A stretch of 35,974 nt of DNA from Acidobacteriota bacterium (GTDB taxonomy: Bacteria; Acidobacteriota; Vicinamibacteria; Vicinamibacterales; CAVVIG01), in assembly GCA_023265175.1 (NCBI GenBank), contig JAHFUI010000026.1, positions 1-35,974 of the forward strand. Direction: 5' to 3'. The translations under genes and the position numbers were made by a program. Shown in pieces: positions 1 through 35,974 of this stretch. Numbering within the stretch: position 1 is the stretch's first letter; each line of letters begins with the position of its first letter. The notes under the pieces are model-generated. The model made no database searches. It saw only the letters and a list, made by a program, of their open reading frames with translations, and was not told where the DNA came from.

Positions 1-325
1 GATTCTCCCAGCCACCGCCGTGATTCCAGACGTCGACCAGATAAAGCCGTGCCGGAAACGTCTTGATGCCCCACGTGAGGAAGCTCGTCAGCACTTTCGG
101 ATCGCCGCAGTTGACGCCCTTCATCTGCTGCAGCACCTTCAGCTTCTTCTTCTCCACGCGGTATCTCGTCGTCTCGTTCGCCTCGGTGTCGAACTGGACG
201 ATGACGTTCACATCGTCGCTGGAGCCGATCTGCTTCATCTCGGCAAGATCGTCGCTGCCGGCGCCTTGCAGGTTGTTGTCGCCCGCCATGTGGACGAGCC
301 ATGTCCACTGTGCTGTCGCGCTCAC
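1..325 (-). CDS. Clostripain-family (C11) cysteine peptidase, N-terminal part
   Basis: The reverse strand reads MSATAQWTWLVHMAGDNNL from a GTG at 323-325, then SDDLAEMKQIG, VNVIVQFDT and, near the window edge, VDVWNHGGGW. The W-x-hydrophobic-hydrophobic-x-MAGDNNL start and the NHGGGW segment, which holds the catalytic-dyad histidine, are typical of clostripain-related peptidases (family C11), which cleave after basic residues. The catalytic cysteine region would lie beyond the window, so activity cannot be judged. No signal peptide is visible, which suggests a cytoplasmic form. The GTG overlaps the stop of the upstream stub as GTGA, which points to translational coupling. The gene is cut off by the window start. 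Confidence 0.8.
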   Translation of the reverse strand, partial: MSATAQWTWLVHMAGDNNLQGAGSDDLAEMKQIGSSDDVNVIVQFDTEANETTRYRVEKKKLKVLQQMKGVNCGDPKVLTSFLTWGIKTFPARLYLVDVWNHGGGWEN

Positions 326-543
326 GCCGGAAGCTGGGCGAGCGCCTTGCCGTACACGACGCCGTTCTGCGACTCGTACTCGAACAGGTCGCCGTACTTC
401 AGGAACTGGCAGTCGACGGTCAGGTTCGGCTGCCAGCGCTTGAGGTTCTGCGTGATCGCCGCCGTCCACGCCGGCTTGAGCGTCGCGTCCTGATCTCCGT
501 GGCCGACCCCGTGCACGCACAACACTGAAAACGTCGCGGGCAT
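322..543 (-). CDS. Truncated alpha/beta-hydrolase N-terminal stub
   Basis: A 73-codon frame starts MPATFSVLCVHGVGHGDQD. The strand followed by HGVGHGD looks like the first beta strand and oxyanion turn of a lipase-like alpha/beta hydrolase, followed by W..AI..NL and YGDLFEYE, also seen near the start of such proteins. Such enzymes are normally 250 residues or more; this one stops after about 73, before any nucleophile elbow (G-x-S-x-G) or catalytic Asp/His, so it cannot be an active hydrolase. The start is well supported by AGGAGG at 548-553, four bases from the ATG. The stop overlaps the GTG of the peptidase gene. It may be a deletion remnant that now acts as a leader for the peptidase. Family assignment is tentative. 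Confidence 0.5.
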   Translation of the reverse strand: MPATFSVLCVHGVGHGDQDATLKPAWTAAITQNLKRWQPNLTVDCQFLKYGDLFEYESQNGVVYGKALAQLPA

Positions 544-547
544 GACG

Positions 548-553
548 CCTCCT
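548..553 (-). promoter_or_regulatory. Strong Shine-Dalgarno site AGGAGG for the hydrolase stub
   Basis: On the reverse strand a perfect AGGAGG lies four bases before the ATG at 541-543. It fixes the start of the short stub and suggests the stub is translated even though the rest of the hydrolase is missing. Most genes in this window lack so clear a site. Confidence 0.7.
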
Positions 554-621
554 GACTCATAAGGCACTAGCACGGGCGGCATCAGGGAAAGATGACGCGC
601 CGTGAAGAGTGTGAAAGGGGA

Positions 622-1584
622 ATGCGTCGCCGGCAACGTGCACCGAGCGTAGAATCATATTCATTGCAGGACGCACTGAAAGTCACGCTCGATCGGCTGT
701 ACGGCGAGTTCAACTATCCCGACTCGGCAACCGATCCGATTCAAATCGTCAGGCGGTACGAGCGGGCGGCCGATCGCGAAGTCGTCGCCCTGTGCGCGGC
801 GTCGCTGGCCTTCGGTCGCGTCGCCAGCGTGCTGCAGTCGATCGAGCGGTTGCTCTCAATCATCGGCGACCAACCGGCCGCCTACGTCCGGAGCTTCGCC
901 CCCTCTCGACAGAAGCCGGCGTTCGCCCACCTCGTTCACCGCTGGATCAATGGACCCGACCTCGTCGCGCTGCTGTGGATCATCAAGCAGATGCTCGACC
1001 GATCGGGATCGATCGAAGGATTCTTTCTGGACGGCTACGATCCGTCCGCGCCCGACATCACTGGCGCGCTCGACAGCTTTTCGGCCCGGGCGCTCGCGCT
1101 CGATCTCACCGCCGTGTACGGTCCGCCTGAAGGCGGACACTACCAGCGAAACGGCGTGCCCCGCCGGCCGGCTGTCTGTTACTTCTTTCCGCGACCGTCG
1201 GCCGGGAGCGGGTGCAAACGGCTGAATCTATTTCTACGCTGGATGGTGCGTCGGGACGCACTTGATCTGGGAGTGTGGTCGCGTGTCGCTCCCGCGCAGC
1301 TCGTCGTCCCGCTGGACACGCACGTGATCCGGGTCGGCCGGTGCCTGCGGCTGACTCGCTACACGAGTCCGGGCTGGGCGATGGCGCGCGACATCACGTC
1401 GGCGCTCCGCCGGCTCGATCCGGATGATCCGGTGAAGTACGACTTCTCGCTCTGCCATCTCGGGATAATGAACGCGTGCGGTTTCAATCGCTCGCAGGCT
1501 GACGCGCGATGTCCGCTGCGTGGGGCGTGCCGGCCACGCGCGCGTAGACGGCCGCGGTCTCGGCGACCATCCGCTCGACCGTAA
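622..1584 (+). CDS. TIGR02757-family protein (DUF2400)
   Basis: The protein matches the uncharacterised TIGR02757/DUF2400 family: an N-terminal L..LY.EFN......DPIQ segment, DREVVALCAASLAFGRV, then CYFFPRPSAGSGCKRLNLFLRWMVR, D.GVW, LVVPLDTHV and a C-terminal Cys cluster (CGFNRSQADARCPLRGAC). The PLDTH and Cys-cluster layout recalls HhH-GPD DNA glycosylases, but a function is not established. About residues 167-175 (GPPEGGHYQ) come from a REP-like hairpin at 1121-1144 inserted just before the CYFFP motif. The natural end seems to be near CRP at about 1540; the remaining Arg-rich tail is antisense to the glycosyltransferase 3' end. The start is uncertain: ATG at 622 was chosen, ATG 592 is possible, and a TTG at 664 lies 8 bases after a TAGAAT box and matches the conserved start better. 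Confidence 0.8.
   Translation: MRRRQRAPSVESYSLQDALKVTLDRLYGEFNYPDSATDPIQIVRRYERAADREVVALCAASLAFGRVASVLQSIERLLSIIGDQPAAYVRSFAPSRQKPAFAHLVHRWINGPDLVALLWIIKQMLDRSGSIEGFFLDGYDPSAPDITGALDSFSARALALDLTAVYGPPEGGHYQRNGVPRRPAVCYFFPRPSAGSGCKRLNLFLRWMVRRDALDLGVWSRVAPAQLVVPLDTHVIRVGRCLRLTRYTSPGWAMARDITSALRRLDPDDPVKYDFSLCHLGIMNACGFNRSQADARCPLRGACRPRARRRPRSRRPSARP
1121..1144 (+). repeat. REP-like hairpin inside the TIGR02757 gene
   Basis: GTCCGCCT-GA-AGGCGGAC followed by ACTACC. On the other strand this reads GGTAGT then an 8-bp hairpin, so a GTAG tetranucleotide stands at the foot of the stem as in REP elements handled by RAYT/TnpA-REP transposases. The stem differs from the copies in hemC and nuoL (GTCCGGCT/AGCCGGAC) by a matched C/G swap on both arms. 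It is read in frame. Confidence 0.75.
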
Positions 1585-2614
1585 AGCGTTCGGTCACGCG
1601 AACCAGTCCGGCCCTGCCCATCCGCTCCCTCAATCCGTCGTCTTTCAGCAGCCGTACGATTTCACGCGCCATCGCGCCGTGATCGCGCGGGTCCACGAGC
1701 ACGCCGGTACGCCCATCGTCCACGATCTCGGGGATGCCGCCCGCCCGGGTCGCCACGATCGCCCGCGAGCAGGCCATCGCGTCGAGCAGCGACGTGCCGA
1801 GCCCTTCGGTCACCGAGCTCATCGCGAAGAGGTCGAACCCCTTCATGCAGCCGAGGACATCGGTTCTGAAGCCGGGCAGCAGCACGTGTTTCTCGAGGTG
1901 GTAGTCGCGCACCTGCCGCTCGAGCGGCTCGCGCAGGTCGCCTTCACCCAGAATGACGAACCGCGCGTCAGGCAGCTCCTGGACGACGAGGTGCGCGGCT
2001 TCGATGAGATGACGCTGGCCCTTATGGGGCACGAGCGCCGCGACGTTGCCGACGACCGGCGCGTGATGGGGCAGCCAGAACGTCTCGTGGACGTTCACCG
2101 CGGGAGCCGCGAGCACGTGTTCCACGTCGATGCCCTCGTGAACCGTCACGGTTCGGTCCGCCGGGACGCCGTCCGCCAGGAGCATCCGTCGAATGGCTTC
2201 CGACGCCGCGATGAAGCAGTCGACCTGCCGATGCTTCCAACGGGAAAACGAGTTCTGTCTCAGATGAAAGTCGACCCGCCTCGCCGCGACGAGCGCGGGC
2301 GCTGGCGTTGGTGATCCGAGCGACAGCGCGAGCGACGCCATTGCGGTCGCGTGTGCGTCGTGCGCGTGGACGATGTCGGGCTTCAGCCGCTTGACGACGC
2401 GCGAGAGCCGCCAGGCGGCGGCAAGGTCCACCTCCGTGCGCGCCGCAATCGGGATGAGCTCGAGCCCTTCGGACGCGCGCCTCCGCAGCATGCCGTCCGG
2501 ATGCGCGACGAGTGCCGCCCTGTGCCCGATCGCGCGCAGTCCGTTCACCGTCAGCAGCACCTGATTCTGTCCGCCGCGCCACGTCCGCGCTGTGTCGATA
2601 TGGAGAGAGAACAT
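1484..2614 (-). CDS. Glycosyltransferase family 4 (GT-B fold)
   Basis: 376 residues with the GT4 layout. The N-terminal domain has the glycine loop WRGGQNQVLL and DIVHAHDAHA, where the acceptor usually binds. The C-terminal Rossmann domain begins at VVGNVAALVPHKGQ, then ARFVILGEGDLR, HVLLPGFRTDV and SSVTEGLGTSLLDAMA, the E-x7-D/E nucleotide-sugar motif, followed by GGIPEIVDDGRTGVLV. The enzyme should transfer a sugar from a nucleotide-sugar to an envelope glycan; donor and acceptor cannot be told. It lies 41 bp downstream of a GT2 gene on the same strand and probably shares its transcript, pointing to a lipopolysaccharide or surface-polysaccharide task. Its last ~100 bp overlap the 3' end of the converging TIGR02757 gene. 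No good Shine-Dalgarno site is seen before the ATG. Confidence 0.88.
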   Translation of the reverse strand: MFSLHIDTARTWRGGQNQVLLTVNGLRAIGHRAALVAHPDGMLRRRASEGLELIPIAARTEVDLAAAWRLSRVVKRLKPDIVHAHDAHATAMASLALSLGSPTPAPALVAARRVDFHLRQNSFSRWKHRQVDCFIAASEAIRRMLLADGVPADRTVTVHEGIDVEHVLAAPAVNVHETFWLPHHAPVVGNVAALVPHKGQRHLIEAAHLVVQELPDARFVILGEGDLREPLERQVRDYHLEKHVLLPGFRTDVLGCMKGFDLFAMSSVTEGLGTSLLDAMACSRAIVATRAGGIPEIVDDGRTGVLVDPRDHGAMAREIVRLLKDDGLRERMGRAGLVRVTERFTVERMVAETAAVYARVAGTPHAADIARQPASD

Positions 2615-2625
2615 GAGGCCAGCGC

Positions 2626-2697
2626 TTTGTCACGAAAGCACGAAGCTCACGAAGATCATAGAGGTTGCTTCGTGTTCTTCGGGGCTTCGTGATGAAC
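2626..2697. repeat. Inverted tandem-repeat hairpin, unit about CACGAAGCT
   Basis: The first arm has three degenerate copies of a CACGAAGnT-type unit (8-9 bases). The second arm from about 2665 carries the complementary CTTCGTG copies. It separates the two glycosyltransferase genes, and its second arm encodes the last residues of the GT2 protein (HHEAPKNTKQPL). Confidence 0.7.
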
Positions 2698-3447
2698 AGG
2701 CGACTCGATTGCGAGCTCCGATAGTTTGGCGAACTTGAGGAACACGTAGTACGCATTCATCGCCGAGATGATGAGACCTGGAACGCCGTCCCGAATTCCG
2801 CCGCGAGCCACGTAATTTCTGAGAAACGCGAGCGGCGGATGGACGGCCAGATCGACGAAGCCCGCGCGCCGGCCGGTCTCGTGCATCTGGCGCGCCGCGT
2901 AGGTCGTGTAGCGGTCGATCGTTTCCAGATGGTCCGCGATGTCACGGTAGGCGAAATGCTGAAGCTCGCCGCGGAGCCCTCCGACCGGTCCGCGCACGGA
3001 CATCGCTTCGTGCACGTACCGGCCGGTCCACTGGGCGGCGCGCCGATCGTAGAGCCGCAGCTGGTAGTCGGGATACCAATCGGTCGTCCGAATCCATCGC
3101 CCCAGATGCCAGGTCACCCGCGGCATGCGGTAGCCGCTGCACGAAGGCGCATCCCGCAGGGTCGCCTGGATCTCGCCGGCCAAGCCGGGCGTGACTCGCT
3201 CGTCGGCGTCGAGCGACAGGATCCAGTTGTGGCTGGCGAGGGAGGCCGCGTAATTCTTCTGCGTGACGTAGCCGGGCCACTCACGCACGATCACGCGATC
3301 GGTGTGCTGTCGCGCGATGGCGACCGTGTCGTCGGTGCTTATCGAATCGACGACGATGAGCTCGTCGGCCCAGGCGACCGACTTCAGCGCCTCACCGATA
3401 TCCGACGCTTCGTTCCTGGTGATGACCGTGACCGAAAGCTTCGGCAC
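2656..3447 (-). CDS. Glycosyltransferase family 2 (WaaE/KdtX-like)
   Basis: From a GTG at 3445-3447 the protein starts MPKLSVTVITRNEASDIGEALKSV, the family 2 GT-A start, followed by ADELIVVDSISTDDTVAIA and ILSLDADERVTP, which carries the DxD-type metal and nucleotide-sugar motif. The centre has WYPDYQLRLYDRR and VHEAM, and the C-terminus a hydrophobic stretch (PPLAFLRNYV, LIISAMNAYYVFLKF). This layout resembles the WaaE/KdtX lipopolysaccharide-core glucosyltransferase group. The reading frame extends far upstream of the GTG, but that part has no family similarity. A TACACT box seven bases before the GTG suggests a very short leader. The last dozen residues are encoded by a repeat arm. It is likely co-transcribed with the GT4 gene. 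Confidence 0.85.
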   Translation of the reverse strand: MPKLSVTVITRNEASDIGEALKSVAWADELIVVDSISTDDTVAIARQHTDRVIVREWPGYVTQKNYAASLASHNWILSLDADERVTPGLAGEIQATLRDAPSCSGYRMPRVTWHLGRWIRTTDWYPDYQLRLYDRRAAQWTGRYVHEAMSVRGPVGGLRGELQHFAYRDIADHLETIDRYTTYAARQMHETGRRAGFVDLAVHPPLAFLRNYVARGGIRDGVPGLIISAMNAYYVFLKFAKLSELAIESPVHHEAPKNTKQPL

Positions 3448-3556
3448 GCGGTGGAGTGTAGCACTCAGGTCTGGCAGGGCAGGTGGGTCGGGTGGGTCAT
3501 GCGACCTACTGCCGCACGAGAGCCGGCGGCATCCGGTTTGGCCCCCGCGCGAAATG

Positions 3557-3562
3557 TATACT
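3557..3562 (+). promoter_or_regulatory. Candidate -10 box TATACT before pyrE
   Basis: TATACT ends 11 bases before the pyrE ATG, so transcription would start only a few bases upstream of it. No convincing -35 hexamer is visible, so this is a weak assignment. The 126 bp between the divergent glycosyltransferase and pyrE starts hold no other signal I recognise. Confidence 0.4.
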
Positions 3563-3573
3563 ACGCGCCAACC

Positions 3574-4152
3574 ATGAATCGCGAGGCCGTCATCAATCTC
3601 TTTCGACAATCCGGCGCGCTGCTCGACGGGCATTTTCGGCTGACGTCCGGGTTGCACAGTCCGGGCTATCTGCAGTGCGCCCTCGTGCTGCAGCATCCTG
3701 GCCACGCGGAGACGCTCGGACGCGCCGTCGCCGAACGCTCCCGCGATCGACAGCCCACCGTCGTCTTATCGCCGGCGCTTGGCGGCGTGGTCATCGGCCA
3801 CGAGGTGGGGCGCGCGCTGGGCGTGCGCGCGATCTTCGCCGAGCGGCAGAACGGTGCGCTCACCCTGCGTCGCGGGTTTTCGATCACGGGGGCCGACCGC
3901 GTGCTCGTGATCGAAGACGTGATGACAACCGGCGGGTCGACGCGGGAGACGATGGACGTCGCGCGAGCGGCGGGAGGGCGGGTCGTCGGCGCGGCCTCGA
4001 TCGTCGATCGCAGCGGCGGCAGCGTCCGCTTCGACGTGCCGTTCCAGGCGCTCCTCGAGATCGCGCTGCCCACCTACCGGGCCGACGCATGTCCCCTGTG
4101 CGCTCAGGGTTTGCCGGTCGCGAAGCCCGGCTCACGGCCAACGGCTGTTTGA
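3574..4152 (+). CDS. pyrE: Orotate phosphoribosyltransferase
   Basis: 192 residues. PyrE converts orotate and PRPP to orotidine 5'-monophosphate, the fifth step of pyrimidine synthesis. The start MNREAVINLFRQSGALLDGHFRLTSGLHS fits the family, FAERQNGALTLRRGF is the catalytic-loop region, and VLVIEDVMTTGGST (about residues 109-122) is the PRPP-binding motif. The C-terminus DACPLCAQGLPVAKPGSR is a feature of the thermophile-type PyrE subfamily (TIGR01367-like), with two cysteines that could bind metal. The ATG lies 11 bases after a TATACT box and has no clear Shine-Dalgarno site. It is followed by a repeat hairpin and then truA on the same strand. Confidence 0.95.
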   Translation: MNREAVINLFRQSGALLDGHFRLTSGLHSPGYLQCALVLQHPGHAETLGRAVAERSRDRQPTVVLSPALGGVVIGHEVGRALGVRAIFAERQNGALTLRRGFSITGADRVLVIEDVMTTGGSTRETMDVARAAGGRVVGAASIVDRSGGSVRFDVPFQALLEIALPTYRADACPLCAQGLPVAKPGSRPTAV

Positions 4153-4161
4153 TCCGCCGAT

Positions 4162-4215
4162 CAACCACAAAGGACACCATGGACACAAAGGTAAAGTCCG
4201 TTGTGTTGATTCAGC
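4162..4215. repeat. Tandem 9-mer array (CACAAAGGA type) between pyrE and truA
   Basis: Three units, CACAAAGGA, CACCATGGA, CACAAAGG, are followed by a short, poorly matched return arm (TTGTGTTGATT). It belongs to the same family as the arrays at 10540, 20061 and 31564. Confidence 0.6.
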
Positions 4216-4230
4216 GCTGATGGCGCGCTG

Positions 4231-5040
4231 ATGGGCAGCTACAAGATCACGCTCGCCTACGACGGCACTGATTTCGTCGGATGGCAGCGTCAGACCTCGG
4301 GCGTGTCGATCCAAGGTTTGCTCGAAGACGTCCTCGCACGACTCGATCAGCGACAGGTCAACGTCGCCGGCGCGGGACGCACGGATGCGGGAGTCCACGC
4401 GCTCGGACAGGTCGCGAGCTTCTCGCTTGAGCGATCCATCGGCTGTGACGCGCTCGTTCGCTCGCTGAATTCGACTCTGCCCGAGAGCGTCCGCGTGGTG
4501 ACCGCCGACGTGGTGCCAGACGCGTTCCACGCGCGGTTTGGCGCGAGTCGGAAGACATATCGCTATCGCATCTGGAACGCGCCGGTGCTCAGTCCGTTCG
4601 AACGCGCGTTTGCGTGGCACGTGTTCGATTCGCTCGATCGCCACGCGATGACCGCGGCCGCGAGTCTCATCGAGGGCCGTCATGACTTCGCGGCATTCAA
4701 AGCCGCCAGCGGCACCACACGCTCGACCGAACGCGAGGTGTTTTCGTCCAGCATCACGGCCGGATCTGAAGGTCCGCACGACAGGTGTCGTGAAGGCCTT
4801 GAGGCTCGCCAGCCGGCGCTGATCAGCTACGAAATCTCGGGCGACGGGTTCCTGCGCCACATGGTGCGCAACATCGCCGGCACGCTTGTCGAGATCGGCC
4901 GCGGGCACCGGCCGATCGAGTGGATGAGGGAGGTCCTGGCCGGACGCGATCGCACGCTCGCTGGACCGACGGCGCCGTCGCATGGATTGGTGCTCGTCGC
5001 GGTCGAATACCACGACAGCTTGCTTGCGGGTGGGCGCTGA
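4231..5040 (+). CDS. truA: tRNA pseudouridine(38-40) synthase
   Basis: 269 residues. TruA isomerises uridines 38-40 in the anticodon stem-loop of tRNAs. Visible motifs: ITLAYDGTDFVGWQRQ at the N-terminus, GAGRTDAGVHALGQVA with the catalytic Asp52, FHARFGASRKTYRYRIWN, GRHDFAAFKA, and the C-terminal GDGFLRHMVRNIAGTLVEIGRG. An extra segment of about 17 residues (GSEGPHDRCREGLEARQ) lies between the REVFSSSI strand and the ISYEISGDGF strand and is encoded by DNA with a perfect palindrome (4777-4792), which suggests inserted repeat DNA. The start lacks a Shine-Dalgarno site and follows a repeat array. Confidence 0.95.
   Translation: MGSYKITLAYDGTDFVGWQRQTSGVSIQGLLEDVLARLDQRQVNVAGAGRTDAGVHALGQVASFSLERSIGCDALVRSLNSTLPESVRVVTADVVPDAFHARFGASRKTYRYRIWNAPVLSPFERAFAWHVFDSLDRHAMTAAASLIEGRHDFAAFKAASGTTRSTEREVFSSSITAGSEGPHDRCREGLEARQPALISYEISGDGFLRHMVRNIAGTLVEIGRGHRPIEWMREVLAGRDRTLAGPTAPSHGLVLVAVEYHDSLLAGGR
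4777..4792. repeat. Perfect palindrome inside truA
   Basis: CACGACA-GG-TGTCGTG lies in the part of truA that encodes the extra loop. It differs in sequence from the GTAG-footed REP hairpins elsewhere in the window and looks like a separate small inserted element. Confidence 0.5.
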
Positions 5041-5053
5041 AACCTTTTACAAT
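5024..5053 (+). promoter_or_regulatory. Candidate promoter for uppS-cdsA-dxr-rseP
   Basis: TTGCGG (5024-5029) and TACAAT (5048-5053) are 18 bases apart, a reasonable sigma-70-type match. The -35 box is inside the end of truA. The start point would be near 5060, giving a leader of about 60 bases. The leader holds two direct copies of GGCTAAAGG; the second supplies the AAAGGA ribosome site (5106-5111) before the uppS ATG. Confidence 0.5.
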
Positions 5054-5118
5054 CTAACCGGGCTTGCGCGCAGATCTCACTGTGCAAGCATGGCTAAAGG
5101 CGGCTAAAGGACGCGTGC

Positions 5119-5910
5119 ATGTCGCTTGACCGGCTCCTGACCTGGATTCCGCCAGGATCGCCCGACGAAACGCTGGCGCGGCAAGTTGATTTCGAGCGGC
5201 TGCCGGTCCACGTGGCGATCATCATGGACGGCAACGGACGATGGGCCGCCCAGCGTCATCTGCCGCGCATCGAGGGCCACCGCGCCGGCATCGACTCGGT
5301 CCGCGACGTCGTCGAATCATCAGCGCGCGTCGGCATCGACGTGCTCACGCTGTACGCGTTTTCGGTCGAGAACTGGAAGCGTCCGCGCACCGAAGTCAAC
5401 ACGTTGATGACGCTGCTGAAGCGGTACCTGCGCCTCGAGCTCGACACGCTGCTCAAGAACAACATCAGATTTCGCGTCATCGGGCGGTCCGAGGAGCTGT
5501 CGCCCGACGTGCGCCACGAGCTTGACATTGGCATCCGCCAGACGGCCAACAACACCGGGATGCAGTTCAACATCGCGCTCAACTACGGCGGTCGCGCCGA
5601 GATCGTCGATGCCGCGCGCCGCGCGATCGCGGCCGGCATCCCGGCGGACGAGCTCGACGAGCACCGATTCGGCGACTTTCTCTACACCGCGGGTCAACCC
5701 GATCCCGACCTGTTGATTCGCACGAGCGGCGAGATGCGGGTGAGCAATTTTCTGCTGTGGCAGATTGCGTACTCGGAAATCTGGGTCACCGAGACGCTGT
5801 GGCCGGACTTTCGATGCCGGCATCTGCTCGAAGCCATCCTCGCGTACCAGAAACGCGATCGCCGATACGGCGGCATCCATACCGCTCCAGTCGCGCTCGG
5901 CGTCGAGTGA
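5119..5910 (+). CDS. uppS: Isoprenyl (undecaprenyl) diphosphate synthase
   Basis: 263 residues. UppS condenses isopentenyl diphosphate units onto farnesyl diphosphate in cis, giving the C55 lipid carrier for peptidoglycan and surface glycans. HVAIIMDGNGRWA holds the catalytic Asp37 and the diphosphate loop; TLYAFSVENWKRP, FNIALNYGGRAEIVDA and the C-terminal DLLIRTSGEMRVSNFLLWQIAYSE segment with TLWPDF are classic cis-prenyltransferase motifs. An N-terminal extension of about 28 residues precedes the core. The stop overlaps the GTG start of cdsA by four bases, so the two genes are translationally coupled. Downstream dxr supplies the isoprenoid precursors it uses. Confidence 0.97.
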   Translation: MSLDRLLTWIPPGSPDETLARQVDFERLPVHVAIIMDGNGRWAAQRHLPRIEGHRAGIDSVRDVVESSARVGIDVLTLYAFSVENWKRPRTEVNTLMTLLKRYLRLELDTLLKNNIRFRVIGRSEELSPDVRHELDIGIRQTANNTGMQFNIALNYGGRAEIVDAARRAIAAGIPADELDEHRFGDFLYTAGQPDPDLLIRTSGEMRVSNFLLWQIAYSEIWVTETLWPDFRCRHLLEAILAYQKRDRRYGGIHTAPVALGVE

Positions 5911-6704
5911 TCCGCGTCCTCAGCGGCGCGGTGCTCATCGTCCTCGCCGTTGCGGTGGTGTGGTTTGCTCCGCTGGCGCTCGTCGAGGTGGTCGCGTTCG
6001 CCGTGCTGTTCGCGGCGACCGAAGAGCTCCTCGCGCTCTTCGCCGCGAGCGGCGTACGCGTCCCGCATTGGCCGGCCGCCGGCGGCGCGCTGGTGACGCT
6101 CGCGACGTTCACTCAAATCATCAGCGCCCGCGATTCAGCCGACGTCATCCTGATGGGTGAGCTGATTGTGATGGCGATCGTCGTGTTGATCACATGGCGC
6201 GCCGGCTCCGACGCGCTCGCCACCGTCTCGGCCTCGCTGTTTCCGTCAATCTACCTGGCGATCCCGATCGGCGCGATTGTGGCGATTCGCGAGAGCGCCG
6301 GCCCCGCGCCGCTGTTCCTGCTCATGCTCACCGTGATTGTGAGCGACACGGCTCAGTACTACACGGGACGCCTGGCCGGCCGGCGCTTGCTGGCGCCGAC
6401 GATCAGTCCCAAGAAGACGGTCGAGGGAGCCGTCGGCGGGCTCGTGTTCGGCACGGCGTTGTTCGCGTCCCTCGGTGGATGGTGGCTGCCGATCGTGCCG
6501 GCGATCGAGCGGGTCGGCCTGGGGGCCGGCATCGTCGTGGCCGGGATCGCCGGCGACCTGTTCGAATCGATGCTCAAGCGCAGCGCGGGCGTGAAAGACA
6601 GCTCGGCGATCATTCCGGGACACGGCGGCGTCCTCGATCGCATCGACGCGCTGCTCTTCGCGGCGCCGTTTTACTATTGCGTCGGCCGTTTCATCAGGCT
6701 GTAA
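5907..6704 (+). CDS. cdsA: Phosphatidate cytidylyltransferase
   Basis: About 265 residues from a GTG (5907-5909) overlapping the uppS stop as GTGA. CdsA activates phosphatidic acid with CTP to CDP-diacylglycerol, the branch point of phospholipid synthesis, in the inner membrane. The N-terminal two-thirds is a run of hydrophobic helices (IRVLSGAVLIVLAVAVVW, then ALVEVVAFAVLFAATEELLALFA and others). The family signature lies near the end: SPKKTVEGAVGGL, AGIAGDLFESMLKR and KDSSAIIPGHGGVLDRIDAL, with the Asp/Glu metal ligands. The frame is open upstream, but only the GTG start fits the family and the operon spacing. Confidence 0.95.
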   Translation: MIRVLSGAVLIVLAVAVVWFAPLALVEVVAFAVLFAATEELLALFAASGVRVPHWPAAGGALVTLATFTQIISARDSADVILMGELIVMAIVVLITWRAGSDALATVSASLFPSIYLAIPIGAIVAIRESAGPAPLFLLMLTVIVSDTAQYYTGRLAGRRLLAPTISPKKTVEGAVGGLVFGTALFASLGGWWLPIVPAIERVGLGAGIVVAGIAGDLFESMLKRSAGVKDSSAIIPGHGGVLDRIDALLFAAPFYYCVGRFIRL

Positions 6705-6714
6705 GCAGGCAGTG

Positions 6715-7881
6715 ATGAAACGCATCGCCATCCTCGGATCGACCGGCTCCATCGGCCAGAGCGCGCTGGCGGTGGTGGACGCGCATCCGGATCGGCTCCA
6801 GGTGGTCGCCCTTGCCGCCGGCGAGAACGCCGAGCTGTTGGGCGCGCAGATCGCGCGCTATCGCCCACGCGTCGCCGCCATGGCCTCCGGTGAGGCAATC
6901 GATCGGTTGAAGCAGAACGGCGCGGCCACCTCAGGCGAGCTCGGCGTGGGTCGCGACGGTCTCGTCGCGATCGCGTCGCACGCAGACGTCGATCTCGTGC
7001 TGTGCGCCTCGTCAGGCACCGACGGACTCGAAGCCGTCCTGGCGGCCATCGAGCACCACAAAACAGTCGCCATCGCCAACAAAGAAGTCCTCGTGATGGC
7101 CGGCGGCATCGTCACCGAGGCGGCGCGCCGAAACGGCGTCACGATTTTGCCGGTCGACAGCGAGCACAATGCCATTCACCAGTGCCTCCACGGCCGGAAC
7201 GTGTCGGAGCTCAAGCGGGTGATCCTGACGGCGTCGGGCGGTCCCTTTCGCGGCCGCTCGTCCTCTGAGCTCGCAGCGGTCACCGCCCAGGACGCGCTGA
7301 AGCATCCGACCTGGCGGATGGGCCGCAAGATCACCATTGATTCGGCGACGCTGATGAACAAGGGCCTCGAAGTCATCGAGGCACATTGGCTGTTCGGCGT
7401 CCGCGCCGATCACATCGACGTGGTGATCCACCCGCAGTCCATCGTCCACTCGATGATCGAGCTCACTGACGGATCGATCATCGCGCAGCTTGGTGCGACC
7501 GATATGCGACTGCCGATTCAGTATGCGTTCTCGCATCCGGACCGCTGGACGGCGCCGTTGCCATCGCTCGATCTGACCCGCGCCGGCCGGCTCGACTTCG
7601 ACGCGCCCGACACGTACGCGTTTCCATGCCTGCGCCTCGCCTATCGTGCGCTCGAGGCCGCCCGCAGCCTGCCGGTCGTGCTCAACGCGGCCAACGAAGT
7701 GGCCGTCGCCAGATTTCTCGACGGGCGCATCGGGTTCACAGCGATCGCGGAGGTCATCGAACGCACGATGGACGCCCATCGAACCGCTGAGGTTCCCACC
7801 CTCGCCGGCGTGCGAGCGGTCGACCGATGGGCCCGCGAGTATTCTCAGGAGATTGCACGCGGGGTAGAATTGAAGGTCTGA
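6715..7881 (+). CDS. dxr: 1-deoxy-D-xylulose 5-phosphate reductoisomerase
   Basis: 388 residues. Dxr (IspC) rearranges and reduces DXP to 2-C-methyl-D-erythritol 4-phosphate with NADPH, the first committed step of the MEP isoprenoid route. The N-terminus has the NADPH loop ILGSTGSIGQSAL; the active site shows VAIANKEVLVMAGG, PVDSEHNAIHQCL with the metal-binding Asp and Glu, TASGGPFR, HPTWRMGRKITIDSATLMNKGLEVIEA (substrate and flexible loop), and IHPQSIVHSMIE. A GTG directly before the ATG could also start translation; the ATG was taken because GCAGG precedes it at a suitable distance. It lies 10 bp after cdsA and 10 bp before rseP, in one transcription unit. Confidence 0.97.
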   Translation: MKRIAILGSTGSIGQSALAVVDAHPDRLQVVALAAGENAELLGAQIARYRPRVAAMASGEAIDRLKQNGAATSGELGVGRDGLVAIASHADVDLVLCASSGTDGLEAVLAAIEHHKTVAIANKEVLVMAGGIVTEAARRNGVTILPVDSEHNAIHQCLHGRNVSELKRVILTASGGPFRGRSSSELAAVTAQDALKHPTWRMGRKITIDSATLMNKGLEVIEAHWLFGVRADHIDVVIHPQSIVHSMIELTDGSIIAQLGATDMRLPIQYAFSHPDRWTAPLPSLDLTRAGRLDFDAPDTYAFPCLRLAYRALEAARSLPVVLNAANEVAVARFLDGRIGFTAIAEVIERTMDAHRTAEVPTLAGVRAVDRWAREYSQEIARGVELKV

Positions 7882-7891
7882 GGATTCAGGT

Positions 7892-9220
7892 TTGACAACA
7901 CTGTTGGCATTCGGGTTCGTGCTGGGCGTGCTCGTGTTCGTACACGAGCTCGGCCATTTCCTCGCGGCGAAACGCGTCGGCATCCGCGTGCTGAAATTTC
8001 AGCTCGGGTTCAATCCGACCATCCTGAGCTTCCACCGAGGCGATACAGAGTACAGCATCGGTGCGCTGCCCCTCGGCGGCTACGTGAAAATGGCCGGCGA
8101 GAGCCCCGAAGACGTGCGCACCGGTCGCGACGATGAGTTCCTGTCGAAGACGAAGTGGCAGCGCTTCCAGGTGCTGGTCATGGGCCCGGCCATGAATCTG
8201 CTCCTGGCATTCGTCCTCACGGCGGTCGTGCTGTATCGAGGGGCCGAGGTCCCGGTCTTCGAGGACCAGCCGCCGGTCGTCGGCGTCGTCGCCGCGGGCT
8301 CGCCCGCCGAGCGGGACGGGATCCGGCCGGGCGATCGGATTCTTGCCGTCAACAATCGCTCCGTCCAGACGTGGGAAGCGTTCTTCATCGCCATCGCTTC
8401 GAAGCCCGATCGCGAGGTGTCGATCGACATCGTGCGCGATGGCCGGGCGATGACGTTCAGGGTCACGCCGGCAACGGCGTCGGCCGGACAAAGCCGGTTC
8501 GAATACGGCGACGTTGGCGTGCTCCCGAACGTCCACCCGCATCTCGTCGCGATCAGCCCTGACGAACCTGGCGCACGCGCCGGCCTCAGGGTTGGAGACG
8601 TGATTGTGGCCGTCGATGGGAAGACGATTACGTTCCACCCCGATTTCAGGGCGCTCATTGCCAAGAATCCGAATAAGACCATGAGCTTGTCGATCCTCCG
8701 CGACGGGGCGCAGCAAACCATCGCGGTCACGCCGCGCCAGAATGGCGCCGTGGGCTACCTCGGTGTCACGCCAGTCGACGAAACCAAGAGCATCAACCCG
8801 ACGGCGGTCCAAGCCATCGGCATGAGCCTCCGAAAGAACGTTCAGACCGCCGGCCTGATCTTTCAAACGGTTTGGGGCCTGATCACGCGGGAGACGTCGC
8901 CAAAACAGCTGATGGGACCGCTCGCCATTGCCCAGCTATCCGGCGAATCGGCGCAGCTCGGATTGGTTGCGCTCTTGAGCCTCATGTCGATGATCAGCCT
9001 GAACCTTGGGCTTCTCAATCTCATGCCGATCCCGATTCTCGACGGCGGCCACATCTTCATCATGGCTCTCGAAGGCATCGCGCGCCGGGATTTCAGCGTG
9101 CGCGTGAAAGAAAAAATGCTGCTGGCCGGCTTCGTTGTCCTCATGATGCTGATGGTGACAGTCATCTACAACGATCTGACCCGAATCACCTGGATCGAGC
9201 GTCTGATGCCGTGGCGTTGA
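7892..9220 (+). CDS. rseP: RseP-type site-2 zinc metalloprotease
   Basis: 442 residues from a TTG. RseP is an inner-membrane protease that cuts transmembrane segments of anti-sigma factors and leftover signal peptides. The zinc motif HELGH (H18, E19, H22) lies in the first membrane helix, followed by FQLGFNPTILSFHRGDTEYSIGALPLGGYVKMAGE. Two PDZ domains follow (about residues 125-190 and 205-275, with GSPAERDGIRPGDRI and EPGARAGLRVGDVI). The C-terminal part has NLMPIPILDGGHIF, supplying the third zinc ligand. The TTG is preceded by CAGG at short distance and no ATG or GTG lies nearby. The neighbours dxr, cdsA and uppS are the usual partners of rseP in many bacteria. Confidence 0.95.
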   Translation: MTTLLAFGFVLGVLVFVHELGHFLAAKRVGIRVLKFQLGFNPTILSFHRGDTEYSIGALPLGGYVKMAGESPEDVRTGRDDEFLSKTKWQRFQVLVMGPAMNLLLAFVLTAVVLYRGAEVPVFEDQPPVVGVVAAGSPAERDGIRPGDRILAVNNRSVQTWEAFFIAIASKPDREVSIDIVRDGRAMTFRVTPATASAGQSRFEYGDVGVLPNVHPHLVAISPDEPGARAGLRVGDVIVAVDGKTITFHPDFRALIAKNPNKTMSLSILRDGAQQTIAVTPRQNGAVGYLGVTPVDETKSINPTAVQAIGMSLRKNVQTAGLIFQTVWGLITRETSPKQLMGPLAIAQLSGESAQLGLVALLSLMSMISLNLGLLNLMPIPILDGGHIFIMALEGIARRDFSVRVKEKMLLAGFVVLMMLMVTVIYNDLTRITWIERLMPWR

Positions 9221-9249
9221 AGTTGCAAACCGCTTTTAACTTTTGCCTT

Positions 9250-10536
<1,287 letters not shown>

Positions 10537-10539
10537 ATT

Positions 10540-10632
10540 CACCACAAGGGACACGAAGGACGCAAAGGGGAATACGTTATCAGAACGCTCTCCCTGTTTG
10601 AACCTTGGTGTCCTTTGCGTCCTTTGTGGTTG
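10540..10632. repeat. Inverted 9-mer array (CACGAAGGA) between hemB and hemL
   Basis: First arm (10540-10570): CACAAGGGA, CACGAAGGA, CGCAAAGG. Second arm (10603-10632): CCTTGGTGTCCTTTGCGTCC followed by TTTGTGGT, the reverse complement in a similar period. The arms are separated by about 32 bases. This is the clearest example of the 9-mer family and would form a long imperfect stem in RNA. Confidence 0.8.
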
Positions 10633-10647
10633 ATCAGCGTTGGAAGA

Positions 10648-11643
10648 TCATCCGATTGCGCGCGCAGCCTCACGCGCGTAGTACGTGATGATGATGTCGG
10701 CGCCGGCGCGGCGAATGGCCGTCAGCGACTCGAGCATCGCCCGGCGCTCGTCGAGCCAGCCGTTGCGCACGGCCGCCTTCAGCATCGAATACTCGCCGCT
10801 TACATGGTAGGCGGCGGTGGGGTAGCCGAACGTATCCTTCACGCGCGCGATCACGTCGAGGTACGGCAGCGCCGGCTTGACCATGACGATGTCGGCGCCT
10901 TCCTCGATGTCCTGTTCCACTTCGCGCAGCGCCTCGCGGACGTTGGCCGGATCCATCTGGTGCGTCTTGCGATCGCCGAACTGCGGCGTCGATCCGGCCG
11001 CATCGCGAAACGGTCCGTAAAAAGCGGAGCAGTACTTCGCCGCGTACGACATGATCGCCGTCTGATTGAACCCGCGCTCGTCGAGCGCCTGGCGAATGGC
11101 CCCAACCCGGCCGTCCATCATGTCGGAGGGCGCCACGATGTCGGCGCCGGCGGCTGCGTGCGACACGGCGGCCCGCACCAGTTGATCGACGCTCGGGTCG
11201 TTCGCGATCTCATCGCCGATCACGATGCCACAATGACCGTGATCGGTGTACTCGCACAGACAGACGTCGGTCATCACGAGCACATCCGGCAGCGTCCGCT
11301 TGATGGCACGGATCGCCGACTGGACCGGTGCTTCGGGATCGTAAGCCAGCGAGCCGATGTCGTCCTTGCGATCGGGAATGCCGAACAGCAGGACGCTGCC
11401 GATGCCTTCGCCCTTCGCGCGCTCGACCTCGAGCACCGCTTCATCGACCGACAGGTTGTGGACGCCGGGCATCGACGTCACTTCGCGGCGGACGCCCTCG
11501 CCCTCGCACACGAACAGCGGCAGCACGAACATGTCGGGCGACAGCCGCGTTTCCTGGACGAGCGCGCGCATGGCCGCGGACGTGCGGAGCCGGCGCAGCC
11601 GTTTGGTCAGTTTTAGCGTCGTGTGCGTGTGAATCTGCGTCAT
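10648..11643 (-). CDS. hemB: Delta-aminolevulinic acid dehydratase (porphobilinogen synthase)
   Basis: 331 residues. HemB condenses two 5-aminolevulinate molecules into porphobilinogen. The active-site lysines are Lys203 (SYAAKYCSAFYGPFR) and Lys256 (IVMVKPALPYLD). A cysteine triad C128, C130, C138 in TDVCLCEYTDHGHCG marks the zinc-dependent subclass. MFVLPLFVCEG and DRKTHQMDPANVREALREV are further family hallmarks. Its ATG overlaps the stop of the cobA-hemD fusion as ATGA (11640-11643), so the genes are coupled. Confidence 0.97.
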   Translation of the reverse strand: MTQIHTHTTLKLTKRLRRLRTSAAMRALVQETRLSPDMFVLPLFVCEGEGVRREVTSMPGVHNLSVDEAVLEVERAKGEGIGSVLLFGIPDRKDDIGSLAYDPEAPVQSAIRAIKRTLPDVLVMTDVCLCEYTDHGHCGIVIGDEIANDPSVDQLVRAAVSHAAAGADIVAPSDMMDGRVGAIRQALDERGFNQTAIMSYAAKYCSAFYGPFRDAAGSTPQFGDRKTHQMDPANVREALREVEQDIEEGADIVMVKPALPYLDVIARVKDTFGYPTAAYHVSGEYSMLKAAVRNGWLDERRAMLESLTAIRRAGADIIITYYAREAARAIG

Positions 11644-13187
11644 GGTGTGTCGTCCATTCTACTCGCTTCAAAATAATTCACGATCGCCTCGACGAGAGCC
11701 GGCGTCGTGTAATGCGCGGGCATGATGGTCGTCCGGATGTTGCACTGCGCGGCCGCCTCAGCGGTCACGGGCCCGATCGAGGCGACGATGGTCGTTCGAA
11801 GCAGATCGGCCGCTTGCTCGGCGCCAAGGACCTGCACGAAGTTTCGCACCGCGGAGGGACTGGTAAACGTCACGACGTCAACCCGGCGTTCGAGCAACAT
11901 GCGGTAGACGTCGGGTTCGCCCTCGCCTTCCGGTTCGGCGACGATGGTCCGGTACGCGATAACCTCCGTGACCTCGGCACCGTGTCTGCGGAGCTCGTCG
12001 GCGACGATCTCACGACCGATGTCGGCTCGTGGCAGCAGGATTCGAAGACCGCGCACATCGCCGGTTCCCGAGATCGCATGCACGAGCGACTCGGCACGAA
12101 ATTCCGCGGGGGTCAGATCGACCTTCAGGCCGGCGCGCACCAGCCGCTCGGCCGTCGCCGGGCCGACAGCGCACAGCTTCACGCCTTTCAGCTCTCGGAG
12201 ATCGAGCGGACCGGCCAGCAGCCGCTCGATGAAGGCGTCGACCGCGTTGGCGCTGGAAAACACGATGAAATCGAAGCTCGCAACGTCTCGACAGGCGGCA
12301 TCCAGCGGACCGTAATCATCGGGAGGCGCGATCCGGATCATCGGCGCGTCGATGGCCTCCGCGCCCATCGACTCGATCTGCTCGATGAGCTCCGCCGCCT
12401 GATTGCGCGGACGGGTCACGACGATGCGCTTGCCGAAGAGTGGCCGGGAATCGAACCATCGCAGGTGCTCGCGGAGCGCCGCGACACGGCCGACGATGAG
12501 AACCGCCGGGCGCTGCTCGGTCGACTGCTTCGTCATCCTCGAAATCGCCTCGAGCGTGTCGACGACGGTCTCCTGCATCGGCAGCGTGCCGCTGTACACG
12601 AGCGCGGCGGAATCCTCCGGGGAACGGCCGTGAGAGAGCAGCGCGTGCACGATTTGCGGCAGCCGCCGCGGACCCGCGTAGCACACGATCGTGCCGTCCA
12701 GACACGCCAGGCTCGCCCAATCGACCGTCGCGCGCGTTTTCCCATCGTCTTCGTGGCCGCGGACGAACGTCAGCGTGTCCCCGCCGCCCGGGTACGTAAT
12801 GGGAATGCCGGCGTAGCTCGGGACGCCGATGCCGGCGGGAATCCCGGGCACGACTTCGAACCGGAGGCCTTGCTCGTGGAGGAACAACGCCTCCGTGCCG
12901 CCGCTGTCGAAGACAAACGGATCGCCCCACTTGAGGCGCGCCACGGTCTTTCCTTCGCGCGCCTTCTCCGCGAGCAGGTAGCAGATGGCCTCCTGGTCGA
13001 GCGGCTGGGGCGCGGCGAGGCCGACGTCGATCTTCTCCGCGTCAGGTCTGGCGTGACGCAGCAGGCGAGCGGAGATGAGATGGTCGTACAGCACGACGTC
13101 CGCGGATGCGAGATAGCGCAGGCCGCGCACGGTGATGAGTCCCGGATCGCCCGGACCGGCGCCAATCAGATAGACGATGCTTGGCAT
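11640..13187 (-). CDS. cobA-hemD: Fused uroporphyrinogen-III C-methyltransferase / uroporphyrinogen-III synthase
   Basis: 515 residues with two domains. Residues 1 to about 245 are a SAM-dependent uroporphyrinogen-III methyltransferase (CobA/SUMT): VYLIGAGPGDPGLITVRG, DVVLYDHLIS, ARLKWGDPFVFDSGGTEA, VVPGIPAGIGVPSYAGIPIT. Residues from about 250 (GKRIVVTRPRNQAAELIE) to the end are uroporphyrinogen-III synthase (HemD), with FIVFSSANAVDAF, LCAVGPATAERL, ILLPRADIGREIVADEL, VTFTSPSAVRNF and ASIGPVTAEAAAQ. HemD closes hydroxymethylbilane into uroporphyrinogen III; the methyltransferase diverts it to precorrin-2 for siroheme or cobalamin. Such fusions are common in heme clusters. The start is the ATG at the edge of a repeat array, without a visible ribosome site. 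Confidence 0.95.
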   Translation of the reverse strand: MPSIVYLIGAGPGDPGLITVRGLRYLASADVVLYDHLISARLLRHARPDAEKIDVGLAAPQPLDQEAICYLLAEKAREGKTVARLKWGDPFVFDSGGTEALFLHEQGLRFEVVPGIPAGIGVPSYAGIPITYPGGGDTLTFVRGHEDDGKTRATVDWASLACLDGTIVCYAGPRRLPQIVHALLSHGRSPEDSAALVYSGTLPMQETVVDTLEAISRMTKQSTEQRPAVLIVGRVAALREHLRWFDSRPLFGKRIVVTRPRNQAAELIEQIESMGAEAIDAPMIRIAPPDDYGPLDAACRDVASFDFIVFSSANAVDAFIERLLAGPLDLRELKGVKLCAVGPATAERLVRAGLKVDLTPAEFRAESLVHAISGTGDVRGLRILLPRADIGREIVADELRRHGAEVTEVIAYRTIVAEPEGEGEPDVYRMLLERRVDVVTFTSPSAVRNFVQVLGAEQAADLLRTTIVASIGPVTAEAAAQCNIRTTIMPAHYTTPALVEAIVNYFEASRMDDTP

Positions 13188-13188
13188 C

Positions 13189-13308
13189 GTAGTCGTCAGT
13201 CGTCAGTCGTCAGTCGCCAGTCGTCAGTCGTCAGTCATGTTGGCAGAGCGTCGACTGTGGACTGTCGATTGTGCACTGACGACTGTCGACTGTCGACTGG
13301 CGACTGTT
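13189..13308. repeat. Inverted heptamer array, unit CAGTCGT
   Basis: Arm one (13189-13239) has seven head-to-tail CAGTCGT-type units. Arm two (13250-13308) carries degenerate complementary units such as GACTGTC. It lies between the cobA-hemD fusion and hemC and continues into hemC, where it encodes the last 25 or so residues. Confidence 0.8.
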
Positions 13309-14381
13309 TGATTCCGAGCATCAGCGAGGATCTCGTCGGCGCCGTCGGCCAGCAGTTGGGCCGCCACTTGAGCGCCGATCCTGGCCGCCTCGCGTCGAGA
13401 TCCGTGCGCGAGGCCGCGCACCGCCCGGCTGCCGTCGAGCGACACCACCACGGCGACGAGCTCGATGCCGTCGCGGTCAACCGGTGTCGCCAACGCGCCG
13501 ATCGGAGTCTGACAGCCGCCGCCCAGCGCCGCGACGAGGGCGCGCTCCGCGGTCAGCGCGGCGGCCGCGGCCGGATCGTCGATCCGAGCGACGGCCCGCC
13601 TCACCGCGTCGTCATCATCCCGCATTTCGATGGCGACAATGCCTTGTCCAGGAGCCGGAACGCAAGCCGTGGGCGGGAGGGCCAGCGAGATGCGGGAGGC
13701 GAATCCCAGCCGCCGCAGGCCGGCGGCGGCGAGCACGATCGCGTCGTATTCGCCGCTGTCAACCTTCCGCAGACGCGTGTCGAGATTGCCTCGAATACCC
13801 GCAAAGTTCGCGCCTGGCATGAGTCGGGTCAGTTGCGACACGCGGCGCACGCTGCCCGTGCCGATGCGCGGCGACTGACCGAGGTCGGCGAGGAGCTCTT
13901 CGAGCGTCATCACGGCACCCGTCGTCCGGCTCAAGCCGGACACTACCGGATTGGTGTCCAAGCCCGACACGACCGGATCGGTGCTCACGCCCGGCGCGGA
14001 ACTCCATTCTTCGGCAGCGTCCGGCTTGAGCCGGACGTGAGATGCCGGCAACACCACGGCGTCCAGAGGATCCTCGCGCGGCAAGACGCCCGCGATCGCC
14101 AGCCCCTCAGGAAGGATCGCCGGCATGTCCTTGCTGCTGTGCACGGCGAGATCGATGTCACGCCGAAGGAGCGCGTCTTCGATTTCTTTCACGAAGAGCC
14201 GTTTGCCCCCGACCTCCGAGAGCGGCGCATCCTGCAATCGATCCCCGGACGTTTTGATCACGACGATGCGGCAGGGTGGACCACCCGATTCGACAAGCCG
14301 ATCGGCCACGGCGTGCGCCTGCCACAACGCCAGTTGGCTGCCGCGAGTGCCGAGCCGAAGCTCCTGGCGAGAGTGCGTCAT
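13224..14381 (-). CDS. hemC: Porphobilinogen deaminase (hydroxymethylbilane synthase)
   Basis: HemC polymerises four porphobilinogens into hydroxymethylbilane on a dipyrromethane cofactor. Motifs: LRLGTRGSQLALWQA near the start, HSSKDMPAILPEGL, IGTGSVRRVSQLTRLMPGANFAGIRGNLDTRL, and Cys290 in GGGCQTPIGAL, the cofactor attachment residue. At 385 residues it is longer than the usual ~310. Two causes are visible: residues about 115-153 are encoded by a REP-type inverted pair (13924-14036) set between DAVVLPAS and MTLEELLADLG, and the last ~28 residues are encoded by the CAGTCGT array. All catalytic motifs are kept, so the enzyme is probably functional. Confidence 0.95.
   Translation of the reverse strand: MTHSRQELRLGTRGSQLALWQAHAVADRLVESGGPPCRIVVIKTSGDRLQDAPLSEVGGKRLFVKEIEDALLRRDIDLAVHSSKDMPAILPEGLAIAGVLPREDPLDAVVLPASHVRLKPDAAEEWSSAPGVSTDPVVSGLDTNPVVSGLSRTTGAVMTLEELLADLGQSPRIGTGSVRRVSQLTRLMPGANFAGIRGNLDTRLRKVDSGEYDAIVLAAAGLRRLGFASRISLALPPTACVPAPGQGIVAIEMRDDDDAVRRAVARIDDPAAAAALTAERALVAALGGGCQTPIGALATPVDRDGIELVAVVVSLDGSRAVRGLAHGSRREAARIGAQVAAQLLADGADEILADARNQTVASRQSTVVSAQSTVHSRRSANMTDD
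13924..14036. repeat. REP inverted pair (REPIN-like) inside hemC
   Basis: Left element GTCCGGCT-CA-AGCCGGAC then ACTACC (13924-13947). Right element GTCCGGCT-TG-AGCCGGAC (14019-14036) preceded by GGCAGC, a decayed form of GGTAGT. They face each other over about 70 bp, which hold a further decayed copy (GGTGTCC..CGACACGACC). Together they add about 38 in-frame codons to hemC. Confidence 0.75.
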
Positions 14382-14555
14382 GTGCTGCGTGCTAGGTGCT
14401 GGTGCCAGTGCTGCGTGCTAGGTGCCAGGTGCCAGGTGTGCTGGGTGCGCGCGTGCTCGGTGGGTGCGCGCGTGCTCTGGCGCTCTCGTGCGCATCCTTT
14501 GTGCTGGACGCGCGTGGCACGCCGCCTTCAGCACCGAGCACCTGGCACGAAGCAT
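14382..14555. repeat. Inverted heptamer-type array, unit GGTGCTA/GGTGCCA
   Basis: From 14382 runs a series of GTGCTGC, GTGCTAG, GTGCCAG units, with a separate direct repeat of GGTGCGCGCGTGCTC (about 14445 and 14463), ending with the complementary AGCACCGAGCACCTGGCAC near 14530-14548. It fills the 182 bp between hemC and hemA. I see no promoter or gene in it. Confidence 0.7.
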
Positions 14556-14563
14556 CGCAATCA

Positions 14564-15922
14564 TTAGCGGGACCCGCGCGGCTTGGACCGGGTGAAGGGT
14601 TCGACCCGGCCGTCGATGCGCTCGGGGACCGACCGGCTCTCTATCCGCTCGTCGGCGGATTCGCCGAGGCCGAACAGGCGCGTCAGCGCTTCCGCGTACG
14701 CGCCGACTGTCTCGGCGTCGCCGAGCGACTTAAGCCGTTCGGTCGGCGTCAGCAGCAGCTTCTCGATGATGAGATGGGTGATCTCGTCGACGACCGCGCG
14801 CGCTTGCGGCAGCGCCGCGAGTTTGTAATCGAGGCGGTCGAGCTCCGCGCGGCGGAGGTCTTCGCAGTGCTGCCGGAGCGCCACGACGGTCGGGATGGCG
14901 CCTCGCGAACGGAGCCACACGCCAAACTTGTCGATCTCCTCGGCGACGATGGCTTCGGCGCGGGCGACCTCGCTGGCGCGCCGCGCGAGGTTCTCGCGGA
15001 CGGTCGCTTGCAAATCGTCGATGTTGTGCAGAAACACCTGTTCGATTTCGCTGGCGGCCGCCTCGACGTCGCGCGGCACCGCGATGTCGATGATGAACAA
15101 CGGCCGGTTGCGCCGCGGTCGCATGATCGCTTCGACGCGCGCTTTCGTGAGAATCGGCGCCGACGCACCGGTGGCGGTGATCGCGATGTCGCTCGCGCCG
15201 AGCACGCCGTCCAGATCCTCCCACGGGGCAGCGGCGGCGCCTCCAATCTGTTCGGCCGTCCGCGCCGCGTGCGCCATCGTGCGGCTGACGATCGTCACGT
15301 GCTGGACGCCTTGCGATTTCATGTGCCGCGCGGTCAGCTCGCCCATCTCGCCCGCGCCGACGACGACGACGCTTCGGCCGCTGAGATCGCCGAAAATCTT
15401 TCTCGCGAGCGCGACCGCCGCGTAGCTGATGGACACGGCGCCCGATCCCAGGGCGGTCTCGGTCCGCACGCGCTTGCCGACGACGAAGGAGGCGTGAAAC
15501 AGCCGGTTGAGCACCGGGCCCGCCGTCTGCGCCGCGACGGCCATCGTGAGCGCGTCCTTGACCTGTCCGAACACCTGCGGCTCGCCGACCACGAGCGAAT
15601 CGAGGCCGGCGGCGACGCAGTACAGGTGCCGCGCGGCCGCGAGGTCGGCGGCGTCATAGACGTGCGGCGCGACGACCGATCGGTCGACGGCGTTGAACTC
15701 GCTGAGGAAGTTCAGCAGATCGGTCCGCGTCGCGAGGACGTCGTCGCACGCGACGTACACTTCCGCGCGGTTGCAGGTCGACAACACAACGGCCTCGCGC
15801 GTCGACCCTCGGGTGGCCAGCGTCCGCAGCGCGTGGTCGACGCCGCGCACCTGGAAATCGAGTCGCTCGCGCAACTCGACCGTCGCGGTTTTGTGGCTGA
15901 TTCCGACGAGTAATAGGTGCAT
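14564..15922 (-). CDS. hemA: Glutamyl-tRNA reductase
   Basis: 452 residues. HemA reduces glutamyl-tRNA(Glu) to glutamate-1-semialdehyde with NADPH, the entry and usual control point of C5 heme synthesis. MHLLLVGISHKTATVELRERL opens the catalytic domain; VVLSTCNRAEVY carries the nucleophile Cys50; GEPQVFGQVKDAL and RTETALGSGAVSISYAAV are substrate-site motifs; SVVVVGAGEMGELTARHM is the NADPH-binding Rossmann loop; a long helical dimerisation domain (FLHNIDDLQATVRENL onward) follows. The tail after LTRLFGLGE is about 30 residues longer than usual and basic. It lies 118 bp after the HemX-like gene, with a repeat array in the gap. Confidence 0.97.
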   Translation of the reverse strand: MHLLLVGISHKTATVELRERLDFQVRGVDHALRTLATRGSTREAVVLSTCNRAEVYVACDDVLATRTDLLNFLSEFNAVDRSVVAPHVYDAADLAAARHLYCVAAGLDSLVVGEPQVFGQVKDALTMAVAAQTAGPVLNRLFHASFVVGKRVRTETALGSGAVSISYAAVALARKIFGDLSGRSVVVVGAGEMGELTARHMKSQGVQHVTIVSRTMAHAARTAEQIGGAAAAPWEDLDGVLGASDIAITATGASAPILTKARVEAIMRPRRNRPLFIIDIAVPRDVEAAASEIEQVFLHNIDDLQATVRENLARRASEVARAEAIVAEEIDKFGVWLRSRGAIPTVVALRQHCEDLRRAELDRLDYKLAALPQARAVVDEITHLIIEKLLLTPTERLKSLGDAETVGAYAEALTRLFGLGESADERIESRSVPERIDGRVEPFTRSKPRGSR

Positions 15923-15941
15923 TGCGGAAACTGATATCTAC

Positions 15942-16034
15942 GGATGTGAGGATCTTAGGATGTAAGGAAGTGATCGACTCACGCGTTCACATCCTCACAT
16001 CCTCACATCCTCACATCCTCACATCCTCACATCT
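15942..16034. repeat. Inverted octamer array, unit CACATCCT
   Basis: Arm two (from 15987) has six CACATCCT units in strict period 8. Arm one (15942-15968) is the decayed complement: GGATGTGA, GGATCTTA, GGATGTAA. It separates the HemX-like gene from hemA. The strict repetition without unique spacers rules out a CRISPR array. Confidence 0.8.
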
Positions 16035-16040
16035 CGTGAC

Positions 16041-16868
16041 TCAGAAGTTGTGGCTCCTCGTCAGAAAATAGCTGATCGGAACGAAATTGAGCAACACGAT
16101 CGCGAAGCCGACCGCCGACAGGTACGCCGCGCGTCGGCCGCCCCAGCCGATCCGGCGCGCCGCGAACAGCTCGAACGAATAGATCGTCCAGCACACGAGC
16201 GCGACGAAGATCTTGGGGTCCCGCAGCGACATGGCCTGTAATTGGGGGATGCCTGGGGCGTACGCGCGCGCCTGAGGGGTCCACACCGCCCCGACGATCA
16301 TGCCGGCGGTCAGGAAGATCCAGCCGATGACGATCGCCTGCTGGTTCATCCGATCGAGCATCTGCAGCGACGGCAGGCGCGCGTAAAAGATGCCGAGGTG
16401 CTTCGCCTTGATCTCCTTGAACAGCAGCACGTAGGTGACGCCGATAACGCAGGCCAGCGCGAAGCTGGCGTAGGCGAGCAGCAGCGCCGAGACATGAATG
16501 CCAAAGAGCGGGCTCTGGAGCACCGGCAACTGCGGCTCGACGCCGGGATTGAGCGCCGGAATCATCTGCAGCGCCACGAGCAGCGGCAGGATGAACACCC
16601 CCATCGCCCGTTCGTCTGTCGTCAACTCGGTATAGAGGTAGGCGAGCGCCAGCAGCCACACGAACGTCGAGATCGCCGATGTCGGACCAGCCACCGGCGG
16701 GTAGCCGTACTGCATGCTTTGCATGCCGATGACGAAGGTGTGCGCGACCGCCGCAAAGACCAGCGCGGTCGTCGCCCCGCGGCCGACGACGGCATCGCGC
16801 TTGGCGAAGTGCCACACGTAGGCGACCAACGCCACGCCGTACAACGCCAGGGGGACAAAATTCATCAT
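16041..16868 (-). CDS. HemX/CcsA-like cytochrome c assembly membrane protein
   Basis: About 275 residues, nearly all membrane helices (NFVPLALYGVALVAYVWHF, ATTALVFAAVAHTFVIGM, AISTFVWLLALAYLY, GVFILPLLVALQMI, LFGIHVSALLLAYASFALACVIGVTYVLLF, QAIVIGWIFLTAGMIVGAVWTP, IFVALVCWTIYSFELFA, VGFAIVLLNFVPISYF). It belongs to the CcsA/CcmC/HemX superfamily (PF01578), which handles heme at the membrane. The tryptophan-rich segment is reduced: GAVW...SLRDPKI replaces the fuller W-rich form. Its place directly before hemA matches HemX in hemAX-type operons, where HemX lowers HemA levels, so I favour a HemX-like role over cytochrome c maturation. Ten upstream open codons are repeat DNA; the start was set at MMNFV. 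Confidence 0.8.
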   Translation of the reverse strand: MMNFVPLALYGVALVAYVWHFAKRDAVVGRGATTALVFAAVAHTFVIGMQSMQYGYPPVAGPTSAISTFVWLLALAYLYTELTTDERAMGVFILPLLVALQMIPALNPGVEPQLPVLQSPLFGIHVSALLLAYASFALACVIGVTYVLLFKEIKAKHLGIFYARLPSLQMLDRMNQQAIVIGWIFLTAGMIVGAVWTPQARAYAPGIPQLQAMSLRDPKIFVALVCWTIYSFELFAARRIGWGGRRAAYLSAVGFAIVLLNFVPISYFLTRSHNF

Positions 16869-16875
16869 GCTCGAA

Positions 16876-16914
16876 AATTCCAAATTGCCAATTCGCAATT
16901 AGCAACACGCAATA
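16876..16914. repeat. Short degenerate heptamer array, unit AATTGCC type
   Basis: ATTCCAA, ATTGCCA, ATTCGCA, ATTAGCA and similar 7-base units lie between the second VWA gene and the HemX-like gene. It is AT-rich against its surroundings and occupies almost the whole gap. Confidence 0.55.
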
Positions 16915-17889
16915 TTAGTGCGAAGTCGGCCCAAAGTACCCCTGCTTGGTGCGCGCGATGAGTTGCTGGCCGTTCGCGCGAACGACGATGCGGCGCCACG
17001 CGCCGTCGCGGCGAGGATTGCGCGACGTGTAGCCGATGGTGTACTGGCTCGAGAGCTCGTCGGAAATCTGGCTGTACACCTTCGCGAGATCCAGGGACTG
17101 ATTGGTGAAGAACGCCCGTCCGCCGGTTTCCTGAGCGAGCTGACGCAGCGCGAATTCCGCTTCCTTGAACCCCTTGCTCTCCGGAGAGCCTTCGCCGGCC
17201 CGTAGGCCGATCGCATAAATCGCCGTCTCGGACCGCTTGGCGAGATCGAGCACCTCCTCGAACGGCAGCAGGCTGGAGGTGTCTTCGCCGTCGGACAGGA
17301 GCACGATCGCGCGCCGCCTGATTTCTTCGACGTTCTTGGCGACCAGCTTCTTGAGATCCTTGAGCGCGATGTAGATGGCGTTGTACAGCGACGTGGACCC
17401 GCCCGCCGACGTCTTGCGGATCGCCTGCTCGAGCTCGGGGGCATTGTTGGTGAAGTTGGCGAGGATGGTGACCCGGCTGTCGAAGTCGATGACCTCGGCG
17501 GCGTCCTGCACCCGCAGCCGACGCACGAAACCAATCGCCGCCTCCTGCGCGGTCTGCAGCTTCGTGTCCATGCTCGCGCTCGTGTCGATCATCAGCGACA
17601 AAGCAATGGGAAGGTTCGTCTTGTTGAAGAACGTCACGTCCTGCTTCACGCCGTCTTCGAAGACGTTGAAATCGTCCTTCTCGAGAGTGGTGACGTACCG
17701 TGCCGCGGCGTCGGTCACCGTGACGTTGAGCGACACGAGCTCGACGCCGGCGCGAAAGGAGGGGGACTGCTGCCTCGCCGGCGCGCTGCGCGGATCTGAA
17801 GGCGAAGGCCGGGCGGCCATGATCGCGACCGGCGCGGCGAGGACGGCGATGATCGCCGGCAATGAGAGCCAGCGGCGCGAGCGAATCAT
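16915..17889 (-). CDS. Secreted VWFA-related protein with intact MIDAS
   Basis: 324 residues: an N-terminal signal peptide (SLPAIIAVLAAPVAIMAARP), a beta-rich segment typical of acidobacterial VWFA-related proteins (VELVSLNVTVTDAAARYVTTLEKDDFNVFEDGVKQDVTFF), then a von Willebrand A domain starting IALSLMIDTSASMDTK with a full DxSxS metal site, GGSTSLYNAIYIALKDL and IVLLSDGEDTSSLLPFE. The end (YTIGYTSRNPRRDGAWRRIVVRANGQQLIARTKQGYF) is the usual family tail. VWA domains bind proteins through a metal ion; the partner is unknown. The ATG overlaps the stop of the preceding VWA gene (ATGA), so the two are coupled and perhaps form a complex. TIGR03436 is the likely family. Confidence 0.87.
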   Translation of the reverse strand: MIRSRRWLSLPAIIAVLAAPVAIMAARPSPSDPRSAPARQQSPSFRAGVELVSLNVTVTDAAARYVTTLEKDDFNVFEDGVKQDVTFFNKTNLPIALSLMIDTSASMDTKLQTAQEAAIGFVRRLRVQDAAEVIDFDSRVTILANFTNNAPELEQAIRKTSAGGSTSLYNAIYIALKDLKKLVAKNVEEIRRRAIVLLSDGEDTSSLLPFEEVLDLAKRSETAIYAIGLRAGEGSPESKGFKEAEFALRQLAQETGGRAFFTNQSLDLAKVYSQISDELSSQYTIGYTSRNPRRDGAWRRIVVRANGQQLIARTKQGYFGPTSH

Positions 17890-18785
17890 GGCCGGCCTTT
17901 CTCCCGCGGCTCATGGATCAACGTGCCGCGCGCGGTCATCCCCGGACGGGTCGCGCTGACCGTGACGCGTTCGGGCGGAATCAGCGACTGCGGCCGCGCG
18001 TAGGTGACGCGGTATTGGTGCGTGAGCTCCGCCGCCAGTCGTTTGAGCTCGCCCGGCAGCGCGGAACCGGCGAGCAGCGAGACGCGACGGCCGCCGCTCG
18101 TGCGTGGTCCCTCGTCGAGCACCGCGGCGCGGTTGCGCGCGTCCTCGCTGATGTCGTTGGCCGGCAGCCCCAGCACGATCACGTGAAGGGCCGCGCCGGT
18201 GTCGCGCAACGGCTTGAGGACGTCCTCGTAGCGGCGCGAGCTGAATTCCGGCCCTTCGGTGGTGATCGCCACGATCACCGGCCGCGTCGCCTCGCGCTTC
18301 TTGAACCCTTTGGAGACTTCGATGATGCCGTCGAGCAGGTAATTGCCGCTGCCGCGCTGCTCGAAGATGAGGTTGACCCCCTTCATGATCTTCGCGCGAT
18401 CGGACGAGACGTCGGCGAGGATCGTCGGCCGCTCGGCCAGCGCGACGATCGACACCTCGTGCCTCGTGCCGTTCGTAACGTCGGTGACGAACGATTCGAG
18501 GCCGGCACGCATGTCGCGGATGTAATCGCGGGCGGCCTGACTGTTGTCGACCAGGACCGCGATCTGCATCGGTTCGTCGGCGGGAGCGACGCGCAACACT
18601 TCGCGTGCGGCGTTGTCCTCGCGAACGAGAAAATCAGACGGTCCGAGATCGGCGACCGGCGCGCCGGCATCGTTCAGGATGCTGACGTACATCGATCGTT
18701 GGATCGCCTGCGCGGACGGCGCGGCAGACGACAGAATGGCCGCGGCTGCCAGCAGGAATGCGCCGAGCGAGGCTCGTATCTTCAC
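17886..18785 (-). CDS. Secreted VWA-like protein with degenerate MIDAS, leaderless start
   Basis: 299 residues from a GTG at 18783-18785. KIRASLGAFLLAAAAILSSAAPSAQA is a clear signal peptide. The beta segment MYVSILNDAGAPVADLGPSDFLVRED is shared with the next gene, and a VWA-like fold follows: MQIAVLVDNSQAARDYIRDM, VSIVALAERPTILADVSSD, GSGNYLLDGIIEVSKGFKK, RPVIVAITTEGPEFSSRRYEDVLKPL. The metal motif is DNSQA rather than DxSxS, so metal binding may be weak. The open frame extends 40 codons further, but a TTGACG-18-TATACT promoter whose -10 box ends six bases before the GTG rules those out and suggests a leaderless mRNA. It is the first gene of the minus-strand unit reaching toward the heme genes. 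Confidence 0.85.
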   Translation of the reverse strand: MKIRASLGAFLLAAAAILSSAAPSAQAIQRSMYVSILNDAGAPVADLGPSDFLVREDNAAREVLRVAPADEPMQIAVLVDNSQAARDYIRDMRAGLESFVTDVTNGTRHEVSIVALAERPTILADVSSDRAKIMKGVNLIFEQRGSGNYLLDGIIEVSKGFKKREATRPVIVAITTEGPEFSSRRYEDVLKPLRDTGAALHVIVLGLPANDISEDARNRAAVLDEGPRTSGGRRVSLLAGSALPGELKRLAAELTHQYRVTYARPQSLIPPERVTVSATRPGMTARGTLIHEPREKGRP

Positions 18786-18791
18786 CCGATC

Positions 18792-18821
18792 AGTATAGGT
18801 CCCGGTTTTTGGCACCGTCAA
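18792..18821 (-). promoter_or_regulatory. Sigma-70-type promoter TTGACG-18-TATACT, leaderless VWA gene
   Basis: On the reverse strand TTGACG (18816-18821) and TATACT (18792-18797) are separated by 18 bases. The normal start point, six to seven bases after the -10 box, falls on or beside the GTG start codon at 18785, so the message would have no 5' leader. Confidence 0.7.
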
Positions 18822-18898
18822 GGAAATCGGCGACCAAACTGGTTTGAAATCTGTGAGTTGCGGCAACGAGTCACATGCGGCGCGAGAACGCCCGTTTC

Positions 18899-18927
18899 TT
18901 GACACCCCTGGGGTCGCGTGTTATAAA
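18899..18927 (+). promoter_or_regulatory. Strong sigma-70-type promoter of the nuo operon
   Basis: TTGACA (18899-18904) and TATAAA (18922-18927) with an ideal 17-base spacer. It is the best promoter match in the window. The start point should be near 18934, leaving a leader of about 80 bases before nuoA. It is divergent from the VWA/heme-side promoter 78 bp away, so the two could share control. Confidence 0.8.
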
Positions 18928-18957
18928 CCAACGGCTTTTCTGCGCGTTTTCTTCAGG

Positions 18958-19005
18958 GGTCGCGCACATTTTCGCTCGTCACGGTCCCCGAAAATGCACG
19001 CGACC
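18958..19005 (+). promoter_or_regulatory. Long leader hairpin upstream of nuoA
   Basis: Arms GGTCGCGCACATTTTCG (18958-18974) and CGAAAATGCACGCGACC (18989-19005) pair over 15 of 17 positions with one 2x2 internal loop and a 14-base apical loop. The hairpin ends eight bases before the nuoA ATG, which lacks a Shine-Dalgarno site; the GGGG before the left arm could also pair with CCCC right before the ATG. There is no following T-run, so it is not an intrinsic terminator. A control or mRNA-stability role is inferred. Confidence 0.65.
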
Positions 19006-19013
19006 GTATCCCC

Positions 19014-19370
19014 ATGCTTTCAGCCTACATTCCGATCGCCATCTTCGTCGTGGTCGCGACCGGATTCGCGTTGTTCACGCTCGTGTTCTCGAGCCTGTTG
19101 CATCCGGAGAAATACAACAAGGTCAAACTCGAGCCGTATGAATGCGGCATCGAGCCTATGACCGATGCGCGCGACCGGTACAGCATTCGGTACTATCTGG
19201 TGGCGATGCTCTTCGTGATTTTCGACGTCGAAACGGTCTTCATGTTTCCGTGGGCCGTCATCTTCAACAAGCTGCTGCTCTTCGGCTTGATCGAAATGCT
19301 CGTCTTCATCTTCATCCTCCTCGTCGGCTATTACTACGCCTGGCAAAAAGGCGCGCTGGAGTGGGTGTAG
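19014..19370 (+). CDS. nuoA: NADH-quinone oxidoreductase subunit A
   Basis: 118 residues, three membrane helices (YIPIAIFVVVATGFALFTLVFSSLL; YYLVAMLFVIFDVETVFMFPWAVIF; LFGLIEMLVFIFILLVGYYYAW). NuoA is a membrane-arm subunit of complex I beside the quinone channel. YECGIEP with the conserved loop cysteine and the acidic FDVET helix are family hallmarks. It is first in a nine-gene nuo run behind a strong promoter. nuoB, which nearly always follows nuoA, is absent: the next gene, 15 bp downstream, is nuoC. Confidence 0.97.
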   Translation: MLSAYIPIAIFVVVATGFALFTLVFSSLLHPEKYNKVKLEPYECGIEPMTDARDRYSIRYYLVAMLFVIFDVETVFMFPWAVIFNKLLLFGLIEMLVFIFILLVGYYYAWQKGALEWV

Positions 19371-19385
19371 TGCCCCCGACACTCA

Positions 19386-20030
19386 ATGGCTGAGGCCCCG
19401 AAGCCGCCTGAGCCAGTCGCGACCACGGCTCCCAAGGCGGCCGCGCATCCTCCAAAGGCCGCTGCGCCGATCGGGCCGCCCGATCAGCCGCCGCCGGCCG
19501 ACAAGCCACTGCCGGCCTTCATCGCCTCGCTGCAGGCGGCCTTGCCCGGTGCCGTCTCCCAAATCAGCTTCTGGGTTGGCGACTGGACGATCATCATTCC
19601 GGCCGCGCGAATCCTCGACGTGGCGCAGCATCTGCGCAATGCGCCGGACGCCTCATTCGATTTCTGCTCTGATGTGACTGCCACCGACTGGCCGCCCCGC
19701 GCCGAGCGTTTCGACATCATTTACTGCCTGTACTCGACCCGCTATCGCCACCGCGTGCGCGTGAAGGCGAAAGCCGGCGAGCTCGAACCGGTCGCGTCGG
19801 TGACCGGCATCTGGCCCGCGGCCGACTGGCTCGAGCGCGAGGTGTACGACATGTTCGGCGTGAACTTCGTCGGCCATCCGGATCGCCGGCGGATTCTGAT
19901 GCCGGAGGACTGGCAAGGCTTTCCGCAGCGGAAGGACTACCCGCTCGAAGGACCGGGGGAGTTGCTGATGGAAAACCCGCTCGACTGGCTGAAGCTGAGA
20001 CAGGCGCGGGACGAGGCGGACATCGAATGA
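19386..20030 (+). CDS. nuoC: NADH-quinone oxidoreductase subunit C
   Basis: 214 residues. NuoC is a peripheral-arm subunit next to NuoD, close to the quinone site, and binds no cofactor. The core runs from about residue 50; the signature is [30 protein letters not shown] followed by [10 protein letters not shown] (30-kDa subunit family). The first ~45 residues are an Ala/Pro-rich, probably disordered extension not typical of the family. No ribosome site precedes the ATG. It takes the position directly after nuoA where nuoB is expected; it is not fused to nuoD here. Confidence 0.96.
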
Positions 20031-20060
20031 GCAGGCCAGAAGAGCGTGAGAAGAAACCGG

Positions 20061-20100
20061 GAACCACAAAGAGCACGAAGATCACAAAAGTTCTTTGCTT
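20061..20100. repeat. 9-mer array (CACAAAGAG type) between nuoC and nuoD
   Basis: CACAAAGAG, CACGAAGAT, CACAAAAGT followed by a short return TTCTTTG. After it, to 20167, come two direct copies of CGAGGCCGAG (about 20132 and 20152). No gene is seen in the 178-bp gap; its last 41 bases hold the leader hairpin of nuoD. Confidence 0.55.
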
Positions 20101-20167
20101 AGGAGAACTCAGGCGGTAGACAGCATTCGTCCGAGGCCGAGAGTCTACGCTCGAGGCCGAGGTTTTT

Positions 20168-20193
20168 GCGCGTGGGGGTGGGGCCCCACGCGC
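20168..20193 (+). promoter_or_regulatory. Conserved-loop leader hairpin upstream of nuoD
   Basis: Arms GCGCGTGGGG and CCCCACGCGC (10 bp, perfect) around the loop GTGGGG, ending 15 bases before the nuoD ATG. The same loop and inner GGGG/CCCC pairs recur before nuoH and nuoM with different outer stems. A GGTAAG follows the stem, then AAAGG as ribosome site. Confidence 0.7.
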
Positions 20194-20208
20194 CGGTAAG
20201 AAAGGCTG

Positions 20209-21339
20209 ATGGCGACACCGACCGTTCATCACGGCGCGATGTTCGACACCAACGAGCTGGTGCTCAACATGGGCCCGCAGCATCCGAGCACGCACGGCGT
20301 GTTGCGGGTCGTCCTGCGGCTCGACGGCGAGAAGGTGGTCGACTCCGACGTCGTGATTGGGTATCTGCACCGCGGCATCGAAAAACTGAGTGAAAACCGC
20401 AACTGGACCCAGATCATCCTGCTGACCGACCGGATGGACTACGTCGCCGCGGCGATCAACAACGTCGGGTACTGCGAGACGGTCGAGAAGCTGATGTCGC
20501 TCGAGGTGCCGCGGCGCGCGCGCTACGTGCGCACGATCCTGTGCGAGCTGCAGCGGATCGCGAGCCACTGTCTCTGGGTCGGCACGCACGCGATGGACAT
20601 CGGCGCGATGACGGTGTTCCTCTACGCGTTTCGCGAGCGGGAGCTGATTCTCGACCTGTTCGAGGAATTCTGCGGCGCGCGGCTCACCTACAACTCGATG
20701 CGCATCGGCGGCCTGCCGCTCGACATTCCACCGGGCTGGGACAAGAAGGTTCTCGAGTTCTGCAAGATCATGGATTCGAAAATCGACGAGTACGAGGAGT
20801 TGCTGACCCACAACCGCATCTGGCTGGAGCGGACCCGGGGCATCGGCGTGATTTCCGGGCCCCACGCGGTCGCCCTCGGACTGAGCGGACCGCCGCTGCG
20901 CGGCTCGGGCGTCCCGCGCGACGTGCGCAAGGACGAGCCCTACGCCGCGTACGACGAGATGCAGTTCGACGTGCCGATCGGCTTGGCCGGCGACACGTAC
21001 GACCGCTACCTGGTTCGCATGGAGGAGTTCCGGCAGTCGCTCCGCATCATCCGGCAGGGGACCGAAGGCATTCCCGAAGGACCGATCGTCGGGAAAGTGC
21101 CGCGGTTGATCAAGCCACCCGCCGGCGAGACCTATCACGCGATCGAGTCGCCCAAAGGCGAGCTCGGCTACTTCATCGTCAGCGACGGCAAATCAACCAA
21201 TCCGTACCGGTTCCGCGTCCGGCCTCCGTCGTTCTGCAATCTCCAGGGGCTCCGCACGCTGATCAAAGGCCACCTGATCGCCGACGTGGTCGCGCTGATC
21301 GGATCGCTCGACGTTGTGCTCGGAGAAGTTGATCGCTGA
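20209..21339 (+). CDS. nuoD: NADH-quinone oxidoreductase subunit D
   Basis: 376 residues. NuoD (49-kDa subunit) forms most of the quinone-reduction pocket with Nuo[16 protein letters not shown] carries the quinone-site histidine, [15 protein letters not shown] the conserved tyrosine, then [49 protein letters not shown] and the C-terminal [13 protein letters not shown] and [18 protein letters not shown], as in the [NiFe]-hydrogenase large-subunit relatives. Length is normal. The start is supported by AAAGG three bases upstream, right after the leader hairpin. Confidence 0.97.
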
Positions 21340-21354
21340 TGGACGGTGCACTGA

Positions 21355-21429
21355 GCGGACAGTCGTTGCAAGCAAAGCCGAGCGGCGCGGGCCGCGAAGG
21401 CACAGGTGGCGGGGGTGGGGCCCCGCCAC
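21355..21429 (+). promoter_or_regulatory. Two-part leader element upstream of nuoH
   Basis: A 26-base box (21355-21380, including GTTGCAAGCAAAGCCG) shared at 25 of 26 positions with the copy before nuoM, a GC-rich middle that can form GCGGC/GCCGC, then GGCACAG and the hairpin GTGGCGGGG-GTGGGG-CCCCGCCAC (21406-21429). It ends 11 bases before the nuoH ATG; AAGGTAAATAA lies between. Confidence 0.75.
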
Positions 21430-21440
21430 AAGGTAAATAA

Positions 21441-22463
21441 ATGATCGATCAGTTTGTCATTCCCCTCCTCAAGATCGTGATCGTGCTGAACGCGACGCTC
21501 GTGGCCGTCAGCTACATGGTGCTGCTCGAGCGCAAGGTAATCGCGTGGGCGCAGTCGCGGCTCGGACCGATGCGCGTGGGGCCGTACGGCATCCTGCAGC
21601 CGGTGGCCGACGCCGTGAAGCTGATGATCAAGGAGGACATCACACCGGTGCGCGCGGATAGATGGGTGTTCACGGCGGCGCCCATCATCTCGATGGTGCC
21701 CGCGCTCATCGTCTACGCGGTGATTCCCTTCGGGCCGAAGGTCAGTCTGTTCGGCCGGCAGGTGTCGCTGTCCATCACCGATGTGAACGTCGGTCTGCTC
21801 TATGTCGTCTCGGTCGCGTCGGTCGGCGTCTACGGGATCATCCTTGCCGGGTATGCGTCGAACAGCAAGTACCCGCTGCTGGCGAGCCTCCGTGCCTCGG
21901 CCCAATTGATCAGCTACGAGGTCGCCGTCACGCTGACGCTCGTCAGCGTCGTACTGATGGCCGGCACGCTGAGCATGGTCAGCATTGTCGACGCGCAATA
22001 CAACGGCCGCGTCTGGTTCGCATTCGTCCAACCGGTGGCGTTCGTGGTCTTCTTCATCGGCGCGCTGGCAGAAACCAACCGCGCGCCGTTCGACATGCCG
22101 GAAGCGGAGCAGGAGCTGACAGGCGGCTTCCATACCGAGTACAGCGGCATGCGCTTCGCGCTGTTCTTCCTCGCCGAGTACGCGAACGTGATCGTCGCCT
22201 CCTCGGTGGCGACGACGTTGTTTCTCGGCGGGTGGTTGCGGCCGTTCCCGAACGTCGCGATGCTCCGGTTCCTCGGCTTCATCCCGAGCTGGACCTGGTT
22301 TCTGATCAAGTCGTTCGTGTTCCTGTACATCTTCATCTGGGTGCGCGCCACGCTGCCGCGGTATCGCTACGACCAGTTGATGCGGCTCGGATGGAAGGTG
22401 CTGATTCCGCTGGCGATCGCCAACCTGGTCGTCACGGGCATCGTGAAGGTGCTGCTGTCGTAA
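21441..22463 (+). CDS. nuoH: NADH-quinone oxidoreductase subunit H
   Basis: 340 residues with about eight membrane helices. NuoH is the hinge between the quinone chamber and the proton channels. Markers: MVLLERKVIAWAQSRLGPMRVGPYGILQPVADAVKLMIKED in the first loop, and the acidic E-channel loop AETNRAPFDMPEAEQELTGGFHTEYSGMRFALFFLAEYAN. ATLPRYRYDQLMRLGWKVLIPL closes the protein as usual. Its TAA overlaps the nuoJ ATG by one base. nuoI, which normally follows nuoH, is missing. Confidence 0.97.
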   Translation: MIDQFVIPLLKIVIVLNATLVAVSYMVLLERKVIAWAQSRLGPMRVGPYGILQPVADAVKLMIKEDITPVRADRWVFTAAPIISMVPALIVYAVIPFGPKVSLFGRQVSLSITDVNVGLLYVVSVASVGVYGIILAGYASNSKYPLLASLRASAQLISYEVAVTLTLVSVVLMAGTLSMVSIVDAQYNGRVWFAFVQPVAFVVFFIGALAETNRAPFDMPEAEQELTGGFHTEYSGMRFALFFLAEYANVIVASSVATTLFLGGWLRPFPNVAMLRFLGFIPSWTWFLIKSFVFLYIFIWVRATLPRYRYDQLMRLGWKVLIPLAIANLVVTGIVKVLLS

Positions 22464-22972
22464 TGGGCCAAGCCATCGCGTTCTACACGCTTGCGGCGTT
22501 CATCCTCGGCTTCGCGGTGCTCGTGGTCACCACGAAGGACACCGTGCACAGCGTGTTGTTCCTGGTGCTCGATTTTCTGTTCGTGGCCGCGCTCTACGTG
22601 CTGCTCGACGCGCCGTTCCTCGCCGTCATCCAGGTGCTCGTCTACGCGGGCGGCATCGTGGTGCTGTACCTGTTCGTCGTCATGCTGGTGAACTTGAAGC
22701 GGCCGCCCGAGGCGCACCACGATCCGCACCGGCGGACGAAGTTGGGACTCTTTCTCGCGGTCGCGGTCCTTCTGGAGCTGGGCGCCATCGCCGTGTATCA
22801 GACGACGCGGCCCGTGCTGAGTGTGCCGGGCGCGCCGATGCCGGTCACCGGGAACACCGAGCAGGTCGGCTGGCTGCTGTACACCAGCTACCTGATTCCA
22901 TTCGAGATCGCGTCGATGCTGCTGCTGGTGGCGATGATCGGCGCCATTGTGTTGGCGAAAAGGGAGTTGTGA
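22463..22972 (+). CDS. nuoJ: NADH-quinone oxidoreductase subunit J
   Basis: 169 residues with five predicted membrane helices. VIQVLVYAGGIVVLYLFVVMLVNL is the pi-bulge helix typical of NuoJ, which links the quinone site to the proton channels in the membrane arm. The first residues MGQAIAFYTLAAFILGFAVLVVTTKDTVHSVLFLVLDFL fit the family. The ATG overlaps the nuoH stop, so translation is coupled. Downstream is a 118-bp gap filled by an inverted repeat array before nuoK. Confidence 0.96.
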   Translation: MGQAIAFYTLAAFILGFAVLVVTTKDTVHSVLFLVLDFLFVAALYVLLDAPFLAVIQVLVYAGGIVVLYLFVVMLVNLKRPPEAHHDPHRRTKLGLFLAVAVLLELGAIAVYQTTRPVLSVPGAPMPVTGNTEQVGWLLYTSYLIPFEIASMLLLVAMIGAIVLAKREL

Positions 22973-22973
22973 A

Positions 22974-23079
22974 TCTGGTTATCTGGTTATCTGGTCATTT
23001 GGTTATCTGGTTATTGATTGAACGATTGAACGATTGAACGAGTTCAATAACCAAATAACCAGATGACCAGATAACCAAA
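22974..23079. repeat. Inverted octamer array, units TGGTTATC and GAACGATT
   Basis: Five TGGTTATC-type units (22976 onward), three GATTGAAC-type units in the middle, then the complementary AATAACCAAATAACCAGAT run to 23078, all in period 8. The stem arms match well. It fills nearly all of the gap between nuoJ and nuoK. Confidence 0.8.
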
Positions 23080-23082
23080 TGC

Positions 23083-23087
23083 AGGAG
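23083..23087 (+). promoter_or_regulatory. Shine-Dalgarno AGGAG fixing the nuoK start
   Basis: AGGAG lies three bases before the ATG at 23091. It favours this ATG over the one at 23079, whose codons are partly repeat DNA. Confidence 0.7.
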
Positions 23088-23090
23088 CTC

Positions 23091-23393
23091 ATGATTACTC
23101 CAACTCATTACATGCTGCTGTCGTCGGCGCTGTTTATCATCGGCGTCGCCGGGGTGATGATGCGCCGCAACATCATCGTCATCTTCATGTCGATTGAGCT
23201 GATCCTGAACGCGGTCAACATCAACCTGGTGGCGTACTCGAGCCAGTTGCAAAACGCCGTCGGCCAGGTGTTCGCGCTTTTCGTCATCGCCGTTGCGGCG
23301 GCGGAAGCGGCGGTTGGACTCGGCATCATCCTCGCGTTCTACCGGAACAAAGAGACGGTCAACATCGACGAGATGAACTTGATGAAATGGTAG
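23091..23393 (+). CDS. nuoK: NADH-quinone oxidoreductase subunit K
   Basis: 100 residues, the normal length, three membrane helices. NuoK carries two buried glutamates needed for proton transfer; both are present, Glu36 in [16 protein letters not shown] and Glu72 in [13 protein letters not shown]. The start [27 protein letters not shown] fits the family, and the ATG has an AGGAG site. nuoL begins 27 bp downstream. Confidence 0.97.
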
Positions 23394-23420
23394 TGGCGAC
23401 CCACCAGACCTGACAACGAC

Positions 23421-25718
23421 ATGTATTACATCTGGCTGATACCTCTGCTTCCCGGGATCGGGGCCGCCGTCAACGGCCTCGTGGGGATCCGCTCGTTCTC
23501 GCGCAAGGTCGCCGGCGTCCTGGCGTGCGTGATGATGGCGGCCGCGCTCGGCATCTCGGGCGTCGCGTTCTGGCAGCTGCTCGCGCTGCCGGCGGCGGAA
23601 CGCGCGTTCGACGTCACCGTCGCCCAATGGATTCCCTCGATTCCGCTCCAGCTGGGGACCGGCGCGATCGGCGGCTTCCAGGTGCCGTGGGGGTTCCGCC
23701 TCGATCCGCTGTCGGGCATGATGCTGCTCGTCGTCACCGGCATCGGGACGCTGATCCACGTGTACTCGACGGCCTACATGGCCGACGAGCCGCGCGGCGG
23801 CGTCGCGCGCTTCTTCTGCTACCTCAATCTCTTCTGCTTCTTCATGCTCATGCTCGTCCTGGGGAACAACTTCCTGGTGATGTTCGTGGGCTGGGAGGGC
23901 GTGGGCCTCTGCTCGTATCTGTTGATCGGCTATTGGTACGAGAAGAAGACCGCGTCGGATGCCGGCAAGAAGGCATTCATCACCAACCGCGTCGGCGACT
24001 GGGGATTCGTGCTCGGCGTGTTCCTCATCTACTCGACGTTCGGCACGCTCGACTTCCGCGCCGTGCAGAAACTTGCAGCGTCGATGCCGGTCGAGAGCGC
24101 CCACTTCGGCGTGCTGTCGGCGATTTGTCTGCTGCTGTTCGTCGGCGCGATCGGCAAGAGCGCGCAGATTCCGCTCTACGTCTGGCTGCCCGACGCCATG
24201 GAAGGGCCCACGCCGGTCTCCGCGCTGATCCATGCGGCGACGATGGTCACCGCCGGAGTGTACATGGTGGGCCGCAACGCCGTGCTCTTCTCGCATGCGC
24301 CGATCGTCATGCAGATCGTCGCGATTGTCGGCGTCCTGACGGCGCTCATGGCAGCGTCGATCGGCCTCGTCCAGTACGACATCAAACGCGTGCTCGCGTA
24401 CTCGACCGTGTCGCAGCTCGGGTACATGTTCACGGCGATGGGGGTCGGCGCGTTTTCCGCCGGCGCCTTCCATCTCATGACCCACGCGTTCTTCAAGGCG
24501 CTGCTCTTTCTCGGCAGCGGGTCGGTCATTCATGCGATGGCCGGCGAGCAGGACATGCGGCGGATGGGCGGCTTGAAGAAATACCTGCCGGTGACCTTCG
24601 TGACCATGATGATCGGGACCCTCGCGATTGCGGGCATCCCGCCCTTGGCCGGGTTTTTTAGCAAGGACGAAATCCTGTTTCGCACCTTCCTGGCCTACAA
24701 GGCGATCTGGATCCTCGCTGTCGCGACCGCGTTGATGACGGCGTTCTACATGTTCCGGCTCATGTCGATGACGTTCCTCGGCACGTATCGCGGTCCGGCA
24801 TGGGAAACCGGCGGCCATGGGGGGCTGGCGCCGCATCCCGCCGATTCCCAAGCGCACGGCCACGCACACGAGCCGGATCACGGAGTCGCCCACGGTCCCG
24901 CCGAGCCGCACGATGTGCACGCCGCGCCCGCTCACGACGGCGCCTCCGTGCCTGCGCACTCCGGCGCTGCCGCAGGCGTTTGGCACGGGCCGCACGAGTC
25001 GCCGACGCCGATGACGTTTCCGTTGATGGCGCTGGCCATCGGTGCGCTCGTCGCCGGCTTTGTCGGCATCCCGGCGGCACTGTGGGGCAACAACGCGATC
25101 GAGAAATTCCTCGAGCCGAGCTTCACGGCGCAAGAGGTCCGGCTAAAGCCGGACACTACCGAGAATGCGCGCCAAGAAGCCGGTAACCAAGAACCCGGTA
25201 GTGTCCGGCTTCAGCCGGACCGGGAGGCGGAACCGCACGCGTCGCAGTCGACCGAGCTGGGTTTGATGCTCTTCTCCGTGCTCATCGCGGTCGCCGGCAT
25301 CCTTATCGCGCGCAAGTTCTACGTGACGAGTCCCGAGATCTCGGAACAGCTCGCGACGAAATGGGCCGGAGCGCACCGCACGCTGTCGAACAAGTACTAC
25401 GTCGACGAGTTGTACAACGCGACGGTCGTGTCAGGGACCTTTGGAGCGGGCCGCGGGCTCTGGGCCGTTGACCGGCGGGTGGTCGACGGCGCCGTCAACG
25501 GCACCGGCTGGATCACCGTCATCAGCGCGTGGTTCTCTGGGCTGACCGATCGGGCGGTCGTCGATGGACTGGTCAATCTCGTGGGCCGGATCTGCGAGGA
25601 AGGCAGCTTCTGGCTCCGGAAGCTGCAGACGGGCCTGGTGCAGAATTACGCGCTGCTGATGCTGTTCGGGATCTTCGCGTTCGTGACGGTCTACCTGTTG
25701 ATGCGGTGGAGTTTTTAA
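23421..25718 (+). CDS. nuoL: NADH-quinone oxidoreductase subunit L
   Basis: 765 residues, longer than the usual 610-680. NuoL is the distal antiporter-like proton channel whose lateral helix runs along the membrane arm. Key sites: FVGWEGVGLCSYLLIGYWYEKK (channel glutamate), IGKSAQIPLYVWLPDAMEGPTPVSALIHAATMVTAGVYM (lysine and the discontinuous helix), FHLMTHAFFKALLFLGSGSVIHA (second lysine). Two extras explain the length: a His-rich soluble loop of about 65 residues (from about 24820) with 13 histidines, and about 30 residues encoded by a REP inverted pair (25137-25220). The C-terminal lateral-helix anchor is intact. No ribosome site precedes the ATG. Confidence 0.96.
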   Translation: MYYIWLIPLLPGIGAAVNGLVGIRSFSRKVAGVLACVMMAAALGISGVAFWQLLALPAAERAFDVTVAQWIPSIPLQLGTGAIGGFQVPWGFRLDPLSGMMLLVVTGIGTLIHVYSTAYMADEPRGGVARFFCYLNLFCFFMLMLVLGNNFLVMFVGWEGVGLCSYLLIGYWYEKKTASDAGKKAFITNRVGDWGFVLGVFLIYSTFGTLDFRAVQKLAASMPVESAHFGVLSAICLLLFVGAIGKSAQIPLYVWLPDAMEGPTPVSALIHAATMVTAGVYMVGRNAVLFSHAPIVMQIVAIVGVLTALMAASIGLVQYDIKRVLAYSTVSQLGYMFTAMGVGAFSAGAFHLMTHAFFKALLFLGSGSVIHAMAGEQDMRRMGGLKKYLPVTFVTMMIGTLAIAGIPPLAGFFSKDEILFRTFLAYKAIWILAVATALMTAFYMFRLMSMTFLGTYRGPAWETGGHGGLAPHPADSQAHGHAHEPDHGVAHGPAEPHDVHAAPAHDGASVPAHSGAAAGVWHGPHESPTPMTFPLMALAIGALVAGFVGIPAALWGNNAIEKFLEPSFTAQEVRLKPDTTENARQEAGNQEPGSVRLQPDREAEPHASQSTELGLMLFSVLIAVAGILIARKFYVTSPEISEQLATKWAGAHRTLSNKYYVDELYNATVVSGTFGAGRGLWAVDRRVVDGAVNGTGWITVISAWFSGLTDRAVVDGLVNLVGRICEEGSFWLRKLQTGLVQNYALLMLFGIFAFVTVYLLMRWSF
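25137..25220. repeat. REP inverted pair (REPIN-like) inside nuoL
   Basis: GTCCGGCT-AA-AGCCGGAC then ACTACC (25137-25160), and the inverse GGTAGT then GTCCGGCT-TC-AGCCGGAC (25197-25220), 36 bases apart, GTAG feet facing inward. Both are read in frame, giving VRLKPDTT and VRLQPD. This is the cleanest pair in the window. Confidence 0.8.
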
Positions 25719-25735
25719 CCGCACAAACGCAGCAA

Positions 25736-25758
25736 GCAGGCCTAGAGGCCTGCACTAC
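25736..25758 (+). repeat. REP-like hairpin variant between nuoL and nuoM
   Basis: GCAGGCCT-AG-AGGCCTGC then ACTAC. It has the same build as the GTCCGGCT elements (8-bp stem, 2-base loop, CTAC foot) but a different outer stem, so it may be a second REP subfamily. Confidence 0.6.
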
Positions 25759-25770
25759 GCCCGAGTCCAA

Positions 25771-25847
25771 GCGGACAGGCGTTGCAAGCAAAGCCGCGCG
25801 AGCGAGGAGCGAGCGAGGCACAGGTCGTGGGGGTGGGGCCCCACGAC
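25771..25847 (+). promoter_or_regulatory. Two-part leader element upstream of nuoM
   Basis: The 26-base box (25771-25796) matches the nuoH copy at 25 positions. A GA-rich middle (GAGCGAG repeats), GGCACAG, and the hairpin GTCGTGGGG-GTGGGG-CCCCACGAC (25824-25847) follow. It ends 13 bases before the nuoM ATG with AAAGTAAAAAAAG between. There is no T-run, so it is not an intrinsic terminator. Confidence 0.75.
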
Positions 25848-25860
25848 AAAGTAAAAAAAG

Positions 25861-27576
25861 ATGAATCACTACCTCTCGATCATCCTGTTCACGCCGCTGG
25901 CCGGCGCGTTGATCCTGCTGCTGGTCGACAAGAAGAACGAGAACGCCATCCGGTGGATCGCCAACATCGTCGCGTTCGTGGGGTTCGCAATCTCGGTGCC
26001 GCTCTGGTTCCGGTACAACCTGTCCAACGCCGACTTTCAGTTCGTGGAGCGTGCCCACTGGATTCCCTCGGTGGGCGCCTGGTACTTCCTCGGCGTCGAC
26101 GGCTTCAGCACGCTGCTCATCCTGCTGACGACGATGATGGGATCGATCGCGGTGTTGTCGTCGTGGACCGCCATCACCGAGCGGGTGAAGGAGTACTACA
26201 TCTTCCTTCTCGTCCTGCAGACCGGGATGCTCGGCGCGTTCATGTCGCTCGACTTCCTGTTGTTCTTCCTGTTCTGGGAAGTGATGCTCGTGCCGATGTA
26301 CTTCCTCATCGGCATCTGGGGGAGCGACAACCGGCTGTACTCGGCGATCAAGTTCTTCCTCTACACCCTGGTCGGCAGCGTCGTGATGCTGCTCGGCATC
26401 CTGGCGCTCTACTTTGCCTACCACGCCGACCCCGCGAACGGCGGGGTGTATACGTTCGACATCACGCGCTTTCACCAGTACGCGTTCGCATCGAACCTGC
26501 AGTGGTGGGTGTTCCTCGCGTTCTTTCTCGGCTTTGCCATCAAGGTCCCGATGTTTCCGTTCCACACGTGGCTGCCCGACGCGCACACCGATGCGCCGAC
26601 GGCCGGATCGGTGATTCTGGCCGCCGTCCTCCTGAAGATGGGGACGTACGGGTTCCTGCGTTTCAGCCTGCCGATCTTGCCGGATGCGTCGCGGGCCTTC
26701 GTGCCGATGGTCGCGCTCTTGAGCATCATCGGCATCGTCTACGGCGCGCTGGTGGCGCTCGCGCAGAAGGACTGGAAGCGGCTGGTCGCGTATTCCTCGG
26801 TTAGCCACATGGGGCTGGTGATGCTCGGGATGTTCGCGCTCAATCCGGTCGGCATCACCGGCAGCATCGTCCAGCAGCTCAATCACGGGATTTCAACCGG
26901 CGCGCTCTTCCTGATCGTGGGCATCGTCTACGAGCGGCGGCACACGCGGGAGATTTCGGAATACGGCGGCCTCTCGAAGGTGATGCCGGTCTACGCGGCG
27001 ATCTTCCTGATCATGACGTTGTCGTCGATCGGGTTGCCGGCGCTGAACGGCTTTATCGGCGAGTTCCTGATTCTGCAGGGCGTGTTCGTCTACAGCTACG
27101 TGTGGGCGGCGTTCGCGGCGAGCGGCGTCGTGCTCGGCGCGGCGTACATGCTCTACCTCTATCAGCGCACGATGTTCGGCAAGATCGAGAATCCGAAGAA
27201 CGAGGGCCTGCTCGATCTGAATCACCGCGAGTTCGCGACGTTCGCGCCGTTGCTGATTCTGGCGGTGTGGATGGGGCTGTATCCCGCGCCGTTTCTCAGC
27301 CGGCTGGAAACCTCGGTGCAGCACGTCGTGGCGCGCGTCAGCCCGCAGTACGCGGCGAAGAACGCGGCGGACTGCGCCACGACGCCCGCCGCGGTGGCCG
27401 CATCCACGAATCCCGCGGCAAAATTCCTCGAAGCGTTGCCGTGTGGCCCCGACGGTAAACCGTTGCCTTCGACAGGCTCAGGCCGGGGTCCAGGCGGATC
27501 GTCGGGAACCGGTGCGGACATTCCTGCGCCAGCCGGCTCCGGCCCGCCGCCCGCACGGCCTGGGGACGCGCGCTGA
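25861..27576 (+). CDS. nuoM: NADH-quinone oxidoreductase subunit M
   Basis: 571 residues, with about 14 membrane helices. NuoM is an antiporter-like proton channel. FFLFWEVMLVPMYFLIGIWG carries the channel glutamate; FAIKVPMFPFHTWLPDAHTDAPTAGSVILAAVLLKMGTYG has the two channel lysines; VAYSSVSHMGLVMLGMF and LNHGISTGALFLIVGIVYERRHTREI are typical. After the last helix a low-complexity Ala/Gly/Pro tail of about 80 residues is added, partly encoded by the dispersed motif CCTTCGACAGGCTCAGG (27466). No standard ribosome site precedes the ATG, which follows the leader hairpin. The stop overlaps the nuoN start (TGATG). Confidence 0.96.
   Translation: MNHYLSIILFTPLAGALILLLVDKKNENAIRWIANIVAFVGFAISVPLWFRYNLSNADFQFVERAHWIPSVGAWYFLGVDGFSTLLILLTTMMGSIAVLSSWTAITERVKEYYIFLLVLQTGMLGAFMSLDFLLFFLFWEVMLVPMYFLIGIWGSDNRLYSAIKFFLYTLVGSVVMLLGILALYFAYHADPANGGVYTFDITRFHQYAFASNLQWWVFLAFFLGFAIKVPMFPFHTWLPDAHTDAPTAGSVILAAVLLKMGTYGFLRFSLPILPDASRAFVPMVALLSIIGIVYGALVALAQKDWKRLVAYSSVSHMGLVMLGMFALNPVGITGSIVQQLNHGISTGALFLIVGIVYERRHTREISEYGGLSKVMPVYAAIFLIMTLSSIGLPALNGFIGEFLILQGVFVYSYVWAAFAASGVVLGAAYMLYLYQRTMFGKIENPKNEGLLDLNHREFATFAPLLILAVWMGLYPAPFLSRLETSVQHVVARVSPQYAAKNAADCATTPAAVAASTNPAAKFLEALPCGPDGKPLPSTGSGRGPGGSSGTGADIPAPAGSGPPPARPGDAR
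27466..27484 (+). repeat. Dispersed repeat motif in the nuoM tail
   Basis: CCTTCGACAGGCTCAGGCC resembles the TTCGACAAGCTCAGG-type motif that recurs in many environmental bacterial genomes (from memory, not searched). It is read in frame as PSTGSGR inside the extra C-terminal tail of NuoM. Confidence 0.45.
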
Positions 27577-29045
27577 TGCCTCCCGGGATCTCGACGAGCG
27601 ATTTCTACTACATCCTGCCCGAGCTGGTGCTCACGGGCGGAGCGCTCCTCGTGCTCATCGCCGACGTGCTGTTGCCGCGCGGCAGCAAGGCGCTGGCCTG
27701 GGTGACGCTCCTCGCGATTGGCGCGACGATCGCCTCGCTCGTCCCCTTCGGCAGCACGCACGTCGAAGTGGCGCATGGGCTCCTGGCGGTCGATCAGTTC
27801 GCGCTCTTCTTCAAGATTGTGTTCCTCGGGGCGGCGGCGCTGACGGTCCTGATGTCGGTCCGCTACCTCGAGATCGAAGGCGCCAGTCCCGGCGAATACT
27901 ACTTCCTGATCCTCTGCGCCACGCTCGGCATGATGATTATGGCGGGGGGCATCGATCTCCTCACGATCTTCATCGGCCTCGAGACGATGGCCGTGTCGTT
28001 CTACATTCTCGCCGGGTTCATCAAACCGAATCAGCGGTCGAACGAGGCGGCCGTGAAGTACTTTCTGCTCGGCGCCTTCTCGCTCGGCATCCTTCTGTAC
28101 GGCATGTCGATCATGTACGGGCTGTCGGGCACCACGAATCTGCGGACGATGGCGACCGCGTTCGTCGGTCAGGAGCGCGATCCGCGGCTGGTGCTCGCGG
28201 TGATTCTGGTCGTCGCGGGCCTGGGCTTCAAGATCGCCGCGGTGCCGTTTCACATGTGGGCGCCGGATGTGTATGAAGGCGCCCCGACGCCGGTGACCGC
28301 GTTTCTCTCGGTCGGCTCGAAGGCTGCGTCGTTTGCGATGCTGCTTCGGATTTTCCTCGAAGGGCTGCCGTCGATGAGCGCCGACTGGCGCCTGATGTTC
28401 GAGGTGCTCGCCATCGTCACGATGACGATCGGCAACCTGGCCGCGCTGACGCAGACCAATATCAAGCGCATGCTCGCCTACTCGTCGATCGCGCACGCCG
28501 GGTACATCCTGATCGGCGTGGTCGCCGGCACACCGCGCGGCGTGGCGGCCATGCTGATCTACCTGCTGATTTATGCGTTCATGCAGCTTGGCGCCTTCAC
28601 CATCATCATCATCATGCGGCGGCAGGACGTCGTCGGCGACGAACTGAAGGACTTCAGCGGCCTGCATATTCGCCATCCGTTTGCGGCGTTCGCCATGCTG
28701 TTGTTCATGCTCTCGCTGGGCGGCATTCCGCCGACGGCCGGCTTCATGGGCAAGTTCTGGCTCTTTGGCGCGGCGATCGACGCGGGCTACGTGCGGCTGG
28801 CGGTGATCGGCGTGCTGAACAGCGCGATCTCGCTCTACTACTACATCCGCCTGGTCGTCTTCATGTATTTGAAGCCGCAGGGCGCCGGCTCGCCGGTGAC
28901 GACGAGCCCGTCGCTCGGGATCGCGCTGGCCGTGGCGGTCATCGGGACGATTTTTCTCGGGGTTTACCCGCGCTTGCTGTTCGATCTCGCCGAGATGTCG
29001 GCCCGCACCCTCGGCGTGGCGGCCGTGACCGCTGCGATCCGCTGA
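27576..29045 (+). CDS. nuoN: NADH-quinone oxidoreductase subunit N
   Basis: 489 residues, about 14 membrane helices. NuoN is the third antiporter-like channel. LLTIFIGLETMAVSFYILAGF carries the channel glutamate, GLGFKIAAVPFHMWAPDVYEGAPTPVTAFLSVGSKAASFA the lysines, and NIKRMLAYSSIAHAGYILIG and LSLGGIPPTAGFMGKFWLFGAA are characteristic. Its ATG shares one base with the nuoM stop. It ends the nuo run; no other complex I gene follows before the ATP synthase genes, and a repeat array and a candidate promoter lie between. Confidence 0.97.
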   Translation: MPPGISTSDFYYILPELVLTGGALLVLIADVLLPRGSKALAWVTLLAIGATIASLVPFGSTHVEVAHGLLAVDQFALFFKIVFLGAAALTVLMSVRYLEIEGASPGEYYFLILCATLGMMIMAGGIDLLTIFIGLETMAVSFYILAGFIKPNQRSNEAAVKYFLLGAFSLGILLYGMSIMYGLSGTTNLRTMATAFVGQERDPRLVLAVILVVAGLGFKIAAVPFHMWAPDVYEGAPTPVTAFLSVGSKAASFAMLLRIFLEGLPSMSADWRLMFEVLAIVTMTIGNLAALTQTNIKRMLAYSSIAHAGYILIGVVAGTPRGVAAMLIYLLIYAFMQLGAFTIIIIMRRQDVVGDELKDFSGLHIRHPFAAFAMLLFMLSLGGIPPTAGFMGKFWLFGAAIDAGYVRLAVIGVLNSAISLYYYIRLVVFMYLKPQGAGSPVTTSPSLGIALAVAVIGTIFLGVYPRLLFDLAEMSARTLGVAAVTAAIR

Positions 29046-29063
29046 CATCGCGGATAAATCCGG

Positions 29064-29158
29064 GCCACGAAAACACGAAAACACGAAAACAACCGTTTTC
29101 TCATTGGTGCGCGAGACAAACGCGTTTCTTCTTCGTGCTTTCGTGTTTTCGTGGTGGC
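29064..29158. repeat. Inverted octamer array, unit CACGAAAA
   Basis: Three CACGAAAA units (29066-29091) and the complementary run CTTCGTGCTTTCGTGTTTTCGTGG (arm to about 29154), separated by about 35 bases. It closes the nuo unit. A bidirectional terminator role is possible, but there is no T-run after it. Confidence 0.75.
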
Positions 29159-29170
29159 ACTTGTCGGTGC

Positions 29171-29199
29171 GTGAAGTTTTTCACAAGGTACGTTATACT
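29171..29199 (+). promoter_or_regulatory. Candidate atp-operon promoter with inverted repeat
   Basis: TATACT (29194-29199) lies 21 bases before the first small membrane gene. At the -35 position there is no good hexamer; instead GTGAA-GTTT-TTCAC (29171-29184), a perfect short inverted repeat, overlaps it and could bind an activator or repressor. The start gene has AGGGA as ribosome site. Confidence 0.45.
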
Positions 29200-29220
29200 G
29201 CTCGGCACGCCAGGGACGAT

Positions 29221-29478
29221 ATGTCCGCTTGTATGCCCAAGGACAATGGTGACTCGTTCCTCTCTCGTTCGACCCGGTCTTTCCAGGAGAACGTCGAGAA
29301 ATCGGGCTCCGCGGCCGTGGCCGGCTACACGATGACCGGGGCCATCATCTTGCTTGGCGGCATCGGCTACGCCCTGGATCGCTGGTGGAGCACGTCGCCG
29401 TGGTTGCTGTTTGTGGGGCTTCTGGCGGGTCTCGCCGTCGGATTCTACGAGTTGGCCAGGACGATCTGGCGCCGATGA
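29221..29478 (+). CDS. AtpI/AtpZ-type small membrane protein (ATPase gene 1 family)
   Basis: 85 residues: a polar N-terminus and two membrane helices (AVAGYTMTGAIILLGGIGYALDRWW, PWLLFVGLLAGLAVGFYELARTIW). The GGIGYALDRW..T.PWL pattern with a short loop and the position first in an F0 cluster fit the PF09527 family, thought to help assemble the c-ring or carry Mg/Ca. Start at ATG 29221 after AGGGA; the frame is open upstream through repeat DNA. The stop overlaps the next start as ATGA. Confidence 0.8.
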   Translation: MSACMPKDNGDSFLSRSTRSFQENVEKSGSAAVAGYTMTGAIILLGGIGYALDRWWSTSPWLLFVGLLAGLAVGFYELARTIWRR

Positions 29479-29846
29479 AGCCGGCCCTGTGGATGGTCGG
29501 GGGCAGCGTGATGGCGTGGCTGGCCGCCATGGCGCTCCTCGGGACGCGCGCGGGTCTGGAGATGTTTCTCGGGATGCTCGCGCCGCTCGCGGTGGCGACC
29601 TGGACGTGGATCCTGACGGAACGGACGTACCGGCGCAGTCCGGAGCGTGTGACGTCGCTGATGGTGGCGGCGTTCGCCGGCAAGATGGTGTTTTTCGGCG
29701 CCTACGTCGCGATCGCGCTGAAGGGGCTGTCGCTTCAACCGATTCCGTTCGTGGTCAGCTTCACGAGTTATTTCATCGGGCTGCATCTGACGGAAGCCCT
29801 CTGTCTGCGGCGGTTGTTCGCGGGAAATCGTCCGACTCACGCGTAG
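29475..29846 (+). CDS. ATP synthase I-like membrane protein
   Basis: 123 residues with four hydrophobic helices (PALWMVGGSVMAWLAAMALLG; EMFLGMLAPLAVATWTWIL; TSLMVAAFAGKMVFFGAYVAIAL; PFVVSFTSYFIGLHLTEALCL). The size, the lysine in the third helix (GKMVFFGAYV) and the place just before atpB point to the PF03899 AtpI group, an assembly factor for the c-ring. Similarity is weak at this level, so the name is a family guess. It is translationally coupled to the preceding gene and lies 7 bp before atpB. Confidence 0.65.
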   Translation: MKPALWMVGGSVMAWLAAMALLGTRAGLEMFLGMLAPLAVATWTWILTERTYRRSPERVTSLMVAAFAGKMVFFGAYVAIALKGLSLQPIPFVVSFTSYFIGLHLTEALCLRRLFAGNRPTHA

Positions 29847-29853
29847 GTAAAGA

Positions 29854-30789
29854 ATGTTCGTCCAGGAAGCCATTCAGGAACAGGTCGCGACCGAAGCCGG
29901 CGAGAAATTCAACGCCGGCAAGGTCATCATGGAGCACGTGTCGAACAGCGCGATCGATCATCCGCTGCTCCACCTGCCGAAGGTGCTCGGGATCGACTTC
30001 TCCGTCACCAAGCACGTGCTCATGCTGTGGCTCGTCGCGGCGTTCGTCTTCACGATCGTCACATGGACGGTGAGGCGGCATCTCAAGCAGGAGCGGGCCA
30101 TTCCATCCGGTTTCATGAACGCACTGGAAGCGGTGGTGGAATTCGTGCGCGACTCCATCGTGCTGCCGAACGTCGGCCGCAAGTGGGTCAACACCTGGAC
30201 GCCGCTGATTCTCACCTTCTTCCTGTTCATCCTCTGCGCGAACGCGATCGGCCTGATTCCAATCTTCGAGGTCCTGGCTGTGCTCGACCATTTTGTCCTG
30301 CACACGGCCGAGGACTCGTTCGTCAAGCACCTGATGCATGGCGGCACGACGGCGACCGCCAACTTCAACGTGACCGCCGCGTTGGCGATGATCACGTTCG
30401 GCGCCATCATCGTGGCCGGCTCCAAGGCGCACGGCTTCGTCACGCACTTTAAGAACCTGGTGCCCGGCGGGGTGTCCAAATTCGTCTACCCCATCTTGAT
30501 CCCGATCGAAGTGCTTGGGATGTTCGTCCGGCCGTTCGCGCTGACGATGCGACTTGCGGCGAACATGACGGGCGGCCACATCGCGATTCTGGCGATTCTG
30601 TCGTTCGTGTTTCTGTCCGCCGAGATCTTCAAGAGCTCCGTGACCGGCGTTGGCGTGGGCCTCGTCGTCTCGGTGCCGATGGCCAGCCTCGTGTCCGGCC
30701 TCGAGGTCATCGTCGTACTCGTCCAGGCTTACGTGTTCACGCTCTTGACGGCCGTGTTCATCGGCATGGCCATTCACGCTCATCACTGA
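29854..30789 (+). CDS. atpB: ATP synthase F0 subunit a
   Basis: 311 residues, somewhat longer than the E. coli protein (271). Subunit a provides the half-channels for proton entry and exit against the c-ring. The essential arginine is Arg233 in FALTMRLAANMTGGH. WTPLILTFFLFILCANAIGLIP is the typical third helix, and VVLVQAYVFTLLTAVFIGMA the last, with the conserved glutamine. A long soluble N-terminus (about 50 residues) and a His/Thr-rich loop (HLMHGGTTATANFNVT) are present. atpE follows after 26 bp. Confidence 0.96.
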   Translation: MFVQEAIQEQVATEAGEKFNAGKVIMEHVSNSAIDHPLLHLPKVLGIDFSVTKHVLMLWLVAAFVFTIVTWTVRRHLKQERAIPSGFMNALEAVVEFVRDSIVLPNVGRKWVNTWTPLILTFFLFILCANAIGLIPIFEVLAVLDHFVLHTAEDSFVKHLMHGGTTATANFNVTAALAMITFGAIIVAGSKAHGFVTHFKNLVPGGVSKFVYPILIPIEVLGMFVRPFALTMRLAANMTGGHIAILAILSFVFLSAEIFKSSVTGVGVGLVVSVPMASLVSGLEVIVVLVQAYVFTLLTAVFIGMAIHAHH

Positions 30790-30815
30790 GACAATCAAAC
30801 GGAGGACTGACGCAA

Positions 30816-31040
30816 ATGCAATTCCTTCACTATTTCGGCGCCGCCATGGCCCTGGGTCTGATCGTGATTGGTGCGGGATTGGGGATTAGCAAGCTGGCGG
30901 TCGCCGCCGCGGAAGGCATCGCGCGCCAACCGGCCGCCGCCGACAAGATCACCGGCGCCGTGAACCTGCCGCTCTTCCTGCTCGAAGGCGTCGCCATCAT
31001 TGCCGAAGTGTTCGCGCTCGTCATCGTCTTGATGAAGTAG
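30816..31040 (+). CDS. atpE: ATP synthase F0 subunit c
   Basis: 74 residues, a two-helix hairpin with the polar loop EGIARQPAAADK. The ion-binding carboxylate is Glu57 (PLFLLEGVA), 18 residues after the loop proline as in E. coli (Pro43 to Asp61). A second glutamate, Glu64 (IIAEVFALV), lies two helix turns further on the same face, where other families have an apolar residue. The Na+-specific glutamine of helix 1 is not present (Ile at the aligned place), so proton coupling is more likely. GGAGG lies ten bases before the ATG. Confidence 0.95.
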   Translation: MQFLHYFGAAMALGLIVIGAGLGISKLAVAAAEGIARQPAAADKITGAVNLPLFLLEGVAIIAEVFALVIVLMK

Positions 31041-31046
31041 ACGGCG

Positions 31047-31550
31047 ATGGATAACCCATTAGTCCAGGCCGATCCCGGGCTGTTCGTCTGGACGATCCTG
31101 ACGTTCCTCGGTTTGCTGGCGCTGCTCGCGAAATTCGCGTGGCGGCCGCTGCTGCAGGCGCTCGAGAGCCGTCAGGAGCTGATCAGGAAATCACTGGACG
31201 ACGCCCAGGAAGCCAAACACGAGCTGGAGCGGCTGAACCAGGAGTCCGCCCAGATCACCAGGAACGCCCGCGTCGAGGCGGACTCGATCATCACTCAGAC
31301 CCGTTCCGACGGCGAGCGACTCAGAGAAGAGCTGCTCCAGAAGGCGCGGGCGGAAGCCGACACGATCGTCAAGAACGCGGAACGTCAGATTCAATTGGAA
31401 ACGGCGCGCGCCCTCCAGCAGATTCGGTACGAGGCCGCGGATCTGTCAGTGATGATCGCGTCTAAACTGATCCAGCGAAATCTGTCGAAGGAAGACAACG
31501 AGAAACTGATCGAAGACGCGCTCAAGCAGGTGGAGGGGCGGCAGCATTAA
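31047..31550 (+). CDS. atpF: ATP synthase F0 subunit b
   Basis: 167 residues: one N-terminal membrane helix (PGLFVWTILTFLGLLALLAKFAWRPLLQALESR) followed by a long charged helix with heptad character (KSLDDAQEAKHELERLNQESAQITRNARVEADSI...) that forms the peripheral stalk. The AWRPL motif after the membrane helix is typical. It begins 6 bp after atpE. The genes for delta, alpha, gamma, beta and epsilon do not follow; the next gene is on the other strand. Confidence 0.95.
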   Translation: MDNPLVQADPGLFVWTILTFLGLLALLAKFAWRPLLQALESRQELIRKSLDDAQEAKHELERLNQESAQITRNARVEADSIITQTRSDGERLREELLQKARAEADTIVKNAERQIQLETARALQQIRYEAADLSVMIASKLIQRNLSKEDNEKLIEDALKQVEGRQH

Positions 31551-31563
31551 TCGCTTCGCTGTT

Positions 31564-31642
31564 CAACCACCAAGGACACAATGGACACAAAGGAGAAACC
31601 TCACAGAAATTTCTCTTCGTGTACTTCGTGTCCTTTGTGGTG
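31564..31642. repeat. Inverted 9-mer array (CACAAAGGA) after atpF
   Basis: CACCAAGGA, CACAATGGA, CACAAAGGA (31567-31594), then the complementary CTTCGTGTACTTCGTGTCC and TTTGTGGTG (31614-31642). It lies in the 114 bp between the converging atpF and VWA-like genes and may serve both as an mRNA end structure; there is no T-run. Confidence 0.75.
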
Positions 31643-31664
31643 ACCTGGAGTTCACGCTATCTCT

Positions 31665-32612
31665 CTATCTCGTGACCCCCCTCGGGTTCACTCTCGCGCC
31701 CGGGATCCGCACCCCAAGGCTCACGTCGTTTCCACGCGACGAACCGACCGGGACCACATATTCGATCATCAGCTCGGGCGCCAGACGGTCCGCCAGTCGA
31801 TCCAGCGCAACTTGATACGACGCTGGCGAGAAAATCACCGTGAGCTCTCCGCGCGTCTGATCCGCCAACGTCCGCAGCGTCTCCCACGATCGCGCGCGAG
31901 GATCGCTCGCATCGCCCGGCGGATTTCCGTTGACGACGATGTGGACGGCCGCCAGGCTGTCGAGGATGGGCGTCAGGAGGCCGGCCGGCGTACTGCTGAC
32001 CGGGGCGGCCGAGACCAGCAGGATCGCCGCAAACGGCGCACCCGTTTCCTGAACCGCCCGCGCCGCGGTCACCACGGCCTGGAACAGACCTTCGGACGAT
32101 CCGCTCGCCTTGATCGTCCGTAGCCGCTCCAATGCGACCGCTCGCTCATCGTCGAAGCTCGCAATCAGGCGCGGCGGATCGGCGACCGCGATCGCGATCG
32201 GACGATGGCCGATCCGGCCGATGAACCGGGCCGCCGCCTGGCGGATCGCTTCGAGATCGCGGCCGCCGCCCCGGCCGTTATCGAGCACGACGGCGATTGG
32301 ATAGTCGGCCACGCGCACGGAGAGGACGTCCCGGGATTGTCCGGTCTCCCGGACGACGAAGTCGTCGGCTTCGAGATCGACGATGGACCGTCCCCGCGGA
32401 TCCACAACGGTCGCGAGCACCGTCCGGCTGGCGCCTATCAGCTGCGCCAGTGCTGCATGCTCGGTGCTCAATGCTGGTGCTGTGCTCGGTGCGCATCCAG
32501 CACCCAGCACCCAGCACCCAGCACCCAGCACCCAGCACCTGGCACCCGCACCCAGCATCGAGCACCCGGCAGCCAGCACCCAGCAGGTTAGAAGCGCAAG
32601 ATGTCGGAACAT
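31665..32612 (-). CDS. VWA-like lipoprotein with repeat-built signal region
   Basis: 315 residues. The start MFRHLALLTCWVLAAGCSMLGAG has a hydrophobic run and a lipobox-like LAAGC, so it may be a lipoprotein. Residues about 9-55 are encoded by a heptamer repeat array, giving repeated CWVLGAG. The rest resembles the VWA-like proteins at 16915-18785: TVLATVVDPRGRSIVDLEADDFVVRETG, then YPIAVVLDNGRGGGRDLEAIRQAAARFI, RPIAIAVADPPRLIASF and FAAILLVSAAPVSSTP. The metal motif is DNGRG, so MIDAS metal binding is probably lost. A perfect TATAAT lies 14 bases before the ATG. It is divergent from the TonB-dependent receptor. Confidence 0.75.
   Translation of the reverse strand: MFRHLALLTCWVLAAGCSMLGAGARCWVLGAGCWVLGAGCAPSTAPALSTEHAALAQLIGASRTVLATVVDPRGRSIVDLEADDFVVRETGQSRDVLSVRVADYPIAVVLDNGRGGGRDLEAIRQAAARFIGRIGHRPIAIAVADPPRLIASFDDERAVALERLRTIKASGSSEGLFQAVVTAARAVQETGAPFAAILLVSAAPVSSTPAGLLTPILDSLAAVHIVVNGNPPGDASDPRARSWETLRTLADQTRGELTVIFSPASYQVALDRLADRLAPELMIEYVVPVGSSRGNDVSLGVRIPGARVNPRGVTR
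32448..32586. repeat. Inverted heptamer array, unit CAGCACC, in a coding start
   Basis: Right part (32496 onward): six consecutive CAGCACC units, then variants (CTGGCAC, CAGCATCGAG, CCGGCAG) to 32586. Left part (32448-32490): complementary GGTGCTC, ATGCTGG, TGCTCGG units. The whole array lies inside the N-terminal coding region of the VWA-like lipoprotein. Confidence 0.85.
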
Positions 32613-32626
32613 CGGTGAATGGCGGC

Positions 32627-32632
32627 ATTATA
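32627..32632 (-). promoter_or_regulatory. -10 box TATAAT for the VWA-like lipoprotein
   Basis: A perfect TATAAT on the reverse strand ends 14 bases before the ATG, giving a leader of about eight bases. No convincing -35 match was found. The 296-bp divergent gap 32613-32908 holds this box, the receptor's ribosome site and otherwise no recognised signal; TTGACG/TATGAT at 32725-32750 has a spacer of only 14 and is doubtful. Confidence 0.5.
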
Positions 32633-32891
32633 TGCGCCGTTCTGGACAGCGAATAAGAAGCGAAAACTGAAATCTTGGATCGTGCCCCGCCAAGAAAGGT
32701 CCGGGGACGAAGGTGCCTGTGGTGTTGACGAATTCCATTGGGGTTATGATGGACGGCGGTTCCGGACGCCCTTAAAGTCTTGTTGGTAATGAAGGTTCCG
32801 GTCGCACGCCGGATTCATCGCGTATCGCAAACGAAACGATACAGAGTGGTCCGGGTCTGTCGCGTGCGGGGTACCCCTGACGTTCGCTTCC

Positions 32892-32899
32892 AAGGAGGG
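32892..32899 (+). promoter_or_regulatory. Shine-Dalgarno AAGGAGGG of the receptor gene
   Basis: AAGGAGGG lies nine bases before the ATG at 32909 and, with the signal peptide that follows, sets this start rather than the ATG at 32780. Confidence 0.75.
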
Positions 32900-32908
32900 C
32901 CGGAAGGC

Positions 32909-35827
32909 ATGAAGTGTAATCTTGGAAAGCTCATCGCAGTGGCTTTCTCACTGGCACTTGCAGTCACCTTCGCCTTGCCTGCGTCAGCCCAGGTGTACAC
33001 AGGACGCATCGACGTCACGCTTGAAGACGCGACCGGAGGCCGGCTGCCAGGCGCAAGCGTGGATCTTACGGGCCCCGTCATCCAGTCGCAGACGACCGAT
33101 TCGCAAGGTCAGGCGCACTTCCTGAACCTGTCGGTGGGCACCTACACGGTCAAAGCGACGCTGCCTGGCTTCAATCCGTACAACAACACGAATGTTCAGG
33201 TCGTCTCCAACACGGCGGTGCCGCTCGACGTGAAAATGGCGGTTGCCGGCGCCGTGGAAACGGTCAACGTGACCGCCGCGACGCCGCTCATCGACATCAA
33301 GAAGCAGACGATCACGACCAACGTGACGCTCGAGGAACTGCAGAGCGTCCCGAGCGCGCGCGATCCGTGGGTCATCATGCAGTCGGTTCCTTCCGTGTAC
33401 ATGGACCGCGTCAACGTCGGCGGTTCCGAGTCCGGCCAGCAGTCGAACTACAACGCAAAAGGGGCGATGCAGGCCGACAATACGTGGGCGATTGATGGCG
33501 TGCCAGTGACCGACATGGGCGCGACCGGATCGTCGTCGTTCTACTACAACTTCGACAGCTTCCAGGAAATGGCGATCACGACCGGCGGCGCCGACGCGCA
33601 GAACCCGACGGGCGGCGTGCAGCTCAACATGATCCTCAAGAAGGGCGCGAACACGCCCCACGGCGACGCCAGCATCTATTTCTCCAACGACAGCACGCAG
33701 GACGTCAACATCTCGCCGACGCTGGCGGCCGCCGTCGGCAACAACAACCCGAAAATCCCGAACAGCAACAAGGGCAACCGAACCGACCTGTACCGCGATG
33801 CCGGCTTCGATCTCGGCGGGCCGGTCGTCAAGGATCGTTTGTGGGCGTGGGGGCAAGTCGCCCAGACCAACATCAGGCTCTTTTCGTTGGCTGGCGCGCC
33901 CGACGAGACGATCTTCAAGACGCGATCGTTCAAGCTGGACGGCCAGGCCAGCAACGACGTCCGCGGCAACTTCACCTTCTACTACAACAACAAGCTGAAG
34001 TTCGGCCGCGGCGCGAGCCCGCAGCATCCCGCCGAGACGACGTGGGACCAGAGCGGCCTGGGAGGCGGGACGAAGTATTTCAAAGGCGAAGGCAACTTCG
34101 TGGGCGGCCAGCGTCTGTTCGCATCCATCAAGGTCGCTCATGTCAAGGGCGGGTTCCAGCTGATCGCCGAAGGCGGCGACCGGGACTTCTACCAGGACGA
34201 GAACGGCGTCTGGCACAACTCGTTCTACAACTACGCGAGCGACCGGCCGCAGGACTACGTCGGTGGCGATGGCAGCTACTTCGCGGGCAAACACGAAGTG
34301 AAGTTCGGCGCTTCCTGGCGATCGAACCCTGTGACGACGGGACAGACCAGTCCCGCGAGCCGCATCTGGACGCTGCACGACCAGGTGTATCCTCGCGTCA
34401 CCGCTGAAGCGGCCCGCGATACGCAGTTGGCAAGCGAGGCCAAGTACGTCAGCGCGTTCGTCACCGACACGGTCTTGCTCGATCGGTTGACACTCACCGG
34501 CGGCCTTCGATTCGATCGTCAGACATCGGGCCTCGCCCAATCGTCGATTCCCGGCGTAACAGGGATCGCGAGTCTGCCGGCTATCAATTCGCCGGCCGTT
34601 CCCAACGCCTATAGGTTCAACAACGTCACACCTCGCGTCGGCGCGACCTACGCCCTCGATGCCGCGCACAAGACGATCGCCCGCGCGAGTTACGCGATGT
34701 TTGCGTCGCAGCTTCCAGGCACGCAGGCGAATTTCATCTCGCCGATCCAGTACGCGTACGCTTACTACAACGCCATCGACAGGAACGGCGACCATATCGC
34801 GCAGTTGAGCGAAATTCTGTTCAACGAAGGGCTGCAGGGTTACTCGGGATTCGACCCCACGGATCCGCTCAGGCTCACGAGCGTCAACAAGGTGGATCCC
34901 AACGTGAAGGCGCCGCGCACCCACGAGGCCTTGGTCGGCGTCGATCGTGAATTGATGCCGAACCTGGCCTTCAGCGCCACCTTCACCTGGCGGCGGATGA
35001 ACGACATGCTCTGGCAGCCGCTCATCGGCGTGAAGTCCACCGACTACGTCCAGACCGGAACGCTGTCGGGCACGCTTCCGGAGCTCGGGTCGTACAGCGT
35101 GCCGCTCTACGCGCTTCGCGCGAGCGCGGTGCCGCCGGGCGGGGGCCAGTTCTCGACGAACCGAGCGGGATACCACCAGCGGTTTGTCGGGTTGGAGATG
35201 CAGCTTACCAAGCGGATGTCGGACCGCTGGATGGGCCGGCTCGGGTTTTCCACGAACTCCTGGACGGAACACTTCGACGATCCGTCCGTGGCGATCATCG
35301 ATCCGACCAAAGCTCCCGCTCCTGACGTCGGGTCGCGCCCGTTTGCCGGACCGCAAATCGACCGTGGGCAGGTGGTCCGATCGGCGACCGGTAGCGGCAA
35401 GAGCGGCATCTACATGGTCGCGCCTCGATATCAAATCATCGCGAACGGCCTGTATCAGGCCCCGTGGGGCTTCAACTTCGGCGCCAGCGTGGGCACGCAG
35501 CAGGGGTATGCCGAACCGTTCTTCCAGACTCGCGTCTCCACGGGCGATCCGCTGGGACGTAAGACCGTGCTGCTCGCACCAAACGCCGATGCGTTCCGGC
35601 TCCCGGCCGTCACCTCGATGGGTGCCCGTGTGGAGTGGAAGGGCACGTTGGCAGGTCGTTACAACGTTGCGCTGGATCTGGACGTCTTCAACGTGTTCAA
35701 TTCCGACACCATTCTTGGGAAGCAGTTCGACGCACGGTTCCCGACGACGTCTCCGACCGGCTTCGGCCAAGTGCTCGAGATCATGAACCCGCGCGTCGCG
35801 CGGCTGGGTGTGCGGTTCTTCTTCTAG
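32909..35827 (+). CDS. TonB-dependent receptor, Oar-like, with carboxypeptidase-regulatory domain
   Basis: 972 residues. A signal peptide (KLIAVAFSLALAVTFALPASAQ) is followed by a carboxypeptidase-regulatory-like Ig domain (about 30-115: GRIDVTLEDATGGRLPGASVDLTGP, TDSQGQAHFLNLSVGTYTVKATLPGF), then a plug domain (ETVNVTAATPLIDIKKQTI, VNVGGSESGQQSNYNAKGA, WAIDGVPVTD) and a beta barrel rich in aromatic strands, ending ARLGVRFFF with the terminal Phe used for outer-membrane insertion. Such proteins take up large or complexed substrates with TonB energy, often glycans or peptides in Acidobacteriota; the ligand cannot be told. No SusD-like partner lies in the window. A good terminator follows. Confidence 0.93.
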   Translation: MKCNLGKLIAVAFSLALAVTFALPASAQVYTGRIDVTLEDATGGRLPGASVDLTGPVIQSQTTDSQGQAHFLNLSVGTYTVKATLPGFNPYNNTNVQVVSNTAVPLDVKMAVAGAVETVNVTAATPLIDIKKQTITTNVTLEELQSVPSARDPWVIMQSVPSVYMDRVNVGGSESGQQSNYNAKGAMQADNTWAIDGVPVTDMGATGSSSFYYNFDSFQEMAITTGGADAQNPTGGVQLNMILKKGANTPHGDASIYFSNDSTQDVNISPTLAAAVGNNNPKIPNSNKGNRTDLYRDAGFDLGGPVVKDRLWAWGQVAQTNIRLFSLAGAPDETIFKTRSFKLDGQASNDVRGNFTFYYNNKLKFGRGASPQHPAETTWDQSGLGGGTKYFKGEGNFVGGQRLFASIKVAHVKGGFQLIAEGGDRDFYQDENGVWHNSFYNYASDRPQDYVGGDGSYFAGKHEVKFGASWRSNPVTTGQTSPASRIWTLHDQVYPRVTAEAARDTQLASEAKYVSAFVTDTVLLDRLTLTGGLRFDRQTSGLAQSSIPGVTGIASLPAINSPAVPNAYRFNNVTPRVGATYALDAAHKTIARASYAMFASQLPGTQANFISPIQYAYAYYNAIDRNGDHIAQLSEILFNEGLQGYSGFDPTDPLRLTSVNKVDPNVKAPRTHEALVGVDRELMPNLAFSATFTWRRMNDMLWQPLIGVKSTDYVQTGTLSGTLPELGSYSVPLYALRASAVPPGGGQFSTNRAGYHQRFVGLEMQLTKRMSDRWMGRLGFSTNSWTEHFDDPSVAIIDPTKAPAPDVGSRPFAGPQIDRGQVVRSATGSGKSGIYMVAPRYQIIANGLYQAPWGFNFGASVGTQQGYAEPFFQTRVSTGDPLGRKTVLLAPNADAFRLPAVTSMGARVEWKGTLAGRYNVALDLDVFNVFNSDTILGKQFDARFPTTSPTGFGQVLEIMNPRVARLGVRFFF

Positions 35828-35861
35828 AATTCGGAATTCCTAATTCAGAATTCCGAATTCT
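35826..35861. repeat. Heptamer array forming a perfect 14-bp inverted repeat
   Basis: GAATTCG, GAATTCC, TAATTCA, GAATTCC, GAATTCT in period 7. The outer parts AGAATTCGGAATTC (35826-35839) and GAATTCCGAATTCT (35848-35861) are exact reverse complements. It overlaps the receptor stop codon. Confidence 0.75.
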
Positions 35862-35901
35862 GACCCCGGGGTCGCCGAAAGACGCCCCGGGGTCTTTTTT
35901 T
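35862..35901 (+). terminator. Intrinsic terminator after the TonB-dependent receptor
   Basis: GACCCCGGGG and CCCCGGGGTC form a perfect 10-bp stem with a loop of about 13 bases, followed by eight T residues (35894-35901). It is the only textbook intrinsic terminator seen in the window. From 35902 to the end there is no gene; TATCAT near 35931 could be a -10 box of a gene beyond the edge. Confidence 0.9.
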
Positions 35902-35974
35902 GCCCTTCGACGGCATTGTTGACGGGGTGCTATCATCCCGGGGGCTCGAGGTGGGTGAGGTTCGTGCGTCTGTC

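Follow-up and report, generated by a model that had tools for sequence, protein, structure and literature searches.

A dispersed heptamer repeat is probably tolerated in the signal peptide and linker of an acidobacterial VWA-like protein

The window, by which we mean the whole 35,974-nucleotide stretch of Acidobacteriota DNA analysed here, carries on its minus strand a gene for a VWA-like protein in which codons 10-55, close to the start, are made up of a degenerate heptamer repeat. The same heptamer is dispersed through the genome, and the explanation that we consider probable is that it arose in frame in this lineage and is tolerated as part of a signal peptide and linker, with no switch having been built from it. 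The features concerned are these:

31665..32612, minus strand: intact gene for a 315-residue, putatively exported VWA-like protein with a degenerate MIDAS (LDNGRGG), from the open reading frame, TIGR03436, VWA_2 and 15 orthologs
32627..32632, minus strand: TATAAT -10 box, 14 nt before the ATG and present upstream of ortholog starts too, from ortholog comparison
32610..32612, minus strand: ATG start codon, for which a leader of about 8 nt is predicted on the assumption that transcription begins 7 nt past the -10 box, from -10 geometry
32493..32585, minus strand: main heptamer array, sense TGCTGGG (CAGCACC on the plus strand), encoding approximately residues 10-40 with the lipobox LAAGC (C17) and two copies of CWVLGAG, from TRF and the open reading frame
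32497..32539, minus strand: longest perfect 7-periodic run, 43 nt or 6.1 units, and the most slippage-prone part, from frame simulation
32450..32492, minus strand: inverted, degenerate arm of the heptamer (TGCTNNG), encoding APSTAPALSTEHAA and predicted to form a long hairpin with the main array, from RNA folding

The reading frame that opens at ATG 32612 meets no stop through the heptamer array, and the protein N-terminus read from this codon is MFRHLALLTCWVLAAGCSMLGAGARCWVLGAGCWVLGAGCAPSTAPALSTEHAALAQLIGASR. Residues 10-55 are encoded by the degenerate GGTGCT[C/G] array followed by its inverted arm, which agrees with the proposal, made in a sequence-only reading of this DNA, that an array lies inside the start of the gene and supplies residues 9-55 or so, including a repeated CWVLGAG and several cysteines. 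TRF describes the main array as having a period of 7, 13.4 copies and 83% matches. CWVLGAG occurs twice exactly in the N-terminal region, along with the two variants CWVLAAG and CSMLGAG, and the cysteines of the array-encoded part stand at positions 10, 17, 26, 33 and 40. The heptamer always encodes a single heptapeptide in each orientation (CWVLGAG in the gene sense, QHPAPST in the other), and neither orientation contains a stop codon in any frame. Because all three frames through the unit are open, an open frame alone is weak evidence of coding, and the coding status of the array rests instead on the arguments from the start codon and from export.

For the start codon the orthologs are informative. 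When the 220 nt preceding the conserved domain were searched, 8 of the 15 orthologs from the family had an exact TATAAT a short way before the start and two more had TCTAAT, while TATAAT was found nowhere else in the same ortholog loci. The box precedes an in-frame GTG by 7-10 nt in the orthologs that have it and the ATG by 14 nt in the window, and this larger spacing counts against our preferred explanation. In standard -10 geometry transcription begins about 7 nt after the hexamer, so that the orthologs would be nearly leaderless and the window gene would have the leader of about 8 nt listed above. The N-terminus is hydrophobic directly after the start in nearly all orthologs, and a start placed after the array would remove this property from the window protein. 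Since the -10 box and the hydrophobic N-termini are both kept, ATG 32612 is well supported by these comparisons as the true start, as had been supposed from the promoter box 14 bases before it.

The array would also complete the export signal. Nine residues alone, MFRHLALLT, come before the array, whose codons supply the remainder of the hydrophobic segment together with the lipobox LAAGC (C17). The lipoprotein rule (PS51257-type) places the lipobox cysteine within positions 15-35 and a basic residue in the first seven; read by hand, MFRHLALLTCWVLAAG-C17S agrees with it, whereas C33 fails owing to R25 in the forbidden stretch and C40 lies too far in. Lipidation of the window protein is thus plausible on its sequence. 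However, the lipobox is not conserved among the 15 orthologs, most of which are without a lipobox cysteine, although one (L034) has cysteines in its signal region (VLCVLCGC). The lipobox-like LAAGC pointed out earlier is hence a good fit at C17, but a clean lipobox does not characterise the family, and here it is written by the repeat.

The part of the protein after the array, residues 61-315, is 41-52% identical to its orthologs from 15 same-family genomes, and none of the 15 (0/15) carries the heptamer array. Between the start and the conserved ASR motif there are 24-42 codons in orthologs with a recognisable box and 60 in the window gene, the difference being due to the array. A contig scan of genomes with the window protein as query found no relative. 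At E ≤ 0.01, TIGR03436 (acidobact_VWFA) recognises 14 of 16 family members; the window protein itself matches this model with E 8.9e-7 and 28.7 bits, short of the curated cutoff of 81.25, and matches VWA_2 with E 0.015 and 16.3 bits, below the 27-bit cut-off. Unlike the TIGR03436 proteins it is missing the MIDAS serines, having LDNGRGG in place of DxSxS, and the aligned orthologs are also without DxSxS at this position. A search of solved structures with the ortholog profile gave weak matches to hypothetical proteins only. The protein is thus a diverged and weakly assigned member of the acidobacterial VWA group, and its earlier description as VWA-like is upheld to that extent.

The heptamer is not confined to this gene. 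The degenerate pattern AGCACNNAGCACNNAGCAC gave 52 matches in the genome, at about 21 sites, against 0 for a reversed control, so the array is not a product of chance. These sites lie mostly at gene edges, for example directly before pdxJ. Among the approximately 20 sites other than that in the window, at least three are in frame within coding sequence, a tally that is biased in that off-frame copies tend to be counted as intergenic: one in a variable loop of NuoL (FHGERAGEHPAPSTEHPAPSTQRHLHDAPP), one in a His-rich loop of LarC, the loops of aligned relatives differing at both places, and one in the linker region of a second VWA protein (G000:C197). A further copy (C20) may add N-terminal residues to an oligopeptide ABC ATPase whose start is uncertain, and in a cytochrome-like ORF of another genome (G089, L011) a heptamer array is read likewise after the signal peptide. 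Codon-usage scoring of the array flanks was too noisy in this GC-rich genome. The genes in or beside the repeat are mixed (NuoL, LarC, the oligopeptide ABC ATPase, PdxJ and a radical SAM protein), and the in-frame copies together with the bias towards gene edges fit a dispersed repeat that is tolerated at weakly constrained sites.

Other short repeats were seen in the window, and the genome holds several families of 7-8 nt tandem repeats. The gap immediately ahead of ATG 14381(-), at 14382-14555, is occupied by a degenerate GTGCTNN copy of the heptamer that has a short inverted arm. The adjacent, inverted arrays TCGTCAG x7.3 and GTCGACT x8.3 (13187-13307) form another hairpin of different sequence at the 3' end of gene 13224-14381(-). 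Perfect or near-perfect octamer arrays occur at 15987-16033, 22973-23041 and 29066-29091 (TCACATCC, ATCTGGTT, GATTGAAC, CACGAAAA). A GAATTC-based palindromic repeat with a 14-nt period (35827-35860) directly abuts the stop codon of a TonB-receptor-like gene (32909-35827). ARAGORN called a tRNA-SeC with anticodon tca at 8425-8518 (+), which may be spurious, there being no Rfam RNA at gathering threshold in the window.

Beyond this genome, exact four-unit heptamer arrays occur in many phyla among the matches listed. Arrays with two arms point inward (GTGCT then AGCAC) far more often than outward, by 23 to 2 in a public-genome sample and by 17 to 1 in the related genome G045, where about ten such arrays sit in the space between convergent genes, often in contact with both stop codons, gene calls here being ORF-based and approximate. 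In G045 (L292-L319) the inward arms fill the convergent gaps and frequently overlap stop codons in a TA-GTGCT register; such arrays may act as bidirectional terminators. G072, like G045 an array-rich relative, had single arms only at the sites fetched, and no array shared by G045 and G072 was found, the flanks giving a single, weak match at protein level and no array-bearing orthologous pair. The expansions thus look lineage-specific.

It had also been proposed that the array could switch the protein on and off, since its unit is not a multiple of three. Such a contingency locus would operate by slipped-strand mispairing in the perfect tract, with frameshifts alternately silencing and restoring a surface lipoprotein in the manner of the CTCTT repeats of Neisseria opa; we regard it as unlikely. 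In simulation, gain or loss of one or two units leaves a truncated product of 45-113 residues and changes in multiples of three stay open, a change of three units restoring the frame, so that slippage would confer a capacity for frameshifting, albeit one that is probably incidental and unselected. The 43-nt perfect run is the longest among the sites examined in the genome (the runner-up has 41 nt). In opa too, a non-triplet repeat is located where the signal peptide of an exported protein is encoded, but opa is a multigene family with switching demonstrated at about 1e-3 per cell per generation (PMC3745409), whereas here there is one gene, known from the sequence of one genome, with only six perfect units and the remainder degenerate. 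Heptanucleotide tracts in or near genes of surface function are also on record, including CAAACAC(5-34), a listed genic phase-variable tract of Neisseria pglE (PMC5953494), and in H. influenzae the TGAAAGA repeats of the hmw1A/hmw2A promoters and the AACAACC tracts of TonB receptors (PMC2651432); those tracts vary between strains, whereas the window array belongs to a dispersed family. Its absence from all 15 orthologs argues against a dedicated switch, and the mixed functions of the genes that bear or adjoin the repeat run counter to a surface-gene role. NuoL and LarC also contain the heptamer in frame; an off state would be implausible for either, and the occurrence of the heptamer in complex I implies that the repeat is not by itself a switch. 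The proposed frameshift capacity thus holds good, but nothing in the dispersal, the orthologs or the in-frame copies in NuoL, LarC and the other VWA protein indicates that the array serves to switch the gene, and on/off switching is possible but not favoured.

Slightly less likely again is that the array is 5' untranslated or regulatory, with translation starting after it at a TTG (codon 48) and the array or its hairpin controlling expression. The hairpin formed by the array and inverted arm in the sense transcript is predicted to be very stable (-105.3 kcal/mol, z -4.4), and relatives carry the heptamer as inward hairpins between genes. The post-array protein, however, would have no signal peptide of the kind that nearly all orthologs show directly after their start, and an upstream ATG is available in frame with a signal peptide of lipoprotein type.

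That the G-rich sense strand, with its repeated GGG-N4, might act as a G-quadruplex, as was proposed for the GGGNATC heptamers of Xanthomonas and Nostoc, is very improbable, because despite a GGGTGCTGGGTGCTGGGTGCTGGG motif on that strand, and a GGG-N4 geometry and dispersed gene-edge placement shared with those repeats (PMC4692102), the consensus in units next to perfect pairs is TGCT[C/G]GG, in which C is no rarer than G at the first position of the tract, and a quadruplex was rejected as the conserved property of the heptamer. The GGGNATC repeats (Rehm et al., 2015; PMC4692102) are the closest known kind, having a 7-nt unit, many dispersed copies that lie mostly at gene edges and can overlap stop codons, and mixed neighbours. 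The window heptamer likewise has many copies mostly at gene boundaries; it differs in its unit, GGTGCT[C/G], in which the GGG tract is not conserved, in often forming inward inverted arms, and in entering some coding loops in frame and, here, a signal peptide.

According to the explanation that we favour, a GGTGCT[C/G] repeat with an inverted arm would have arisen in the present lineage, lying in frame after the start codon and ahead of the VWA-like domain in an otherwise ordinary gene. Transcription from the conserved TATAAT box would yield an mRNA with a very short leader, translated from ATG 32612. The first nine codons and the array-derived codons that follow would together make up the signal peptide, so that the protein would be exported and possibly lipidated, with LAAGC (C17) as an incidental product of the array. 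The rest of the array and the inverted arm would form a linker that is tolerated without a dedicated function.

A literature search for heptamers in Acidobacteria found nothing, and this heptamer family, with its marked inward-pair geometry, is little described. We tentatively suggest, as a wider view that is itself doubtful, that GGTGCT[C/G] arrays, often with two inward arms, constitute a dispersed hairpin family that undergoes separate expansions in different lineages of Acidobacteriota, prefers convergent gaps and sometimes enters coding sequence, and that in the present case may have reshaped a signal peptide, given rise to a lipobox and left a gene prone to frameshifting. The mode of growth of the family and its role at convergent gene ends are testable features. 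The case also carries a caution, in that a non-triplet repeat near a start codon need not be a phase switch, as the genes for complex I and a nickel-insertion protein contain the same heptamer in frame.
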